Below the pieces are notes generated by a model, which did no database searches, was not told the origin of the DNA, and saw only the letters and a program-made list of their open reading frames with translations. This document shows positions 1-64,000 of a DNA stretch of 64,000 nucleotides, in pieces (positions within the stretch are counted from its first letter, which is position 1; every line of letters begins with the position of its first letter). Origin of the DNA: Fuscovulum sp. (GTDB taxonomy: Bacteria; Pseudomonadota; Alphaproteobacteria; Rhodobacterales; Rhodobacteraceae). The translations under genes were made by a program, and so were the position numbers. The DNA lies in NCBI GenBank assembly GCA_035192965.1, contig CP136571.1, positions 3,180,501 to 3,244,500 of the forward strand. Reading direction: 5' to 3'.

Positions 1-1
1 C

Positions 2-124
2 GGCCCGCATCCGACGCTGGACCTGATCTCGGAAAAGCTGGGCGGCTTCTCCTCCACGTCCGATGGCACCGGCGATGATGCAGGCGCCCCCCGCCGCGAA
101 CGCCGTGGCGGCCGCCGCGGCTGA
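2..124 (+). CDS. C-terminal fragment of an unidentified protein
   Basis: An open frame enters from the left edge and stops at a TGA at 122-124, giving about 40 residues. The visible part contains LDLISEKLGGF followed by a Gly/Asp/Ala linker and a basic tail ending RRERRGGRRG. Arg/Gly-rich tails of this kind are common on RNA-binding proteins such as helicases, but the fragment is too short to name a family. It precedes lysC on the same strand by about 110 bases. Confidence 0.5.
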   Translation, partial: GPHPTLDLISEKLGGFSSTSDGTGDDAGAPRRERRGGRRG

Positions 125-235
125 CCTGCAATGTGTGGGGGGCAACCGCCCCCCGCGCGCCCCCCTGACAGGCCTTGCACCCTGCCCCTGCCCCGCATAA
201 GAAGCGCGCGGAAATCGGGCCTTGCGGGGGAAACC

Positions 236-1495
236 ATGCCGCTTCTCGTGATGAAATTCGGCGGCACCTCGGTGGCCGACCTCGCGCGCATCGAAAACGC
301 TGCGAAAAAGGTCGAGAAAGAGGTCGCCCGCGGCTATGACGTCATTGTCATCGTCTCGGCCATGTCGGGCGAGACGAACCGCCTTGTCGGCTATGTCGAA
401 GGCACGTCCAAACTTTACGACGCCCGCGAATATGATGCTGTCGTTGCCAGCGGCGAAAATGTCACCGCCGGGCTGATGGCCCTGCGGCTTCAGGAAATGG
501 GTATCCCCGCGCGGTCCTGGCAGGGTTGGCAGGTGCCGATCCAGACCACCGCGCAGCATGGGTCGGCCCGCTTCGTGGACATCCCCCGCGCCAATATCGA
601 CGCGAAGTTCGCCGAAGGCTTCAAAGTGGCCGTCGTAGCGGGCTTTCAGGGCGTCTCGGCAGAAGGCCGCGTCACCACCTTGGGCCGGGGCGGCAGCGAC
701 ACCACCGCCGTCGCCTTCGCCGCCGCTTTCGGGGCAGAACGCTGCGACATCTACACCGATGTCGACGGCGTCTACACCACCGACCCCCGCGTCAGCAGCA
801 AGGCCCGCAAGCTCGACAAGATCGCCTTCGAGGAAATGCTGGAATTGGCCTCGCTCGGGGCCAAGGTGCTGCAAACCCGCTCTGTCGAATTGGCGATGCG
901 CTACAAGGTGCGCCTGCGCGTGCTGTCATCCTTTGAAGATACCGACGAGACCTCGGGAACCCTGGTCTGCGACGAGGAGGAAATCATGGAATCGAAAGTC
1001 GTCTCTGGCGTCGCCTTTTCCCGCGAAGAGGCAAAGATCACCCTCTTCACCATCGAAGACCGCCCCGGCGTGGCCAGCGCCATCTTCGGCCCGCTGGCCG
1101 ATGCAGGCGTGAACGTCGACATGATCGTTCAGAACATCAGCGAAAAGGATTATGACGACGCCCATCCCGGCGCTGTCACTGACATGACCTTTTCCTGCCC
1201 GATCAATCAGGTGGACCGCGCCAAAAAGGCGATGGAAGACGCCAAGGCCGAAGGCAAGATCAACTATGACGAATTGATCGTCGATACCGACGTGGCAAAG
1301 GTCTCGGTCGTGGGCATCGGGATGCGCTCGCACACAGGCGTTGCCGCCCGCATGTTCGCGGCCCTCTCGGCCGAGAATATCAACATCAAGGTGATCTCCA
1401 CCTCCGAGATCAAGATCTCAGTCCTGATCGACCGCAAATACATGGAACTTGCCGTGCAGGCCCTGCACGACGTGTTCGAACTCGACAAAGGTTAA
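236..1495 (+). CDS. lysC: Aspartate kinase (LysC)
   Basis: Phosphorylates L-aspartate with ATP, the first step toward lysine, threonine, methionine and diaminopimelate; cytosolic. The 419-residue product has the KFGGTSV nucleotide-binding motif at residues 6-12, TLGRGGSDTTAVA near residue 150 and the kinase-domain YTDVDGVYTTDPR segment. Two ACT domains fill roughly residues 265-419 and are the usual site of lysine/threonine feedback. The ATG at 236 is preferred over upstream in-frame starts because the protein then begins MPLLVMKFGGTS, as is normal in the family, and a GGGGG ribosome-binding site lies just upstream. The length is typical. A strong hairpin terminator follows before ptsP. Confidence 0.97.
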   Translation: MPLLVMKFGGTSVADLARIENAAKKVEKEVARGYDVIVIVSAMSGETNRLVGYVEGTSKLYDAREYDAVVASGENVTAGLMALRLQEMGIPARSWQGWQVPIQTTAQHGSARFVDIPRANIDAKFAEGFKVAVVAGFQGVSAEGRVTTLGRGGSDTTAVAFAAAFGAERCDIYTDVDGVYTTDPRVSSKARKLDKIAFEEMLELASLGAKVLQTRSVELAMRYKVRLRVLSSFEDTDETSGTLVCDEEEIMESKVVSGVAFSREEAKITLFTIEDRPGVASAIFGPLADAGVNVDMIVQNISEKDYDDAHPGAVTDMTFSCPINQVDRAKKAMEDAKAEGKINYDELIVDTDVAKVSVVGIGMRSHTGVAARMFAALSAENINIKVISTSEIKISVLIDRKYMELAVQALHDVFELDKG

Positions 1496-1583
1496 AACCG
1501 GGGGCTCAAACCCGGCTGAAACGGACAAGGACTCGCCTCTTTTTCAGGCGTCTCACCCCGGCCTGACACACCCGCATGACCCT

Positions 1584-1612
1584 CCCCCCGGCCCGCACCG
1601 CCGGGGGGTTTC
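1584..1612 (+). terminator. Rho-independent terminator after lysC
   Basis: A perfect 9-bp stem (CCCCCCGGC at 1584-1592 paired with GCCGGGGGG at 1600-1608) has a 7-nt loop and is followed by TTTCCATTT. It lies between lysC and ptsP, so the two genes are probably separate transcription units, although read-through is possible. Confidence 0.75.
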
Positions 1613-1661
1613 CATTTCCCCCGGCCCTGTGCTCTATAAGGGGCAAGAGGGACACCCCGTG

Positions 1662-3905
1662 ATGCCAGAACGGACCGAAAGCGAAAGCCGCAAACTCCTG
1701 CGCCGGTTGCGCGACACGCTTGCCACCACCGGCGGCGGGCAGGACAGGCTGGACCGCATCACCCATCTGATCGCGGATTCCATCGGCACAGAGGTCTGCT
1801 CAATCTACCTTTTCCGCGATCCCGAAACGCTGGAGCTTTGCGCTACCGAAGGGCTGAAGAAAGAGGCCGTCCACCAGACCCGCATGAAGCTGGGCGAAGG
1901 GCTGGTCGGTCGCGTCGCCCGCAACGGTTTGCCCATCAACACCGCCAATGCCCCGTCTGAGAAGGGCTTCCGCTACATGCCCGAAACGGGCGAGGAACTG
2001 TATTCCTCTTTCCTCGGCGTGCCGATCCAAAGGGTGGGTGAAAAGCTGGGCGTTCTGGTCGTGCAATCCAAGACCGCGCGCGAGTTTTCCGAGGATGAGA
2101 TCTACGCCCTCGAAGTCGTGGCCATGGTGTTGGCCGAAATGACCGAGCTTGGCGTCTTCAACGGCGATGTCGACGGGATGCGCGCCCTGCACAAGCAATC
2201 GGTGATGATCCGGGGCGGCACCGGGCAGGAAGGCGCGGCGGAAGGCCGCGTATGGCTGCACGAACCCCGCGTCGTGGTCACCAACCCTGTGGCCGATGAC
2301 CCGCTGACCGAGATTGACCGCATCCGCGAAGCGGTGGGCAAACTGCGCGTATCGGTGGATGACCTGCTCTCCGCAGAAAGCCTCGACAAGGATCAGAAGG
2401 CGGTTCTGGAAGCCTATCGCATGTTCGCCAATTCGCGCGGCTGGCTCAAGCGGATGGAAGATGACATCGCGCGCGGCCTGTCCGCCGAGGCGGCGGTGGA
2501 AAAGGAACAATCCGCCACCCGCGCCCGTCTGGAACAGGTGCCCGATGCCTATCTGCGCGAACGCCTGCACGATCTGGATGACCTCTCTAACCGCCTTTTG
2601 CGCATTCTGACTGGTCAAGGCGCGGACACCGGCGCAGAGATGCCCGACAACCCGGTTCTGGTGGCCCGCAACATCGGCCCGGCGGAACTGCTGGAATATG
2701 GCCGCAAGCTGAAGGGCGTGGTGCTGGAGGAAGGCTCCGTTGGTTCCCACGCCGCCATCGTGGCGCGGGCGCTGGCCATCCCGCTCGTGATCCATGCCGG
2801 AAGGATCGTGACAGAGGCGCTCAATGGCGACCAGATCCTTGTCGATGGCGATCAGGGTATTGTGCATTTGCGCCCCGAGGAAACCGTCGCCCGCGCCTTC
2901 CGCGACAAGATCGCCATGCAGGCCGCCGCCCAGCAGCGCTATGCCTCGCTGCGTGGGCTGCCGGCCCTGTCGACCTGCGGCACGGTCACCACGCTGATGA
3001 TGAATGCGGGCCTCATGGCCGATCTGCCCAGCCTGGATGGATCAGGGGCCGAAGGCGTGGGCCTGTTCCGCACCGAACTGCAATTCCTAGTCCGCAACAA
3101 GATGCCCCAGCGCGCCGAACTGGCCGCCCTCTATGCCCGCGTCATGGATGCCGCGCATGGCAAGCGGGTGGCCTTCCGTACGCTGGATATCGGGTCCGAC
3201 AAGGTGCTTCCCTATATGAAGCCGCAGGATGAACCCAACCCTGCGATGGGCTGGCGCGCCATCCGCGTGGGGCTGGACAAGCCGGGCGTCCTGCGGATGC
3301 AGTTGCAGGCCTTGATCCGCGCGTCCAAAGGCCGCCCGCTGACAGTAATGTTCCCTTTCATCACCGAACTGTCGGAATTCCAGACCGCCCGCGCGCAGGT
3401 GCTTAACGAATTGCACCGAGAACGCAGCCTGGGCCATCCCGTGCCGCAGCGGGTGGAAATCGGCGCGATGCTGGAAACCCCAAGCCTCGCCTACGCGCCC
3501 CGCGCGTTTTTCGAGCTGACGGATTTTGTGTCGATCGGCGGCAATGACCTGAAACAGTTCTTCTTCGCCGCCGACCGCGAAAACGAACGCGTCCGCCGCC
3601 GCTACGACACGCTCAACGTGTCGTTCCTGCAGTTCCTGACCCATATCATCGCGCGTTGCGCGGAAACCGGCACGCCGCTTTCCTTCTGCGGCGAAGATGC
3701 CGGCCGCCCGGTGGAAGCGCTGGCCTTCGCCGCCCTTGGCCTGCGCGCCCTGTCGATGCGCCCTGCCTCCATCGGGCCGGTCAAGGCGCTGCTCAGACGG
3801 GTGGACCTGACCGAGGCACGCGCTGTGATCGACTGCGCCATTGCCGACGGGGCCGAAAGCGTGCGCCCGGCGCTGATGGACTGGCTGTCAAACCGGCCGG
3901 AATGA
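1662..3905 (+). CDS. ptsP: Phosphoenolpyruvate-protein phosphotransferase PtsP (enzyme I-Ntr)
   Basis: First enzyme of the nitrogen-related phosphotransferase system. It autophosphorylates on histidine from PEP and passes phosphate to NPr (PtsO) and EIIA-Ntr, linking carbon and nitrogen status. The 747-residue protein has an N-terminal GAF domain (about residues 15-165), a linker, the swivelling phosphohistidine domain with GSHAAIVARALAIP (His363) and a C-terminal TIM-barrel PEP-binding domain. Active-site landmarks are GVGLFRTE, NPAMGWRAIR, SIGGNDLKQ and the catalytic cysteine in SFCGEDAG (Cys676). The ATG at 1662 follows a GAGGGA ribosome-binding site; an in-frame GTG directly before it could also serve. 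Length matches E. coli PtsP. The lysC-ptsP order is, to my knowledge, common in Rhodobacteraceae. Confidence 0.96.
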   Translation: MPERTESESRKLLRRLRDTLATTGGGQDRLDRITHLIADSIGTEVCSIYLFRDPETLELCATEGLKKEAVHQTRMKLGEGLVGRVARNGLPINTANAPSEKGFRYMPETGEELYSSFLGVPIQRVGEKLGVLVVQSKTAREFSEDEIYALEVVAMVLAEMTELGVFNGDVDGMRALHKQSVMIRGGTGQEGAAEGRVWLHEPRVVVTNPVADDPLTEIDRIREAVGKLRVSVDDLLSAESLDKDQKAVLEAYRMFANSRGWLKRMEDDIARGLSAEAAVEKEQSATRARLEQVPDAYLRERLHDLDDLSNRLLRILTGQGADTGAEMPDNPVLVARNIGPAELLEYGRKLKGVVLEEGSVGSHAAIVARALAIPLVIHAGRIVTEALNGDQILVDGDQGIVHLRPEETVARAFRDKIAMQAAAQQRYASLRGLPALSTCGTVTTLMMNAGLMADLPSLDGSGAEGVGLFRTELQFLVRNKMPQRAELAALYARVMDAAHGKRVAFRTLDIGSDKVLPYMKPQDEPNPAMGWRAIRVGLDKPGVLRMQLQALIRASKGRPLTVMFPFITELSEFQTARAQVLNELHRERSLGHPVPQRVEIGAMLETPSLAYAPRAFFELTDFVSIGGNDLKQFFFAADRENERVRRRYDTLNVSFLQFLTHIIARCAETGTPLSFCGEDAGRPVEALAFAALGLRALSMRPASIGPVKALLRRVDLTEARAVIDCAIADGAESVRPALMDWLSNRPE

Positions 3906-3918
3906 GGGTGAGAAAGCA

Positions 3919-3957
3919 AGGGGGCGTTCCGCCCCCTCTTGGCGCGTTCCGCGCCAA
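3919..3957. terminator. Two tandem hairpins with the same GTTCC loop, between convergent genes
   Basis: Hairpin 1 pairs AGGGGGC (3919-3925) with GCCCCCT (3931-3937). Hairpin 2 pairs TTGGCGC (3939-3945) with GCGCCAA (3951-3957). Both have the loop GTTCC. They sit between ptsP (+) and the EcsC-like gene (-) and could terminate from both sides. Directly downstream is CCCCCTGAGGATATTTGG, a string I associate with intergenic repeats in Rhodobacteraceae. Confidence 0.6.
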
Positions 3958-4011
3958 TTCACCCCCTGAGGATATTTGGACAGAGAAGAATTCCAAAGGC
4001 GCGCAGGGCAG

Positions 4012-4800
4012 TCAGGCTTTCGTCACCTTGGGCGGTGTCACCGCATCGGCAAAGGCCGACAGGATCGGCTCCGCGCCGTGCTGTTCCGCCAGACGCAGCA
4101 GGGCAAAGCGGATCTCAGCCATTTCGCGGTAATAGCGCAGGAAGGCCGCGTTCAACGTTGCCCCCGCCACTGCGCCCAGCACCGGCACCGCCTGCGTGGC
4201 CAGCTTCTGCCCCAGCGCGGCAGCAAGACGCGGTGCCACGCTGCGCGCGACCTGCGCGATGGCCGGTCCCGTCACCGTCAGCCGCGCCGACAGGAAAGAC
4301 GTATTCACCCCGTCATCAGATGCCATCGGACTGCCGGCCGAGAACACCCGCAAACATTCCGCCCGGATCGCCGGATCGTCCGGATCATACCCCGCCTCTC
4401 GCGCGGCGCGGCGAATGGCGTGCAGGATCACCGTGATGGTCACAGGCAGTTCCGCCACCGATGTGGCCAGCCCCCCCGCGCCGCCCACAGCACCCGTCAG
4501 CATCGCCGCCGCCATCGGCCCCTGCCGTCCCAGATCAGGCGCACGGTCGCCGGCCCCGGCCATGCCATGCGCAGCCAGCAGCGCGCGTTCGGTCACCGCA
4601 GCAATCTGCGCGCGCACCCCTTCGGGCAGCGCCCCCAGCTTGTCCTCCAGCGACCCGCCCAACTTGTTGACCAGTGTCATCACCGGCCCGTTGGCGCGGC
4701 GGTAACGGCGTGCCAGCGCCTTGATCTCGGCACTGCGGTCAGGGGCGGCAATCGCGGGCAGGTTTTCCATGCTGTGAATGTGGGGCTGCACGCGCCCCAC
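4012..4800 (-). CDS. EcsC family protein
   Basis: A 262-residue protein of the EcsC family, named after a Bacillus gene next to an ABC transporter; the biochemical role is not established. Family features seen are a Gly/Ala-rich central hydrophobic segment (MLTGAVGGAGGLATSVAELPVT), the AIRRAAREAGYDP region and a C-terminal GAVAGATLNAAFLRYYREMA stretch. The GTG at 4800 is preferred because GAGG, overlapping the stop of the upstream acetyltransferase gene, lies 6 nt before it; the alternative ATG at 4770 has no visible ribosome-binding site. Start and preceding stop are 8 nt apart, so the two genes are probably co-transcribed. Confidence 0.85.
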   Translation of the reverse strand: MGRVQPHIHSMENLPAIAAPDRSAEIKALARRYRRANGPVMTLVNKLGGSLEDKLGALPEGVRAQIAAVTERALLAAHGMAGAGDRAPDLGRQGPMAAAMLTGAVGGAGGLATSVAELPVTITVILHAIRRAAREAGYDPDDPAIRAECLRVFSAGSPMASDDGVNTSFLSARLTVTGPAIAQVARSVAPRLAAALGQKLATQAVPVLGAVAGATLNAAFLRYYREMAEIRFALLRLAEQHGAEPILSAFADAVTPPKVTKA

Positions 4801-4808
4801 CGCAAGCC

Positions 4809-5294
4809 TCAGGTCGCCTTCGTCACCGCACCTGTCACACCGTCCCAGGCCCCGATCTTCAGCGCAAAGCCCAGCACCCGGTCAGGGTTGGTGGGGGGCG
4901 GCATCTCCACCCCGTCCAGCTTGGAAAACCCGAAGCGCGAATAATAGGGCGCATCGCCCACCAGCATCACCCGCTCCCAGCCCAGACGCCGCGCTTCGGC
5001 CAGGCTTTCGTTGATCAAAAGCCCCCCCAGCCCCTCGCCCTGCCGGGTGGGGTGCACCGCCACCGGACCCAGCAAAAGCGCATCCTGCCCCCCCACCTCG
5101 ATCGGCCAATAGCGGATCGCAGCCGCCATGATGCCATCCCCATCGCGCAGGGTCAGGCACAGCGCCGCCACGGTGGGCACGCCATCGCGCAAACGGTACG
5201 AAGAAAGCGCCGTCCGCCCCGGCGAAAAGCACAGGTCATACAGCGCCTCCACCTCCCACCAGTCGGCTTCGGTTTCCTCTTCCAGACGGTACAA
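4809..5294 (-). CDS. GNAT family N-acetyltransferase
   Basis: A 161-residue acetyl-CoA-dependent acetyltransferase of the GNAT fold; the substrate is unknown. The acetyl-CoA loop is visible as LGPVAVHPTRQGEGLGGLLINESLAEARRLG, followed by the VMLVGDAPYYSRFGF strand-helix typical of YhbS-like members. No ATG is suitably placed. A TTG at 5294 preceded by GGAGG with about 7 nt spacing gives an N-terminus YRLEEETEADWW, so TTG is chosen. The frame remains open upstream, but that region opposes the flavin reductase gene. Forms a likely two-gene unit with the EcsC-like gene. Confidence 0.85.
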   Translation of the reverse strand: MYRLEEETEADWWEVEALYDLCFSPGRTALSSYRLRDGVPTVAALCLTLRDGDGIMAAAIRYWPIEVGGQDALLLGPVAVHPTRQGEGLGGLLINESLAEARRLGWERVMLVGDAPYYSRFGFSKLDGVEMPPPTNPDRVLGFALKIGAWDGVTGAVTKAT

Positions 5295-5378
5295 GCGGGC
5301 GCCTCCGAATCTGCTGGAAACGCGCCTAACATGCGAATACGTCAGGATCAAATCACCACGACCGGGAAGCGCCGCGCC

Positions 5379-5963
5379 ATGTTCTACCGCCCCGCCCAAG
5401 GCCATGGCCTGCCGCACAATCCCTTCAACGCCATCGTGACACCCCGTCCCATCGGCTGGATCTCCACACGCGGGTCGAAAGGCGACAATCTCGCCCCCTA
5501 TTCCTTCTTCAACGCCGCCGCCTACAGCCCGCCGCAGGTGACCTTTGCCTCGACCGGGGTAAAGGATTCGCTCACCAACATCCGCGACACCCGCGTCTTT
5601 GCTGTGAATGTGGTGGCCGAGGCGATGTTTCACGCCATGTCCGCCACATCCGCCGACCTGCCGCCCGAGGTGGACGAATTCGTTCATGCAGGGGTGGCCA
5701 AGGCGGAATGCGCCACCATCCCCTGCCCTCGCGTGGCAGATGCCCCCGCCACGCTGGAATGCGAGTTGATCGACATCATCGCCCTGCGCGGACGCGACAA
5801 TTTCCTGATCTTGGGCGAGGTGACAGGCATCCACCTGCGCGACGATTGCCTCGTCGATGGCCGCTTCGATGTGACCCGCTTCCACCCTGTCGCCCGGCTG
5901 GGCTATCGCGACTACAGCGTCGTGCGCGATCTGGTGGAACTCCGCCGCCCTGACGAAGGTTAA
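5379..5963 (+). CDS. Flavin reductase family protein (FMN-binding split barrel)
   Basis: A 194-residue protein of the flavin-reductase-like split-barrel family, related to DIM6/NTAB proteins. Members bind FMN and either supply reduced flavin or reduce small substrates. Characteristic segments are HNPFNAIVTPRPIGWISTRG near the N-terminus, NLAPYSFFNAAAYSPPQVTFAS, and DYSVV near the end. The ATG at 5379 gives the usual N-terminus FYRPAQGHGLPHNPFN; an in-frame ATG at 5331 is a less likely alternative. It is divergent from the acetyltransferase gene, with an 84-bp shared upstream region. No partner oxygenase lies next to it. Confidence 0.88.
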   Translation: MFYRPAQGHGLPHNPFNAIVTPRPIGWISTRGSKGDNLAPYSFFNAAAYSPPQVTFASTGVKDSLTNIRDTRVFAVNVVAEAMFHAMSATSADLPPEVDEFVHAGVAKAECATIPCPRVADAPATLECELIDIIALRGRDNFLILGEVTGIHLRDDCLVDGRFDVTRFHPVARLGYRDYSVVRDLVELRRPDEG

Positions 5964-6030
5964 CCTCGGCCTGCATTCCGGCTTGGCTTTCCAACCGTCC
6001 CGGCTAACTCTGTGCCATACCGGAGGGGCC

Positions 6031-6654
6031 ATGCTCATCGTATCTGCATCCGCACGCAAGGCCGCCGCAATCCTTGCCCTGATCGCCTGGACAGGCCTTG
6101 TCCTGCAGGTGGCAGGGGTCTTGCCGCGCAGCGCATCGCTGATTTGGGCCGTCTGGACGATGCTGCGCTTCTTCACCATCACCACAAATCTTCTGCTTGC
6201 CGTGGTGATGACGGGCATTGCCCTTGGCCGACCAGCCTTTGGGTCGCCGCGCCTGTTGGGTGGGGTGACGCTGGCTTTGGTTTTTGTTGGCGTTGTCAAC
6301 GTGACCCTGCTGCACGGATGGTTGAACCTCGGCCGCAGTGACCTGATCGCTGATCTCTTGCTGCATTATGTAACACCGGTCGCGATGCTGGCCTTCTGGC
6401 TGCTGTTGCGCCCACGCGGTGCGCTGCAGTACCGAGATCCTGTCCTGTGGTCGCTCTATCCGCTCGCCTATGCAGTCTATGCCATCGCGCGGGGCGCGGT
6501 GGATGGAGTTTATCCCTACCCCTTCCTCGATATCGCCCAGATCGGCGCGGGGCGGACGGGTGCAAACCTCGGCCTCCTCTGGCTCAGCTTCGTGCTTGTC
6601 GGGGCGCTGATGGTCTGGCTTGATCGGCGCGGAACGCCCTTGCTCCGTCCCTGA
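6031..6654 (+). CDS. Pr6Pr-type integral membrane protein
   Basis: A 207-residue hydrophobic protein with about six predicted membrane segments, matching the Pr6Pr family of six-helix membrane proteins of unknown function (related to FAR-17a/AIG1-like proteins). Family-like motifs are FTITTNLLLAVVM, VNVTLLHGW and the polar HYVTPVAMLAFWLL helix. The start is well defined by GGAGG 5 nt before the ATG at 6031. It is flanked by unrelated genes on the same strand and shows no visible regulation. Confidence 0.82.
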   Translation: MLIVSASARKAAAILALIAWTGLVLQVAGVLPRSASLIWAVWTMLRFFTITTNLLLAVVMTGIALGRPAFGSPRLLGGVTLALVFVGVVNVTLLHGWLNLGRSDLIADLLLHYVTPVAMLAFWLLLRPRGALQYRDPVLWSLYPLAYAVYAIARGAVDGVYPYPFLDIAQIGAGRTGANLGLLWLSFVLVGALMVWLDRRGTPLLRP

Positions 6655-6722
6655 ACCACTCCCCCCTTCCCCACTCTACCGCCACCGCTTAAGCTGCGCT
6701 GCGGCAACAGGCGGGGACATCC

Positions 6723-7595
6723 ATGCAAACCATGATCGGCGTCATCGGCGGCTCCGGGGTCTATCAGATCGACGGTCTGGAAGGCGCAAGCTGGGTCAAG
6801 GTCAAATCCCCTTGGGGCAAACCCTCGGATGAGGTTCTGGTCGGCCGTTTGGGCGGCCTCCCCATCGCATTCCTGCCCCGCCATGGGCGCGGCCATGTCC
6901 ATGCGCCCAGTGACGTGCCTTACCGTGCGAATATCGATGCGCTCAAACGGCTGGGCTGTACCGATCTCATCGCCGTCTCGGCCGTGGGGTCCCTGCGCGA
7001 AGATTACCGCCCCGGCGATTTCGTCATCGTGGATCAATATATCGACCGCACCTTCGCCCGCCCCAAATCCTTCTTCGGCGCGGGCTGCGTGGCCCATGTG
7101 GGTTTTTCCCACCCCACCTGCCCCCGCCTGTCGGCCCATTGCGCCCAGGCCGCGCGTCAGGCTGGCGTGACCGTGCATCAGGGGGCCACCTACATCGCCA
7201 TGGAAGGCCCGCAATTTTCGACTCTGGCCGAATCCCGCCTCTACCGCTCATGGGGCGCGGATGTCATCGGCATGACCGGCATGCCCGAGGCCAAACTCGC
7301 GCGCGAGGCGGAACTGTGCTACGCCTCCGTCGCCATGGTCACCGATTACGATTGCTGGCATCCCGGCCATGATGCGGTGGATGTGGCCGCCGTCATCCGC
7401 ACACTCACCGCCAATGCGGGCAATGCCCGCGCGCTGGTGGCAGCTCTGCCCGCTCTCCTGGGCCCCGACCGTGCGCCTTGCCCGCATGGCTGCGACCGCG
7501 CGCTCGACATGGCCTTGATGACCGCGCCCGACAAACGCGATCCCGACCTGCTGGCGATGCTCGATGCCGTCGCAGGCCGCGTCCTGAACGTCTGA
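6723..7595 (+). CDS. mtnP: S-methyl-5'-thioadenosine phosphorylase (MtnP)
   Basis: Phosphorolyses methylthioadenosine, a by-product of polyamine and homoserine-lactone synthesis, to adenine and 5-methylthioribose-1-phosphate. The 290-residue protein shows IGVIGGSGVYQI, the phosphate-binding FLPRHGRGHVHAPSDVPYRANI, TDLIAVSAVGSL and the purine-site MEGPQFSTLAESRLYRSWGADVIGMT. The adenine released can be salvaged by Apt, encoded 1.1 kb downstream, so the locus pairs production and reuse of adenine. A LuxI-type synthase, whose reaction yields methylthioadenosine, is encoded elsewhere in this window. Length is typical. Confidence 0.96.
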   Translation: MQTMIGVIGGSGVYQIDGLEGASWVKVKSPWGKPSDEVLVGRLGGLPIAFLPRHGRGHVHAPSDVPYRANIDALKRLGCTDLIAVSAVGSLREDYRPGDFVIVDQYIDRTFARPKSFFGAGCVAHVGFSHPTCPRLSAHCAQAARQAGVTVHQGATYIAMEGPQFSTLAESRLYRSWGADVIGMTGMPEAKLAREAELCYASVAMVTDYDCWHPGHDAVDVAAVIRTLTANAGNARALVAALPALLGPDRAPCPHGCDRALDMALMTAPDKRDPDLLAMLDAVAGRVLNV

Positions 7596-7694
7596 TCGCG
7601 CGCCGACTTCACCACTGGTTAACCGTACAGAGTGCGCAATCCACGCCCGTAGGGGCGCATCCGGCCCCCGGTCATCCGTGGAGCCAAGCGACCG

Positions 7695-8525
7695 ATGTTC
7701 ACCCCCCATATCCGCTTCCTGCAAACCCGTCTCGCAGCCCTTGGTCACTACACAGGCGCGATCGACGGCCAGCGCGGCCCGCTGACCGACGCCGCCGTCC
7801 TCAAGGCGCTGCCCCTCCTCGGCCAACCGCTCCCGCCAGATTGGCAAAGCTGGACAGCCAAACGTCAGGCCACCGCCGCGCTGCAAATGATAGCGCGGGC
7901 CGATGGCCTTAACCCCGGTGCGATAGATGGCTGGTGGGGCCCGCAGACCGATTACGCCGTCACCTCCCTGATGACGCGCGCCACAACGGGCCGCCTGCCT
8001 GATTGGCGCGACATCCGCCCCGGCACAGCGAACCCAAACGGCTGGCCGACCGAATCCGCCGTCACCGCCTTTTACGGCCCCCACGGCACGCCCGAAGGCC
8101 ACCGTCCGCCCCTGGTCAAGGTGCCCTCCCCCTGGACGTTCCGCATCGCCTGGAACCTGTCCCAGACCCGCAGCTTCCTCTGGGCCCACGAAAAGACCGC
8201 CGCCAGCCTGACCCGCATCCTCGCGCGCATCCACCAACACTATGGTGAGGCACAGATACGCGACCTCCGGCTGGATATCTTTTCCGGCGATTACGACCCC
8301 CGCCTGATGCGCGGCAGCCTGTCGAAATGGTCCATGCACGCCTGGGGCATCGCCTATGATTTCGACGACACCGAAAACCGCCTGAACTGGGGGGCCGACC
8401 GCGCCCGCCTCGCCCGCCCCGAATACCGCCCCTTCTGGGAGATATGGGAGGCCGAAGGCTGGGTCTCGCTCGGCCGCGCGAAAAACTACGACTGGATGCA
8501 CGTCCAAGCCGCGCGCCCGGATTGA
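7695..8525 (+). CDS. M15 family peptidoglycan peptidase with two N-terminal wall-binding repeats
   Basis: A 276-residue protein with two peptidoglycan-binding-like repeats (residues about 7-40, with GHYTGAIDGQRGPLTDAAV, and 62-93, with GAIDGWWGPQTDYAV) and a C-terminal M15 metallopeptidase domain. Expected zinc ligands are His215 and Asp222 in SMHAWGIAYDFD and His269 in YDWMHVQ. M15 enzymes cut D-Ala-D-Ala or L-Ala-D-Glu links in peptidoglycan. No signal peptide is visible at the N-terminus, which suits an endolysin-like enzyme released by another route, although no phage genes surround it. It lies between mtnP and apt and is probably transcribed on its own. Confidence 0.85.
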   Translation: MFTPHIRFLQTRLAALGHYTGAIDGQRGPLTDAAVLKALPLLGQPLPPDWQSWTAKRQATAALQMIARADGLNPGAIDGWWGPQTDYAVTSLMTRATTGRLPDWRDIRPGTANPNGWPTESAVTAFYGPHGTPEGHRPPLVKVPSPWTFRIAWNLSQTRSFLWAHEKTAASLTRILARIHQHYGEAQIRDLRLDIFSGDYDPRLMRGSLSKWSMHAWGIAYDFDDTENRLNWGADRARLARPEYRPFWEIWEAEGWVSLGRAKNYDWMHVQAARPD

Positions 8526-8712
8526 CCCCCGCACCCATCCAACCCAGTCCCGTTTATACTGGCTCAGATACTCAATCCCATGTCCACACGATCCGCCGGC
8601 ATCAGGGGATAGCTGAAGGGGGGGCCGCTTGCGCTCAGCAAGCACCGCCCCCTCGACGCCCCCGCCCCGGGGCGTTAGACCAAGGCGAACAGCATTCCGG
8701 CAGGGCCAGCGC

Positions 8713-9246
8713 ATGACCAAAACCGTCAAGGACTACATCCGCACCATCGTCGACTTCCCGCATGAAGGGATCCTCTTCCGCGACGTGACCACCCTCTTTG
8801 CCGATCCACGCGGCTTTCGCATGTGCGTCGACCAGCTCCTCGCCCCCTATGCAGGCCTCAGGATAGACAAAGTCGCCGGGCTCGAAGCGCGCGGCTTCAT
8901 CCTCGGCGGCGCGGTTGCACATCAGCTTTCCACCGGCTTCATCCCGATCCGCAAGAAAGGCAAACTCCCCGGCGCCACGATCAGCGAAAGCTACACCCTC
9001 GAATACGGCGAAGCCGTGGTCGAGGTGCATGACGATGCCATGCAGCCGGGCGAAAAGGTGCTTCTCGTCGATGACCTTCTGGCCACCGGCGGCACCGCCG
9101 AGGCAGGCATCCGCCTGATCGAACGGCTGGGCGCGCAGGTCGTCGGCTGCGCCTTCGTGGTGGACCTGCCCGATCTGGGCGGTCGCAAACGGCTCGAGGC
9201 GATGGGAATGGAAGTCCACGCCCTCTGCGCCTTTGAAGGTCTGTAA
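8713..9246 (+). CDS. apt: Adenine phosphoribosyltransferase (Apt)
   Basis: Converts adenine and PRPP to AMP in purine salvage; cytosolic. The 177-residue protein has the family N-terminus ([20 protein letters not shown]), the [16 protein letters not shown] loop, RKKGKLPG and the PRPP-binding motif [14 protein letters not shown]. Start ATG at 8713 is chosen because it gives the standard length; the longer open frame upstream is Pro/Arg-rich and non-conserved. It follows the M15 gene by 187 bases and may share the adenine-recycling role of mtnP. Confidence 0.97.
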
Positions 9247-9351
9247 TGCGGCGGATCACGCTAACCCTTCCTTAACCTCCAGCGCCTAGAACCGATTCTG
9301 TCGGGGCAACCCACCCCGGCGCTGCTTGCAAAGACCACACACCCCACCCCA

Positions 9352-9382
9352 CCCCGCCGGTTCACCCCGGCGGGGTTTCTTC
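9352..9382 (+). terminator. Rho-independent terminator after apt
   Basis: A perfect 9-bp stem (CCCCGCCGG at 9352-9360 with CCGGCGGGG at 9367-9375) with a 6-nt loop is followed by TTTCTTCTT. It separates apt from the chromate transporter gene. Confidence 0.85.
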
Positions 9383-9424
9383 TTGGTCATTGTCCCGTTA
9401 CTTCGGGCGGGCTAAGTCCGGATC

Positions 9425-10702
9425 ATGACACCGCTTTCCGAACTTTTCCGCACCTTCGGCCATATCGGCCTGATGTCCTTTGGCGGTCCTGCCGCCCAGA
9501 TCGCGCTCATGCACCGCGTTCTGGTCGATGAAAAACGCTGGCTCACGGAAAAGGAATACCTTTCCGCCCTCTCCTTCTGCATGCTCCTGCCGGGGCCCGA
9601 GGCGATGCAGCTTGCCACATGGTCCGGCTGGCGGCTGCGCGGCACGCTGGGCGGGCTGATCGCGGGCGGCCTCTTCGTTGCCCCCGGTGCGCTGGTCGTC
9701 CTCGCCCTCGCCGCGCTTTACGCGGCCTATGGCACCGTTCCCCTGATGCAGGCGCTGTTCATGGGCGTGCAGGCCGCCGTCGCCGTGATCGTGATCGAGG
9801 CGCTTCTGCGCGTGTCGAAACGCGCGCTCAAGGGGCGCGCCGCGCTGATCGTGGCGGTGCTCGCCTTCCTCGCCCTCTTCCTCGCCAATGCGCCCTTCCC
9901 CTTGGTCATTCTTGCCGCTGGTCTCTGGGGCTGGATCAACGCCCGCGGCACAACCGCCTCAACCGACCCGCTGCCCACCGCCCCACAGGCCACCGGCACC
10001 GTTCAAACCCTCGCCCTCTGGCTGGCAATCTGGCTCACGCCAATCGCAACGCTCTGGGTCATGGATGCGGGCCTGCTGGCCGAGATCGGCCTCTTCTTCT
10101 CCAAACTCGCGATCCTCACCTTCGGCGGTGCCTATGCGGTGCTGGCCTGGATGGCGCAGGCCGTGGTCGAAGACAAAGGCTGGCTCACCCTGCGTGAGAT
10201 GATGGATGGCCTCGGTCTTGCCGAAACCACCCCCGGCCCGCTGATCCTTGTGACCGAATTCGTAGGATACCTTGCCGGCCACCGTCAGGGCGGCTGGACC
10301 ATGGGCGTTGCCGCCGCTGCCGTCACGCTCTGGGCGACCTTCGTGCCCAGTTTCATGATGATCTTCGCAGGCGCGCCCTGGATCGCCCGCATCACCGCCG
10401 AACCACGCCTTGCCGGCGCATTGTCCGGCATCATGGCCGCCGTTGTGGGCGTGATCGCCAACCTGTCGGTCTGGTTTGCTGCGCATGTCTTTTTCGGCAC
10501 CGTTGGGCGCACTACGTTTGGCCCGCTCGACCTGCTTACCCCCGATCCGGGCAGTTTCCGCCCCGCGATGGCCGCTCTGGCGCTGGTGGCGGGCTGGCTC
10601 CTCCTGCGCCGCCATATGCCCCTTCCCCTTGTCCTCGGGCTGGCCGCGCTTGGCGGCCTGGGCCTGCAAGCCGCCGGATTGCTCATCCCGGTGGCGTCTT
10701 GA
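9425..10702 (+). CDS. chrA: Chromate transporter, two-domain ChrA type
   Basis: A 425-residue inner-membrane protein of the CHR superfamily with the duplicated architecture of long-chain ChrA. The first domain starts LFRTFGHIGLMSFGGPAAQIALMH and carries the PGPEAMQLATWSGWRLRG segment. The second starts FFSKLAILTFGGAYAVLAWM and has the matching LAETTPGPLILVTEFVGYLAG segment. Around ten to twelve membrane helices are expected. Proven members export chromate; many homologues have not been tested, so the substrate is inferred. It stands alone downstream of the apt terminator. Confidence 0.93.
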   Translation: MTPLSELFRTFGHIGLMSFGGPAAQIALMHRVLVDEKRWLTEKEYLSALSFCMLLPGPEAMQLATWSGWRLRGTLGGLIAGGLFVAPGALVVLALAALYAAYGTVPLMQALFMGVQAAVAVIVIEALLRVSKRALKGRAALIVAVLAFLALFLANAPFPLVILAAGLWGWINARGTTASTDPLPTAPQATGTVQTLALWLAIWLTPIATLWVMDAGLLAEIGLFFSKLAILTFGGAYAVLAWMAQAVVEDKGWLTLREMMDGLGLAETTPGPLILVTEFVGYLAGHRQGGWTMGVAAAAVTLWATFVPSFMMIFAGAPWIARITAEPRLAGALSGIMAAVVGVIANLSVWFAAHVFFGTVGRTTFGPLDLLTPDPGSFRPAMAALALVAGWLLLRRHMPLPLVLGLAALGGLGLQAAGLLIPVAS

Positions 10703-10789
10703 CGCAAACCACCCGCCGTAAGGATCGGCCCCCTTCCCTTCTGGGCCGAATCCCCCGTAAATGAACCCAGGCAGCGGAAAGGACAGCGC

Positions 10790-11254
10790 ATGGCTCGTTC
10801 CATCGACTACGGCAATCTGATGCATCGGGCGATGCGCGGGTTGATCCAGAATGTCCTGCAAGATGTTGCCCGCGACGGCCTGCCCGGCGCGCATCACTTC
10901 TTCATCACCTTCGACACCACCCATCCCGATGTCGCCATCGCGGACTGGCTTCGCGCCCGCTATCCGGCCGAGATGACGGTGGTCATCCAGCACTGGTTCG
11001 AAAACCTGATCGTCACGGATGAGGGCTTTTCCGTCACGCTGAACTTCGGCAATCAGCCCGAACCGCTGGTCATCCCATTCGATTCCGTCCGCACCTTCGT
11101 GGATCCCTCCGTAGAATTCGGCCTGCGCTTCGAAACCCATAGCGATGATGACGAAGAAGATGACAGCGAAGACAGCGACGATGACGGCGACGATGATCCC
11201 CCGCCCCAGCAGGACGCGCAGATCGTCAGCCTCGACAAGTTCCGCAAGCACTGA
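10790..11254 (+). CDS. sspB: SspB family protein, alphaproteobacterial ClpXP adaptor
   Basis: A 154-residue adaptor that binds ssrA-tagged proteins and delivers them to ClpXP. The N-terminal substrate-binding domain spans about residues 1-110, with YGNLMHRAMRGLIQNVL and HHFFITFDTTHPDVAI. A flexible, strongly acidic linker (residues about 117-139, mainly Asp/Glu/Ser) leads to a conserved C-terminal ClpX-docking tail, IVSLDKFRKH. This layout is the alphaproteobacterial SspB type. It lies upstream of fumC. Confidence 0.93.
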   Translation: MARSIDYGNLMHRAMRGLIQNVLQDVARDGLPGAHHFFITFDTTHPDVAIADWLRARYPAEMTVVIQHWFENLIVTDEGFSVTLNFGNQPEPLVIPFDSVRTFVDPSVEFGLRFETHSDDDEEDDSEDSDDDGDDDPPPQQDAQIVSLDKFRKH

Positions 11255-11378
11255 CCCTTTTGGCACGGCAGGCCCGCGCCGAAAGATCAGCCAAATGCAC
11301 GGTATGCGACGGTATGCCGATTGATTTTGCCCCACCCTGCCGCTAATCCGGCATCAGCGAAATCAGGAGACTTGGCCC

Positions 11379-12773
11379 ATGTCCGCGACCCGTACCGAGA
11401 CCGACAGCTTCGGCCCGCTTGAGGTTCCCGCCAACAAGTACTGGGGCGCACAGACCCAGCGGTCGATCATCAATTTCCCCATCGGCTGGGAACGCCAGCC
11501 GGTCGCCATCATCCGCGCTCTGGGCGTCATCAAGAAGGCCTGCGCCTTGGTCAACATCGATCAGGGTGACATTACACCGGAACTGGGCAACGCCATCGCC
11601 GCCGCCGCGCAAGAGGTGATCGAAGGCAAATTCGACGACAACTTCCCCCTCGTTGTCTGGCAAACCGGTTCCGGCACCCAGTCCAACATGAACGCCAACG
11701 AAGTGATCTCGAACCGCGCCATCGAAATGCTGGGTGGCGTGATGGGCACCAAAAAGCCCGTCCACCCGAACGACCACGTCAACATGGGGCAAAGCTCCAA
11801 CGATACTTTCCCAACCGCAATGCACGTCGCCATCGGCATGATGGCGCGCGATGTGCTGCTGCCGGGTCTGGAAAAACTTCACGCCGCGCTCGCCGCGAAA
11901 TCCGAAGAATTCAAGGATATCATCAAGATCGGCCGCACCCATACGCAGGATGCTACGCCCCTCACGCTCGGGCAGGAATTCGGTGGCTATGCCAAGCAGG
12001 TTGAAAAGGGCATCGCCCGCGTGAAATCCTGCCTGCCCGATATCTATGAACTGGCCCAGGGCGGCACTGCCGTCGGCACCGGTCTGAACACCCGCGTCGG
12101 CTGGGACACCCGCGTCGCCGCGCGCATTGCCGAGATCACTGACCTGCCCTTCGTCACCGCCCCGAACAAGTTCGAAGCGCTCGCCGCCCATGACGCCATG
12201 GTCATGTTCTCCGGCGCGCTGAAGACGGTCGCCGCCTCCCTGTTCAAGATCGCCAACGACCTGCGCCTTCTCGGCTCCGGCCCCCGCTCCGGCCTGGGCG
12301 AGTTGATCCTGCCCGAAAACGAACCCGGCTCCTCCATCATGCCCGGCAAGGTGAACCCGACTCAGGCCGAGGCGCTGACAATGGTCTGCGCCCATGTCAT
12401 GGGCAATGATGCGGCCGTGGGTTTCGCAGGCTCACAGGGGCATTTTGAACTGAACGTCTACAACCCCATGATGTCCTACAACGTCCTGCAATCCATGCAG
12501 CTTCTGGGCGACGCGGCCGGCAGCTTCACCGACAACATGGTCGTGGGCACGCAGGCCAACATCCCGCGCATCGACAAGCTGATGAAGGAATCGCTGATGC
12601 TGGTCACGGCACTTGCCCCCACCATCGGCTATGACAACGCCACCAAGGTCGCCAAGACCGCCCACAAGAACGGCACCACCCTGAAGGAAGAGGCGATCGC
12701 GCTGGGCTTCGTCGATGCCGAAACCTTCGACCGCGTGGTCCGCCCCGAAGACATGATCGGACCGAAAGGCTGA
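11379..12773 (+). CDS. fumC: Fumarate hydratase class II (FumC)
   Basis: Interconverts fumarate and L-malate in the TCA cycle. The 464-residue protein shows all class II landmarks: the [23 protein letters not shown]-type N-terminus, [30 protein letters not shown], the HTQDATP loop and the superfamily signature [13 protein letters not shown]. This class is an iron-independent, oxygen-stable homotetramer. Its stop overlaps the start of a DUF4169 gene (TGATG), so the downstream small genes are translationally coupled to it. Confidence 0.98.
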
Positions 12774-12970
12774 TGGCCGAAATCGTCAACCTGCGCGCAA
12801 AACGGAAAGAGGCGGCCCGCAAGGCCGCCCGCACGCAGGCTGACGCCAATGCCGCCAAGTTCGGCCAGACAAGGGCCGAACGCGATCTGGGTCAGGCGCG
12901 GGCGGAAAAAGCCGCCCGCGACCTTGACGCCCACCGCAAGGATGACACCCCGGGCAAGGACGGCATATGA
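12773..12970 (+). CDS. DUF4169 family small protein
   Basis: A 65-residue, highly charged protein ([20 protein letters not shown] at the start) matching DUF4169, a small alphaproteobacterial family of unknown function. Nearly the whole length is Ala/Lys/Arg/Glu-rich and should be helical, possibly coiled coil. The ATG shares a base with the fumC stop, and its own stop overlaps the start of the next gene by ATGA, so fumC, this gene and the ribbon-helix-helix gene form one coupled unit. Confidence 0.82.
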   Translation: MAEIVNLRAKRKEAARKAARTQADANAAKFGQTRAERDLGQARAEKAARDLDAHRKDDTPGKDGI

Positions 12971-13182
12971 CCGCCCGCCCCGTCAAACACTCCCTCACCC
13001 TGCGCGGCCACCGTACCAGCGTGTCGCTGGAGGCTGAATTCTGGCAGGCTTTCCGCGACATCGCGACCGAGCGTGGGGTCACGCTGAACCAGCTTGCCAT
13101 CGCAGTGGACGAAAGCCGCAACGGTGATGTCGGCCTTGCTTCCGCGATCCGGGTCTTCGTGCTGAACCGCTATCGCGGTTAA
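12967..13182 (+). CDS. Ribbon-helix-helix domain protein
   Basis: A 71-residue protein with an RHH_4-type ribbon-helix-helix domain. The beta strand is in HRTSVSLEAEFWQAF and the two helices cover FWQAFRDIATERGVTLNQLAIAVDES and GLASAIRVFVLNRYRG. This fold normally binds DNA as a dimer, so it may be a small transcriptional regulator; the target is unknown. It is coupled to the DUF4169 gene by an ATGA overlap, an arrangement that I believe recurs in Rhodobacteraceae downstream of fumC. Confidence 0.85.
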   Translation: MTARPVKHSLTLRGHRTSVSLEAEFWQAFRDIATERGVTLNQLAIAVDESRNGDVGLASAIRVFVLNRYRG

Positions 13183-13216
13183 CCGGGCGTTTACGGGTCT
13201 GAGGCAAAATGCCGGT

Positions 13217-13447
13217 ATGAACCGCAATCTTTTGCCCTACACGACCGAAGGATGGATATCCCACCTCTTCAATTCACAGGCCGCACGAGATGGCGGCGTG
13301 ATCCGCCGACAGGTGCGCGACGTGGAACGCTATGTTGGCAGGGATGTCTTTCTGGCCGAAATTCGCCGCCGCGGCTTCACAGTTCTCGAAAATGCAGGCC
13401 AGTTCATCATCATCTGCAACCAAGAACCCATCCGTCGCGTGGTTTGA
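13217..13447 (+). CDS. Small conserved-looking protein of unknown function
   Basis: A 76-residue protein with a core GGVIRRQVRDVERYVGRDVFLAEIRRRGFTVLENAGQFIIICN. Short proteins with this core in Rhodobacteraceae are, as I recall, often labelled N-(5'-phosphoribosyl)anthranilate isomerase, but nothing of that enzyme's barrel is present and the label should not be used. It follows the ribbon-helix-helix gene by 34 bases on the same strand. Its stop codon directly abuts the first arm of the compound inverted repeat at 13448. Confidence 0.7.
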   Translation: MNRNLLPYTTEGWISHLFNSQAARDGGVIRRQVRDVERYVGRDVFLAEIRRRGFTVLENAGQFIIICNQEPIRRVV

Positions 13448-13494
13448 CGATTTCTGCACGCAGAAATCGCAGCGGAATTTGACGCAAATTCCGC
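13448..13494. repeat. Compound inverted repeat, unit 1
   Basis: Two adjacent perfect hairpins. Arms CGATTTCTGC (13448-13457) and GCAGAAATCG (13460-13469) flank a 2-nt loop AC. Arms GCGGAATTT (13472-13480) and AAATTCCGC (13486-13494) flank the loop GACGC. The first hairpin is the exact reverse complement of the first hairpin of unit 2. It begins immediately after a stop codon. Confidence 0.9.
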
Positions 13495-13518
13495 CTGGCA
13501 AACCGATTGCTGCTCACA

Positions 13519-13565
13519 CGATTTCTGCGTGCAGAAATCGACGCGAAATCTGCGTCAGATTTCGC
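13519..13565. repeat. Compound inverted repeat, unit 2
   Basis: A second double hairpin of the same 47-nt length as unit 1. Arms CGATTTCTGC (13519-13528) and GCAGAAATCG (13531-13540) flank loop GT. Arms GCGAAATCTG (13543-13552) and CAGATTTCGC (13556-13565) flank loop CGT. It ends 1 nt before the stop codon of the convergent P450 gene. It may act as a bidirectional terminator or be a mobile intergenic repeat. Confidence 0.9.
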
Positions 13566-13566
13566 C

Positions 13567-14904
13567 TCACCGACGGGTAACCCGCAGCCAAACCCCGTCC
13601 CGCGCCCGCACTGTCAGATGCGCCACAGGTACCGGCACCCGCCCTTCCACCACCTCGAACCGGAAGGCCCGCACCAGTTGCGCCAGCAGCAGCACCCCCT
13701 CCACCATAGCGAACCCCGCGCCCGTGCAGACCCTCGGCCCGCTGGAGAACGGCAGCCACCCATCCCGCGCCGCAACCTTCGTTTCTTCCCGCGCCCAACG
13801 ATCCGGGTCGAACTCATCCGGCGTGTCCCAGATCCGCTCATGCCGCCCCAAATGCCAGGGCGACAACACCACCTGTGCGCCCGGCGCCACCGCCCGCCCC
13901 CGAAACTCTTCCGGGCAGGTCGTCTCGCGCACCATCATTGGCACCGGCGGGAACAACCGCAGCACCTCGCGGAACACGTCGCGCGTGAACCGCAACCGCG
14001 CCACGGCGCCGAAATCGTTCTCCAGCCCCGCCACCTCAGCCGCCACCCGATCCTGCACGTCCGGGTTCGCCGCCAAGAGCCACAGCGCCCAGCCCAAAGC
14101 GCTCGCACTGGTCTCATGGCCGGCCAAAAAGAAGATCGCCACCTGATCGACCATCTCTTCGGTGCCGAACCGCTCTCCGGTCACCGGGTCCACAGTCACC
14201 ATGATCTTTGTGGCCAGGTCGTCGGGTGCCGTCCCTGCCGCAATCTCCCCTGCCCGCCGCTCGGTCATCCGCGTGATCAGCCGCCGGATCTCGGCCGCAG
14301 CCCGCATCGTGCGGCCCTTGTGCAGGCGCGGCATCCAGCGCGGCAACGGCACAAAGGCCGCAAGGTTCAGAATCGGCTGGGTGCGTTGATAGGCGCGAAA
14401 GGCGTGAAACACCGCCGTCGCATCCCGGTCTTCGATCGGCAGCGAAAACAGCGTCCGAAAGATCACATCCGCCGCCGCATGGCTGGCAAATTCCTCCACC
14501 TCCACCACACCCGTACCCATCCGCGCTACCGCCGCCTCCCCCGCCGCCCACATGGCAGGGAACGTGTCCTTCAACCGCCCCCCTTCAAAGGCCGGGTCAA
14601 TGATCCGGCGCTGGCGCTTCCACATCTCGCCATTGGTGACGAAAACCGACTGCCCCAAAAGCGGCGCCAACCCCTCTCGGATGCGGTCGGATTTCGGAAA
14701 ATCATCCGGCCGCTCCTGCAACACCCGCCGCACCAGCGCGGGATCATTGCACATGTAACTGCGAAAGAACGGCGTGCGGAACTCGGCCATCCAGGCGCGA
14801 TACAGCCGCGCAGGCTGCGCCGACAGAATATCCTCTCTAAACAGCCGCAGGTATCGCCACAGCGACACACGGTCCGGTCTCGGCTCTGGCTTTGGGGCCT
14901 TCAT
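13567..14904 (-). CDS. Cytochrome P450
   Basis: A 445-residue heme monooxygenase; the substrate cannot be read from sequence. The oxygen-activating I-helix motif is FFLAGHETSASALGWAL, the K-helix ExxR is in EVLRLFPPVP, and the heme-binding loop is LPFSSGPRVCTGAGFAMVE with the thiolate ligand at Cys393. There is no N-terminal membrane anchor, so it should be soluble and need separate redox partners; no ferredoxin or ferredoxin reductase gene adjoins it. The N-terminal WRYLRLFREDILSAQPARLY resembles bacterial P450s acting on hydrophobic substrates. Its ATG overlaps the stop of the upstream hydrolase gene (ATGA), so the two are made together. Confidence 0.94.
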   Translation of the reverse strand: MKAPKPEPRPDRVSLWRYLRLFREDILSAQPARLYRAWMAEFRTPFFRSYMCNDPALVRRVLQERPDDFPKSDRIREGLAPLLGQSVFVTNGEMWKRQRRIIDPAFEGGRLKDTFPAMWAAGEAAVARMGTGVVEVEEFASHAAADVIFRTLFSLPIEDRDATAVFHAFRAYQRTQPILNLAAFVPLPRWMPRLHKGRTMRAAAEIRRLITRMTERRAGEIAAGTAPDDLATKIMVTVDPVTGERFGTEEMVDQVAIFFLAGHETSASALGWALWLLAANPDVQDRVAAEVAGLENDFGAVARLRFTRDVFREVLRLFPPVPMMVRETTCPEEFRGRAVAPGAQVVLSPWHLGRHERIWDTPDEFDPDRWAREETKVAARDGWLPFSSGPRVCTGAGFAMVEGVLLLAQLVRAFRFEVVEGRVPVPVAHLTVRARDGVWLRVTRR

Positions 14905-16130
14905 GCCATGCTCCGATGGCCCGACATCGCCCGCTCGATCCGGCTTTTCGAAGGCGCCCGCCCGGCATAGCGCGCGCGCAGCGTCAAAGGCCCCGCCGTG
15001 ATGCGGAAATAGTCGTATTCCCCCGGCCGATCAAAGGCGCACATGTACTGGAAATGCAGCCGGAACCAGCGGAACCGCATCCTCCGCCACCGCTCGGGGC
15101 TGAAGGTCTGGGTAAAGGCGCAGGAAATCACCAAAGGCCAGCGCTTGCCCTCTGGCGCAACCCCGCTCACCGCCACCGGATCACATAGGGCAAAGGCGCA
15201 GCCATCCCCCGGCGCGGTCACATCGACCCAGGTCACTTCTTCCCGTGTCGATAGAAAGGCCAAATCGGCGCGCAGCCGTTTCGCCTCGGGCAGGAAAGAC
15301 ACCATCGGCACCACCTGCCCCAAGGTCAGAAAGGACAGAACCGGTCCCCGCGCAGGCACCCCCGCCCGGATTAGATCGGCCAGAATCGATACACCGAGGA
15401 TCGCGCCCGAAGAATGGCCCACCACCAGCACCTCATCCCCCTCCTCCTCCAGCGCCGCGCGGATACGGGCAGCAAACACCGCCAACCGCGCCTCCAGCAC
15501 CGACGGATAGGCCCCCCAAAGGCCCGCAGAAAACGCGTAGTCGTGCATCAGGTAATAGGCCAGAAACCGGCGATCCAGCCGCTGGAACAGCCGCAGCATG
15601 GCCCAGGCCAGCGCCAACCCTGCCACCCAGCCCCCTGCCACGCCCACCCAGCCCGGCAGCAGCATCGCCACCCCTTGCCCGATCCCCCATCCCGAAAGCC
15701 CTGCCAGCACCGCCTGCAAGGTCAGCATCACCACCGGATACAGCGCCGCCAGCGTCGGCCCCTTGCGCAAACGCCCCAACCGGAACAGCGCGCCCGACGC
15801 CACATAGATCCAAGCCGTTCGCAGCATCTGCCCATAGGTTGCCGGGATTGTCCGCCGCATCGACCCGCCAATGATATCGGCCCAGGCCAGCACCTCGACA
15901 TCTGCCGTGACGCCTTCTCCATCGATCTGCGCACGCACCGACCAGCCATGCGCAGCATCTTCGCGCTTGCGCCCGATCTCCAGCGCATAGCCGGATATCG
16001 CCGCCTGCGCCGGGCCTTCCGTACGATAGAACTGCCGATAGCGCCGGGTTTGCAAAGGATCGAAACCGGGAATGTAGAACACGCGCCGCCGGCGCACCTG
16101 CCCCGTATCCCTCGCCGTCAGCCCCGCCAT
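14901..16130 (-). CDS. Membrane-embedded serine hydrolase of unknown substrate
   Basis: A 409-residue protein. The C-terminal half carries the nucleophile elbow VVGHSSGAILGVSIL with Ser240 in GHSSG, a lipase/esterase signature of the alpha/beta hydrolase fold. Two hydrophobic segments at about residues 125-148 and 158-180 probably form a membrane hairpin before the catalytic region. The N-terminus starts RRRRVFYIPGFDPLQTRRYR, and FYIPGFDP resembles the oxyanion-side strand of these enzymes. It is the first gene of a coupled pair with the P450 gene, which suggests a common lipid-like or ester substrate. I cannot name a family with certainty. Confidence 0.75.
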   Translation of the reverse strand: MAGLTARDTGQVRRRRVFYIPGFDPLQTRRYRQFYRTEGPAQAAISGYALEIGRKREDAAHGWSVRAQIDGEGVTADVEVLAWADIIGGSMRRTIPATYGQMLRTAWIYVASGALFRLGRLRKGPTLAALYPVVMLTLQAVLAGLSGWGIGQGVAMLLPGWVGVAGGWVAGLALAWAMLRLFQRLDRRFLAYYLMHDYAFSAGLWGAYPSVLEARLAVFAARIRAALEEEGDEVLVVGHSSGAILGVSILADLIRAGVPARGPVLSFLTLGQVVPMVSFLPEAKRLRADLAFLSTREEVTWVDVTAPGDGCAFALCDPVAVSGVAPEGKRWPLVISCAFTQTFSPERWRRMRFRWFRLHFQYMCAFDRPGEYDYFRITAGPLTLRARYAGRAPSKSRIERAMSGHRSMA

Positions 16131-16177
16131 TTTACACCCCGCACCCGTTACGCCGGCACTATGCCGCGTCGAATGCC

Positions 16178-16939
16178 TCAGCCCAAGAGGGGAATGCCGA
16201 ACCGGTCAAAGGTTTCCAGCAGCCACCAGCTGAAATCGGTGAAAGCCCCGGTCAGCAGCGCCAGACCCACCACCACCAGCAGCGCGCCCATGGCCCGCTC
16301 GATCCACTTCATATAGGGCTTCAGCCGCTGCATCAGCCCCATCGCCCGTTCGATGAACAGCGCGGCCAGCAGAAACGGCAGCCCAAGCCCCACCGCATAC
16401 ACGCCCAGCAGCACGGTGCCCCGCTGCACCGATCCCTCCTGCGCGGCCAGCGAAAGGATCGTGCCCAGCTGCGGCCCGATGCAGGGTGTCCAGCCAAAGG
16501 CAAAGGCCAGGCCAAGCACATAGGCCCCAAAGGCCGATCCGCCCCGATCCCCCGCATCCAGCCGTGCCTCGCGGTCCAGCAAGCTGATCCGGAACACACC
16601 CAAGAAATGCAGCCCGAACACCAGAACCACCGCCCCGGCAATCTGCGCGAAAATCTCCTGATTGGTCAGAAAGAACGCCCCAAAGGCACTGGCCGTGAAC
16701 CCCAGCAAAAGGAACACCGTCGACAGGCCCAGCACGAAGAACAGCGCCGGAAGCATCACCCGCCGCCGCGCTGCCGCCGCGCCACCGGTCATCTCGCTCA
16801 TGCTGATCCCGCCCATATAGGCCAGATAGGGCGGCACGATGGGCAACACGCAGGGGCTGAGGAACGACAGAACCCCCGCCGTCAGCGCCACCAGCATGGC
16901 AGGCAGCAATCCCGCATCTATGATGTCAAACCCGAACAT
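16178..16939 (-). CDS. ccdA: CcdA-type cytochrome c biogenesis protein
   Basis: A 253-residue inner-membrane protein of the DsbD/CcdA family that carries electrons from cytoplasmic thioredoxin across the membrane for cytochrome c maturation or periplasmic thiol reduction. About six helices are expected. The redox-active cysteines are Cys30 in LSFLSPCVLPIVPPYLAYMG and Cys153 in AFGWTPCIGPQLGTIL, the standard positions in the first and fourth helices. It is divergent from the TusA-like gene across about 93 bases. Both proteins deal with thiol or sulfur chemistry, so the pairing may be functional. Confidence 0.93.
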   Translation of the reverse strand: MFGFDIIDAGLLPAMLVALTAGVLSFLSPCVLPIVPPYLAYMGGISMSEMTGGAAAARRRVMLPALFFVLGLSTVFLLLGFTASAFGAFFLTNQEIFAQIAGAVVLVFGLHFLGVFRISLLDREARLDAGDRGGSAFGAYVLGLAFAFGWTPCIGPQLGTILSLAAQEGSVQRGTVLLGVYAVGLGLPFLLAALFIERAMGLMQRLKPYMKWIERAMGALLVVVGLALLTGAFTDFSWWLLETFDRFGIPLLG

Positions 16940-17032
16940 GCGCCCGTGATACCCGCTTCACAGCGCCCCGTCACCACGCCCGTTTGTCACATTGCCGTGG
17001 CCCTGCTGCAACGCTTGCGCTATCTCCCCGCC

Positions 17033-17269
17033 ATGACACAGGATTGGGACATCGAGATTGACTGTGAAGGGCTGCTCTGCCCCCTTCCCGTGCTGCGCGC
17101 GCGCAAGCGGCTGATCACGATGCAACCCGGTCAAATCCTGCGCCTGCGCGCCACCGACCGCATGGCCGCAATCGACCTGCCGCATTTCTGCACCCAGTCC
17201 GGGCATGGCTTCCTTGACGCCACCCCGCTGCCAAACGGTGTCACCGCCTATCGCATCCGTCGCGGCTGA
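17033..17269 (+). CDS. TusA/SirA-like sulfur carrier protein
   Basis: A 78-residue protein of the TusA family, small sulfur carriers that hold a persulfide on a conserved cysteine. The family motif is IDCEGLLCPLPVLRARKRL with the acceptor cysteine Cys16 in the CPxP box. LRLRATDRMAAIDLPHFC follows as in the family. ATG at 17033 is chosen because it gives the standard short length. It may serve tRNA thiolation or general sulfur transfer. It is divergent from ccdA and convergent with rne. Confidence 0.9.
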   Translation: MTQDWDIEIDCEGLLCPLPVLRARKRLITMQPGQILRLRATDRMAAIDLPHFCTQSGHGFLDATPLPNGVTAYRIRRG

Positions 17270-17291
17270 CCACGCCTGTCGCCAAAGCAAA

Positions 17292-17316
17292 CGGGCCGGG
17301 GAATAACCCCGGCCCG
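17292..17316 (-). terminator. Rho-independent terminator of rne
   Basis: A perfect 10-bp stem (CGGGCCGGGG at 17292-17301 with CCCCGGCCCG at 17307-17316) has a 5-nt loop. On the minus strand it is followed by TTTGCTTT, which suits termination after rne. It also separates rne from the convergent TusA-like gene. Confidence 0.8.
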
Positions 17317-17337
17317 CGCAAAAACATCAGAAACCCC

Positions 17338-20067
17338 TCAGCGGCCCAGCGACCACCAGCCCTTTTTCCGGGGCTTGTTCGGGTCATCCTTGGCCTCGGG
17401 CGCTGCGGGGGCAGCAGGTGCCGCAATCGCCGCCACCTCAGCCTCGCCCGGATCGGGAACCAGCGCTTCCTGCTGCACCGGTGCGGTGCCCGGATCAGCC
17501 GGGAACACCTCGGCCACTGGCGCGGCCTTGGCCTTCGTCCCTGCCTTCGCAGCCGGGGCCGCCTTGGGCTTGGCCGTCGCGGCGGCAGAGGTGCTGCGCG
17601 TGCGGGGTGCTGCGGGCTTCTTGGCCTTGGGCTTCTCTTCCTCAGACGGCGCATCGGCCACGGCCTCGGCCACCGGGGCCTCTGCCGAATCCTTCGGCGC
17701 ATCCTTGGCAGCCGCCGGCTTCTTCGCCCGCGACGGAGAGGTTCCCACCCGCGACCGCGTCACTTTCGGCTTCGGTCCCGCTTCGGCAACCACAGCCTCG
17801 ACATCCGCCTCAACCACCGGCGCAGACACCGGTTCCGCCACAGCAGCCGGGGTGTCGTTCACGGCCTCATCGGCCGCGTCGTCATCCTCGTCCTCGTCGT
17901 CGCCGTCATCCTCGCCATCGGCTGCCTCGAACTCACCATTCGTGGCATTGGCCCCTGTGCCGGACCCGCCCTTCTTGCGCCGACGCCGGCGCCGCTTCTT
18001 CTTGGGCGCACCGTCGCCGCGCGGCTCACCGCGCCCGTCCGCCTTGCCCTCGGCCACAGCCTCTTCCGCTGCCTCCTCGGCCTCGTCCAGCTCTTCGTCC
18101 AGCGGCAGATCTTCGTCTTCATCCTCATCGACAGGCGCGCCCATCAACCCGGCATGGCCCGAAATCACCGACGAAATCTCCGGCACCACACGGGTGGCCG
18201 TCTTGAACTTCTCGATCACGAAATCCGGGCTCACCAGCATCGGATCGCCCTCGATCCGCACGCTCATGCCATAACGCGCCTCGATCAGCGCAATATGCTC
18301 GCGCTTCTGGTTGATCAGGAAATTCACGATCCCCACAGGCGCCTTCAGCAGCACCTCCTTCGACCGCTTCCGCGTTCCCTCTTCCTCAAGCGCCCGCAGG
18401 ATCTGCAAACCAAGGCTGTCATCCGACCGGATCAACCCGGTTCCATGGCAATGCGAACAGGGCTGCGTGGTGGATTCCAGCATCCCCGGACGCAACCGCT
18501 GACGGCTCATTTCCAGCAGACCGAACCCGGAAATTCGGCCGACCTGAATCCGCGCCCGATCCGTTTTCAGCTTTTCTTTCAAACGCTTCTCGACGGCAGC
18601 GTTGTTCTTCCGCTCTTCCATGTCGATAAAGTCGATGACGATCAGCCCGGCCAGATCGCGCAGCCGCAACTGGCGCGAAATCTCTTCCGCCGCCTCGATA
18701 TTCGTCTTCAGCGCCGTGTCCTCGATGGACCCTTCCCGCGTCGACCGGCCCGAGTTCACGTCGATCGATACCAGCGCTTCCGTGATCCCGATCACGATAT
18801 ACCCGCCGGATTTCAGCTGCACCGTCGGGTTGAACATCCCGCTCAGATAGCTTTCCACCTGGAACCGGGCGAACAGCGGCATCTGTTCGTCATAGCGCTT
18901 CACCATCTTGGCATGGCTGGGCATGATCATGCGCATGAAGTCCTTGGCGGTGCGATAGCCGGCCTCGCCTTCAACCAGAACCTCGTCGATCTCGCGGGAA
19001 TAAAGGTCCCGGATCGACCGCTTGATCAGATCGCCTTCCTCATAGATCGCCGCAGGCGCGATGGATTTCAGCGTCAATTCGCGGACCTGTTCCCACAGCC
19101 GCATCAGATATTCATAATCGCGCTTGATCTCGGGCTTCGTGCGCTTGGCACCCGCTGTCCGGATGATCAGGCCGGCACCTTCTGGCACCTCAATCTCGCC
19201 CGCGATTTCCTTCAGCTTCTTGCGATCCGCCGCGACGGTGATCTTACGGGAAATCCCGCCGCCCCGCGCCGTGTTGGGCATCAGCACGCAATAGCGGCCA
19301 GCCAGCGACAGATAGGTGGTCAGTGCTGCACCCTTGTTGCCGCGTTCTTCCTTCACGACCTGAACCAGCATGATCTGCCGGACCTTGATCACTTCCTGAA
19401 TCTTGTAACGGCGCGGGCGCGGCTTGCGCGGCGCGCTGATTTCCTCGGCCACGTCCTCTTCGGCCACCGACTCGATCTCGTCATCGGTGTCGCTGGCATG
19501 GTCCATGGCGCGATAGGTGCGCGCGCCATTGTCATCACCATTCTCGCCCGAATGATCATGTGCATGATCATGCGAATGTTCCGAATGTTGGGCCGTTGTC
19601 GGGGCAGCGGTTTCGGCCAGCATCGTGCCGCCGTCGCCGTCTTCCCCGTCCTCATCCAGATCAACAACATCCATGCCGCCGATCTCGGAGACTTTCACCG
19701 AGTCGGGCTTGGATGCTTCGGGGCGCGGGCGCGGCTTGGGGCGCGACCGGCGGTTGTCTTCCTCGTCCTGCGCCCGGTTATAGGCGCGTTCCTCATCCAG
19801 CAGCGCCTTACGGTCTGCGACGGGGATCTGGTAATAATCCGGGTGGATTTCGGCAAATGCCAGAAATCCATGGCGGTTCCCGCCGTAATCCACAAAGGCC
19901 GCCTGCAACGAAGGTTCGACCCGCGTCACCTTTGCAAGGTAGATATTCCCCGCAAGCTGACGCTTGTTCAGGGTTTCAAAGTCAAATTCTTCGACCTTGT
20001 TTCCATCCACCACCACAACGCGGGTCTCTTCCGCATGGGTGGCGTCGATAAGCATTTTCTTTGCCAT
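17338..20067 (-). CDS. rne: Ribonuclease E (Rne/Rng family)
   Basis: Endoribonuclease that starts mRNA decay and processes rRNA and tRNA; it is the degradosome scaffold. The 909-residue protein has an N-terminal S1 RNA-binding region (MAKKMLIDATHAEETRVVVVDG, then YLAKVTRVEPSLQAAFVDYG). A long acidic insertion of about 100 to 200 residues, rich in Arg/Pro/Asp and with a His/Asp stretch, follows, as in alphaproteobacterial enzymes. The catalytic core carries VSIDVNSGRST and IVIDFIDMEERKN (metal-binding aspartates) and the zinc-link cysteines in QPCSHCHGTG. The C-terminal third is low-complexity Ala/Pro/Lys/Glu. The start at 20067 has AGGA upstream; the longer open frame adds non-conserved residues. 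Confidence 0.96.
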   Translation of the reverse strand: MAKKMLIDATHAEETRVVVVDGNKVEEFDFETLNKRQLAGNIYLAKVTRVEPSLQAAFVDYGGNRHGFLAFAEIHPDYYQIPVADRKALLDEERAYNRAQDEEDNRRSRPKPRPRPEASKPDSVKVSEIGGMDVVDLDEDGEDGDGGTMLAETAAPTTAQHSEHSHDHAHDHSGENGDDNGARTYRAMDHASDTDDEIESVAEEDVAEEISAPRKPRPRRYKIQEVIKVRQIMLVQVVKEERGNKGAALTTYLSLAGRYCVLMPNTARGGGISRKITVAADRKKLKEIAGEIEVPEGAGLIIRTAGAKRTKPEIKRDYEYLMRLWEQVRELTLKSIAPAAIYEEGDLIKRSIRDLYSREIDEVLVEGEAGYRTAKDFMRMIMPSHAKMVKRYDEQMPLFARFQVESYLSGMFNPTVQLKSGGYIVIGITEALVSIDVNSGRSTREGSIEDTALKTNIEAAEEISRQLRLRDLAGLIVIDFIDMEERKNNAAVEKRLKEKLKTDRARIQVGRISGFGLLEMSRQRLRPGMLESTTQPCSHCHGTGLIRSDDSLGLQILRALEEEGTRKRSKEVLLKAPVGIVNFLINQKREHIALIEARYGMSVRIEGDPMLVSPDFVIEKFKTATRVVPEISSVISGHAGLMGAPVDEDEDEDLPLDEELDEAEEAAEEAVAEGKADGRGEPRGDGAPKKKRRRRRRKKGGSGTGANATNGEFEAADGEDDGDDEDEDDDAADEAVNDTPAAVAEPVSAPVVEADVEAVVAEAGPKPKVTRSRVGTSPSRAKKPAAAKDAPKDSAEAPVAEAVADAPSEEEKPKAKKPAAPRTRSTSAAATAKPKAAPAAKAGTKAKAAPVAEVFPADPGTAPVQQEALVPDPGEAEVAAIAAPAAPAAPEAKDDPNKPRKKGWWSLGR

Positions 20068-20624
20068 GATGTCCTGATGCGCCCCGGCGCGGCCGATCCG
20101 GCCCAGAGCATGCTCCGGGATCTGGGTCAGACGGGACAGGACGGCTTGTCTGGGCAAGACGGCGCGGGGCGAAAAGCCGGGCCATGCCCTGTGGGCATCC
20201 CTCGGTTCTCGTCATCAAATTCGCGCGCGTCATCGCGGTTCTCTTCCGGGCACCTCGCGGCACCCACCTGATTAAGCCCGCTGCGTCGAAAGACATGACG
20301 GGCAAATTGACGACCTCTCGGCCGATCCGACTGCCACCCGGCACGGCAGCGCTAACAGGCACCGGCGATAGGGGCAGAGAATTCCACGGCAGGGCAAACC
20401 CCGCTTGCTGTGACCCTAGGGGCAAAGCAGCGGAAAACACAATGGGTGAATTTCACACAGGGCGCAGACTGAACATCTGGGGTTGCCAACAGAAATAATT
20501 ACTCAACCGAAAGTTAACCTTAATGCGATACCAGCGTGCGCTGCGTGCATACAGTTTGCTGCACAGCACGCTGCACCACGCGCTGCACAGCCATTTTCGG
20601 TTTTTCCCAATGATTAAAGCGGCT
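20068..20624. other. 557-bp non-coding region upstream of rne and downstream of the dctD-like gene
   Basis: No convincing gene is present. The rne-proximal part is GC-rich and probably holds a long rne 5' leader, as in other bacteria where RNase E autoregulates through its leader. The far part (about 20480-20620) is AT-richer, around AATAATTACTCAACCG, and is the most likely promoter region. It also holds the GCTGCAC iterated repeat. No U-tracted terminator for the dctD-like gene could be identified. Confidence 0.5.
20558..20588. repeat. Three GCTGCAC repeats at exact 12-nt spacing
   Basis: GCTGCAC occurs at 20558-20564, 20570-20576 and 20582-20588, separated by 5-nt spacers (AGCAC and CACGC). 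A related GCTGCGTGC lies at 20540-20548. The array sits between the dctD-like gene and rne. It could be a set of protein-binding iterons or a short tandem duplication. Confidence 0.7.
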
Positions 20625-21953
20625 TCAGGTATACTCGGCCCGGCTCAGGCCATACTTCGCCATCTTCTCGTTCAACGTCCGCCGCGGCAGGCACAGCTCA
20701 TCCATCACCGCGACGATGCTGCCCTTGTGGCGCCGCATCGTATTGTCGATCAGCATCTTCTCAAAGCTTTCGACGTATTCTTTCAACGGCTTGCCTTCCG
20801 TCGTCATGGCAGGCCCCGTTGCCTCGTTGTCGGCCATCAGAAGGCTCGCAATCGACCCCGATCCCCGCCGGTTCTGCAACACCGCCCGCTCGGCAATATT
20901 GACCAACTGACGCACATTTCCCGGCCATGGCGCCTGCAACAGTTGCGCCGCCTCCTGCGCCGTCACCTGCGGCGCATCACAGCCATATTCCTCGGAAAAC
21001 TGCTCTGACATCCGGGTGAACAGCGTCAGGATATCCTCGCCCCGCACCCTAAGGGGTGGGCAAAGGATCGTCATTGCCCCCAACCGGTAGTAGAGGTCCG
21101 ACCGCAGCAGATCCTCCAGCGTCTTGTCCGGCGCATGTTCGTTGCAGATCGCGATGATGCGGGTTTCGGGCGGCGTGCCCTGATCGTTGATCACCGTCAA
21201 CAGCCGCGCCTGCAACGGCTGGCTCAGCGCTTCCACATCCTCAAGGCACAGCGTCCCACCCCGCGCCTCTTCCACAAGCGGGATCTGCCCATCCTCGCTG
21301 GGCCCGAACAGCTTGGCTGCCAATTGATCCTCGGACCAGGCCGCACAAGAGATGGTCACGAATTTCTTCGATCCGCGCGGCCCAACGGCATGCAGCGCAT
21401 GCGCCACCAGCGTCTTGCCCGTGCCGGTTTCCCCGTCGATCAGAACATGGCTATCTGCCTGACCCAGATCAAGAATATCCTCGCGCAGCCGCTCCATGAC
21501 CGGGCTTGATCCGATCAGCTTCTTCATCAGGATCGACCCGTCCGACAGCTCTTTGCGCAGCGCCCGATTGTCCAGCGTCATGCGCCGCGCCTGCGTCGCG
21601 CGCTTGGCCAGTTCCGTCATCCGGTCCGGATTGAAGGGCTTTTCCAGAAAATCATAGGCCCCGACCCGCATCGCTTCCACTGCCATCGGCACATCGCCAT
21701 GCCCGGTGATCATGATGACCGGCAGGCCGGAATCCATGCCCATCAGCCGTTTCAGGAACGCCATCCCATCCATGCCCGGCATCTTGATATCGCTGACCAC
21801 GACGCCGGGAAATTCCGGCCCGATGCCGCGCAGCGCATCTTCGGCGCTCGCGTAAGTCTCTGTATCAAAACCCGAAAGCGCCAGCCACTGGCTGATGGAT
21901 TGCCGCATGTCCGCTTCGTCATCGACGATCGCCACTTTCATTGCCCGCGCCAT
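20625..21953 (-). CDS. DctD/NtrC-type response regulator lacking the GAFTGA loop
   Basis: A 442-residue regulator with a REC domain (residues about 6-120, phosphoacceptor Asp55 in VVVSDIKMPG), an AAA+ domain and a C-terminal Fis-type helix-turn-helix (KGSIVAVMDELCLPRRTLNEKM). Walker A is present (GETGTGKT, 174-181) and so is the arginine-finger region (LLRSDLYYRL). However, the segment after LFG (215-217) reads PSEDGQIPLVEEARGG, so the GAFTGA loop that contacts sigma-54 is missing and the region is shortened. Walker B reads LCLEDV rather than LFLDEI. It therefore may not activate sigma-54 promoters; Rhodobacter NtrC is a known precedent. The start at 21953 follows GAGGA, 7 nt after the kinase stop. 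It is the partner of the upstream kinase. Confidence 0.9.
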   Translation of the reverse strand: MARAMKVAIVDDEADMRQSISQWLALSGFDTETYASAEDALRGIGPEFPGVVVSDIKMPGMDGMAFLKRLMGMDSGLPVIMITGHGDVPMAVEAMRVGAYDFLEKPFNPDRMTELAKRATQARRMTLDNRALRKELSDGSILMKKLIGSSPVMERLREDILDLGQADSHVLIDGETGTGKTLVAHALHAVGPRGSKKFVTISCAAWSEDQLAAKLFGPSEDGQIPLVEEARGGTLCLEDVEALSQPLQARLLTVINDQGTPPETRIIAICNEHAPDKTLEDLLRSDLYYRLGAMTILCPPLRVRGEDILTLFTRMSEQFSEEYGCDAPQVTAQEAAQLLQAPWPGNVRQLVNIAERAVLQNRRGSGSIASLLMADNEATGPAMTTEGKPLKEYVESFEKMLIDNTMRRHKGSIVAVMDELCLPRRTLNEKMAKYGLSRAEYT

Positions 21954-21960
21954 GCCATCC

Positions 21961-23724
21961 TCATTCCGCTGCTTCCACTTCTCTGCCCAAAAGGGGCAAC
22001 TGCATCTCAAATACCGCACCGCCGCCCTCGGCATTGCGCGCCATCAGGCGCCCGCCCAGGTCGGTCACAATCCCCGACGAAATCGCAAGGCCCAGCCCCA
22101 CCCCCTCGCCCGGCTTCTTGGTCGTGTAGAAAGGCTCAAACAGGTTATCCAGATCGACGATCCCGGTGCCGTTGTCGCGCACCGCCAATAGCGCCACATC
22201 GCCCGATGACAGGATCAGGTCGATCTGCGCGTCCGACCGGTCCCGCGTCGCATCCAGCGCATTGCGCAACAGGTTGATGATCACCTGCTCCAAACGGATC
22301 CGATCCGCCATCACCATCACCGGCGTGCGCGGCAAGGTCCGGGTGATCTTGACCACCCGCAGCTTCAACTGCGGCTCCATCATCGACAAGGCACTGGAAA
22401 GACAGGCCCTCAGGTCTACCGGCTCAAACGCCTCACCGCCCTTGCGGGCATAGGATTTCAACTGCCGCGTGATCGCGCCCATGCGTTCAATCAGATCATC
22501 AATCCGCTGGAACGACGACAGCGCCTCTTCGGGACGCTTGCGCTGCAACAACAGCCGCGCGCCCGCCAGATAGGTCTTCATCGCTGCAAGAGGTTGATTC
22601 AATTCATGACTTACCGCCGCCGACATCTCGCCCAGTGCGGCAAGCTTGGACGATTGCGCCAGCGTCAGTTCCGCCACGGCAAGGTCTTTCTGCACCTTTT
22701 CGCGTTCCGCAATCTCGCGCTGCAAGCGCGCGTTCAGCATCCGCAGTTCCGCCGACTCCCGTTGAAAGCTCATGCTTTGCGACCAGGCCTTGCGCGACAG
22801 GAAGTAGAAGGTCAGCGCCATCAGAATGGCAAAGCCCATGATCTCCAGCGCGAGGATCCCGTTTACCCGTTCCCGGACCGAGTCATAGGCCGTGAACGTC
22901 ACCATCCGCCAACCCCGGAATGGCACCCGCGCCTCGGTCTTCATCACGGCCTCGCCACGCACATAGGCATCGGGCGGCGATTGCGCCCAATCCGCCGTGG
23001 CCTGAATGGCCCGGCTCAAAGCCGATGGCGCATCCCGCACCGCCAAAGCCTCTTCCATGGGCAGGCCACGCCAGCGTGGCTCCGTCGCGAGGATCACAGT
23101 CCCCTCGCTGTCGGTGACCATCACCGCATCCTGCAATCCGGCCCAGGCGCGTTCGTATTTCATCAGATCGACCGCCACAACGATCACGCCGCCGGCCTTG
23201 CCATCCATCATCACAGCCCGCGAATAGGTGAAGTCGAACCCCCCACCCTCCCGCGCCTGCGCGGTAAACACCGTGTCCTTGTTGCGCACCGCTTCCACGA
23301 AATAGGCTCCTGCGCGGTGGTTCGTCCCCAACAGGTTGCGGTTCGTCGCCGCCACGGTGCGCCCATCCGCATCAATCAGCATGATCGACGCAACGCCGAT
23401 CTCGGATTGCACACGGATCAGCTTTTGGGATGTGTCAGGATAGTTCCGCGCGCGCAGTGCCTCGATCAGCGCCGGATCGCCCGCCAGCAACAAAGGCACG
23501 ACCGACGTGCGCTGCAATTCGGAAACCATGTTCCCGGAATACAGTGCGATGCGCAATTCCGCCCGGTTGCGGGTCGTCTCGGTGAACCGATCCGACAGCC
23601 AGCGATTGGTCACCAGCACGATGCCGACCGCCAGAATCACCATCAGGCCAATCGCCAGTTTCACCCGCCAGGAAATGCCCGGCGCGGCCTCGGTATCAGG
23701 GATCGGATGGGTGCCATCGCTCAT
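21961..23724 (-). CDS. DctB-like sensor histidine kinase
   Basis: A 587-residue membrane sensor kinase of the DctB type. A first membrane helix (about 22-40) and a second (about 290-309) flank a periplasmic double-Cache-like sensor domain of about 250 residues, which in DctB binds C4-dicarboxylates. A coiled-coil linker leads to the dimerisation domain with the phosphoacceptor His373 in AVSHELNQPLAAMKTYL. The ATPase domain has NLLRNALDAT (N box), DNGTGI, FEPFYTTKKPGEGVGLGLAIS. No dicarboxylate transporter genes are in the window, so the ligand is unproven. It lies 7 nt upstream of its regulator and 58 nt downstream of purQ. Confidence 0.92.
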   Translation of the reverse strand: MSDGTHPIPDTEAAPGISWRVKLAIGLMVILAVGIVLVTNRWLSDRFTETTRNRAELRIALYSGNMVSELQRTSVVPLLLAGDPALIEALRARNYPDTSQKLIRVQSEIGVASIMLIDADGRTVAATNRNLLGTNHRAGAYFVEAVRNKDTVFTAQAREGGGFDFTYSRAVMMDGKAGGVIVVAVDLMKYERAWAGLQDAVMVTDSEGTVILATEPRWRGLPMEEALAVRDAPSALSRAIQATADWAQSPPDAYVRGEAVMKTEARVPFRGWRMVTFTAYDSVRERVNGILALEIMGFAILMALTFYFLSRKAWSQSMSFQRESAELRMLNARLQREIAEREKVQKDLAVAELTLAQSSKLAALGEMSAAVSHELNQPLAAMKTYLAGARLLLQRKRPEEALSSFQRIDDLIERMGAITRQLKSYARKGGEAFEPVDLRACLSSALSMMEPQLKLRVVKITRTLPRTPVMVMADRIRLEQVIINLLRNALDATRDRSDAQIDLILSSGDVALLAVRDNGTGIVDLDNLFEPFYTTKKPGEGVGLGLAISSGIVTDLGGRLMARNAEGGGAVFEMQLPLLGREVEAAE

Positions 23725-23782
23725 GGCGGTAATCTAGGCCCGCCCAGCCCCCCGCTTCAAGCAGAGGGGCCAGAAGCCCCCG

Positions 23783-24454
23783 TCAGGCAAGCGCCAACCC
23801 GCCCAAAAGCGCCGTGAACAACGCCGTGCCATCGGTTCCGCCCTGCGCCGCATCCACCACCCGCTCCGGATGGGGCATCATTCCCAACACGCGGTGATTC
23901 TCGGACAGGATGCCCGCGATATCGGCCATCGACCCGTTCGGGTTGCCTGCATAGGTGAATGCAATGCGGTCCTGATCCTGCAACTGCTTCAGCCCATCGG
24001 CATCAATGGTGAAATTGCCATCGTGATGCGCCACCGGAACCGTGATTTCCAACCCGCGCGCATAACCGGCTGTAAAGGCGCTGTCGGTGGTTTCCACGCG
24101 CAGCTTCTGCATGCGGCAGACGAATTTCAGCCCCGCATTCCGCATCAGCGCACCGGGAAGAAGCTGCATCTCGGTCAACACCTGAAACCCGTTGCACACG
24201 CCCAAAACAAAGCCGCCGCGCGCGGCATGGGCCTTGACCGCTGCACCGATGGGGGATTGCGCGGCAATCGCGCCGCAGCGCAGGTAATCGCCAAAGGAAA
24301 AGCCCCCCGGCACGCCCACCACATCAACACCTTTCGGCAGATCGGCATCCTTGTGCCAAACCCGCACCACATCCCACCCTGCCCGTTCAAAGGCCACCGC
24401 CAGATCACGGTCACAGTTGGAACCGGGGAAGGTAACGACAGCAGCCTTCATCAT
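23783..24454 (-). CDS. purQ: Phosphoribosylformylglycinamidine synthase subunit PurQ
   Basis: Glutaminase subunit of FGAM synthase in de novo purine synthesis, supplying ammonia to PurL with help from PurS. The 223-residue class I amidotransferase has [11 protein letters not shown] at the start, [15 protein letters not shown], the nucleophilic cysteine in GVCNGFQVL and the His/Glu of the triad in MMPHPERV. It begins MMK; the second Met is an equally possible start, behind AAAGGA. Unusually, purS and purC are not next to it: the gene upstream is tdm, with a 79-nt gap containing a stem-loop. Confidence 0.96.
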
Positions 24455-24469
24455 GCATCCTTTCGGAAA

Positions 24470-24516
24470 TGGCAGCGGGATAGGCGCCGATTACCGCAAT
24501 CCCTGCCTCGCTGCCA
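24470..24516 (-). other. Stem-loop between tdm and purQ
   Basis: TGGCAGCG (24470-24477) and CGCTGCCA (24509-24516) are perfect complements around a loop of about 31 nt that contains partial further pairing. On the minus strand it follows the tdm stop and lies 15 nt before the purQ start. There is only TTTCC after it, so it is a weak terminator candidate or an mRNA leader structure. Confidence 0.45.
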
Positions 24517-24533
24517 CTGGAAAAGCTGGCCGT

Positions 24534-26909
24534 TCAGCTTTGCGGCCGGGTCTTTTTCGGGTCGTAATGCGACAGCGGCACGATCACCGCTGGCAGGCGC
24601 TTCTGATGGCCGTCCAGCTTGCCCACCTCGACCGCCGTTCCCACCTCGGCATGGGCCACATCCACCCGCGCCAGCGCGATGTTCTTGCCCAAGAGCGGCG
24701 AACGCATGGAAGAGGTCACCTCGCCCACCTGTGCCCGGCCGATGTGGATGCAATCGCCATGGCCCACATCGACAGCGGCGTCGATCTCCAGCCCCACGAA
24801 TTTCCAACGCGGGTTTTCCTTGCGCCGGATCAGCGCGTCGCGCCCGATGAAATCATCGGTCTTGGATTTGAGCGGCACGGTGAACCCAATCCCGGCCTCG
24901 AACGGATCGATTTGGTCGCTGAAATCGTAACCTGCGAAAATCAGCCCGGCCTCGATCCGCACCATATCCAGCGCAGCAAGGCCCATGGGCCGCAGCCCCA
25001 GATCGCGCCCATGGTTCCATATAGCATCATATAGTTCGGTACCGTCCTTCGGATGGCAGAACACCTCGAACCCCAGTTCGCCGGTGTAACCCGTGCGCGA
25101 CACCACCACCGGCGCACCGGTCGGCCCGCCGACACGGCCGATGGTGAAACGAAACCAGCCCAGTTCATCCACTGTGGGCTGATGCGCGGCGGTCCAGATC
25201 ATGCGGCGGATGATCTCGCGGCTGTTGGGCCCCTGAACGGCAAGGTTGTGCAACTGGTCTGTCGATGACCGCACCATCACCTTCAGACCCAGCTTTTCGG
25301 CCTGTTCCCGCAGCCAGATGCCGCCGTAATCATCCCCACCGATCCAGCGGAAATTGTCGCGTCCCAGGCGGAACAGCGTGCCGTCATCGATCATCCCGCC
25401 ATGCTCATAACACATGGCGGAATAGACCACCTGCCCGATGCTCAGCTTCTTCACATCCCGCGTCAGGGTGTATTGCATCAGGGCCTCGGCATCCGGTCCC
25501 GTGACCTCGAACTTCCGCAAAGGCGACAGGTCCAGCACCACCGCCTTTTCGCGGCAGGCCCAATATTCCTCGATCGCGCCATTGGACGAATAGACCTGCG
25601 GGAGCCAATACCCCTTATACTCCACCACATTGCGCGTCAGCGCCCCGGTCTTTTCGGAAAACGCGGTGTCCTTGGTCATCTTCGGCTCCGACTCTGGGGT
25701 GGCGCGCCATGCAATCGCACGGCTGAACTTTTCCGCCCCCGGATAGGTGCGGACATGAATATCACTCAGATACCAGCCATTCGCAGGCGTCGTGTCATCC
25801 GGGCAGGCCGAAGACACACAGACCAGATCCGTCAACGCGCGAAACAGCACATAATCACCCGGACGCGACCATGGCTCATCGGTATAGAGCACGCCGTGCC
25901 CGTCGATGCCTGTATTGAAGAACAGGTTGACCGCCATCCAGCCGGGACGCGCCGCCACGTTATATTCTGCCAAGGCACCGTTGAAATTCTCGGAACAGTT
26001 CGCATGGCCTGGATAGCCAATGTCGTCATAGTATTTCGCCGCGCAGGCCATGGCGAAAGCGTCATGGCGTCCGACGGTATCCTGCACCACCTCCAGCAGC
26101 GGCAGCATGTCCTGATCGAAGTATTTCGAATGCAGGCCCGGCATCGAATAGGCATGGCCCATCAACGTGCGTGACGTGGTCACGTCCAGCGCATGCTCAA
26201 TCCCCTTGTCCAGCTTCCGCGCGGCAAAGGCTTGAAAATCGGTGCATTGGCGACCATCCACATCGATAATCTGGATATAATCGCCCGCCTTCACGAAATA
26301 GGCCTCGGCGGTGGCTGATTTCACCCGCAGATCCAACACCGGATCGGCCAGCGGATCGGGCAGATCAAACTGCTTGACCATCAACAACGTCGATCGGCGA
26401 ACCGTCACAGTGATGGGCGTGGCGCTGTCTTGCGCATCGGGTGCCATGTCGCTCCCCGGTGCGGCGATCACCAACGCGCCGTCGCGGGTGGCGGTAAAGC
26501 TCTCCTCCGTTCCGGCGGGCGTATCCGCCGCAAACAGCGCAATCGCCCCCGCCTTGGCCAGATCGATCCCGCGCCGTTCCAGCCCAAGGCGTAACCCGCC
26601 CATTCCGCTGCCCAGCCGCGGCCCCGCTGCCAGCAGCGCCTTCAGCCCCGCCGCATCGGAATTGCCCGCGACGCCCAGAACACCGGCGTCGATCCGCCCC
26701 GTGTCATCAGCCGCCACAAGTTCCGCCCGCTGGCCGCCTTCGGGATTGCCGACCGTCACCCGATCCCCCGCGCCCAGCCGGATCAGGATTGCGCCATTTC
26801 CCGGCACCTCATAGCGTTCTTGCCCAGAATGCGGCTGCGCTGAAAGGGGCGTAAGGATGCGGCTCGGGCGCGGAGGGCCGGGGATCACCTTGGGGTAAAG
26901 ATCAAGCAT
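24534..26909 (-). CDS. tdm: Trimethylamine N-oxide demethylase (Tdm)
   Basis: Cleaves TMAO to dimethylamine and formaldehyde. The 791-residue protein has the diagnostic fusion of an N-terminal DUF1989 part and a C-terminal GcvT-type tetrahydrofolate-binding part (from about residue 400). In the DUF1989 part the cysteines in DVDGRQCTDFQ, GHANCSENFNG and SSACPDDTT are the likely zinc ligands of the demethylase site. The GcvT part shows EEYWACREKAVVLDLSPLRKFEVTGPDA, SRTGYTGELGFEVF and the GLEID region; in Tdm it captures formaldehyde on tetrahydrofolate. The start at 26909 has GGAGAGG before it. It is divergent from the EamA permease gene and lies at the end of a cluster with tmm and dimethylamine monooxygenase genes, which supports the assignment strongly. 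Confidence 0.93.
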   Translation of the reverse strand: MLDLYPKVIPGPPRPSRILTPLSAQPHSGQERYEVPGNGAILIRLGAGDRVTVGNPEGGQRAELVAADDTGRIDAGVLGVAGNSDAAGLKALLAAGPRLGSGMGGLRLGLERRGIDLAKAGAIALFAADTPAGTEESFTATRDGALVIAAPGSDMAPDAQDSATPITVTVRRSTLLMVKQFDLPDPLADPVLDLRVKSATAEAYFVKAGDYIQIIDVDGRQCTDFQAFAARKLDKGIEHALDVTTSRTLMGHAYSMPGLHSKYFDQDMLPLLEVVQDTVGRHDAFAMACAAKYYDDIGYPGHANCSENFNGALAEYNVAARPGWMAVNLFFNTGIDGHGVLYTDEPWSRPGDYVLFRALTDLVCVSSACPDDTTPANGWYLSDIHVRTYPGAEKFSRAIAWRATPESEPKMTKDTAFSEKTGALTRNVVEYKGYWLPQVYSSNGAIEEYWACREKAVVLDLSPLRKFEVTGPDAEALMQYTLTRDVKKLSIGQVVYSAMCYEHGGMIDDGTLFRLGRDNFRWIGGDDYGGIWLREQAEKLGLKVMVRSSTDQLHNLAVQGPNSREIIRRMIWTAAHQPTVDELGWFRFTIGRVGGPTGAPVVVSRTGYTGELGFEVFCHPKDGTELYDAIWNHGRDLGLRPMGLAALDMVRIEAGLIFAGYDFSDQIDPFEAGIGFTVPLKSKTDDFIGRDALIRRKENPRWKFVGLEIDAAVDVGHGDCIHIGRAQVGEVTSSMRSPLLGKNIALARVDVAHAEVGTAVEVGKLDGHQKRLPAVIVPLSHYDPKKTRPQS

Positions 26910-26942
26910 CGCCCTCTCCTGCACCAGAGTTGCATCAGCGTA

Positions 26943-26954
26943 AAAACTGTTTCA
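26943..26954 (-). promoter_or_regulatory. Candidate copy of the methylated-amine cluster element (tdm)
   Basis: On the minus strand this reads TGAAACAGTTTT and lies about 34 nt upstream of the tdm start. It matches 9 of 12 positions of the GGAAACAAATTT sequence found upstream of amtB and the APC permease gene. It could be a shared regulator site, or chance similarity in AT-rich promoter DNA. Confidence 0.35.
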
Positions 26955-27031
26955 CAAAAAGAATATCGACAGCGGTCAAATCGGGCAAGCACCATCACGG
27001 AGCATCTTATGCAATCCAACGGGAACAGGCC

Positions 27032-27874
27032 ATGATCTCGCTCTCGCTCGGGCTTCTGGCCGCGCTGTTCTGGGGCTTGCACGATTTCACCGTGCGCCGC
27101 ATCGGCGGTCGGGCCGATGTGGCGGTCATGGTCGCCGTGGTCACGGCCTTTGGCTTGATACCACTGTTGCCCGTCGCACTCTGGACCGGCGGATGGGATG
27201 CAATCGGCCCTGAACAAGCCGCCCTTGCCTGTGCCGCCGGAGTAACGGCAGTGGTGGCCAATTTGGGCCTTTACCGCGCCTTCACCATCGGCCCGGTCAG
27301 TCTTGTCGCCCCGATCTGCGGGGCCTATCCGGTGCTGTCGGTCCTGTTCGCCATCGCCCGCGGACAGGACAGCGGCCCGCTTGTTTGGCTGGCAGTGCTG
27401 GCCGTCGTTCTGGGCGTCTCCACCGTCGCGCGCGGCGAAGGCGGCACATCCTCAGGCAGCCGCCTTGCCGCCGCCGCATGGGCTTCGCTGGCCTGTGTCA
27501 GCTTCGCCCTGACCTTCGGCCTTGCGCAATGGTCCGCGGAAACGGGCGCGCATCTGCCTGCCGCCGCCATCACGAGGATCACTTCGCTGGGCATCGCGCT
27601 GATCTGGCTCGCTCAGCGCCGCCCCGGGTTTGGCGGAATAGCTGGCATCTGGCCGGCGCTGTTCCTGATGGGCTGCCTTGATGTCGGCGCCCTGACCGCT
27701 GTCACTCTGGCGGGCGGGCTGCCCAATGCCGAGTTTGCAGCCGTCGCCTCGTCCATCTTCGGGATCGTCACCATTCTGCTGGCGTGGAGATTCCTAAATG
27801 AACCGATGCGCCCTTCCCAATGGGCAGGCGTTGCTCTGGTCTTTGCCGGGATTGCCACGTTGGGGTTGGCATGA
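27032..27874 (+). CDS. EamA-family (DMT superfamily) permease
   Basis: A 280-residue inner-membrane transporter with ten predicted helices in two EamA repeats, each of five helices. Landmarks are LLAALFWGLHDFTVRRIGG at the start, GLYRAFTIGPVSLVAPICGAYPVLSVLF closing repeat one, and FLNEPMRPSQWAGVALVFAGIATLGLA closing repeat two. The substrate is unknown; members export or import amino acids and other metabolites. It is divergent from tdm and convergent with the AraC-type regulator gene, whose stop codon starts on the very next base. Its position inside the methylated-amine cluster suggests export or import of a related metabolite, but this is only inferred. Confidence 0.88.
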   Translation: MISLSLGLLAALFWGLHDFTVRRIGGRADVAVMVAVVTAFGLIPLLPVALWTGGWDAIGPEQAALACAAGVTAVVANLGLYRAFTIGPVSLVAPICGAYPVLSVLFAIARGQDSGPLVWLAVLAVVLGVSTVARGEGGTSSGSRLAAAAWASLACVSFALTFGLAQWSAETGAHLPAAAITRITSLGIALIWLAQRRPGFGGIAGIWPALFLMGCLDVGALTAVTLAGGLPNAEFAAVASSIFGIVTILLAWRFLNEPMRPSQWAGVALVFAGIATLGLA

Positions 27875-28882
27875 TCATTCCGACGGAGGCAAAGCCCCCG
27901 TCAACCCACGCAATCCCACCAACCGCCGCCGCTCATCCGCAGGGTTCACGCCGAACGCCTCGGCATAATGCCGCGTCATCGGGGTGGAACTTGCATAACC
28001 CACCGACAGCGCAATCTCAGTGATCGACTGGGTGGAATAGAGCACCTTCTGCCGTGCCTTTTTCAACCGCATCAGACGATAGTATTTCAACGGGCTTTGC
28101 CCTGTCGCCTGCTTGAAGCTGCGTTCAAGATGGCGCTCAGATATCCCAAGAGATTCAGCGACATCCCCAATCTGCACAGGGTCTTCAATATGATCCGAAA
28201 ACACACGGATCGCCTGCCGGATCGCATCAGGCAACATGTCATCCGTGCCACCCTGCTTTTGCACCGGCACCTTCTGTACCACATCCTCGGTCCGCACGAA
28301 CGGATGCTGAAACCAGCAGGCCACCTCTGTCATCGTGTCGCGCCCAAGTTTGTCTTCGATCATCCGCAGCATCATGTCGAACACCGCCCCGGCGCCGCTG
28401 GCCGTATGGCGGCGGCGGTCGCGGATGATCACGGACTGGCTGGCCGCCATTTCAGGAAACTCGGACTTGAATGCCGCATCATAACACCAATGCACCGAAC
28501 AGACATGACCGCCCATCACACCCGACCGCACCAGCGGGAAGATGCCCCCTGAAAACCCACCCAACACAACCCCGCAGCGTTCCATCCAGCGCACCTGTGC
28601 ATTGGACCGCTTCGGATGGACAAACTGTGATTGCGGCATCGACAGGAAGAACAGGTAATCCATCCCCTGCGCCTCAGTCAGAGTCACGTCGGGATCAAAC
28701 CGCACCTCGGCGCTGGACCGGATCGGAGTGGCCTCTTCTCCGATCAGCGTCCAGGCAAATTCCTTGCGCCCGACAATCTCATTCGCCGCCCGCAGCGGTT
28801 CGATGGCCGATGTCAGGCAGGCCATCGGAAAGCCGGGGAACAGCAGAAACCCAAGCGTCGTCGGCCCCGCAAGATCAGACAT
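27875..28882 (-). CDS. GlxA-family AraC-type transcriptional regulator
   Basis: A 335-residue regulator with an N-terminal DJ-1/PfpI-like (class I glutamine amidotransferase-like) domain (residues about 8-190) and a C-terminal AraC double helix-turn-helix (about 225-320). DNA-binding landmarks are PVQIGDVAESLGISERHLERSFKQATGQSPLKYYRLMRL and ITEIALSVGYASSTPMTRHYAEAFGVNP. This architecture is that of GbdR/CdhR-type regulators, which sense quaternary amines and their breakdown products in Pseudomonas. It is the last gene of the dmm operon, 14 nt after the DUF3445 gene. It is the best candidate regulator of the cluster and of the shared upstream element. Confidence 0.9.
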   Translation of the reverse strand: MSDLAGPTTLGFLLFPGFPMACLTSAIEPLRAANEIVGRKEFAWTLIGEEATPIRSSAEVRFDPDVTLTEAQGMDYLFFLSMPQSQFVHPKRSNAQVRWMERCGVVLGGFSGGIFPLVRSGVMGGHVCSVHWCYDAAFKSEFPEMAASQSVIIRDRRRHTASGAGAVFDMMLRMIEDKLGRDTMTEVACWFQHPFVRTEDVVQKVPVQKQGGTDDMLPDAIRQAIRVFSDHIEDPVQIGDVAESLGISERHLERSFKQATGQSPLKYYRLMRLKKARQKVLYSTQSITEIALSVGYASSTPMTRHYAEAFGVNPADERRRLVGLRGLTGALPPSE

Positions 28883-28896
28883 CACCCCGCGCTCCG

Positions 28897-29940
28897 TCAG
28901 TCTTCCGGCCACCAGCCCGGCGAGGTTGGGGCGCCATCATCGAACTGGGAAAGAAAGGCCACCATCGTCTCGCGGTTGCGCAAAAAGCCCTTATAGGCGG
29001 CCAGATCAGGGTGAATGTCGCGCACCACCCGGTGCAGGCGTCGCGCCCATTTCGGCTGCGTGACCAATTCGTCGAACTTGATCAGATAGCAGCGGATCGG
29101 AAAGGCGATGGCATTGGATCGGGGCAGCCGCCACAGCGTCTGCAACTCCACCCGCAGATGCATGCGCTGGCCAACGTTTTCAGGCGTGATCTCGGCCCGC
29201 GTCGGTCCCCATTTGGGGTAGTTCTCGGGGCTGGTGTCTAGCAGCGGGTCCACCGTCATCGTCCAGTTGAACCGCCGCACCGGTGCGCCGTGCTGCAATT
29301 TCAGCAGGAATTTCAGCGCCCGGTCAAACACGCCCTTTTCATGCGCCAAGGGAACCGGCGCGTGCCATTCGTGGAACCCCATCCCGATGTCGAAATCCAG
29401 CGACCAATCCGCCTGCGTGGTCACCATCCCGGCTTCGATCCACAGGTTTTCGTCGCGTTGGTCCTGCAGCGTGAAATCCCCCTGCGTCTGACGGGTGATA
29501 TATTCCATCGGGCCGTAAGGCAGGGTCGAGGAGTCAAGGAAGGTGAACTTCTGCTCAATCTGCATCGGCTTGTTGATCCAATGCCACTTGTTGCCCTGCC
29601 GATGCAGCTCGAACCAGTCGGGGTAATCCCGCGCCTTGCTCTCCATGATCAGCTCCAGCAGATCCCAGCCCGCCATTTCCATATGCGGCAGGGATTGGCA
29701 GCGCAGCGGATCTTCCTTCAGCACCAGATCGCGGTCGCGCATCTCGGCCAGATAATGTTCATCCACATCAAAGGCATGTTCAAACACCGATCCGGGGCGG
29801 CCGGGCACGTGCGGCTCCATGTTGACCGAATACATGTAATCGTCGCGGTCAAAGGGGAACGGGAAGCGCGCAATCGCGCGGGGCGAGTTGCGGAAGGTGA
29901 AATCGTTGCGGAACGTCTCGGTGTTGAACTCGAAACCCAT
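28897..29940 (-). CDS. Dimethylamine monooxygenase, heme-binding subunit (DUF3445)
   Basis: A 347-residue protein of the DUF3445 family, the alpha subunit of heme-dependent oxidative N-demethylase, which converts dimethylamine to methylamine and formaldehyde. In the family a PAS-like fold holds the heme. Visible landmarks are MGFEFNTETFRNDFTFRNSP, MYSVNMEPHVPG, PLRCQSLPHMEMAGWDLLELIM and LRVELQTLWRLPRSNAIAFPIRCYL near the C-terminus. The start at 29940 has GGAGAG 6 nt upstream. It follows the reductase gene by 11 nt. It belongs to the dmmDABC set; subunit letters are used differently in different sources, so none is assigned here. Confidence 0.9.
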   Translation of the reverse strand: MGFEFNTETFRNDFTFRNSPRAIARFPFPFDRDDYMYSVNMEPHVPGRPGSVFEHAFDVDEHYLAEMRDRDLVLKEDPLRCQSLPHMEMAGWDLLELIMESKARDYPDWFELHRQGNKWHWINKPMQIEQKFTFLDSSTLPYGPMEYITRQTQGDFTLQDQRDENLWIEAGMVTTQADWSLDFDIGMGFHEWHAPVPLAHEKGVFDRALKFLLKLQHGAPVRRFNWTMTVDPLLDTSPENYPKWGPTRAEITPENVGQRMHLRVELQTLWRLPRSNAIAFPIRCYLIKFDELVTQPKWARRLHRVVRDIHPDLAAYKGFLRNRETMVAFLSQFDDGAPTSPGWWPED

Positions 29941-29951
29941 CGGCTCTCTCC

Positions 29952-30917
29952 TTACCGGTCCAGGACGAGGGACCTGCCCTCGAACCGCGACACACATGGC
30001 ATGATCTTGGTCTGTCCGGCCTTTTCGTCATCCGACAGCCAGTGGTCGTGGTGGTGAATATGGCCGTCGCAACGGACAACCGCCGTCTCGCATTGCCCGC
30101 AGGCCCCGCCACGGCAAAGATAGGGCGCGTCAACCCCGGCTGCCTCAATCGCTTCAAGGATCGACTGCGCAGCCCCCACCTTCACTGTCTTGCCAGAGGC
30201 GGCCAGTTCTACCTCGAATGGCTGGCCCACGGGCGGAGCAAGGAACTCCTCGGAATGCACCGTGTTCTTTGGCCAGCCCATAGCCGCGGCGGTGGACTTC
30301 ACCCAGTCAATCATCCCCTTTGGCCCGCAGACATACAGATGCGTGCCCAGAGGTTGGGTGGATAGCAGGGTTTTCAGATCAATCGCCTCGCCTTTTTCAT
30401 CCACATAGATGTGAACGCGGTCGGCATAGGCAGCGCGCAGCCGGTCAACATAGGCCCCCAGCGCCAGCGACCGTACCGCATAATGCAACTCAAACCGCTG
30501 CCCCATCGGGGCCAATTGCGCCATCAGCGACATGAACGGGGTGATCCCGATGCCCCCTGCAAGGAACAGATGCTTTTTCGCCCGCGCGTCCGCTGGAAAC
30601 AGGTTGACCGGATAGCTGATCTGCATCTGCATGCCCGCAACCACATGGCGGTGCATGTAAAGCGAACCGCCCCGCCCCGCATCATCGCGCCGGACCGAGA
30701 TTTCATAGCCCGAAGCATCGCCCGGATCGGACATCAGCGAATAGGGATTCATCCGCCGCGTTCCGTGATCGTCCATGTCGATCACCACATGCGCGCCGCC
30801 CGAAAAGGTGGGCATCGGCCCACCATCCGTGCGCACGAACCGAAACCGCGTGATCAACTCGTTGATCTGCACCACCTCGGCCACGGTGACATCAATTCTG
30901 GGTGCACCGACGCTCAT
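29952..30917 (-). CDS. Dimethylamine monooxygenase reductase subunit (FMN / 2Fe-2S)
   Basis: A 321-residue oxidoreductase of the phthalate dioxygenase reductase/VanB type that passes electrons from NAD(P)H to the heme subunit. Domains in order are a flavin-binding barrel (residues about 10-110, with NPYSLMSDPG), a nucleotide-binding domain (FLAGGIGITPFMSLMAQL and LYVCGPKGMIDWVK) and a C-terminal plant-type 2Fe-2S domain with CRGGACGQCETAVVRCDG as three ligands and a further Cys in KIMPCVSRFEG. Its start overlaps the dmmA stop by ATGA. It is part of the dmm operon. Confidence 0.92.
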   Translation of the reverse strand: MSVGAPRIDVTVAEVVQINELITRFRFVRTDGGPMPTFSGGAHVVIDMDDHGTRRMNPYSLMSDPGDASGYEISVRRDDAGRGGSLYMHRHVVAGMQMQISYPVNLFPADARAKKHLFLAGGIGITPFMSLMAQLAPMGQRFELHYAVRSLALGAYVDRLRAAYADRVHIYVDEKGEAIDLKTLLSTQPLGTHLYVCGPKGMIDWVKSTAAAMGWPKNTVHSEEFLAPPVGQPFEVELAASGKTVKVGAAQSILEAIEAAGVDAPYLCRGGACGQCETAVVRCDGHIHHHDHWLSDDEKAGQTKIMPCVSRFEGRSLVLDR

Positions 30918-31534
30918 TTGAAACGCTCCACGGCCGGGGGCACAGTGCCCGGATCTTCTGCGTCAATGTTCACCCCCTGAAATGCGGCAAGGCGACGGGA
31001 ATAGTGATCGCGCACGAACAGGTTCAGCCCGCAATGCGAACAGGTGTAAGGATCGGTCGTCACATTCTCTGTGATGCCCTTGCAATGCACGCATTGCACC
31101 CGGCGCGACAGCGACCCGCGATGTTCGGTCTGCACCGCATCATGCGGCAACCCCGCCTCCATCACATCGCGCTGCGCCAGCCCGATCAGCGTTTCCGTGC
31201 CCGCCAGATAGACTTGCAAGCCCATATGCGCATCCGCCAGCACCTTGCGCAGCCGTGACTCGGCGGCCCAGAAGCTGGGGCTGCGATGGCATTGGGCTGC
31301 GCCCAACGCTTCCAGCCTGCCGAACAGATCGGTGCCGGTCGGGCCGGGCACATAGATGATATGCGTCTTTGCCAACATCGCGGCGGCATCCGCCCCAGCC
31401 TTGGCAAACAGGTCACAGACAGCCTCGGCCCCTTCGCCATCGGCCACGCACAAATGCGCCGTTCCCGGACGCGGCTGCAACTCGCCATAAACCGGGCGGC
31501 TGCGGATCGATTTTTCGAATACGGTCTTGCTCAT
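30914..31534 (-). CDS. dmmA: Dimethylamine monooxygenase subunit DmmA-like protein
   Basis: A 206-residue protein with the two DmmA-like parts: an N-terminal ferredoxin-reductase-like nucleotide-binding region (THIIYVPGPTGTDLFGRLEALG) and a C-terminal zinc-ribbon-like region with VQCVHCKG and YTCSHCGLNLFVRDHYSRR. It is a subunit of the dimethylamine-demethylating enzyme. ATG at 31534 is chosen (MSKTVFEKSIRSRPVYG); the longer frame has no conserved sequence. It follows the GcvT-like gene by about 80 nt and is translationally coupled to the reductase gene. Confidence 0.88.
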   Translation of the reverse strand: MSKTVFEKSIRSRPVYGELQPRPGTAHLCVADGEGAEAVCDLFAKAGADAAAMLAKTHIIYVPGPTGTDLFGRLEALGAAQCHRSPSFWAAESRLRKVLADAHMGLQVYLAGTETLIGLAQRDVMEAGLPHDAVQTEHRGSLSRRVQCVHCKGITENVTTDPYTCSHCGLNLFVRDHYSRRLAAFQGVNIDAEDPGTVPPAVERFK

Positions 31535-31615
31535 TGCCCTGTCAGTCCCGGCTTTATCCCCGGCTGTGGAAAGGGCGCGCGACATCTCTGCCGTGCGCCC
31601 TGTCAGTTTGTCTTA

Positions 31616-32749
31616 TTACTTCACAGTCCGCCGCTTCTTTTCCGGGTCGTAGAAGGGCATCGAATGGGTCACTGCGGCAATCTCGCCATGGGTAGCGCAG
31701 TTCACCACCAGCTTGGTGCCATTGTTGGCGCAATCCACAGGCAGGCGGGCGATGGCGATGTTGTGCTTGTTCAGCGGCGAATACATCGCCTGCGTCACCA
31801 GCCCCACCTTCTTTCCATCCCGGAACACCGGCGCGCCGTTGCCCGGCACATTGGTGCCATCAAGCTTCAGGCCCCAGATCTTGAACCGTTCCTTGCCCTT
31901 CAGCCGATAGTGCTCTTCCGCACCACGGAAACCCACCTTCCCGGGGGATACTGTGAAATCGAGGCCAAGCTCCCACAGCGTATCGCCGGGGCCCTCATCC
32001 TCGAACGGGTACATCTCGGAATTGTCGAAGGGGAAAAACAGCAGATAGCTTTCCGTCCGCAGCATATCCAGTGTGGTGAACCGGCAGGGGATGATCCCCA
32101 TCCCCTTGCCTTCATCCAGAATGCGATCCCAGATCATCGGTGCATCCTGCCCGCGCACGAACAGCTCATACCCCCGCTCGCCCGTGTATCCCGTCCGCGA
32201 AATCATCGCGGGCTTGCCGAACAGGCTCGTTTGCATATGCGCGAAATAGGGCAGCTGCCGGATGCCCGGGACGTGCTTTTCCAGATAATCCACCGCCAGC
32301 GGCCCCTGAAGCGACAGGTCATGCGTGTTGTCGTCAAACCGGACGGAAACGTCACGCCCCGTTGCGGCCATTGTCAGCTGCTCATGCGCCTGCCCCGACC
32401 CGTGCACCACCATGAAGGCATTGGGCGCAAGGCGATAGATCACGCAATCGTCGATGAACTTGCCCTGATCGTTCAGCATGGTCGCATAGACCGACCGGCC
32501 CGGCATCAGCTTTTCCATGTTACGTGTCGTCGCACGCTCCACCACATGGCTGGCTGCGGGGCCGGTGATATGCACCTTCTTCAGCCCCGACACATCCATC
32601 AGCCCGGCTTTGGTGCGAATGGCCATGTATTCGGCATCCGGATCACTGTCATAGGACCAGGCCGTTCCCATCCCGCTCCAGTCCTCGAGATTCGAGCCGA
32701 GCGCGCGGTGCCGGTCACCCAGCGTTGAAAAGCGCCAAGAGTTCGTCAT
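31616..32749 (-). CDS. GcvT-like tetrahydrofolate-dependent aminomethyltransferase
   Basis: A 377-residue GcvT family protein. Landmarks are GTAWSYDSDPDAEYMAIRTKAGLMDVSGLKKVHITGP, the tetrahydrofolate-region ISRTGYTGERGYELFVRG, the MLRTESYLLFFPFD segment and a C-terminal barrel with KIWGLKLDG. As first gene of the dmm operon it probably transfers the formaldehyde-level carbon released from dimethylamine to tetrahydrofolate. It could correspond to the fourth gene of the dmmDABC set. The protein is similar in outline to the C-terminal half of Tdm, so the cluster has two GcvT units. Confidence 0.9.
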   Translation of the reverse strand: MTNSWRFSTLGDRHRALGSNLEDWSGMGTAWSYDSDPDAEYMAIRTKAGLMDVSGLKKVHITGPAASHVVERATTRNMEKLMPGRSVYATMLNDQGKFIDDCVIYRLAPNAFMVVHGSGQAHEQLTMAATGRDVSVRFDDNTHDLSLQGPLAVDYLEKHVPGIRQLPYFAHMQTSLFGKPAMISRTGYTGERGYELFVRGQDAPMIWDRILDEGKGMGIIPCRFTTLDMLRTESYLLFFPFDNSEMYPFEDEGPGDTLWELGLDFTVSPGKVGFRGAEEHYRLKGKERFKIWGLKLDGTNVPGNGAPVFRDGKKVGLVTQAMYSPLNKHNIAIARLPVDCANNGTKLVVNCATHGEIAAVTHSMPFYDPEKKRRTVK

Positions 32750-32974
32750 TCCTGTCCCTCCCGTTGGACATTATCTTTCCTCTACCTTCCAACCATCCCC
32801 CCTTGAAATCAACCTTCATGTGCAAAAAGTTTTCCTCTCAGGGAAACTTTGCTGCAGGTTGCCGCCCATCCCCAGGATTCAGGCAAGGGGCGCCTCTTGG
32901 CCGCCCGGTGATTGGGCAGATCTGCCCGCGCCCGACTGACAGATGGAAAAATCCGATTCTCTGACGCCAAAGCA
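32750..32974 (-). promoter_or_regulatory. Upstream region of the dmm operon, with an inverted repeat
   Basis: No gene is present. AAAGTTTTCC (32826-32835) and GGGAAACTTT (32841-32850) form a nearly perfect inverted repeat, 9 of 10 positions, around TCTCA. It lies about 77-101 nt before the GcvT-like start. The GGAAAC core matches the element upstream of amtB, tmm and tdm, here in inverted form. A GGGAGGGACAGGA ribosome-binding region precedes the start. Confidence 0.45.
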
Positions 32975-33000
32975 AAAGGGCGGCCACAAGGCCGCCCTTT
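32975..33000 (-). terminator. Rho-independent terminator of the APC permease gene
   Basis: An 11-bp perfect stem (AAAGGGCGGCC at 32975-32985 with GGCCGCCCTTT at 32990-33000) has a 4-nt loop. On the minus strand it is followed by TTTTGCTTTGG. It lies 24 nt after the permease stop, so the dmm genes need their own promoter. Confidence 0.9.
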
Positions 33001-33024
33001 CCATTTCGTTCCTTGCCGCAGCCG

Positions 33025-34791
33025 TCAGCCGGGCAAAACAAAGAACCAGTTCGACCACAGCACCACCGCCGCCCCGGCGATCAGCGCCATGTAGGGCCAG
33101 ATCCCGGCGCGACGCGGCCCAAGATCGCCGTGATCGCTCAGACCCAGATCTTCCATCGCCTCTTTCGGGAAATGCCCTTTGTCGACGATGTAATGCCGCC
33201 AGTAGAAGACCGGCAGGATCAGCGCCGCAAAGATCAACCCGGCCCAGAGCGCGTTGGAATAGCCCCAAACCTTTGCCCCAGCGCCAAGGAAAAGCGCGTT
33301 CACGAAGGCCAGTACCGTGTTGATCCCGATCAGCACGGTCGGTGCTTTCCAGGGCCGCTCCATATGCGGCGAGTCGATGCGATGGATCCAGCCCGCGTTC
33401 AGGTTCAGGAAGTTGAACAGGATGTAGCCCACGTTCGAAATCGCCAGAACGTAGAAATATCCCCCCACGTCCGACGCCAGCGCCAACAGGATAAGGTTGA
33501 AGCCGTAATCCGTCCACATCGCCCCGGTCGGCGCGCCGTTCTTGTTCACCTTGCTCAGGTATTTCGGCAGCCACCCGTCGCGCGACCCTTGGTAGAGCGT
33601 GCGCGAAGACCCCGCCATCGCCGTCATGATGGCCAAAAACAGCGCCATGATCATCAGGATCACAAAGATCTGGATCACCAGATTGGACGAACCCAGAAAC
33701 CCGCCCAGAACCTCGGCGATACCGGTGCCATCCACAATCCCCGTGGCCAGCATCCCGGAATGGCCCAGCACCCCCTGGAACGAGAAGGGGATCAGAAAGA
33801 AGAACACGATGCACAGAAGTCCGGAATAGAAGATCGCGCGGAACGTATCGGTCTTTGGGTTCTTCAACTCGCGCGTATAGCAAACCGCCGTTTCGAACCC
33901 GTAGGTGGACCAGGCCGCGATGTACATGCCGCCCAGAAACAGCGTCCAGCCGCCGATATTCCATTCGCCGCTGACGCCCGAATAGGCCGCCGTTGGCGGC
34001 ACGATGTTGGTGACATTCATGCTGTCGATCTGCCCGGTCAGGATCGGCACGATCCCCACCAGAAACAGCGGCACCAGCACGATGATCGCCAGAATCTTTT
34101 GCGCCGACGCTGTCGAGGCAATCCCACGATGCTGGATCGCAAAGATGATCGACATCAGCACCGCGCCGATGAGGAAGGTCGAATTCAGATGCAGCGTGCC
34201 AAGTCCCGGAACGCTAACGGCATAGGCCTCCCACACCCGGAACGCCGGTGTCAGGGCCGCAACACCATCCGCCGAGGCAACAGCCGCGATCGCATCCGCG
34301 ACAGCCGTGCCTTCATTCGCCGCCATATAGTCGATCACGGACTGCGTTTCTGCAGTATACGCGGCCATGTTTGCCGCCACCCAGTCCACGACCGCCTGAC
34401 TTTCCGCCAACGGAATCGGGAACAGCGCGTTCAGGATGTATCCCGCCGCGATCACGCACCCCAACGACAGCACGGGTGACCATGCGAACCAGTTACACCA
34501 CACCGACAGCGGTGCGATCATCTTGGAATAACGCAGCCAAGCCGTCGCGCCATAGACGGAGGTACCGCCCGACTTGTTGCCGAACATCCCCGCCATTTCG
34601 GCATAGGTAAAGGATTGCAAAAAGCCCATGCACATGGACAGCATCCAGACGACAAAGGCCGCCTGTCCCGCCACGCCCGCGATACCGCCGATAGAAAAAA
34701 GTACCAGCGGCGGCACACCGGCCGCGACCCAGAACGCGCCCTTCCAGTCCAGCGCGCGGTGAAGCTCGCCGGAGTTTTCAGTTGAAGACAT
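33025..34791 (-). CDS. APC-family amino acid/amine permease
   Basis: A 588-residue inner-membrane permease of the amino acid-polyamine-organocation superfamily with about 12 helices. Family motifs are SIGGIAGVAGQAAFVVWML in helix 1, TYAEMAGMFGNKSGGTSVYGATAWLR and TYGFETAVCYTRELKNPKTDTFRAIF. It carries an uncommon insertion of roughly 60 mainly Ala-rich residues (about 135-195) between two early helices, probably an extracytoplasmic loop. The substrate is not known; within this cluster a methylated amine or an amine-derived amino acid is most likely. It has its own terminator and a long upstream region, so it is probably a separate transcription unit. Confidence 0.9.
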   Translation of the reverse strand: MSSTENSGELHRALDWKGAFWVAAGVPPLVLFSIGGIAGVAGQAAFVVWMLSMCMGFLQSFTYAEMAGMFGNKSGGTSVYGATAWLRYSKMIAPLSVWCNWFAWSPVLSLGCVIAAGYILNALFPIPLAESQAVVDWVAANMAAYTAETQSVIDYMAANEGTAVADAIAAVASADGVAALTPAFRVWEAYAVSVPGLGTLHLNSTFLIGAVLMSIIFAIQHRGIASTASAQKILAIIVLVPLFLVGIVPILTGQIDSMNVTNIVPPTAAYSGVSGEWNIGGWTLFLGGMYIAAWSTYGFETAVCYTRELKNPKTDTFRAIFYSGLLCIVFFFLIPFSFQGVLGHSGMLATGIVDGTGIAEVLGGFLGSSNLVIQIFVILMIMALFLAIMTAMAGSSRTLYQGSRDGWLPKYLSKVNKNGAPTGAMWTDYGFNLILLALASDVGGYFYVLAISNVGYILFNFLNLNAGWIHRIDSPHMERPWKAPTVLIGINTVLAFVNALFLGAGAKVWGYSNALWAGLIFAALILPVFYWRHYIVDKGHFPKEAMEDLGLSDHGDLGPRRAGIWPYMALIAGAAVVLWSNWFFVLPG

Positions 34792-35111
34792 CGAATTACT
34801 CCCTCGTTCCCTGTTGGTCCGGCTCCGGGGTGTTCAGCCACCCTCTGTGCCGGTGTTTTGACGGCCGTACCGATGCGGCAGTCTGCATCGGGGCAGCCTT
34901 TGCTGTGTCACGCCCGCCGATCAGCCCGGCGGTCGGATGGTCCTTTTCGCCCAATGGCCGCAGGCTGCGGCGCGTGGAACCGGCAATCCGCAGGCTCTGC
35001 GCCTGCGTCCCGCTGTCGCAGAAGTAAACACGGCCCATCCCACAAGGCGAGAAAAATTTCATTCAGACTAAAATTTGTTTCCCTCAACTACGCCTTGCGG
35101 TGGAAAACTGA
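34792..35111 (-). promoter_or_regulatory. Upstream region of the APC permease gene
   Basis: No convincing gene is present; an 88-codon minus-strand open frame here has no conserved features. On the plus strand AAATTTGTTTCC at 35071-35082 (minus strand GGAAACAAATTT) is identical to the 12-mer upstream of amtB. Closer to the gene are two GC-rich hairpins, with CGCAGGC/GCCTGCG-type and GCCGCA/TGCGGC-type arms near 34967-35015. They make a structured leader of about 280 nt likely. Confidence 0.45.
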
Positions 35112-35138
35112 AAAGGCCCGGGTTATGCCCGGGCCTTT
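35112..35138 (-). terminator. Rho-independent terminator of the amtB unit
   Basis: An 11-bp perfect stem (AAAGGCCCGGG at 35112-35122 with CCCGGGCCTTT at 35128-35138) has a 5-nt loop. On the minus strand it is followed by TTTTCAGTTTTCC. It lies 39 nt after the stop of the 54-aa gene, so amtB and the small gene end here together. Confidence 0.9.
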
Positions 35139-35177
35139 CCTGTCGGATACTCAGCGCTTCAGCAGAAGGTTCGCGCC

Positions 35178-35342
35178 TTACTTCACCTTCCCATAGGCTG
35201 CCTTTTCGTGGCGTGATCCTGCCACAAGCGCGACGACACACAGCACGATCGACGCGATCAGCCAGATCAGTTCGGTTCCGGCCCCTGCGTAATAGGCACC
35301 GTCAACTGCGCTCCAGTCCGTGATATTGGTTCCAATCAGCAT
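35178..35342 (-). CDS. 54-residue single-span membrane protein downstream of amtB
   Basis: A short open frame from ATG at 35342 to TAA at 35178. It begins MLIGTNITDWSAVDGAYYAG, continues with a hydrophobic helix (LIWLIASIVLCVVALVAG, about residues 25-42) and ends with the basic tail SRHEKAAYGKVK. The polar start and Lys/Arg-rich end predict an N-out, C-in single-span protein. AGGAAGGA precedes the start with good spacing. It lies 24 nt after the amtB stop and before the terminator, so it is almost certainly co-transcribed with amtB. I recognise no family. A role as an AmtB accessory or regulator is possible but unproven. Confidence 0.8.
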   Translation of the reverse strand: MLIGTNITDWSAVDGAYYAGAGTELIWLIASIVLCVVALVAGSRHEKAAYGKVK

Positions 35343-35366
35343 GATGATCCTTCCTTTTGCATCCGG

Positions 35367-36755
35367 TCATTCAGCCGGGGTTTTGGACGCGCCACCTACG
35401 CCGAAGAATTCCGGATAGGCCTCGACCGGAACCTTCACCTTGTCGAGACCCAGCAATTCGGCCTCTTTCGGGACGCGCAGCATCCCCAGTTTCTTCAGGA
35501 TCAGAGACACGACATAGCCGGGAACGAAGCCCAACACCGCCATGACCAACGCCCCGATCACCTGCCCATACAATGTGATCGTCGGCGCGCCTTCGCTTGT
35601 CAGCGCGGGATAGCCGCTGGCAAAGATCCCAACAGCAATCACCCCCCACATCCCGACCACGCCATGCAGTGCCACCGCACCCACCGCATCGTCGATCTGC
35701 ATCTTTTCCACGTATCTCGCCACCAAAGGCATGATCGCACCACCGATGGCAGCGATCACAAAGGCCATCGGCGGCCAGTAGAGATCCAGCCCGCCTGCGA
35801 CGGAAATGATCCCGCCCAGCGCGCCCGACATCATCCAGAACGGATCATGCGTCAAAACCCAGGCGGCAATGGACCCTCCGGCAAACCCCATCAGGATGTT
35901 GAAAGTCATCGCCGAAAGCGTAACCGGCGTGCCGTAGATGGAATGAAACACTCCCTGCCCCCAGGACCACGGCTCACCCGGGAAGATCACGCATCCCATC
36001 AGAAAGCCCCAGAACCCTGCGATGATCAGCATCAACCCCACCAACGCCGCCGGCATCGAATGTCCGGCAATCGCATTGGCCGATCCGTCCGGGTTGAACT
36101 TGCCCACGCGCGCGCCAAGGTTGATCAGCACGCCCAACGTGAAAAAGCCCGCGATGGCATGCACAACGCCCGATGCGCCAAAATCGTGATAGCCAAGCGA
36201 GGTGACCAGCCAGCCATCCGCATGCCATCCCCAGGCTGCACCGAGGATCCAGACAAAGCTGCCCAGCACGATGGCAAGAATGGTAAAGCCGACGATCTGG
36301 ATGCGCTCGATCAGCGAGCCTGACATGATCGACGCGGTCGTCGCAGCGAACATGGCAAAGGCCCCGAAGAACACGCCCGTTGCGCTGTCGGCCACGTTTG
36401 GCCCCATCACCGAACCTGCCGGATTTGCCGCCCCGATGGCATATTCCAACCCCGACGTTCCAACCGGTCCGGGAGCCATGGTAAAGCCAGTGGGAAAGGC
36501 CCAATAGATGAACCAGCCCGCATAGTAGAAGGTCGGGATGATGAAAGCGAAGGCGAGGATGTTCTTGATCCCCGACGCCAGCGCGTTCTTGGCCCGCGAC
36601 GCCCCAATCTCATAGGACAGAAAGCCCGCATGGATCAGAACCATAAGCGGGATGGTCAGATAGTAGAATGTCTCGGCGGTCGTCCGGTTCGTCCCCGCCA
36701 AGCTTTCTTTCAAGGTCGCTACTTCTGCCGCTAGGGCGGCGATCTGTTCTTCCAT
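35367..36755 (-). CDS. amtB: Ammonium transporter (Amt family)
   Basis: A 462-residue inner-membrane ammonium channel; members also accept methylammonium. The twin-histidine pore residues are in GYHDFGASGVVHAIAGF and VGAVALHGVVGMWGV, and the family motif around DGSANAIAGHSMPAALVG is present, with about 11 helices. The protein starts with about 25 mainly charged or Ala/Leu residues (MEEQIAALAAEVATLKESL) that should form a short coiled coil or amphipathic helix before the first span, in place of a signal peptide. Its place next to tmm suggests recovery of ammonium made from methylamines. No glnK is adjacent, unlike the usual glnK-amtB pair. Confidence 0.95.
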   Translation of the reverse strand: MEEQIAALAAEVATLKESLAGTNRTTAETFYYLTIPLMVLIHAGFLSYEIGASRAKNALASGIKNILAFAFIIPTFYYAGWFIYWAFPTGFTMAPGPVGTSGLEYAIGAANPAGSVMGPNVADSATGVFFGAFAMFAATTASIMSGSLIERIQIVGFTILAIVLGSFVWILGAAWGWHADGWLVTSLGYHDFGASGVVHAIAGFFTLGVLINLGARVGKFNPDGSANAIAGHSMPAALVGLMLIIAGFWGFLMGCVIFPGEPWSWGQGVFHSIYGTPVTLSAMTFNILMGFAGGSIAAWVLTHDPFWMMSGALGGIISVAGGLDLYWPPMAFVIAAIGGAIMPLVARYVEKMQIDDAVGAVALHGVVGMWGVIAVGIFASGYPALTSEGAPTITLYGQVIGALVMAVLGFVPGYVVSLILKKLGMLRVPKEAELLGLDKVKVPVEAYPEFFGVGGASKTPAE

Positions 36756-36863
36756 GATTGTTTCCCCTGTTGGCGCTGCCGCTCTGTTACGTGCAGGGCA
36801 GCTTGCGCCACAAAGTAAACCACAAGGGTCTGGCCATCCGGACGCGGACTCTTACTCAGGGGC

Positions 36864-36875
36864 AAATTTGTTTCC
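36864..36875 (-). promoter_or_regulatory. Candidate copy of the methylated-amine cluster element (amtB)
   Basis: On the minus strand this reads GGAAACAAATTT, about 109 nt upstream of the amtB start. It is identical to the 12-mer at 35071-35082 upstream of the APC permease gene. The region between tmm and amtB otherwise holds no gene. Confidence 0.45.
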
Positions 36876-36975
36876 GCTGACTCCAATTGTCGCCTACGGA
36901 TTGGCCTGCGAGCGCCCCGATCAACAGTCTCTTGCACAAAAACCGATCACGTTCTTTATCGACGCCGAAATCAAA

Positions 36976-37005
36976 AAAGGCCCCGGCTGGGCTGCCGGGG
37001 CCTTT
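36976..37005 (-). terminator. Rho-independent terminator of tmm
   Basis: A 12-bp perfect stem (AAAGGCCCCGGC at 36976-36987 with GCCGGGGCCTTT at 36994-37005) has a 6-nt loop. On the minus strand it is followed by TTTTTTGATTT. It lies 21 nt after the tmm stop. Confidence 0.93.
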
Positions 37006-37026
37006 GCGTCAGCGCAGTTTGGCGCG

Positions 37027-38382
37027 TCAGTTCCGCAGATAGCTTTCCATCGAATCTTCCAGCGCATCCTTCCAGGGCGTGTGATGCACCGGTGCCATTG
37101 TTCCGGTGATCACCGACTTATAGGCATTGTTGCGGAAGCCCATGATGTCCTTCTTCTTGTGCTCTTTCCACTCGAAGAAGGCCTCGCAGGCACCATCCAC
37201 GTCAAAGGATGGATAGTCCGTCTCCGCGATCAACTCCTTCACATAGTCGCCCTGATAATGGATGGCGTCATGGGCATCCTGACCGGCATCTTCACCTGCC
37301 ACCCGATCTTCGACATCCTTCAAAAGCACGGCCTTGTCCGTGGGAATCTCGATCCGCCCCATGACCGCGTCGCGCACCCACCAGGCCTGCGCGTCAAACA
37401 TGTTGAAGGTGAACCACTGGTCTTGCATGCCCAGGAAGAACAGCTTCGGATTGTTCACCCAAACCACCCCTTTATAGAGGTCAGCCGTCGCCAGCCGGTT
37501 CTTGGTCTTCAGCCGCAGGTCATCGGGCAGGAAGGGGAAGTGATGCTTGTACCCGGTGCACAGGATGATGGCATCCACCTTCTTCGACGTGCCATCCGTG
37601 AAATAAGCCGTGTCCTCATCCACATGATCCAGCTTCGGCACTTCTTTCCAGTTGTCCGGCCAGTTGAACCCCATCGGCGCATTGCGATAGGCGACCGTGA
37701 TCGACTTCGCCCCGTATTTCCAGCATTGCGACCCGATGTCCTCGGCAGAATAGGATGATCCAAGGATCAGGATATCTTTGCCGCTGAACTCGCGCGCGTC
37801 GCGGAAATCATGGGCATGCAGCAGACGCCCGTTGAATTTGTCAAAGCCCGGATATTCCGGCACGTTCGGCACCGAGAAATGGCCCGAGGCGACAATGACA
37901 TTGTCGAACTCTTCCTCGTAGACATGGTCCGCCTTCATGTCATGCACCGTCACGGTGAACATGCCCGTATCCGCGTTATAGCGCACGAAACGCACCGGCG
38001 TCGAAAAGCGGATCCAGTCCCGGACGCCGGCCTTGTTCACCCGGCCTTCGATATAGTCGAACAACACCGCCCGCGGTGGATAGCTGGCGATCTGCTTGCC
38101 GAAATGCTCTTCAAAGGAATAGTCGGCGAATTCCAACCCTTCCTTCGGCCCGTTCGACCAAAGGTAGCGATACATGGAACAGTGAACCGGCTCGCCATGC
38201 TCATCCAGCCCGGTCCGCCACGTATAGTTCCACAGACCACCCCAATTCGACTGCTTTTCAAAGCAGACCACTTCCGGGATCTCGGCACCCTTGGCTTTGG
38301 CCGACTGGAACGCCCTCAGCTGGGCCAGTCCAGACGGTCCGGCACCAATGACTGCAACACGCTTTTTCAATCTACCCTCCAT
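37027..38382 (-). CDS. tmm: Trimethylamine monooxygenase (Tmm)
   Basis: An NADPH-dependent flavin monooxygenase that oxidises TMA to TMAO. The 451-residue protein has an N-terminal FAD-binding [17 protein letters not shown], the family fingerprint [17 protein letters not shown] (FxGxxxHxxxF type), a second Rossmann motif [18 protein letters not shown] for NADPH, and [17 protein letters not shown]. The [16 protein letters not shown] region resembles known bacterial Tmm proteins rather than eukaryotic FMOs. The assignment is backed by tdm and dmm genes in the same cluster. Start at 38382 ([11 protein letters not shown]) or at 38388 is equally acceptable. It has its own strong terminator. Confidence 0.94.
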
Positions 38383-38770
38383 GTGCATTCTTCTTCGTTG
38401 TGCTGGTCCAAAGGCTAAACGCGGCAAGCAATGCGCGTCAAATTATTTTCCTTGCATGAAATTGTTTACCTGAGCTTCAGCTTAACGAACCCCGGCACCA
38501 CCACCCGCACAAATAGCCCCGGAACAAGGCGCCCTTAGGGGTGCAAGGCATCCCGATGCCGCCGCCTCAACACGAAACAAACGCCCCCCAAAGACAGGAT
38601 TTCCCGCCCAGAAAGCCAAATCGCCGGATTTCTGCCGTGCTGTGGCCATCATTTGCCCGAAGACAAGCCGTTACGTGATGTTGGTGAAGTGTGTCCCGTG
38701 CGGAAGTCCGGCCGTGCGTCTTGCGTTGTGTGCCAGTACAGGCGGACGCCCTCAGGCAGCTGGTTTCAGC
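38383..38770. other. 388-bp divergent intergenic region between tmm and the REC/GGDEF-like gene
   Basis: No gene is seen. The tmm-proximal AT-rich part holds AAATTATTTTCC (38440-38451) and AAATTGTTTACC (38459-38470), two similar 12-mers whose starts are 19 nt apart. On the minus strand they read GGAAAATAATTT and GGTAAACAATTT, resembling the element upstream of amtB. The other half probably holds the promoter and leader of the response regulator gene. Confidence 0.5.
38440..38470 (-). promoter_or_regulatory. Candidate double copy of the methylated-amine cluster element (tmm)
   Basis: Two GGAAACAAATTT-like 12-mers in direct repeat with a 19-nt period lie about 58-88 nt upstream of the tmm start. 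A period close to two helical turns is typical of the paired half-sites bound by AraC-family proteins, and a GlxA-type AraC regulator is encoded in the cluster. Confidence 0.45.
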
Positions 38771-39877
38771 ATGAAAATTCTTGCCGTCGACGACGACGAT
38801 ACAATCCTTGATCTGCTGGCAGAGGCGCTTGCCCTGTCTGGGCATGAACGTATGGCCCGCGCCCGTTCGGCGCATGAAGCCTTGGGTGTGATCGCCGCAA
38901 CGACCACACCTTTCGATTGCCTGCTTCTGGATATCCAGATGCCCGGCATGGACGGGATCGCTTTGTGCCGTGAAATCCGCAGCCTGTCGGGTTACACGCA
39001 TACCCCGATCCTGATGCTCACCGCGATGTCACAGCGCGAATACATCGAACGCGCCTTCATGGCGGGGGCCACGGATTACGTGACCAAACCCTTTGACCTG
39101 CTGGAACTCAGCGCGCGGATCGGCATGGCTTACCGCCTTGTCGAAGAACGCAACCGGGTCGAGGATGGCCTGACCACGATTGAACGGCTCAAACGCGAAT
39201 TGCGCACGCTTCCCGCCCTGTCCCTGACCGATCCGCTTGACCTGGGTCAGGTTCCGCGCACCATCGCCTATCTGTCCTTCGAAAACTACATCCTGTCGCT
39301 GACCCGCGCCAAGCTGTTCACGTCGAATGTGATGGCGGTCAAGATTGTCGATATTGAACGCATCCACGCTGAAAACCGCCCGGCCGAATTCATGGCCCAC
39401 CTGCGCCTTGTCGCGCAGGCGCTGGCCGAGGCGACCGAAGGCGAAGGCAGCATCCTGTCTTACCGTGGCAATGGCACCTTTCTCTGTGTCAGCCACAACC
39501 GCAGCCGCCTGACGCCCGAAGACATCCAGATTCACATCAATGACTCGATTCTTGTCGGTCAGGGTGTGTCGGTCATGGTCGGCGATCGCACTTCGCTGGG
39601 CGCTCTCACGCGCTTCGGCTCCTTGCAATCCATCAACAAGGCCGCCGCCGCGGTGGAACGCAAATTGGAAACCGTGGGAAAGACGCCTGCCCTGCCCCGT
39701 TCCCTGCCGCAACGTTCGCTTGCGCGCTATCGCGGCGAGCAAGAGCGGTCAGCTTATGAAGGCTTGCTGCGTCAGGTGTTGAGCGAAGACCTCGCGCGCC
39801 TGCGGGGCGAACTCAATGCAGGCGGGGGTCGAGGTTCATCACAGCGACCTGAACCCTCACACCGTCAAGTTCCATGA
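38771..39877 (+). CDS. Response regulator with degenerate GGDEF-like output domain
   Basis: A 368-residue protein. The REC domain (residues 1-125) has the acidic pocket VDDDD, the phosphoacceptor Asp in LLLDIQMPGMDG and Lys in YVTKPFD. The C-terminal part (about 170-325) has the outline of a GGDEF domain, but where RxGGDEF is expected it reads SYRGNGTFLCV, so the catalytic signature is absent and it cannot be expected to make c-di-GMP. It may bind a partner or nucleotide instead. ATG at 38771 starts MKILAVDDDDT, the normal REC start. The last 65 bases overlap the convergent luxI-type gene. Confidence 0.85.
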   Translation: MKILAVDDDDTILDLLAEALALSGHERMARARSAHEALGVIAATTTPFDCLLLDIQMPGMDGIALCREIRSLSGYTHTPILMLTAMSQREYIERAFMAGATDYVTKPFDLLELSARIGMAYRLVEERNRVEDGLTTIERLKRELRTLPALSLTDPLDLGQVPRTIAYLSFENYILSLTRAKLFTSNVMAVKIVDIERIHAENRPAEFMAHLRLVAQALAEATEGEGSILSYRGNGTFLCVSHNRSRLTPEDIQIHINDSILVGQGVSVMVGDRTSLGALTRFGSLQSINKAAAAVERKLETVGKTPALPRSLPQRSLARYRGEQERSAYEGLLRQVLSEDLARLRGELNAGGGRGSSQRPEPSHRQVP

Positions 39878-40400
39878 TCGGACCTGCGGGGTCCGCCCGC
39901 AGGCCCAGACGACCGATCCAGCGCGGCCAAACGGCCGGACCGAACGCGATGATCTTTTGGGCACCCAACGACCGTGCGGTGCGAATCATCTCGTACATCA
40001 GATCGCCCTGAACCTTCTTCCGAAGCTTTGCGGGCACCGCATTCGACACGAAGATGCGCGAGGCTTCCCAGATCTTCGGATCAACCGGTGCCTCGAAATC
40101 CATCAGATCAGATGGGATCGAATCCAGCATGCCCCGCTGGGCATCGCGAATCATGTAGGTGTACATCCCCACCCGCGCCGTGGTCGGCGTCAGGCGCACG
40201 CCCGCCAGAACCTCGCCCTTTTCATGCACGGCGATCCAACGGCTGGCTGGGGTATCGTACTGGTCAAACTCCATGCCCTCGGCTTCGGGCAAACGCCAGT
40301 TGTTCCTGACAATAAAGGATTTGCGCCTTGCACGCAGCAAATTGACGAAAAGGTCGCCGTGCTGATGCATGTTCTGGAAAGATAGCGTCGTCGTCAGCAT
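39813..40400 (-). CDS. Acyl-homoserine-lactone synthase (LuxI family)
   Basis: A 195-residue autoinducer synthase that makes N-acyl-homoserine lactones from SAM and acyl-ACP, releasing methylthioadenosine. LuxI-type conserved positions are seen in LRARRKSFIVRNNWRLPEAEGMEFDQYDTPASRWIAV (Arg, Phe, Trp, Asp-Gln-Tyr-Asp) and in WEASRIFV, equivalent to the Glu-x-x-Arg pair. The ATG at 40400 has AGGACAGG just upstream; the frame stays open to 40547, but the extension is not typical. No LuxR-type AHL receptor adjoins it, which is unusual. Its 3' end overlaps the convergent regulator gene. Confidence 0.88.
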   Translation of the reverse strand: MLTTTLSFQNMHQHGDLFVNLLRARRKSFIVRNNWRLPEAEGMEFDQYDTPASRWIAVHEKGEVLAGVRLTPTTARVGMYTYMIRDAQRGMLDSIPSDLMDFEAPVDPKIWEASRIFVSNAVPAKLRKKVQGDLMYEMIRTARSLGAQKIIAFGPAVWPRWIGRLGLRADPAGPIMELDGVRVQVAVMNLDPRLH

Positions 40401-40975
40401 TGCCTGTCCTGGTCTCATGGCCTCGTCGTCGCCGGTCAAACGAGGGGTTGCACCCCCTTCGGGCCCTTCGGTCACAGGCATTTCTGCGAACCTTGCATCC
40501 CGACGATGCGGAGGAAGACTGACCATGGCGCTCTCAAGTATAAACAATCATTAACAAACTACAGTCACGCCCTTCCGGAAAATCCAACCCATTTCAGCCG
40601 AAATCGGGGAATCTGGCAAAACTGTGGCAATTCCGCAAACCGAAAAAATCCTTAGCTTACAACATATTGTGGTCGCAAGCTCAGGCACACCATGTCGGAC
40701 AGCCTTTACATTTGGCAACATGAATCACCACGCCCTCTGACTGCACTGTTCACATTCGGTAAACAATCTTCCTACGCGCGAAAGATCAAGGGTGAATTCA
40801 TCTTTTACGCGAATTCCGGCACAGTTCCGCAGGATCGCCATAAATCACCGCAAGAGCACCATAAAATGGTCCAACTGCACGTCCATTCGGATGGTTGTAC
40901 CGCGCTGTCCGGGCCCTTCTGCCCGACTGCCCCGCAAGGGTAAGGCAGGCGCGGCCAGGATCCGGGGGTTTGGCA
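40401..40975. other. 575-bp region between the luxI-type gene and the hypothetical gene
   Basis: No convincing gene; an 83-codon plus-strand frame from 40692 shows no conserved features. The part near luxI contains a short hairpin GGGGT/ACCCC (40444-40448 with 40452-40456). The central part (about 40540-40880) is clearly AT-richer than its surroundings and has an imperfect palindrome ACAACATATTGT at 40659-40670. Promoters for the two divergent genes probably lie here. Confidence 0.5.
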
Positions 40976-41359
40976 ATGCCGCGCTACTTTCAGTCGTTCA
41001 AGGTCTATGGCGAAGTTGCCGATCTCTTGCTGCTTGAACGCCCCGAGCGGCGGTTGTTGATCGACATTTCGCTGGAACCCGCCCTGCATGAACCGGGCCG
41101 CAACCCCTATCCGCATCGCACGACCTTCTGCCTCACAGACCCCGGCCTGATGGAACGCTTCCTGTCCGAGTTCGCCATTGGCGATGCCATTGACGCCGAA
41201 GGCACTTTTGCGCAAACGGACTATGTCCCTCATCGCACGACCTGCATCGACACAACCTTCCTGTTGCTGGATTTCCGCCGCTTGGCTGACCCCGAACAGC
41301 TCATCCCGGCTCCGGCCGAATTCGCCAAGGACGCCCTGCGTCGGATGCGCCTGCATTGA
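40976..41359 (+). CDS. Hypothetical protein upstream of a histidine kinase gene
   Basis: A 127-residue soluble-looking protein with no family I recognise. The middle, RTTFCLTDPGLMERFLSEFAIGDAIDAEGTFAQTDYVPHRTTCIDTTFLLLDFRRL, has alternating strands with a GDAIDAEG turn reminiscent of an OB-fold, but this is only an impression. No signal peptide or membrane span is visible. Its stop overlaps a possible TTG start of the kinase gene, so it is probably co-transcribed with the kinase and Hpt genes and may belong to the same signalling pathway. Confidence 0.65.
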   Translation: MPRYFQSFKVYGEVADLLLLERPERRLLIDISLEPALHEPGRNPYPHRTTFCLTDPGLMERFLSEFAIGDAIDAEGTFAQTDYVPHRTTCIDTTFLLLDFRRLADPEQLIPAPAEFAKDALRRMRLH

Positions 41360-41379
41360 ACAAGAGGCTCGACCAGAGC

Positions 41380-42804
41380 ATGACATCGGCCCCCTATACC
41401 GCAGCCCCGGCGACGCCGCGCAATCAACGCCTTTCGGCGGCGATGCGCGTGCGCCGGTATCTGCGTTCGGCGTTGCGGATGGAAACAAGCGCGACCCGGC
41501 TTGAGAAGCAGGTCAGAGACTACGTCAATGGCAGCCTCGAGCTGTTCTGGAAACGCCAGACGATCTACGCCGCCGCCGCCCTGCTCTGCGGGTTCTATTA
41601 CAACCTTCAGGTCGCCGTGCTGTGCTACCTGTTCATCCAGTTCACCGAATTCTGCGACACGTGGCTGTCCTTGCGCATCGTGAAATGGCAAGGCGGCAGC
41701 CTGCGCGAGGCGCGGCGTTATCGCGATCTTCTTCTGCTATCAGCCGTGCAAAGCACCACGGCCATCGTGCTCTGGGCCGCCATCGTGGCCTATATGGAGG
41801 GGATTTCCTCTCACTTCATGCCGCTGTTCTTCCTGTTCGCAGCCGGTCTGTTTGCCGCCGTGAACAATCACCAGATCCCGCAAATCCTGTTGCTGCGTCT
41901 CGTCATGTACGCGGCCGTCTTTCTTTACATCCCGATTGCCGACCTGCTTCAGGTGATGCCGCCGATCCAAAGCTTTCTGTGGCTGCAACTCTTCACTGTC
42001 GTCTTCGTGCTGTTCTTCGTGATCGAATGTTCGATCATCTTCTTGCGCCTCTATCGCCGCGGCCTCGACCAGCTTGACGAACTGCGCCTTGAACGCGACC
42101 GCGTGCAGGCCGCCTATGAGGTGAAGTCGCAATTCGTATCCGTCGTCAGCCATGAACTGCGCACACCTCTTACTTCGATCAACGGTGCGCTTGGCCTGCT
42201 CCGCACCGGCGCCTATGACAATGACCCGGCCAAGGCCCGCAACATCCTTGAGATCGCGCACAAAAACAGCATCCGCCTGTCTGCCCTGATCAACGACCTG
42301 CTGGATCTGCAAAAGATCGAATCCGGTCAAATGAGCTATAACTTCGATGAAATCGATCTGGCCTCGATCGTCGAGGAATGCATCGGCTCCATGGAAACCT
42401 TTGCGCAGACCTATGGCATCACCTTCGATTTCACGCCGCCCGAAGAAATGGTCATCGTCCACGCTGACCGCGATCGTCTGCATCAGGTGCTGGACAATCT
42501 GATGTCCAACGCCGTCAAGTTCTCTCGCCGCGGCGAAACCGTGATCCTGCGCATCCTGACCAAAGCCGACCGTATTCTGGTTGAGGTCGAAGATCATGGC
42601 GTCGGCATCCCGCCGGACTCCCGCGAAAAGGTATTTGGCCGGTTCACCCAGGTTGATTCCTCGGATCGGCGCAGCCATGGCGGCACGGGCCTCGGCCTGA
42701 ACATCGCGCAGGAAATCATGGCCGCTCATGGTGGCACCGTAACCTACACAAGCAAACTCGGCGAAGGCAGCACCTTCGTGATAGATTTTCCGATGAAGGA
42801 CTGA
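41380..42804 (+). CDS. Membrane-bound sensor histidine kinase
   Basis: A 474-residue kinase. About six hydrophobic helices in residues 55-220 form an integral membrane sensor without a large periplasmic domain. A coiled linker leads to the dimerisation domain with the phosphoacceptor His in VVSHELRTPLTSINGALGLL. The ATPase domain shows NLMSNAVKFSRRG, DHGVGIPPDSREKVFGRF and GGTGLGLNIAQEIM. There is no receiver domain, so phosphate probably moves to the response regulators nearby, perhaps through the Hpt protein encoded 6 nt downstream. An in-frame TTG at 41356 overlapping the previous stop is an alternative start. Confidence 0.9.
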   Translation: MTSAPYTAAPATPRNQRLSAAMRVRRYLRSALRMETSATRLEKQVRDYVNGSLELFWKRQTIYAAAALLCGFYYNLQVAVLCYLFIQFTEFCDTWLSLRIVKWQGGSLREARRYRDLLLLSAVQSTTAIVLWAAIVAYMEGISSHFMPLFFLFAAGLFAAVNNHQIPQILLLRLVMYAAVFLYIPIADLLQVMPPIQSFLWLQLFTVVFVLFFVIECSIIFLRLYRRGLDQLDELRLERDRVQAAYEVKSQFVSVVSHELRTPLTSINGALGLLRTGAYDNDPAKARNILEIAHKNSIRLSALINDLLDLQKIESGQMSYNFDEIDLASIVEECIGSMETFAQTYGITFDFTPPEEMVIVHADRDRLHQVLDNLMSNAVKFSRRGETVILRILTKADRILVEVEDHGVGIPPDSREKVFGRFTQVDSSDRRSHGGTGLGLNIAQEIMAAHGGTVTYTSKLGEGSTFVIDFPMKD

Positions 42805-42810
42805 CCGAAA

Positions 42811-43170
42811 ATGACGTTTCATGCCGACGTTCCGCAACATGCTGATATGGCCGCCCGTCTGGCGCCGATCCGTGCCCATTTCATTGGAACGCTGCCGCCG
42901 CGTCGCGATCGCCTGTCGGTGTTCCTCGGTCTGGCCCATCCGAACGCTGCACCGCCTGCCATGTTGCGGCAATTGCAGGAAGACGCGCACAAAATCCGCG
43001 GCGTGGCCCCGACACTGGGCTTCGAACGGCTGGGGCGCGCTGCCGCTGTGGCGGATGAACTTCTCGATCCGTGGCACGACTCGGACGCAGCCCATCCCGT
43101 GACCGATCAGATCATCGCAGGACTCGCTGCACTGCTGGAAGAGATTGAAACGACGATGATCCCGGTCTGA
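42811..43170 (+). CDS. Histidine phosphotransfer (Hpt) domain protein
   Basis: A 119-residue, mostly helical protein with the Hpt signature EDAHKIRGVAPTLGFERLGRAA, where the His of AHKIRG is the expected phosphoacceptor (the usual motif is HxLKG). Stand-alone Hpt proteins shuttle phosphate between receivers in multistep phosphorelays. It starts 6 nt after the kinase stop, so it is co-expressed with the kinase. The convergent response regulator gene begins its 3' end 8 nt away. Confidence 0.82.
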   Translation: MTFHADVPQHADMAARLAPIRAHFIGTLPPRRDRLSVFLGLAHPNAAPPAMLRQLQEDAHKIRGVAPTLGFERLGRAAAVADELLDPWHDSDAAHPVTDQIIAGLAALLEEIETTMIPV

Positions 43171-43178
43171 TCCGGCGT

Positions 43179-43571
43179 CTACGCGCCTGCCGATCGCTGG
43201 GCCCAGATGCGTCGGATATCGGCAGGCAGCGCGACGGGATCAAAGGGTTTGGTGATGCGCCCAAGCACGCCCATCTCCGCAAACTCGGCCTCCACCATGT
43301 CCATCGCCTTGGCCGTCATGAAGATGGCCGGGGTGCGCGCGAATTCCGGCTGCTCTCGCAGCGCCTTAAGCGTCTGCATGCCATTCATCTCGGGCATCAT
43401 GTAATCCAGCAAGAACAGATCCGGTGCAAATGCAGCCGCATCGCTTATGGCCTGCGCGCCGGATGAACACTGCATCACCTCAAACCCGCCGAGATCGGCA
43501 AGCGCAAGGCGGGCAATCATCAAGATATCCTCATCGTCTTCGACGTGCAGGATGCGGTTCAATCCAGTCAT
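43179..43571 (-). CDS. Single-domain response regulator
   Basis: A 130-residue stand-alone receiver. It has the acidic pair HVEDDED, the phosphoacceptor Asp in LFLLDYMMPEMNG, the Thr in FMTAKA and Lys in RITKPFDP. There is no output domain, so it acts as a phosphate sink, relay or protein-interaction switch. ATG at 43571 (MTGLNRILHVEDDED) is chosen. It is convergent with the Hpt gene, and the two are probably partners. Confidence 0.9.
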   Translation of the reverse strand: MTGLNRILHVEDDEDILMIARLALADLGGFEVMQCSSGAQAISDAAAFAPDLFLLDYMMPEMNGMQTLKALREQPEFARTPAIFMTAKAMDMVEAEFAEMGVLGRITKPFDPVALPADIRRIWAQRSAGA

Positions 43572-43794
43572 CGGCACCCCCCGCAGCGCCAGGCATCCGG
43601 CTATCCCCAACCGTCGCCTATGTCAGAGGGTGACGATGGACTGACGCCGCGTCAATCACCCCATTCATAAATGTCTCCGGTTTCAGGGAACGGATTGTTT
43701 CTTTATTGATTTCAATCCACCCCGACGCTCGAAAATCGCGAAATACCGATGCTGCCCGCATCGCATGGCCAAGGGCGATCTTCCATTCCTGCCG

Positions 43795-44643
43795 TTACGT
43801 CAGCATGTCCTGATAGGCCGGATGTCCACCATGCAGCTTTGCCTCGCGCTGTCCCACTGTCAGCAGCGGCAACATCAAAGCAAACAGCTCGGCCTGCGAG
43901 GAAAGCCCGCAGCGCGCATATAATTGCTTGCGAAACACCTTCACCGTCTGGCCGCTGACGCCCAGCCGCAGCCCAATCGACACCGTCGAATGCCCGCGCA
44001 GGATCAGCAGTGCCACCTCGGCCTGCCGGGGCGAAAGCCGGATCCCATGCGCATCGCCCAGCGCACGCACCAACTGCGCCACCACATTTCCCGGCGCGGC
44101 AGACTCGGCCGATAACCCCCGCCAATGCGCCTCGGCCAAGGCGATGACCACCGGCGCAATGCGGTGGCACACTTCCACCTCGCGCGCCGTGAACGGCTGG
44201 CCCGATGCTGCATCCCGCCCAAGACACAGGTTCAGCGACACATTCTCCGCAGGATAGACCATGAAAGTGATCTCATCCAGCAGGGTCGTCTGCTGGTAAT
44301 ACTCGCTGTAATATCGGCTGCGGTGAAAGGCATCCGGCGCCACATCGCGCAGGCGGTACGCCCCGGCAGGCACCCCCGACATATGCAGATCGTGATAGGG
44401 GTCCAGCAGATAGGCCCCGGCCAGATAGGTATCATCCAGCTGCGAAAACACCTGCGGATGGTCGCTTTGCCGAAACAGCACCTGAGGCGGCCCCACATCG
44501 CGATAGGCCAGCACGATCAGGTTGTCCGGGGCCACACAGCGCCGAAACCAGCCCATCAAGGCGCTCTCGAACCCCGGCGCGCCGACACGGCGGATCACCT
44601 GCGCCAATTGCGCCTCGGCACTGTTCGGCAAGGGCTGCATCAT
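43795..44643 (-). CDS. LuxR-type transcriptional regulator of the Pot/amine cluster
   Basis: A 282-residue regulator with a C-terminal GerE/LuxR helix-turn-helix (RLSPRQAEVALLILRGHSTVSIGLRLGVSGQTVKVFRKQLYARC) and an N-terminal sensory region of about 200 residues that is not a recognisable AHL-binding domain. The ATG at 44643 has AGAGAGGT upstream; a further Met follows directly. It is divergent from the potA-like gene, and a perfect 16-bp palindrome lies 8 bp before its start codon, which fits autoregulation and control of the transporter. The ligand is probably a polyamine or another amine, but this is inferred from context only. Confidence 0.88.
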   Translation of the reverse strand: MMQPLPNSAEAQLAQVIRRVGAPGFESALMGWFRRCVAPDNLIVLAYRDVGPPQVLFRQSDHPQVFSQLDDTYLAGAYLLDPYHDLHMSGVPAGAYRLRDVAPDAFHRSRYYSEYYQQTTLLDEITFMVYPAENVSLNLCLGRDAASGQPFTAREVEVCHRIAPVVIALAEAHWRGLSAESAAPGNVVAQLVRALGDAHGIRLSPRQAEVALLILRGHSTVSIGLRLGVSGQTVKVFRKQLYARCGLSSQAELFALMLPLLTVGQREAKLHGGHPAYQDMLT

Positions 44644-44651
44644 ACCTCTCT

Positions 44652-44667
44652 GGGGGTATATACCCCC
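44652..44667. promoter_or_regulatory. Perfect 16-bp palindrome, candidate operator
   Basis: GGGGGTATATACCCCC is fully self-complementary. It occupies the 75-bp gap between the divergent luxR-type gene (start 44643) and potA-like gene (start 44719). A related half, GGGGTATGG, lies at 44704-44712. LuxR-type dimers bind such palindromes, so this is a strong operator candidate for the adjacent regulator. Confidence 0.7.
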
Positions 44668-44718
44668 GCTTCGCGTCAAACTTAACCTTTGACCCTAGTC
44701 CAAGGGGTATGGGGCCGC

Positions 44719-45774
44719 ATGTCAACCGCCATCGACATCCGCAATGTGGTCAAACGCTATGGCACAACGACCGCCCTGCACGGCATTTCGCTGACCATAT
44801 CTGATAACGAATTCTTCACCCTGCTCGGCCCCTCTGGCTGTGGCAAGACCACGCTTTTGCGCTGCATCGCCGGGTTCGAAGATGTGTCCGAAGGCGAGAT
44901 ACGCCTGTTCGGGGAAAACATCGCCGGGCTGGAGCCGAACCACCGCCCCGTGAACACCGTCTTTCAGCAATACGCCCTGTTTCCCCACATGTCCGTGCTC
45001 GACAATGTGGCCTTCGGATTGAAGATGAAGGGAATGGGCACCGATGACCGCCGCCGCCGGGCAGGCCAGATGCTAGAGATGGTCCACCTTTCCGCCTTCG
45101 CCGACCGCCTCCCCGCCCAGCTTTCGGGCGGCCAGCAGCAGCGCGTGGCGCTTGCCCGCGCGCTGGCCCCAGAGCCAAAGGTCCTTTTGCTGGATGAGCC
45201 TCTTTCGGCGCTCGATCTGAAACTGCGGCAGGCGATGCGGGTGGAACTGAAATCCCTGCAAGAAGAAACCGGCATCACCTTCATCTTCGTGACCCATGAC
45301 CAGGAAGAAGCGCTGACCATGTCAGACCGCATCGCCGTCATGTCCCAAGGCCATGTCCAGCAGATCGGCACCGCCCGCGATATATACGAGGCCCCGGTCA
45401 ACCGCTTCGTCGCCGATTTCATCGGTGAGACGAACCTTCTGGAAGTGACAGTCGACAAAATCAGCGGCGGTCAGGCCAGCATCACCCTGCCGGGCGGCCA
45501 CAGGATCACCTGCCCGGCCGCCTCAGAAACCCTCGGTAAGCATCACCTGTCCATCCGCCCGGAACGTCTGTCCATCGCAGAGAATGGCGAGTTGGAGGTG
45601 ACCGTCGAACGCGTGGTCTACCTCGGCACCGATCTGCAACTCCTGACCCGTCTCGGCACGGGCGAGGAATTCCATGTTCGCCTGCAAAATTCCGCCCGCA
45701 TCGCCGTGCCCGCCCCCGGCACCCGCGTCGCCCTGCATCTAGAGGAAGGCGCGGCCCGCCTTCTGGCCGACTGA
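44719..45774 (+). CDS. Polyamine-type ABC transporter ATP-binding protein (PotA family)
   Basis: A 351-residue ATPase of the PotA/CUT-type import family. It has Walker [10 protein letters not shown], the Q-loop [23 protein letters not shown], the ABC signature [32 protein letters not shown] including Walker B, and the His switch [16 protein letters not shown]. The C-terminal TOBE domain covers about residues 270-345. The first gene of a four-gene transporter unit; its stop overlaps the permease start (TGATG). The substrate class is inferred from the partner genes. Confidence 0.94.
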
Positions 45775-46697
45775 TGGCCGGGCTCACCCCCCAAGGCGGC
45801 AAGGGCGGCGGAACAGGCTACCGCAACATCGTCGGGCCGTTGCTGCTGCCAACCTGGGCGATGATCGGTATTTTTCTTGTCATCCCCGTCCTGCTGATGG
45901 CCGTTTATTCCTTTCTTACCAAAGAATTCCGTGGCGGCGTGATCTGGGATTTCACGCTTGCCGCTTATGACCAGTTCTTCCTGAACCGTGGCCTATTCGG
46001 GGATGAACCGCCCACCATCGAATGGACCTATATCACCATCTTCTGGCGCTCGATTTGGCAGGCAGGCGTCGCCACAGTGATCTGCCTGATCGTGGGTTTT
46101 CCCACCGCATGGTTCATCGCGACCCGCCCCGCCCGCAGCCGCGCGGTCTGGCTGTTCCTGATCACGGTGCCCTACTGGGTGAATTTGCTGATCCGCACAG
46201 TCAGCCTAAAGTTCCTGATCCGCGACAACGGCCCCTTGAACGAAAGCCTCATGTCCATCGGGCTGATCGACGGGCCCCTGCCCCTCGTCAACACCAACCT
46301 CGCCGTGCAACTGGGGCTGTTCTACAGCTACCTGCCCTTCATGGTGCTGCCGATCTATGCGGCAGTCGAACGGTACAACTTCGCCCTGTCCGAGGCGGCG
46401 GCCGATCTTTACGCCAGCCGTTGGGTCACCTTGCGGGAAATCGTGCTGCCCGTAGTGAAACCCGGCATCATTGCGGGCTGCATCCTTGTCTTTGTCCCGT
46501 CGCTCGGCGCCTTCCTTGCACCCGATCTGCTGGGCGGGGCAAAGACCTTCATGATCGGCTCACTTATTGACGAACAGTTCCGCGGATCACAAGGCAACTG
46601 GCCCTTCGGCGCGGCTGCTGCGATGATCCTGATGACACTCGTCCTGATCGTGCTGCTGGCCTATGCCCGCGCGCAGGCCAAGGGAGAGGCGCGATGA
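45774..46697 (+). CDS. Polyamine-type ABC transporter permease (PotB family)
   Basis: A 307-residue permease with about six helices. The cytoplasmic EAA loop that docks on the ATPase is in [47 protein letters not shown], typical of PotB-like proteins. It begins with a short Gly-rich cytoplasmic tail. Coupled to its neighbours by a TGATG overlap before it and an ATGA overlap after it. Confidence 0.93.
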
Positions 46698-47497
46698 AGG
46701 GCGTCCGCCACTATCCAGGTTTTCTGGCCATGGCGGTGGGCTGCCTTGTCATCCTTTACGCGCCCCTGATCGTGGTGACGATCTACAGCTTCAACGACTC
46801 CGCCTCGATCACCACATGGGGCGGGTTTTCCTGGCGCTGGTATGCAGATGTCTTCACCGGCCCCGAAGCCCCGCGCTTCAAGGCGGCTGCGTGGAACTCC
46901 CTCACCATCGCGCTGATCGCGGCCACCACGGCCACCGCGATTGCCGTCGCAGCCAGCGTCGCGATGATCCGGGGGGGGCGCTTCCGGGGCAAATCCGCCA
47001 CTTTCGCGCTGATCAACCTGCCCCTCATGGTGCCCGAAATCGTCACCGCCGTGGCCTGCCTGATCTTCTTTTCCACCATCGGGCTGACCACCGGCTATAT
47101 GACCATCCTCTTGGCCCATATCACCTTTTGCATCCCCTTCGCCTATCTGCCCATCGCCGCCCGCCTTACGGGCATCGAAGAAGTTTACGAACAGGCCGCC
47201 CGTGATCTTTACGCCAGCCGCGCACAGGCGTTCCGGCTGATCCTGATGCCCCTGATGATGCCCGGCATCATTTCGGGCTTCCTTCTCGCCTTCATCATCT
47301 CGCTTGACGATTTCATCATCACCAACTTCGTCAAAGGCGCTGGCATGGAAACCTTGCCCACCGCCATCTTCGGTTCGGTCAAGCAAGGCATCAAACCCAA
47401 TATTATGGCGATCTCCACCATGATGCTTGCCGTGTCCGTGCTGTTCGTGACCCTATCCTACCTTGCCAACCGCATCGGGCAGAGAACCCGATCCTGA
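46694..47497 (+). CDS. Polyamine-type ABC transporter permease (PotC family)
   Basis: A 267-residue second permease with about six helices. The start [33 protein letters not shown] is characteristic of PotC/PotI-like proteins, and the EAA loop is in [52 protein letters not shown]. It forms the heterodimeric channel with the preceding permease, to which it is coupled by an ATGA overlap. Confidence 0.93.
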
Positions 47498-47515
47498 ACC
47501 CAACGGGAGTCATCC

Positions 47516-48544
47516 ATGAAAAAGCTGCTGACCACTGCCACCGCATTCGCCCTGCTCGCAGGCGCGGCCCAGGCCGAGGGAACCCTCTCGGTCTATCACT
47601 GGTTCGAATACATCCCGCAGGAACTGGTGGACAAATTCACCGCCGAGACCGGGATCGCCGTCACGATCGACACATATGACAGCAACGAATCCATGCTTGC
47701 CTCGCTCAAGGCGGGCAAGCTGGGCCAGTACGACGTCGCCGTTCCCGCCGATTTCATGGTGCAGATCATGGGTCAGGAAGGCATGCTCGATACCTTCACG
47801 CCCGAAGAAATGCCCAACTTCGCCAATATCGCCCCGCAATGGGTGGATGTCCCGTTTGACGCGGGCCGCAAATCCTCGATCCCCTATCAGTGGGGCTCAA
47901 CCTCATTCTCCGTGAACCGCGATGTCTATGCGGGCGACATCTCCTCGCTCGGCATCATCTTCGATCCGCCCGCCGAATTGCAGGGCAAGATCAACGTGCT
48001 CGACAGCCAGAATGAGGTACTGATCCTCGGTTCGCTCTACCTCGGCATCCCGCAATGCTCGACCGACCGCGAACAGCTCAAGGCGCTGAACGACATGCTC
48101 TTGAACGCCAAGCAGCACTGGGCATCTTTCGGGTCTGACACTGCCAAGGACGTGCTGGTATCGGGCGATGCGGCGGCGGGCATGATCTATAATGGCTTCT
48201 CCGCCAAGGCCCGGGCCGAAGGCGCGAATGTCGAATATTCCTACCCCAAGGAAGGCCACGTCCTGTGGATGGACAACATGGTTCTGCTCAAGGACGCGCC
48301 CAACCGCGACAACGCGATCAAGTTCATGAATTTCCTGCTGGATCCTGAAAACGCCGCCGCCGTCACCAACTACGCCGCCTACACATCCGGCGTCGCGGGG
48401 GTAGAGCCGTTCCTCGATGACGCCATCAAGAACAGCCCGGAAAACAACCCGCCCGCAGATGCCACCCCGGGCGTCTTTGCCCAGGCCTGCGATGCGGAAA
48501 CCCAGAAGCTCTATGATGCCATCTGGACCAACCTGAAAAAGTAA
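47516..48544 (+). CDS. Polyamine-type periplasmic substrate-binding protein (PotD/PotF family)
   Basis: A 342-residue secreted binding protein with a clear signal peptide (MKKLLTTATAFALLAGAAQA, cleavage after about residue 21). The mature start GTLSVYHWFEYIPQELVDKF and the YDVAVPADFMVQIMGQEGMLD and IPYQWGSTSFSVN segments match the spermidine/putrescine-binding group of family 1 binding proteins. The acidic and aromatic ligand residues of PotD/PotF cannot be assigned reliably by eye, so the exact amine is unknown. It lies 18 nt after the second permease gene. Confidence 0.93.
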   Translation: MKKLLTTATAFALLAGAAQAEGTLSVYHWFEYIPQELVDKFTAETGIAVTIDTYDSNESMLASLKAGKLGQYDVAVPADFMVQIMGQEGMLDTFTPEEMPNFANIAPQWVDVPFDAGRKSSIPYQWGSTSFSVNRDVYAGDISSLGIIFDPPAELQGKINVLDSQNEVLILGSLYLGIPQCSTDREQLKALNDMLLNAKQHWASFGSDTAKDVLVSGDAAAGMIYNGFSAKARAEGANVEYSYPKEGHVLWMDNMVLLKDAPNRDNAIKFMNFLLDPENAAAVTNYAAYTSGVAGVEPFLDDAIKNSPENNPPADATPGVFAQACDAETQKLYDAIWTNLKK

Positions 48545-48557
48545 CGTCAGCCCCGCG

Positions 48558-48576
48558 GGGGGCCAACCCGGCCCCC
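48558..48576 (+). other. Stem-loop after the binding-protein gene
   Basis: GGGGGCC (48558-48564) pairs with GGCCCCC (48570-48576) around AACCC. There is no U-tract. Hairpins at this place in transport operons often protect the binding-protein mRNA from 3' decay and raise its level over downstream genes, so it is more likely a processing or stabilising element than a terminator. Confidence 0.5.
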
Positions 48577-48627
48577 TGCACCCACCCAAGCACCGCACCC
48601 CCCTGCCCGCAGGGGACAGGAGGCTCC

Positions 48628-49392
48628 ATGTCCTTTCCCATCGCTCTCTGGCAGGGCCCATCGCCCGGCGGATCGGATGACGTTGCCTTCGCCGCCCTCG
48701 ACTCCGCGCTGCGCGCCGCCGCCGCGATGGGGGCGATCACCCTGGTCGCGCCAGAAATTTTCCTTCCCGGCTACAACCAGCCCGACATCCCCGCCCGCGC
48801 CCAACCGCGCGGCGGCCCTTGGCACCAGCGCCTAGCCACCCTCGCCCGCGCCCATGGCTGCGGCATTGTCATCGGCTATGCCGAACGTGACGGCGATGGC
48901 GTCTACAATTCTGCTGTCGCCCTCAACGCCGACGGGCGCGAGATCGGCCATTACCGAAAGGTACAACTTTTCGGCCCGCGCGAAAAATCCATCTTCGCAC
49001 CCGGTGATGCAGTGTCCACCTTCGATCTTGGCGGCCTGCGCGCCGCCATGCTGATCTGCTATGACGTGGAATTCGCCCCCCTCGTCCGCTCTCTGGCCGA
49101 GGCCGGGGCAGACCTGATCCTTGTTCCCACGGCGAACCCCGAACCCAACACCCATGTCAGCCGGATCGTCGTTCCGGCCCATGCCATCAACCATTCCGTC
49201 ACCATCGCCTATGCCAACTATTGCGGCACCGAGGGCGACATCACCTATTGCGGCGCCTCGGTCATCGCCGCCCCCGATGCAGCGATCCTCGCTTCTGCCG
49301 GCCCCGGCCCGGCCCTGCTGATCGCCGATATCGACCATCAGCCCGATCCCGCCCTGATGCAGACCCAGCTTCACGATTACCGCCCGCTCTGA
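48628..49392 (+). CDS. Carbon-nitrogen hydrolase (nitrilase superfamily)
   Basis: A 254-residue amidase of the nitrilase superfamily. The Glu-Lys-Cys triad is visible as Glu43 (LVAPEIFLPGYN), Lys111 (HYRKVQLFGPREKSIFAPG) and Cys144 (AMLICYDVEFAPLV). The fold ends with AYANYCGTEGDITYCGAS and a short C-terminal strand. Substrates of this group include omega-amides, N-carbamoyl amines and indole-acetamide-like compounds; in this cluster an amide or carbamoyl product of amine breakdown is likely. It lies between the transporter and the amine-dehydrogenase-like gene, 8 nt before the latter. Confidence 0.92.
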   Translation: MSFPIALWQGPSPGGSDDVAFAALDSALRAAAAMGAITLVAPEIFLPGYNQPDIPARAQPRGGPWHQRLATLARAHGCGIVIGYAERDGDGVYNSAVALNADGREIGHYRKVQLFGPREKSIFAPGDAVSTFDLGGLRAAMLICYDVEFAPLVRSLAEAGADLILVPTANPEPNTHVSRIVVPAHAINHSVTIAYANYCGTEGDITYCGASVIAAPDAAILASAGPGPALLIADIDHQPDPALMQTQLHDYRPL

Positions 49393-49400
49393 GGTACACC

Positions 49401-51491
49401 ATGCCCAAGGACACGCGCGACAGCCGCTATGACATCCTGTTCGAGCCCCTCCGCATCGGGCCGAAACTGGCCAAGAACCGTTTCTATCAGGTTCCCCACT
49501 GCAACGGCGGCGGCTACCGCGACCCATCAGCCGTGGTCGAAATGCGCCGGACCAAGGCCGAAGGCGGCTGGGGCGTGATCTTCACCGAACAGACCGAGAT
49601 TCACCCCACCTCTGAGATCACCCCCTTTATCGAACAGCATCTCTGGGATGACCGCGACATCCCCGCGCTGGCCCGGATGGCCGAGGCGATGAAATCCCAC
49701 GGCGCACTCGCAGGCATCCAGCTTGCTTATTCCGGCATCAACGGCCCCAACCTCTATTCCCGCGAAGTTCCCCTCGCCGTCTCGGGTGGCCCGATCCTGA
49801 CCTTCACCTCTGATCCCGTGCAAGCGCGCACCATGGACCGGGAAGATATCCGCGACTTGCGCCGCTGGTTCCGCAACGCCTTTCGCCGGTCACAGACCGC
49901 AGGCTTTGACCTGATCTGCCTCTACGGCGCACATGGCTTTGGCATCCTGCAACATTTCCTTTCCCGCAACACCAATCACAGAACCGACGAATACGGTGGC
50001 AGCTTGGAGAACCGCGCCCGCTTCCTGCGCGAGATCGTCGACGAGGCGCGCGAAGAAACCAAGGGCGAGCTTGCCATTTCCCTGCGCCTTTCCTTGCACG
50101 AAGCAGGCGAGATGGGCTTTTCCAACACTGAACTCCGCGACTTCATCGAAATGCATGGCGACCTTCCCGATATCTGGGATCTCGCCCATGGCACGTGGGA
50201 AGCCTGCTCCGGCACCTCCCGCTTCAAACCCGAAGGCGCGCAGGAAGACCTTGTAAAGGGCATCAAGACGCTCACCAGCAAACCCGTCGTCGGCGTCGGC
50301 CGCTTCACCTCTGCCGATGCCATGGTGCGGCAAATCAGGTCCGGCGTACTCGATTTCATCGGCGCTGCCCGCCCCTCCATCGCCGATCCTTACCTGCCCA
50401 AGAAGATCAAGGAAGGCCGCTTCGACGACATCCGCGAATGCATCGGCTGCAACATCTGCGTCTCGGGCGACATGACCCAAGGCATCAGCCGCTGCACCCA
50501 GAACACCGCCTTCATGGAGGAATGGCGCAAAGGCTGGCACCCCGAACGGGTCCACCCCAAGGGAAAATCCGAAAGCGTGCTGATCGTGGGCGCAGGCCCG
50601 GCGGGGTTGGAGGCTGCGCATATCCTTGGCAAGCGCGGTTATCAGGTTACGCTGGCCGAGGCCACCACCACCCTTGGCGGCCGCGTCGCCCGTGAACGCA
50701 TCCTTCCGGGCCTTTCCGCATGGGGCCGCGTGGCCGATTACCGCGCGGGCCAGATCGCCCCCATGCCCAATGTACAAACCTATCTCGACAGCCGCCTGAC
50801 GCCCGATGACATCCTGTCTTTCGGCATCGAACATGTTGCCATCGCCACAGGCTGCCACTGGCGGCGCGATGCGGTGGCGCGCCTTCACCTCCACCCGATC
50901 CCCACCGATCCCAACATGCCGATCTTCACCCCGGATGATCTGATGGCAGGCGGCGGCCCCAAAGGCAGCAATGTCCTGCTTTACGACGATGACCATTTCT
51001 ACATGGGCTCGGTCATGGCCGAACTTCTGGTCGCACGCGGCTGCACGGTGGATTTCGTGACCCCTGCGGTGAAGGTCGCCGAATGGACTGACAACACCCT
51101 TGAACAGGCCACGATCCAGCGCCGCCTGGCCGGCCTTGGTGTGCGCCTGCATCTGTCGCACGCGCCTGACCGGATCCACGCAACCGGGGCTGATGTCACC
51201 TGCACCTGGAACGACCAAACCCGCCAGATCGCCTGCGATGCTGTGCTGATGGTCACCGCGCGCATCCCAGAAGACGCCCTCTTCCATGACCTGAAGGCCC
51301 GCGACTGGAAAGGGGCAGGCATCGCCTCGCTCAAATTGATCGGCGATGCTGCCTCCCCCGGCCCCATCGCCTGGGCCACCTATGCCGGTCGGCGCTATGC
51401 CGAAGAACTGGATCAACCTGACATCGGCGATGCGCTTTCCTTCCGGCGCGAGATTGCGGCCCTCCTGCCACCCTCTCTTCTGACCCCATGA
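49401..51491 (+). CDS. Trimethylamine-dehydrogenase-family flavoprotein, histamine-dehydrogenase-like
   Basis: A 696-residue FMN / 4Fe-4S amine dehydrogenase. The barrel begins YDILFEPLRIGPKLAKNRFYQVPHCNGGG, with Cys34 at the position that carries 6-S-cysteinyl FMN in trimethylamine dehydrogenase. Fe-S ligands are Cys347, Cys350, Cys353 and Cys365 in CIGCNICVSGDMTQGISRC. The C-terminal half has an ADP/NAD-type Rossmann fold (VLIVGAGPAGLEAA). The substrate-cage positions read Gln64, Trp259 and Asp357 where trimethylamine dehydrogenase has Tyr60, Trp264 and Trp355. Gln, Trp and Asp is, from memory, the histamine dehydrogenase set, so a cationic primary amine is favoured over trimethylamine. The neighbouring Pot-type transporter fits this. 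Confidence 0.88.
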   Translation: MPKDTRDSRYDILFEPLRIGPKLAKNRFYQVPHCNGGGYRDPSAVVEMRRTKAEGGWGVIFTEQTEIHPTSEITPFIEQHLWDDRDIPALARMAEAMKSHGALAGIQLAYSGINGPNLYSREVPLAVSGGPILTFTSDPVQARTMDREDIRDLRRWFRNAFRRSQTAGFDLICLYGAHGFGILQHFLSRNTNHRTDEYGGSLENRARFLREIVDEAREETKGELAISLRLSLHEAGEMGFSNTELRDFIEMHGDLPDIWDLAHGTWEACSGTSRFKPEGAQEDLVKGIKTLTSKPVVGVGRFTSADAMVRQIRSGVLDFIGAARPSIADPYLPKKIKEGRFDDIRECIGCNICVSGDMTQGISRCTQNTAFMEEWRKGWHPERVHPKGKSESVLIVGAGPAGLEAAHILGKRGYQVTLAEATTTLGGRVARERILPGLSAWGRVADYRAGQIAPMPNVQTYLDSRLTPDDILSFGIEHVAIATGCHWRRDAVARLHLHPIPTDPNMPIFTPDDLMAGGGPKGSNVLLYDDDHFYMGSVMAELLVARGCTVDFVTPAVKVAEWTDNTLEQATIQRRLAGLGVRLHLSHAPDRIHATGADVTCTWNDQTRQIACDAVLMVTARIPEDALFHDLKARDWKGAGIASLKLIGDAASPGPIAWATYAGRRYAEELDQPDIGDALSFRREIAALLPPSLLTP

Positions 51492-51894
51492 TGGAAAAGT
51501 GAAATCATCAGTGCAAATTTGCTCCGCACGACGACAAATTTCGTTCGAATCTGAAAAGCAAGAAATCAGCTTGGATCAAGCCAAACGCCCTGCGTGAACC
51601 CCCGAACACCCCGCCGCAGCCTGTCGACACAGTCGACCGACTCATGGCGGCCTCTTTTGCCCCTTTGGCATACTTCTCGCAGCAGGGCTGGCACCTGCCC
51701 CAAAACACCACCCAAGCGTGCAACCCTCCCGGCAGTCGCCGCCAGATCATCTTTCCACGCCTATAACTTGCGTTGCAGACCGCTCGTCCATGACAGGGGT
51801 AGAATATCCGCCTGCGCCCAAGGGCCCTATTCCAGTGGCCAGAAAAAGGCACGCCGAACAATCGGCAGCGCCATGAGGCACAGGATCGTTTCCC
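51492..51894. other. 403-bp non-coding region before the phosphoethanolamine transferase gene
   Basis: No convincing gene. Small symmetric elements are the 10-bp palindrome GCAAATTTGC (51513-51522), GCTTG-GAT-CAAGC (51569-51581), and two GTCGAC palindromes 3 nt apart (51623-51628 and 51632-51637). The first 90 bases are AT-richer than the rest and are the likeliest place for a promoter. Confidence 0.45.
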
Positions 51895-53556
51895 TTGCAG
51901 AACTTGTCAAAGATTGCGCCGGATCAGGTCGCATCCACCCCCCGCTTCCGCCCGACGCGGCCCGAAATCCCGGCGCTCGCCCTTGCTCTGGGCGTGTCGC
52001 TGTTCATCATGGCGGCTCACAACCTCACCTTCTGGCACCGCGCCTGGATCGTCTTTGACGGCAATATCCGTCAGGTCGCCGGATGGGGCATCGCCGTCTG
52101 GATGCTCACACTGCTCACGGTGTCGTTCTTCGGCTTCCGCTGGCTTCTCAAACCCGTCGCAGCCTTCCTGCTGATCCTTTCGGCGGTGACATCTTATTAC
52201 ATGGACAGCCTCGGCATCATCATCGACCGCGAGATGATCCAGAACGCCATGCTCACGACGATGACGGAATCCAAACATCTTATTACCCTCGGGTTCCTCA
52301 CGCATGTCGCGATCTGGGGCCTCTTGCCCGCTGCCGCCGTGCTGTGGGTCCGCATCCGCCCGACACCGCTGTTCACGAATATCTGGCGCTGGGCGCTCAC
52401 GGTGATCCTGGCACTGGCCATCTTTGCCGGCGCGCTGTTCAGCGACTTCAAGGCTTATTCCGCCGTGGCCCGCGAACGCAAGGATGTGTTGGCCAGCTAT
52501 CAGCCCGGCGCCGCCATCGCCGGGGCGGCGCGTTATTCCAAGATGATGCTGCGCACCAAAAACGTTACCGTGGCCCCGCTGGGTGCCGATGCGCGCAAGG
52601 GCCCGCTGATCACCGCCGCGGCCAAGCCGGTTCTGACCGTTGTCTTCGTGGGCGAAACCGCGCGGGCGCAGAATTTCGGCCTGAACGGCTATGACCGCCC
52701 CACCACCCCCGAACTGGCCCAGCGCGATGTTGTGAACTTCACCGACGTCTCCTCCTGCGGCACTTCAACCGCCGTGTCAGTGCCCTGCATGCTGTCGAAC
52801 CTCACCCGCGACGGCTATTCCTATGACAATGGCATCCGGCAGGAGAACCTGACCGATGTCCTGTCCCACGCCGACATCGACGTTCTCTGGTGGGATAACA
52901 ACACCGGCGACCAGGGCACCGCCGGCCGCGTGGCAAAGGCCCGCCGCATGACTGCTGCCGATGATCCCGCCGCCTGCGCACAGGGCGAATGCACCGATGC
53001 GGTCTTCCTGAACCCACTCAAACAGGCCCTGCCCACCCTGAAACGTGACACAGTCCTGTTCATTCACATGATCGGCAGCCACGGCCCCGCCTATTACCTC
53101 CGCTACCCAGCCGAGGCAGAGGTCTTCGCCCCCGCCTGCCGCACCGCCGAATTTGCCGATTGCACAACCGATGAAATCGTCAACGCCTACGACAACTCCA
53201 TCCGCTTTACCGATCACGTCATCGCCCAGACGATCGACCTTCTGGCCGCGCAATCCGATGTCATTCCGGCCGTCTTCTTCCTGTCAGATCACGGGGAATC
53301 CCTTGGTGAAGATGGCCTCTACCTTCATGCCGCGCCCTATTTCCTTGCCCCGGACACGCAAACGCAGGTGCCGATGGTGATGTGGCTTTCCCCGCTCTAT
53401 CAGCAGGAACTGAAGGTCGACCAAGCCTGCCTGAAGATCAAAGCTGATACGGAACTGAGCCAGGACAACGTCTTCCACACCGTCCTTGGCCTGATGGACG
53501 TGGTCACCACGGTGCGGGATGACAGTCTCGATCTTGCCACCACCTGCCGCAGCTGA
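51895..53556 (+). CDS. Phosphoethanolamine transferase (EptA-like)
   Basis: A 553-residue inner-membrane enzyme that moves phosphoethanolamine from phosphatidylethanolamine to lipid A, making the surface less anionic. Five N-terminal helices (about residues 25-190) precede a periplasmic sulfatase-fold domain. Metal and catalytic motifs are VGETARAQNFGLNGYDRPTTP, the nucleophile Thr in SCGTSTAVSVPCMLS, HMIGSHGPAYYLRYP and FLSDHGESLGE. Cysteine pairs expected for periplasmic disulfides are present. TTG at 51895 is the start because the next in-frame ATG lies inside the first helix; AGGA stands about 10 nt upstream. It has no adjacent two-component system. Confidence 0.92.
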   Translation: MQNLSKIAPDQVASTPRFRPTRPEIPALALALGVSLFIMAAHNLTFWHRAWIVFDGNIRQVAGWGIAVWMLTLLTVSFFGFRWLLKPVAAFLLILSAVTSYYMDSLGIIIDREMIQNAMLTTMTESKHLITLGFLTHVAIWGLLPAAAVLWVRIRPTPLFTNIWRWALTVILALAIFAGALFSDFKAYSAVARERKDVLASYQPGAAIAGAARYSKMMLRTKNVTVAPLGADARKGPLITAAAKPVLTVVFVGETARAQNFGLNGYDRPTTPELAQRDVVNFTDVSSCGTSTAVSVPCMLSNLTRDGYSYDNGIRQENLTDVLSHADIDVLWWDNNTGDQGTAGRVAKARRMTAADDPAACAQGECTDAVFLNPLKQALPTLKRDTVLFIHMIGSHGPAYYLRYPAEAEVFAPACRTAEFADCTTDEIVNAYDNSIRFTDHVIAQTIDLLAAQSDVIPAVFFLSDHGESLGEDGLYLHAAPYFLAPDTQTQVPMVMWLSPLYQQELKVDQACLKIKADTELSQDNVFHTVLGLMDVVTTVRDDSLDLATTCRS

Positions 53557-53577
53557 CGCCAGATCCGCGCGTCGGGG

Positions 53578-55557
53578 TCAGACGGCAACCCCGGCGCGCA
53601 GACCGTCAAAAACCGCCTCTTCCGCCGTGCGCGGGGCCAGACAATCGCCCGCCATGTGCAACTCGATCCCCAGCGCTGTCACAGCCTCTGACAGGTCATC
53701 CACCGGTTGGTGGCCAAGGCACAGCACCAGCGTGTCAACACCCTCCACCTCAACCGCCTCCCCCGACGGCACATGTTGCAGGAACACACTACCGCCAGCC
53801 GTGCCGAACAGCCGCATGTAAGGCCGCACCTCCACCCGCAAACGGTGCAACTCAGCAGCGATGTTGTCGCGCACATAGAGCGGCAGCACCTCACCCGCAT
53901 GCAGCCCGTTGACTGCAAGTGTCACCGCGGACCCCGCCTTCGCCAGCCCCTCCGCCACGCCCGGACCGATCCAGTCGCAGCGCCAATCCGCAATCACCAC
54001 CCGTGCGCCAACCTTCACCTCGCCGCGCAGCACCTGCCATGCGGTCACCACCTGCACCGTTCCATCTTGGGGCATGTCCGCTGGCACATGCGGCACCGCC
54101 CCCGTGGCCAGGATCACCGCATCCGGTCGCTCCGACGCCAGCAATTCAGCCGTCACTCGCTGCCCCCGGCGCACCCGCACTTGTGCAAGTTCCATCTCGC
54201 GCAGCAGGTTGGTGACGATCCCGCCGAACTCCGCCCGCCTTGGCAACAACTGCGCCAACAGCGCCTGCCCACCCGGTTGCGCCGCCGCCTCATAGAGCGT
54301 GACCGCATGCCCGCGCTTCGCCGCCGTCACGGCGGCCTTCATCCCCGCCGGGCCACCGCCCACAACCATCACCCGCTTCTGCCGCGGCGCAGGCACAAAC
54401 TGCCCGTAAACCAGTTCCCGCCCCGTCTCAGGATGCTGGATGCAGGACACCGGCAAACCCTTGTGGAAATGCCCGATACAGGCCTGATTGCAGCCGATAC
54501 AGGCGCGGATGTCGTCCACCGCCCCCCGCGCCGCCTTGGCGGGCATCTCCGGATCGGCGATCAACGCCCGCGTCATGCCACAGACATCCGCCAGCCCCGC
54601 GGCCAGAATGGCCTCGGCTTCCTGCGGCTGGTTGATCCGCCCGGCCACAAAGACCGGCACTTTCAACGCCTTGCGGAACGCCCCTGCATCCGGGGCCACA
54701 TAACCCGGCGCATAGGCCATCGGCGGCGCAATATGAACCGCCCCCCCGACCGAGGCTGATGTGCCTGTCGTCACATTCACATAATCAAGGTCCGCCTCCA
54801 GCGCGACACAGGCCGCCTGCGCCTCCTCCCCGGTCAGCCCCTCATCATCCCGCTCGCCCGCGCTGATCCGCAGCCCGATGACAAAATCCTCGTCCGTCTG
54901 CGCGCGGATGGCCTGCAGCACCTCGCGCAGGAACCGCAGCCGCCGCTCCTCATCCCCGCCATAGCCATCACTGCGCCGGTTCACCCGGGGGTTCAGGAAC
55001 TGCGCCGGCAGATAGCCATGGCTTGCCACCACCTCCACCCCGTCCAGTCCCGCCGCCCGCATCCGCCGCGCCGCCGCCGCATAGCCCGCCACGATCTCAT
55101 CAATCAACGGCAGGGTCAGGGCGCGCGGCATCACATGGAACCGCTCATTCGGGCTGACGGATGGCGCATAGGCCACTGCCAGCAGCCCATCCGCGCTTTC
55201 CATGATTTCGCGCCCCGGGTGAAACAGCTGTGAAAACACCGTCACCCCTTCGGCATGCAGGGCATCCGCCAGCCGCCGATAGCCGGGAATACACGCATCC
55301 GTCGTCGCCATCAGCAGATGCGATGTATAGCGCGCCGTCTCATGCACCCCTGCCACCTGCGTCACGATCAGCCCGACACCACCCCGCGCCCGCGCCAGAT
55401 GATAAGCGATCAGCGCTTCATTGACCGTGCCATCCACCGGCAGCACGGTGTCATGCCCGGTCGACATGATCCGGTTGCGCAGGGTTGCGCCGCGAATGCG
55501 CAACGGCGCGAAAAGATGCGGAAATCCCGTCCCTGATCGCGTCTGTTCCTCCGGCAT
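53578..55557 (-). CDS. NADH:flavin oxidoreductase / 2,4-dienoyl-CoA reductase-like Fe-S flavoprotein
   Basis: A 659-residue protein with an FMN barrel, a 4Fe-4S site and a C-terminal FAD/NAD domain. The barrel starts LFAPLRIRGATLRNRIMSTGHDT and has no cysteine at the covalent-FMN position, so FMN is bound non-covalently. The Fe-S ligands are in CIGCNQACIG and VSCIQHP, and the Rossmann motif is VMVVGGGPAGMKAA. In general layout it is a sister of the amine dehydrogenase encoded 2 kb away. The GHDT and YHLARARGGVGLIVTQVAGVHETARYTSH segments remind me of N-methylproline/betaine demethylases, but this cannot be settled by eye. ATG at 55557 is chosen. Confidence 0.88.
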   Translation of the reverse strand: MPEEQTRSGTGFPHLFAPLRIRGATLRNRIMSTGHDTVLPVDGTVNEALIAYHLARARGGVGLIVTQVAGVHETARYTSHLLMATTDACIPGYRRLADALHAEGVTVFSQLFHPGREIMESADGLLAVAYAPSVSPNERFHVMPRALTLPLIDEIVAGYAAAARRMRAAGLDGVEVVASHGYLPAQFLNPRVNRRSDGYGGDEERRLRFLREVLQAIRAQTDEDFVIGLRISAGERDDEGLTGEEAQAACVALEADLDYVNVTTGTSASVGGAVHIAPPMAYAPGYVAPDAGAFRKALKVPVFVAGRINQPQEAEAILAAGLADVCGMTRALIADPEMPAKAARGAVDDIRACIGCNQACIGHFHKGLPVSCIQHPETGRELVYGQFVPAPRQKRVMVVGGGPAGMKAAVTAAKRGHAVTLYEAAAQPGGQALLAQLLPRRAEFGGIVTNLLREMELAQVRVRRGQRVTAELLASERPDAVILATGAVPHVPADMPQDGTVQVVTAWQVLRGEVKVGARVVIADWRCDWIGPGVAEGLAKAGSAVTLAVNGLHAGEVLPLYVRDNIAAELHRLRVEVRPYMRLFGTAGGSVFLQHVPSGEAVEVEGVDTLVLCLGHQPVDDLSEAVTALGIELHMAGDCLAPRTAEEAVFDGLRAGVAV

Positions 55558-55727
55558 GTCATGGCTCCAGTTCCCGCTGCGCCCTTTGCTACACCGCCCC
55601 GCCCGCCCGCGCCAATCCGCGGGCGACGCCACCTTGCTCCGGCGCGACGGTACGACCGCCCGGAATCTCGCCGGTCAATGTCCGACTTCGCCGATGCAGC
55701 ACAGAACACCGTCACGCAAAAGACGCG

Positions 55728-56804
55728 TCACCCGTGGCCGTCCTCTTGCCCCTCCGCCTCGCCCTGCGTCCAGAACTGCACCAGCAGCATCGTCATCGTG
55801 GCGGCCAGCGGGCCAAGGATGAATCCCGGCGCGCCAAACAGGACAAGGCCGCCAATGATCGAAATGAACGCAGGGATGGTGTGCAGGCGCAGACGGTTGC
55901 CCACGAACATTGGCCGCAGCACGTTGTCGATGCTGCCAACCACAATCCCGCCCCAGGCGGCCAGAACCAGCGCGCGCGCCCAACTTCCATCCAGCAAAAG
56001 CAGGATCGCCGCCGGGATCCAGACGATAAAGGCCCCAAGCACCGGCACGATGGACAAAAGCCCCATCACCAAACCCCACAGCAAAGGCGTGGGCAAACCC
56101 AGCGCCCAGAACATCAATCCGCCCAAACTGCCCTGAACTGCCGCAACAGCCAGCGTCCCGTAGACTGTCGCATGCACCGTTTCCTCCACGCGCCGCAGCA
56201 CCTGCTCTGTCTCGGGCCGTGTCAGCGGCAACCAGGTCAGGATCATCGCCCTTGCCGCCAGCCTGTCGCGCAGAAAGTAGAACAACAGGTAAAAGGTGAT
56301 GAACACCTCAACCACCTGCAACAACGACCCGCGAACAAAACTCGCTCCCAGATTGCTCAGCCAGGTCGCAATGCCCGACATCATCGACGGCAGATCGAAC
56401 TGCCGGTCAATCCAGGCCCCAAACGGCGCAAGGGCAGGATGGCTGTCAAGCAGCGACTGAAGCTCGCCGCCCTCCACCCGCGCCTGAAGTGCCTGAATGC
56501 CAGAGGCCGCTTCCGTGATCAGCCGTTCAACGACGAAAACGGCAGGCACGACGACGACAACCATCACGATGGCCGTCGAAAGCAGCGCCGCGATATTGGG
56601 ATGCCGCACGAACCTTTCGATCCGGGCATGGAGCGGCGCAAACAGGATGGCCAGGGTCAGCGCCCAGGTGATGGCCCCAAGGAAGGGCCAGGCCACAAGC
56701 AGACACAAAAGAATGCCCGCAGCACTGGCAATGGCCAATGAAAGACGCCTGATGCGACTGCGGCGGGGGGATGGGGCGGATGCTGGCAACAGGCGTTCCT
56801 GCAT
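55728..56804 (-). CDS. AI-2E family transporter
   Basis: A 358-residue inner-membrane protein of the AI-2E (PerM/TqsA-like) family with about eight helices. Family features are the N-terminal pair of helices, the long amphipathic middle region (about 75-160), VFITFYLLFYFLRD, and the C-terminal PLLWGLVMGLLSIVPVLGAFIVWIPAAILLLLDG and DNVLRPMFVGNRLRLHTIPAFISIIGGLVLFGAPGFILGPL. Members include exporters of autoinducer-2 and Na+/H+ antiporters, so the function is open. It is divergent from the DUF4010 gene by 189 bases. Confidence 0.9.
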   Translation of the reverse strand: MQERLLPASAPSPRRSRIRRLSLAIASAAGILLCLLVAWPFLGAITWALTLAILFAPLHARIERFVRHPNIAALLSTAIVMVVVVVPAVFVVERLITEAASGIQALQARVEGGELQSLLDSHPALAPFGAWIDRQFDLPSMMSGIATWLSNLGASFVRGSLLQVVEVFITFYLLFYFLRDRLAARAMILTWLPLTRPETEQVLRRVEETVHATVYGTLAVAAVQGSLGGLMFWALGLPTPLLWGLVMGLLSIVPVLGAFIVWIPAAILLLLDGSWARALVLAAWGGIVVGSIDNVLRPMFVGNRLRLHTIPAFISIIGGLVLFGAPGFILGPLAATMTMLLVQFWTQGEAEGQEDGHG

Positions 56805-56993
56805 GACTTGAGTTGATGTTACCCCCGCATCGCAATCATCGCCTTGATGCAGGTTACCGTTCTTCTCACCCAGGTCGCGCTGATCGGATTCGCCCTACGA
56901 ATGCCGGCAGCCAAGCCTGGGTGATCCAGATCAATACAGGCACAGGTCCTGCGGCCTATGCATTGATCCTGAACAAAGGCGCGCCAGATTTTC

Positions 56994-58250
56994 ATGGAAC
57001 CTGCTCTGCTTCTCGACCCTCCGATCCTGAACCTTGTCAGCGCCGTCGCTGTCGGGGCCCTGATCGGCGCGGAACGGGAACGGCGCAAAGGCGAAGGCCC
57101 GGCACGCGCCCCGGCCGGGATCCGGACCTTCACCATCACCTCTCTGTCGGGGGCCGTGGCCTTCTCACTCGGGGGCATCGGCCTTCTCGCCGTTCTGACC
57201 GGCAGCGTCGCGATCATGGTCGCCATCTCGTATTGGCGGGCGCAGGATCAGGATCCGGGACTAACCACGGAAATCGTCCTCGTCCTGACGGCGCTTCTTG
57301 GTGGCATGTGCATGCAATCGCCCCAGACAGCCGCCGCAATCGCCGTTGCGGTGACGGTCCTGCTCTACACCAAGGCATGGCTGCATAACCTTGTCATCAC
57401 GGTGATATCCAAGGCCGAACTCGACGACGCCCTGATCTTTGCAGCGGCGACGCTTGTTGTCCTGCCGCTTGTGCCAAACCGGCCAATGGGCCCTTACCTT
57501 GCGCTCAATCCGCACTCGATATGGGTCGTGATCGTGCTGGTCATGGCAATCAGCGCAGCAGGGTATGTAGCGGTGCGCCTATTCGGGGCACGGTTCGGAT
57601 TGCCGCTGGCCGGGGCCATCTCGGGTTTCATCTCCAGCGCAGCCACCATCGGCGCGATGGGATCGCGGGCCAAGAAATCCAAAGACCTGCTTTCAGCCTG
57701 CGTCGCGGGCGCGGTCCTGTCGACCGTCGCCACGATAGCCCAGATGGCGCTGGTCGTTGGGGCCACCAGCATGCCCACCCTGATCGCCCTGTCGGGGCCG
57801 CTGCTTCTGGCCGGGGTCGTCGCTGCGGTCTATGGTCTGGCTTTCACGCTTCTTGCGGCCCGCAATGCGGGGGGTGATACAGTGCAGACTGGCGGCGTCT
57901 TCAGCCTGAACACAGCCCTCGCTTTCGGCGTCATCCTTGGACTGGTTCTCCTCATCTCGGCGGGTCTCCAAACACGGTATGGTGACACAGGCGTGCTTCT
58001 CGCTGCGGCGATCGCCGGATTGGTGGACACGCATGCCGCGGGAATATCAGTGGCAACGCTTGTGGCCTCCGGCAAAATCATCCCGCAGGATGCCGTTCTC
58101 CCCATCCTCGCTGGCTTGACCTCAAACACTCTGACAAAGATCGTCATGGCCGCCACCAGCGGCGGCTGGCCCTTCGCGCTCCGCGTCGTGCCCGGTCTGA
58201 TCCTTGTCACACTAGCGGCCTGGGTCGGCCTCTATCTGCCCCTGGTCTGA
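56994..58250 (+). CDS. MgtC/SapB-like membrane protein with DUF4010
   Basis: A 418-residue membrane protein. The N-terminal third has the MgtC/SapB fold (LVSAVAVGALIGAERERR, AGIRTFTITSLSGAVAF). The C-terminal two thirds are DUF4010 with FGLPLAGAISGFISSAATIGAMGSRAKKS and AAAIAGLVDTHAAGISVATLV. About ten to twelve helices are expected. The function is unknown; the family may be a transporter. It is transcribed away from the AI-2E gene and convergent with the thi operon. Confidence 0.88.
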   Translation: MEPALLLDPPILNLVSAVAVGALIGAERERRKGEGPARAPAGIRTFTITSLSGAVAFSLGGIGLLAVLTGSVAIMVAISYWRAQDQDPGLTTEIVLVLTALLGGMCMQSPQTAAAIAVAVTVLLYTKAWLHNLVITVISKAELDDALIFAAATLVVLPLVPNRPMGPYLALNPHSIWVVIVLVMAISAAGYVAVRLFGARFGLPLAGAISGFISSAATIGAMGSRAKKSKDLLSACVAGAVLSTVATIAQMALVVGATSMPTLIALSGPLLLAGVVAAVYGLAFTLLAARNAGGDTVQTGGVFSLNTALAFGVILGLVLLISAGLQTRYGDTGVLLAAAIAGLVDTHAAGISVATLVASGKIIPQDAVLPILAGLTSNTLTKIVMAATSGGWPFALRVVPGLILVTLAAWVGLYLPLV

Positions 58251-58340
58251 AACTGACCGGGCCACCCGCCAGACCGACAGTCGCCAAGCTACCCACCTGC
58301 GCAGGGCGGAAACGAAACACTTGTTCTCCAACAGAAAAAC

Positions 58341-58361
58341 GGCCTGCACCTCTTGCAGGCC
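58341..58361 (-). terminator. Rho-independent terminator of the thi operon
   Basis: GGCCTGCA (58341-58348) pairs perfectly with TGCAGGCC (58354-58361) around a 5-nt loop. On the minus strand GTTTTTCTG follows. It lies 40 nt after the SDR stop. Confidence 0.85.
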
Positions 58362-58401
58362 GGCGGCCAAATGGGAGCCCAAGCCGACTTTTCCGCCTCT
58401 G

Positions 58402-59166
58402 TCAGCCGAACACCAGCCCACCATCCACAATCAGGTTCTGCCCGGTCACAGCCCGCCCCCAAGGCGAGGCGAAAAACAGCACGGCATCCGCCAGATCCTC
58501 TGGCGACGTGACCCGCCCCAATGGGGTTTGGCTGGCAACGATATCGAACACAGCCTCCGGCGTGGCGCGGCTTGCATCCGTCGTGCGCAGCAACCCGCCC
58601 GACACCATGTTGACGGTCACACCCAACGGACCAAGCTCTTTCGCCGCCGTGCGCGTCAGCGCAAGCAGCGCGCCTTTGGCGGCAGTATAGTCGTGATAGG
58701 GCACGACGGGGTTCTGCATCAGATTGGTGCCGATTGTGATGACCCGCCCGAACCCCTGCGCTGCAAAATGCGGCCGCAACACCTGCATGCAGTTCAGCGC
58801 GCCCCCTACGGCAGTCTGGGCCTGCGCCGCGATCTCGGCCCAGGTCAGGCTGTCCAGATGCGACCGCGCATCCCCGTTGAACGAAAAATCCGCCAGCGCA
58901 TTATGCACCAGCACATCCGGTGCTCCGAAGGTTTCGCTGATGCGCGCCACCATCGCCGCAACCTGCGCAGGATCGGTGACGTCTGCCGCAAAGGCAGCAG
59001 CACGCGGCCCGATCTCGGCTGCCAAGGCCTGCGCCTTTGCTTCGCTGTTGCGATAGTTGATGGCAACGCGCGCCCCTTCACGGGCAAAAGCACGGGCAAT
59101 GGCCGCACCAAGGCCACGGCCAGCGCCAGTCACAAGAACGGTCAATTCGGAAAGCGGGCGCGTCAT
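58402..59166 (-). CDS. Short-chain dehydrogenase/reductase in the thiamine operon
   Basis: A 254-residue SDR with the NAD(P) motif VTGAGRGLGAAIARAFAREGA, NNAL-type HNAL, the catalytic Tyr/Lys in YHDYTAAKGALLALTRTAAKELG and a C-terminal GRAVTGQNLIVDGGLVFG. It resembles FabG-like oxoacyl reductases. It is the last gene of thiM-thiE-thiD-SDR and is coupled to thiD by an ATGA overlap, so it is under TPP-riboswitch control. An SDR is not part of the known thiazole/pyrimidine salvage route; the substrate is therefore an open question. Confidence 0.9.
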   Translation of the reverse strand: MTRPLSELTVLVTGAGRGLGAAIARAFAREGARVAINYRNSEAKAQALAAEIGPRAAAFAADVTDPAQVAAMVARISETFGAPDVLVHNALADFSFNGDARSHLDSLTWAEIAAQAQTAVGGALNCMQVLRPHFAAQGFGRVITIGTNLMQNPVVPYHDYTAAKGALLALTRTAAKELGPLGVTVNMVSGGLLRTTDASRATPEAVFDIVASQTPLGRVTSPEDLADAVLFFASPWGRAVTGQNLIVDGGLVFG

Positions 59167-59969
59167 GGGGTATCTCCTTCAAAGAAGGCGTGGAAATGGT
59201 GGGTGGGGCCATGCCCATGACCGACGGTCAGCGCATCCGCCGTGGCGATCGCGCGGGCGACATAGGCTTTGGCGGCATTCGCCGCCTCGGCAAGCGGCAG
59301 GCCAAGGCCAAGCTGCGTCGCAAGCGCGGATGACAGGGTGCATCCCGTCCCATGCGTCTTGTGCGAAGCATGCCGTATCCCCGGCAACCATGTGGTGGCC
59401 TCTGCCGTGACCAGCAGGTCCGGACACTCACCCCCCGGCAAATGCCCGCCTTTCAGCAGCACCGCCCGTGGCCCCAGCGACAGCAACGCCTGCGCCTGCG
59501 CCGCCATTCCTTCCAGCGATACGGCCTCCGGCTGGGCCAGAAGATCGGCCGCTTCAGGCAGATTCGGCGTGATGACCGTGGCCAGCGGCACGGCGGCGCG
59601 CAATGCGGCAACCGCCTCGGCCATCAACAAACGATCCCCGCTCTTGGCAACCATGACCGGGTCAAGCACCACCGGCACATCCAGCCCGGCCAGCGCCGCA
59701 AAAACAGCCTCAACCATCGCAGCGGTGCCAAGCATCCCGATCTTGACTGCATCAATCCGGATATCGGCCCGCAAGGCCGCGATCTGCCGGACGACAAACC
59801 CCGGATCGATCATCTGAACCGCTGCAACGCCTTGAGTGTTCTGCGCGGTCAAAGCCGTGATCACAGCCATCGCATAGCCGCCATTGGCGGAAATGGCCTT
59901 GATATCGGCCTGAATGCCTGCCCCACCCGAAGGGTCAGAGCCGGCGATGGACAGTGTATTGGGGATCAT
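59163..59969 (-). CDS. thiD: Hydroxymethylpyrimidine (phosphate) kinase ThiD
   Basis: Phosphorylates 4-amino-5-hydroxymethyl-2-methylpyrimidine twice to the diphosphate used by ThiE. The 268-residue ribokinase-fold enzyme has SIAGSDPSGGAGIQADIKAI at the start, VVLDPVMVAKSGDRLL, VITPNLPEAADLL and the catalytic KTHGTGCTLSSALA. ATG at 59969 overlaps the thiE stop (ATGA); the frame extends four codons upstream without benefit. It is part of the riboswitch-controlled operon. Confidence 0.96.
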   Translation of the reverse strand: MIPNTLSIAGSDPSGGAGIQADIKAISANGGYAMAVITALTAQNTQGVAAVQMIDPGFVVRQIAALRADIRIDAVKIGMLGTAAMVEAVFAALAGLDVPVVLDPVMVAKSGDRLLMAEAVAALRAAVPLATVITPNLPEAADLLAQPEAVSLEGMAAQAQALLSLGPRAVLLKGGHLPGGECPDLLVTAEATTWLPGIRHASHKTHGTGCTLSSALATQLGLGLPLAEAANAAKAYVARAIATADALTVGHGHGPTHHFHAFFEGDTP

Positions 59970-60580
59970 GCCATCCCCCATTCCGCAACCAGTGCGGCTG
60001 TGGCGGCTTCCGGGTCCACCGCGCGCACCACCGCCGAAACCACCGCCAGACCTGCGGCACCCGCCGCCCGCACCGCCGCCGCATCGCCCGGGCCGATACC
60101 GCCGATGGCATAGGTCGGCAGCCGCGCCTCTGCGATGATCGCCGCCAGCCCGTCAAACCCGATGGGCGCGGCATGATCGGGCTTGGTGGCGGTCGCGCGC
60201 ACGGGGCCCGCGCCGATGTAATCGACCAACCCGCGCGGGATGCCCCTCGCCTGTCGAACCGTTTCGATCGATAGCCCCAGCAGCATACCTGGCGGCATCC
60301 GCCGCCGGATCGCGGCCGCGTCGCCATCCCCCTGCCCTATATGCAAACCATGCGCGCCCGTGCTCAGCGCGACGTCCACCCGATCATTCACGATCAGCCT
60401 TGCCCCCAAGGCCGCAACGCGCGGGATCAGCCCGGCAACCAGCGCCGCAAGGTCGGCATCCGACGCATGCTTGTCGCGGATCTGAATCAGGGCCGCCCCC
60501 CCGCGCGCCGCAGCCAGCGCCTGTTCGGCGACAGGCAGACCAGCCCCGGGATCAGTGATCACATAAACCGGCCAAATCAT
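59966..60580 (-). CDS. thiE: Thiamine phosphate synthase ThiE
   Basis: Joins HMP-diphosphate and thiazole phosphate to thiamine monophosphate. The 204-residue TIM-barrel protein shows VYVITDPG, ALIQIRDK (lysine/arginine for the diphosphate), GARLIVNDRVDVAL, GLHIGQGD, DYIGAGPVRATATKPDHA and YAIGGIGPGDAAAV. Slightly short but complete. It is coupled on both sides by ATGA overlaps with thiM and thiD. Confidence 0.96.
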   Translation of the reverse strand: MIWPVYVITDPGAGLPVAEQALAAARGGAALIQIRDKHASDADLAALVAGLIPRVAALGARLIVNDRVDVALSTGAHGLHIGQGDGDAAAIRRRMPPGMLLGLSIETVRQARGIPRGLVDYIGAGPVRATATKPDHAAPIGFDGLAAIIAEARLPTYAIGGIGPGDAAAVRAAGAAGLAVVSAVVRAVDPEAATAALVAEWGMA

Positions 60581-61365
60581 GCGCGTCCCACCCTTGCGTC
60601 CCGGCTCAACGCATCAGGCGTCAGGGCGTGCAGCGTATCCAGAAAGGCCACCTGAAAACTGCCCGGCCCATGGGCCAGCGCTGCCGCCCGCTCGCCCGCC
60701 AGCCCGTAACAGGCCATCGCCGCCACCGTCGCCTCAAGCGGGCGTTGTCCCACCACAAAGGCGGCGATCACCCCATTCAGCGAACACCCCAGCGCGGTGA
60801 CACAAGGCATCAGCGCATGGCCGTTGAACACGCGCAGAGCTTCCGCCCCATCCGTGATGAAATCCACCGGGCCAGATACGGCCACGACCGCGCCTATCCG
60901 TCGGGCCAGTTCGCGCGCAGCCTCTTCGGCCGCCTCGACCGGATCGGTCGCATCCGCCCCGCGCCCCTTGGCCCCGATTCCCGCCAAAGCCATGATTTCC
61001 GACGCATTTCCGCGAATGACCGCAGGCCGCAGCGCTAGCAGCCGACGACAGACCTCTTGCCGAAAGCGTGTCGCCCCGACACCAACAGGATCCAGCACCC
61101 AAGGCCGACCCGCGGCCACCATCGCCGCCGCGGCCAATTCCATCGACTCGGCCCACGGCGCATCCAGCGTGCCAATATTGATGCTCAGCGCCTGCGCCAG
61201 CCCGGCAAACTCGGCCACCTCTTCGCGGGCATGCACCATGGCAGGCGATGCCCCCACCGCCAGAAGCACATTCGCCATGACATTCATGGCCACATAGTTC
61301 GTGATGTTGTGCACCAATGGCGCGGTCGCGCGCATCCGATGCAGATAGTCGCCGCAGTTTTCCAT
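60577..61365 (-). CDS. thiM: Hydroxyethylthiazole kinase ThiM
   Basis: Salvage kinase that phosphorylates 4-methyl-5-(2-hydroxyethyl)thiazole. The 262-residue protein has PLVHNITNYVAMNVMANVLLAVGASPAM, WVLDPVGVGATRFR, VIRGNASEIMAL and the catalytic ALGCSLNGVIAAFV, where the usual GCG-type loop is slightly changed. ATG at 61365 has GGGAGGACAAG upstream. The gene is the first of the operon and follows the TPP riboswitch directly. Together with ThiE and ThiD this is a thiazole/pyrimidine salvage set, with no de novo thiC or thiG in the window. Confidence 0.95.
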   Translation of the reverse strand: MENCGDYLHRMRATAPLVHNITNYVAMNVMANVLLAVGASPAMVHAREEVAEFAGLAQALSINIGTLDAPWAESMELAAAAMVAAGRPWVLDPVGVGATRFRQEVCRRLLALRPAVIRGNASEIMALAGIGAKGRGADATDPVEAAEEAARELARRIGAVVAVSGPVDFITDGAEALRVFNGHALMPCVTALGCSLNGVIAAFVVGQRPLEATVAAMACYGLAGERAAALAHGPGSFQVAFLDTLHALTPDALSRDARVGRA

Positions 61366-61435
61366 CTTGTCCTCCCGCCCACGCAGGAGGCCGAGGACAG
61401 ATGCCCAGCCAAGAATGGCAAAACGCACCCGCCGC

Positions 61436-61512
61436 GGACTCCCTACGCCAGCATGATCTGGTTCAGGTTCAAAGGGTGCTTCTCAGCCCGGTGTCCCGGA
61501 CGCCCCTGTCGC
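61436..61512 (-). ncRNA. TPP riboswitch (THI element)
   Basis: On the minus strand the conserved core is clear: GGGCTGAGA, then ACCCTTTGAACCTGA, CAGATCATGCTGGCGTAGGGA. These are the pyrimidine-binding and diphosphate-binding arms of the TPP aptamer. It ends about 70 nt before the thiM start, so high thiamine diphosphate should reduce expression of thiM-thiE-thiD-SDR. The region between aptamer and thiM contains GC-rich DNA that could mask the ribosome-binding site. Confidence 0.95.
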
Positions 61513-61822
61513 AGCGCGAAAGTCCAAGCAGCGCCAGAAAATGTCAAGAAGCGCGCGGCACTTGGCCCATGAAAAAAGAACCCCGCGCATCGACCACTGG
61601 CCGCCTCAAAACAATGCCAGCCGGGCCCTTATCGTGGAGATAACTGTCCAAAGCAGCCAATTTCGCTCAACCTTCCCGTGGAGTTTTCAGAAAATCGGCA
61701 TGGGTTCGGGCAAGGTTGGCCAACCAACCACGCAGTCCCCGGGAAGGATCGATCAAAGCAAGAAGTGGCGGTGCTGTCAGACGAATGCGAACCAGTCTCC
61801 GTTTCTCAATCCCACCTTTCGA
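61513..61822. other. 310-bp region without a gene, upstream of the thi riboswitch
   Basis: No gene or familiar signal is seen. Base composition is less GC-rich than the surroundings and no reading frame has the local codon pattern. The part nearest the riboswitch should hold the thi promoter. The rest adjoins the transposase fragment and is probably insertion debris. Confidence 0.45.
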
Positions 61823-62026
61823 TCAGGCAGTTAGAAAGCCGTGCCAATCGGCAATAGCAGCGGCGCGGGTCTGCTTGTCGGTGTTGCGGCACTGCAGGTG
61901 GCGCTCCTTTGGAAAGTGGTTGTGGACTGAGGCATCGACCGAGGCGAACTTCAGTGGCGTTCGCATGCGCCGGAACCGCAACATCGCCGGATCTCTTCGT
62001 CCGAAAGGGAGGTGCGGGTTCTCGGC
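61823..62026 (-). pseudogene. 3' end of an IS6-family transposase gene, truncated
   Basis: A minus-strand frame ending at 61823 reads AENPHLPFGRRDPAMLRFRRMRTP, then KFASVDASVHNHFPKERHL and RAAAIADWHGF before the stop. These are the last 65 or so residues of IS6-type transposases (the usual text is ENSHLPFRRRERAMLRFRRMR and HASVHNHFNQERHL). The first DDE residues and most of the gene are missing, and no matching terminal inverted repeats are seen, so it is a relic. Confidence 0.75.
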
Positions 62027-62250
62027 AAGGTAGTAGAACCAGTGACCGATATCGCAACAATCGCCGCGTCCACTGCAGAGCATCACCGCTAGGCGAATGA
62101 GCTAAGGGACAGTCTTATTGTAGCGAAAGGGCGAACGTTTTACCACGCGGCCTAGTCAAAGCGACGGCTTGTCATGCGGCAAGCAATGTTCTTCTGAAAG
62201 CGCTCCTTCCATCAATGAGACTGACATGGCAGCTTTAACTAGTGCGAGCT
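62027..62250. other. 224-bp region between transposase relic and GntR-type gene
   Basis: No gene is seen. It has lower GC than most of the window and carries the sequence downstream of the GntR-type gene. No terminator with a U-tract was found. Together with the relic it marks an old insertion or rearrangement boundary. Confidence 0.4.
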
Positions 62251-62976
62251 TCAACGCGCATTTATGAGCTTTGACATACCTGCGGCTGCAAGGTCTTCCT
62301 GACCCCTTTCGACTGCGTTTATCACCTCGTAATACTCTGCTTCCACTGCTTGGGCGAGACCTTCGGGGGGTGCCCTGCCGTCACTTGTTAAGCGCCTTTG
62401 AACTGCGACCGCGATGCCGAATTCCATGATGGAAGAAGCCGCTCGCAGGAAGGGATTGCCAGAGGCCTCGGTCAACAGGCGGTGGATTTCGAAGAGGGCA
62501 AGGGCAAAAGGTTCAGGCTGATGCGCCAGCACGGATTGCTGGTTCAGCCAGTAATGCATCAGCCGCAGATGTTCTGCTTCTCGGTTTCGGGCGGCGAGGC
62601 GGGCGGCTTGTAGCTCGAGGCTTTCGCGGATCACGTCGAAGGCGGCCAGAAAGGCGGGGGAGGGACCGCTTTCGAGCTTCCAGGAAAGCACTTGCCGGTC
62701 AAACAGGTTCCAGCGTGATTGTGGCAGCACGCGGGTGCCGACCTTGGCCCGTGCCTCGACAAGGCCTTTCGCCTCCAGCGTTTTCAACGCCTCTCGCAGC
62801 ACGGTGCGCGAGACACCGAAGCGATCCATCATTTCGGCGTCACCCGGCAGGCTTGAGCCCACGGGCATCTCGCCTGCGACGATCGCGCGCCCAACCTCGT
62901 TTATCACATAGGAATGGAAGTTCCGCGCCGATTGCCGCCCGGAGAGCGTGCGGATCAGGCTCCCGGGTTCGCTCAT
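62251..62976 (-). CDS. GntR-family regulator, FadR subfamily
   Basis: A 241-residue regulator. The N-terminal winged helix has AIVAGEMPVGSSLPGDAEMMDRFGVSRTVLREALKTLEAKGLVEARAKVGTRV. The C-terminal FCD ligand domain (about 95-235) holds histidines expected to bind a metal. WNLFDRQVLSW is typical of members that control sugar-acid and galactonate-type operons. It lies 18 nt after the sugar ABC permease gene in the same direction, so it probably regulates that transporter. Confidence 0.9.
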   Translation of the reverse strand: MSEPGSLIRTLSGRQSARNFHSYVINEVGRAIVAGEMPVGSSLPGDAEMMDRFGVSRTVLREALKTLEAKGLVEARAKVGTRVLPQSRWNLFDRQVLSWKLESGPSPAFLAAFDVIRESLELQAARLAARNREAEHLRLMHYWLNQQSVLAHQPEPFALALFEIHRLLTEASGNPFLRAASSIMEFGIAVAVQRRLTSDGRAPPEGLAQAVEAEYYEVINAVERGQEDLAAAGMSKLINAR

Positions 62977-62994
62977 CTCATCAGATCCAAGGGC

Positions 62995-63954
62995 TTAGTT
63001 GCGTCGCGTCCCGGCCCGGAAGACGAGCCGTTGCAACACGATGAACATAAACAAAAGCACGCCGACGACAATCTTGGTCCACCAACTCGACAAGGTTCCA
63101 TCAAAGACGATGTAGGTCTGCACCAGTCCTTGTAGCATCACGCCGATGAAGGTGCCTGCCACAAAGCCATATCCGCCCGTCAAAAGCGTGCCGCCAATCA
63201 CCACGGCGGCGATGGCATCAAGCTCTACCCCCAAGGCATTCAGTGAGTATCCGGCCGAGGTATATAGCGAAAATACAACACCGGCGAGGCCTGCAAGACC
63301 GGAGGAAAGAGCGTAGATCGCAATCGTCGTCCGCGCCACGGGCACGCCCATCAGCGCGGCAGAAGTTTCCGATCCACCAAGCGCATAGACGTTGGACCCG
63401 AAGCGCGTGCGATGTGCCAGAAGAATGGCCGCGGCAAAGACGGCCAACATGATCATGCCAATCACCGTCAGACGCCCCCCCCCCGGCATCAGGATGTAGC
63501 TTTTGGAAACGGATGAGAAAAACTCGTGCTGGATTCCGATGCTGTCGGGCGAAAGGACCGATGCCCCGCCTCGCGCCAGGAACATGCCCGCCAGAGTGAC
63601 AATGAAGCTTGGGACCCGCAGGTAATGGATCGCCGCCCCCATGATCGCCCCAAACAGAGCGGCTACGGTCAGAGCAATGGCAAAGGCCAGTAGCGGATGC
63701 AGATTCAGCCACATGATCAGCACGGCAATCAGCACGGTCGTAAAGCCGATAACCGCACCCACCGAAAGGTCGATCCCACCCGACAGGATCACGAAGGTCA
63801 TCCCAACCGCAGCGATCCCCATAAAGGCGTTGTCGGTCAGGAAATTGCCCAAAACGCGAGTGGACAGCATCCCGGGGTGCTGGATCACGGCCAGAAGATA
63901 GGCGAACAGAAAGATTGCCGTGGTGGCAAGAAGCGGACGCAGGCTGCGGTTCAT
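62995..63954 (-). CDS. yjfF: Sugar ABC transporter permease, YjfF-like
   Basis: A 319-residue permease of the ribose/galactofuranose group (BPD_transp_2) with about eight to ten helices. DNAFMGIAAVGMTFVILSGGIDLSVGAVIGFTTVLIAVLIM closely resembles YjfF of the E. coli galactofuranose transporter YtfQRT-YjfF. The conserved loop is in RFGSNVYALGGSETSAALMGVPVARTTIAIYALS. Its start overlaps the stop of an upstream gene (ATGA), expected to be the partner permease. The neighbouring GntR-type gene is probably its regulator. Confidence 0.92.
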   Translation of the reverse strand: MNRSLRPLLATTAIFLFAYLLAVIQHPGMLSTRVLGNFLTDNAFMGIAAVGMTFVILSGGIDLSVGAVIGFTTVLIAVLIMWLNLHPLLAFAIALTVAALFGAIMGAAIHYLRVPSFIVTLAGMFLARGGASVLSPDSIGIQHEFFSSVSKSYILMPGGGRLTVIGMIMLAVFAAAILLAHRTRFGSNVYALGGSETSAALMGVPVARTTIAIYALSSGLAGLAGVVFSLYTSAGYSLNALGVELDAIAAVVIGGTLLTGGYGFVAGTFIGVMLQGLVQTYIVFDGTLSSWWTKIVVGVLLFMFIVLQRLVFRAGTRRN

Positions 63955-64000
63955 TGTGGATTTCCGGGGCGGCCGTCAGGACGGCGGCGGAACACCCGCG
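63951..64000 (-). CDS. C-terminal end of the upstream gene, probably the partner permease (YtfT-like)
   Basis: On the minus strand a frame entering from the right edge ends RVFRRRPDGRPGNPQ with TGA overlapping the yjfF start by ATGA. Basic C-terminal tails are usual for these permeases and ytfT normally precedes yjfF, but only 15 residues are visible, so the identity rests on gene order. Confidence 0.5.
   Translation of the reverse strand, partial: RVFRRRPDGRPGNPQ

Follow-up and report, generated by a model that had tools for sequence, protein, structure and literature searches.

A predicted histamine dehydrogenase lacking the triad acid, encoded in a conserved operon of Rhodobacteraceae

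A stretch of 64,000 nucleotides from Fuscovulum sp. (contig CP136571.1; referred to as the window) was analysed around the gene at 49401–51491 (+), hereafter hadh. By alignments, pocket signature and an AlphaFold model, this gene is a variant histamine dehydrogenase (HADH) gene of known kind, whose activity and substrate are predicted. Its product is probably a cytoplasmic enzyme that would start histamine catabolism, encoded in a dedicated operon. A sequence-only reading of this DNA had described an amine dehydrogenase with an HADH-like pocket. The conserved operon with its operator, the link to a Hin-like cassette and a missing triad acid are additions to that reading, which had overlooked the acid loss (Ala268-Cys269).

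The hadh ORF is uninterrupted and translates to 696 residues. The best match of the product in the PDB was the HADH of Rhizobium sp. 4-9 (6DE6; 1086 bits, E = 0, 686 residues, ~68% identity). Further matches were Nocardioides simplex HADH (3K30; 842 bits), the 6-HPON amine oxidase HisD of Pseudomonas geniculata (6L6J; 664 bits) and trimethylamine dehydrogenase (TMADH; 484 bits). At the sequence level the resemblance to 6DE6 is far beyond chance, and with identity this high the residue correspondences between the two are not in doubt. The structural superposition called for in the sequence-only reading was carried out with an AlphaFold2 model built from a 25-sequence alignment (pLDDT 87, pTM 0.86). 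It gave TM scores of 0.96 on 6DE6 (68% identity), 0.94 on 3K30 (56%) and 0.92 on 2TMD (38%), and the modelled chain adopts the overall HADH fold. In a quick tree, the hadh product grouped with Rhodobacter and Tabrizicola sequences, and 6DE6 fell inside a sister group of Shinella, Salipiger and Mesorhizobium.

Residue equivalences were taken from a five-way alignment. Cys34, read earlier as the covalent-FMN site, aligns with Cys30 of TMADH and Cys30 of the Rhizobium enzyme, the site of 6-S-cysteinyl FMN. Similarly, Cys347, Cys350, Cys353 and Cys365, read as the Fe-S site, correspond to TMADH Cys345, Cys348, Cys351 and Cys364, and the 4Fe-4S ligand set CX2CX2CX11C is present. Gln64 aligns with TMADH Tyr60, and Asp357 stands at the place of N. 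simplex Asp358 and Rhizobium Asp354. Both had been placed correctly, with offsets of +4 and +2 from the Cys landmarks cited in support of the alignment. However, the retained cage tryptophan was found to be Trp266 (TMADH Trp264, N. simplex Trp267, Rhizobium Trp263) and not Trp259 as had been claimed; the +2 offset itself predicts Trp266. Trp259 belongs to the DIWDL strand further upstream, and its counterpart in TMADH is a different tryptophan.

The roles of substrate-site residues have been described for the Rhizobium and N. simplex HADHs (PMC10180351). Every residue listed for these two solved enzymes is kept in the hadh product (Q64, I73, F76, E78, N114, Y175, H178, F180, W266, D357), which bears out the HADH-type pocket (Gln, Trp, Asp) proposed earlier. 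Seven of them (Q64, I73, F76, E78, N114, W266 and D357) make up the Gln-Ile-Phe-Glu-Asn-Trp-Asp pocket shared with the N. simplex enzyme. Where the two solved enzymes differ (Rhizobium Phe176, N. simplex Tyr181), the product sides with Rhizobium (Phe180). It is also like the Rhizobium HADH in length, fold, FMN cysteine and 4Fe-4S ligands. Identity to the N. simplex HADH is lower (~56–60%). HisD shares the fold and the 4Fe-4S cluster, but in it the FMN cysteine is replaced by Ala, Gln64 by Glu and Asp357 by Val.

The pocket was then followed in an alignment of 99 rows (the window, 80 loci, 13 genome loci, four reference sequences and one outgroup). A 17-position signature, CQIFENFYHFWCCCCDC, was common to 82 of the 85 sequences in the group of at least 65% identity, and that of 6DE6 was identical. 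The other three deviated at one or two sites. None of the 10 paralogues (~47–55% identity) carried the signature; they differ at Gln64, Ile73 and Asn114.

The genes upstream of hadh were examined next. As the sequence-only reading had noted, a PotABCD-type importer (44719–48544) and an amidase (48628–49392) lie directly upstream and co-directional. The start of hadh is 8 bases past the amidase stop, and a GAGG overlaps that stop codon. The importer set is complete: a PotA-type ABC transporter ATPase (44719–45774, +; above the cut-off of NCBIfam TIGR01187 potA), PotB-type (45774–46697, +) and PotC-type (46694–47497, +) permeases that are syntenic in relatives, and a PotD-type periplasmic amine-binding protein (47516–48544, +). 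The last matched E. coli PotD and other polyamine binders in the PDB (E 1e-54 to 1e-34). When it was aligned with these binders, the acidic and aromatic PotD contacts were seen to be partly retained; equivalents of E. coli Trp34, Glu36, Tyr37, Glu171, Trp255 and Asp257, which we take to be contact residues, are kept, and that of Asp168 is lost. This pattern would fit a cationic amine, without deciding which. The amidase (48628–49392, +) belongs to the nitrilase superfamily (Pfam CN_hydrolase, 7e-40), with amidase 5JQN/3HKX as best PDB match (E 4e-38). It carries the motifs PEIF, YRKVQLFG and LICYDVEF, and Glu43, Lys111 and Cys144 are its likely catalytic residues. Its substrate may, as a guess, be an amide of the ring-opening branch.

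A LuxR/GerE-type regulator gene (43795–44643, −; Pfam GerE) is divergent from the operon, and syntenic homologues of its product, 47–83% identical, are found beside hadh in relatives. In the luxR–potA gap lies a perfect palindrome, GGGGGTATATACCCCC (44652–44667). It is preceded by ATACCTC-N3, and GGGGTAT follows at 44704–44710, 52 bp downstream. The luxR start is likely the ATG at 44643; a longer, TTG-started ORF reaches 44679 through the palindrome, with which an automatically called gene would overlap. All 39 luxR-bearing sequences contained GGGGGTATATACCCCC, 28 of them perfectly and the rest with 1–2 mismatches, whichever gene follows. ATACC precedes it, and a GGGGTAT half-site 51–53 bp after it (~five helical turns) was likewise present in 39/39. 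A search of the 4.2-Mb genome returned this single perfect copy. We propose GGGGGTATATACCCCC as the LuxR operator.

About 30 Rhodobacteraceae loci keep the order luxR (divergent), then potA-potB-potC-potD-amidase-hadh, and some relatives retain just luxR with amidase-hadh, or luxR with hadh. The relatives nearest 6DE6 (Shinella, Salipiger type) differ from the window in carrying a LysR gene and another PotABCD set.

The catalytic triad of TMADH is Tyr169, His172 and Asp267. In alignment its third residue corresponds to Asp270 of N. simplex and Asp265 of Rhizobium HADH, both of which have a Tyr-His-Asp triad (PMC10180351). The hadh product keeps Tyr175 and His178 but lacks the acid. It reads W266-E267-A268-C269, with Ala268-Cys269 where the Rhizobium enzyme has Asp-Cys and the Nocardioides enzyme Gly-Asp. 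In saturation mutagenesis of Rhizobium Asp265 no substituted clone was active, and changing N. simplex Tyr181, Gly269 and Asp270 to the Rhizobium residues affected both substrate inhibition and redox potential (PMC10180351). Of the 50 sequences in the Rhodobacter-type group, 33 have Ala at position 268 and the others Gln, Asn, Asp, Glu, Gly or Ser, and the tree shows at least 5 changes at this site; the sister group has Asp or Glu throughout. Cys269 is invariant in both groups. His233 was found in 44/44 sequences without the acid at 268, the rest having mostly Asp, or Glu. This association might reflect compensation or shared descent, and the strong raw counts do not establish coupling of 233 and 268, since they come down to only 4–5 independent pairs.

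It is rather unlikely that the clade has drifted: without the acid the enzyme would be much slower, or would act on another imidazole or aromatic amine, the HADH scaffold alone being kept. Ala268-Cys269 removes the acid at a site where no active substituted clone of the Rhizobium enzyme was obtained, and the variability of position 268 points the same way. Against drift, the remaining pocket and cofactor residues hardly vary across dozens of genomes. Operon and operator likewise show tight conservation, and HADH sequences with and without the acid have the same gene context. This conservation argues for a protein under selection with the same pocket. As pocket and operon are still conserved, a working enzyme is expected; lacking the acid, it may well differ in its pH, redox or inhibition behaviour rather than be inactive. 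We put forward, tentatively, a Rhodobacteraceae histamine system (LuxR switch, palindromic operator, PotABCD importer) in which the HADH may work without the supposedly essential triad acid, possibly compensated by co-varying His233 or Glu267.

Genes for an FAD-monooxygenase, RidA, DUF1028, an M20 ArgE-like hydrolase, LysR and an aldehyde dehydrogenase recur near hadh in relatives. At four loci in non-alpha Pseudomonadota the order is monooxygenase-RidA-DUF1028-M20. The hinF-hinL-hinH-hinG genes of P. aeruginosa (PA5393–PA5390) form a histamine-induced operon (PMC8231116). Their products, an FAD-monooxygenase (EC 1.14.13.5), an enamine deaminase, an amidase and an amidase of EC 3.5.1.8, convert imidazoleacetate to aspartate (PMC6467879). 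Matched by gene order and these published descriptions, the hadh-linked cassette appears hinFLHG-like, close in order and kind. On a plasmid of the betaproteobacterium Ideonella dechloratans, hadh-aldehyde dehydrogenase-LysR lies 9 kb from monooxygenase-RidA-DUF1028-argE (annotated as NAD(P)/FAD-dependent oxidoreductase, RidA, DUF1028 and argE), and the HADH has the same Q/I/F/E/N/W/D pocket. The Pseudomonas hin system (HinA, HinC, HinD, HinFLHG, HinK) is alike in its aldehyde dehydrogenase, FAD-monooxygenase, RidA, DUF1028 and M20 genes and in their order. For histamine entry and deamination it uses the permease HinA and the aminotransferase HinC, whereas the hadh clade would use PotABCD and HADH; the clade of the window also has the LuxR regulator, unlike Pseudomonas hin.

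Co-occurrence was counted in 296 genomes of the window's family, with HADH called at at least 65% identity. The monooxygenase was present in 49/49 genomes with HADH and in 38/247 without it (Fisher 2e-32, a value that ignores phylogeny, in a sample of nearly one genome per genus). In 36 cases the pair lay less than 12 kb apart. Genomes with only a paralogue had the monooxygenase in 7/32 cases, like those with neither (31/215). In a phylum sample it was present in all nine HADH genomes.

In the genome of the window, a monooxygenase homologue 66% identical to the hadh-linked gene of relatives is found at C1:2812776, RidA (84%), DUF1028 (65%) and LysR (56%) at C1:3649646–3651823, and an M20 enzyme (61%) at C1:741178. 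HinF/L/H/G-like genes are thus all present, at three dispersed loci unlinked to hadh; when these genes were checked for the LuxR operator, none carried it. An aldehyde dehydrogenase gene adjoins luxR in the nearest relatives and is absent from the window. A search of the window's genome for a close orthologue of it found none, the best matches being 41–45% identical. The amidase might stand in for the M20 enzyme: among the loci the two are mostly mutually exclusive, but both are present in L052, L059 and L064.

These genes bear on the choice of substrate. The sequence-only reading had suggested a pathway for a cationic amine such as histamine, agmatine or a polyamine. The present analysis supports it, and histamine is singled out by the co-occurrence of the HADH clade with HinFLHG-like genes, those for the conversion of imidazoleacetate to aspartate. 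We consider histamine the probable substrate. Weighing against it are the dispersal of the downstream genes in this genome and their lack of the operator, the failure to find a close aldehyde dehydrogenase orthologue, and the missing triad acid. It is unlikely that the substrate is instead a linear cationic amine (agmatine, putrescine, 1,3-diaminopropane) brought in by a polyamine importer; in such a route the amidase would act further along, on a guanidino or amide intermediate. The PotD-type binder is indeed nearest to polyamine binders, the amidase has a distant match to N-carbamoylputrescine amidase, and the secondary substrates of characterised HADHs include agmatine, 1,3-diaminopropane and putrescine (PMC10180351). 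However, a polyamine route has no need of the monooxygenase cassette that accompanies HADH in 49/49 genomes, and the pocket is the same as in the Rhizobium enzyme, which prefers histamine. A trimethylamine or dimethylamine dehydrogenase is highly improbable: fold, FMN cysteine, 4Fe-4S cluster and the equivalents of Trp264, Tyr169 and His172 are shared with TMADH (2TMD/1DJN; TM 0.92 to 2TMD), but identity is only ~38–44%, Asp267 has no counterpart, and the aromatic cage is disrupted by Gln64 in place of Tyr60 and Asp357 in place of Trp355 (Tyr60/Trp264/Trp355 there, Gln64/Trp266/Asp357 here).

With histamine as substrate, the system would work as follows. The LuxR-type regulator would bind GGGGGTATATACCCCC and switch on potABCD-amidase-hadh, and histamine would be imported by the PotABCD-type transporter. 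HADH would oxidise it at the covalent FMN to imidazole acetaldehyde and ammonium, and the electrons would travel from FMN via the 4Fe-4S cluster to an electron-transfer flavoprotein, the acceptor suggested by TMADH. An aldehyde dehydrogenase encoded elsewhere would make imidazoleacetate, which the dispersed HinF/L/H/G-like enzymes would convert to aspartate.

Histamine dehydrogenases serve as histamine sensors for food, and our literature search found no paper on the pathway that they serve in nature or on an importer. According to the genome evidence they share a pathway with the Hin enzymes; it also suggests an ability to use histamine in many Rhodobacteraceae from freshwater and marine habitats. 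Natural variants at a residue thought indispensable bear directly on substrate inhibition, which is a problem with the sensor enzymes.

Some further observations were made. A group II PLP amino-acid decarboxylase gene lies directly or closely downstream of hadh in L052 (12067–13401), L064 (12074–13405) and L067 (12100–13395); these strains may therefore both make and consume the amine. In a search of a plasmid collection, a HinF-like monooxygenase was found on many Klebsiella plasmids (105 of 243 records), which suggests plasmid-borne use of histamine or imidazoleacetate. Directly 3′ of hadh in the window is a gene for an EptA-type phosphoethanolamine-lipid A transferase (51895–53556, +); it is next to hadh in only some close relatives and so is probably outside the system. 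It is followed by a gene for a second Fe-S/FMN old-yellow-enzyme protein (53578–55632, −), close to the BaiCD and mycofactocin OYE_2 families and below the cut-offs of both.
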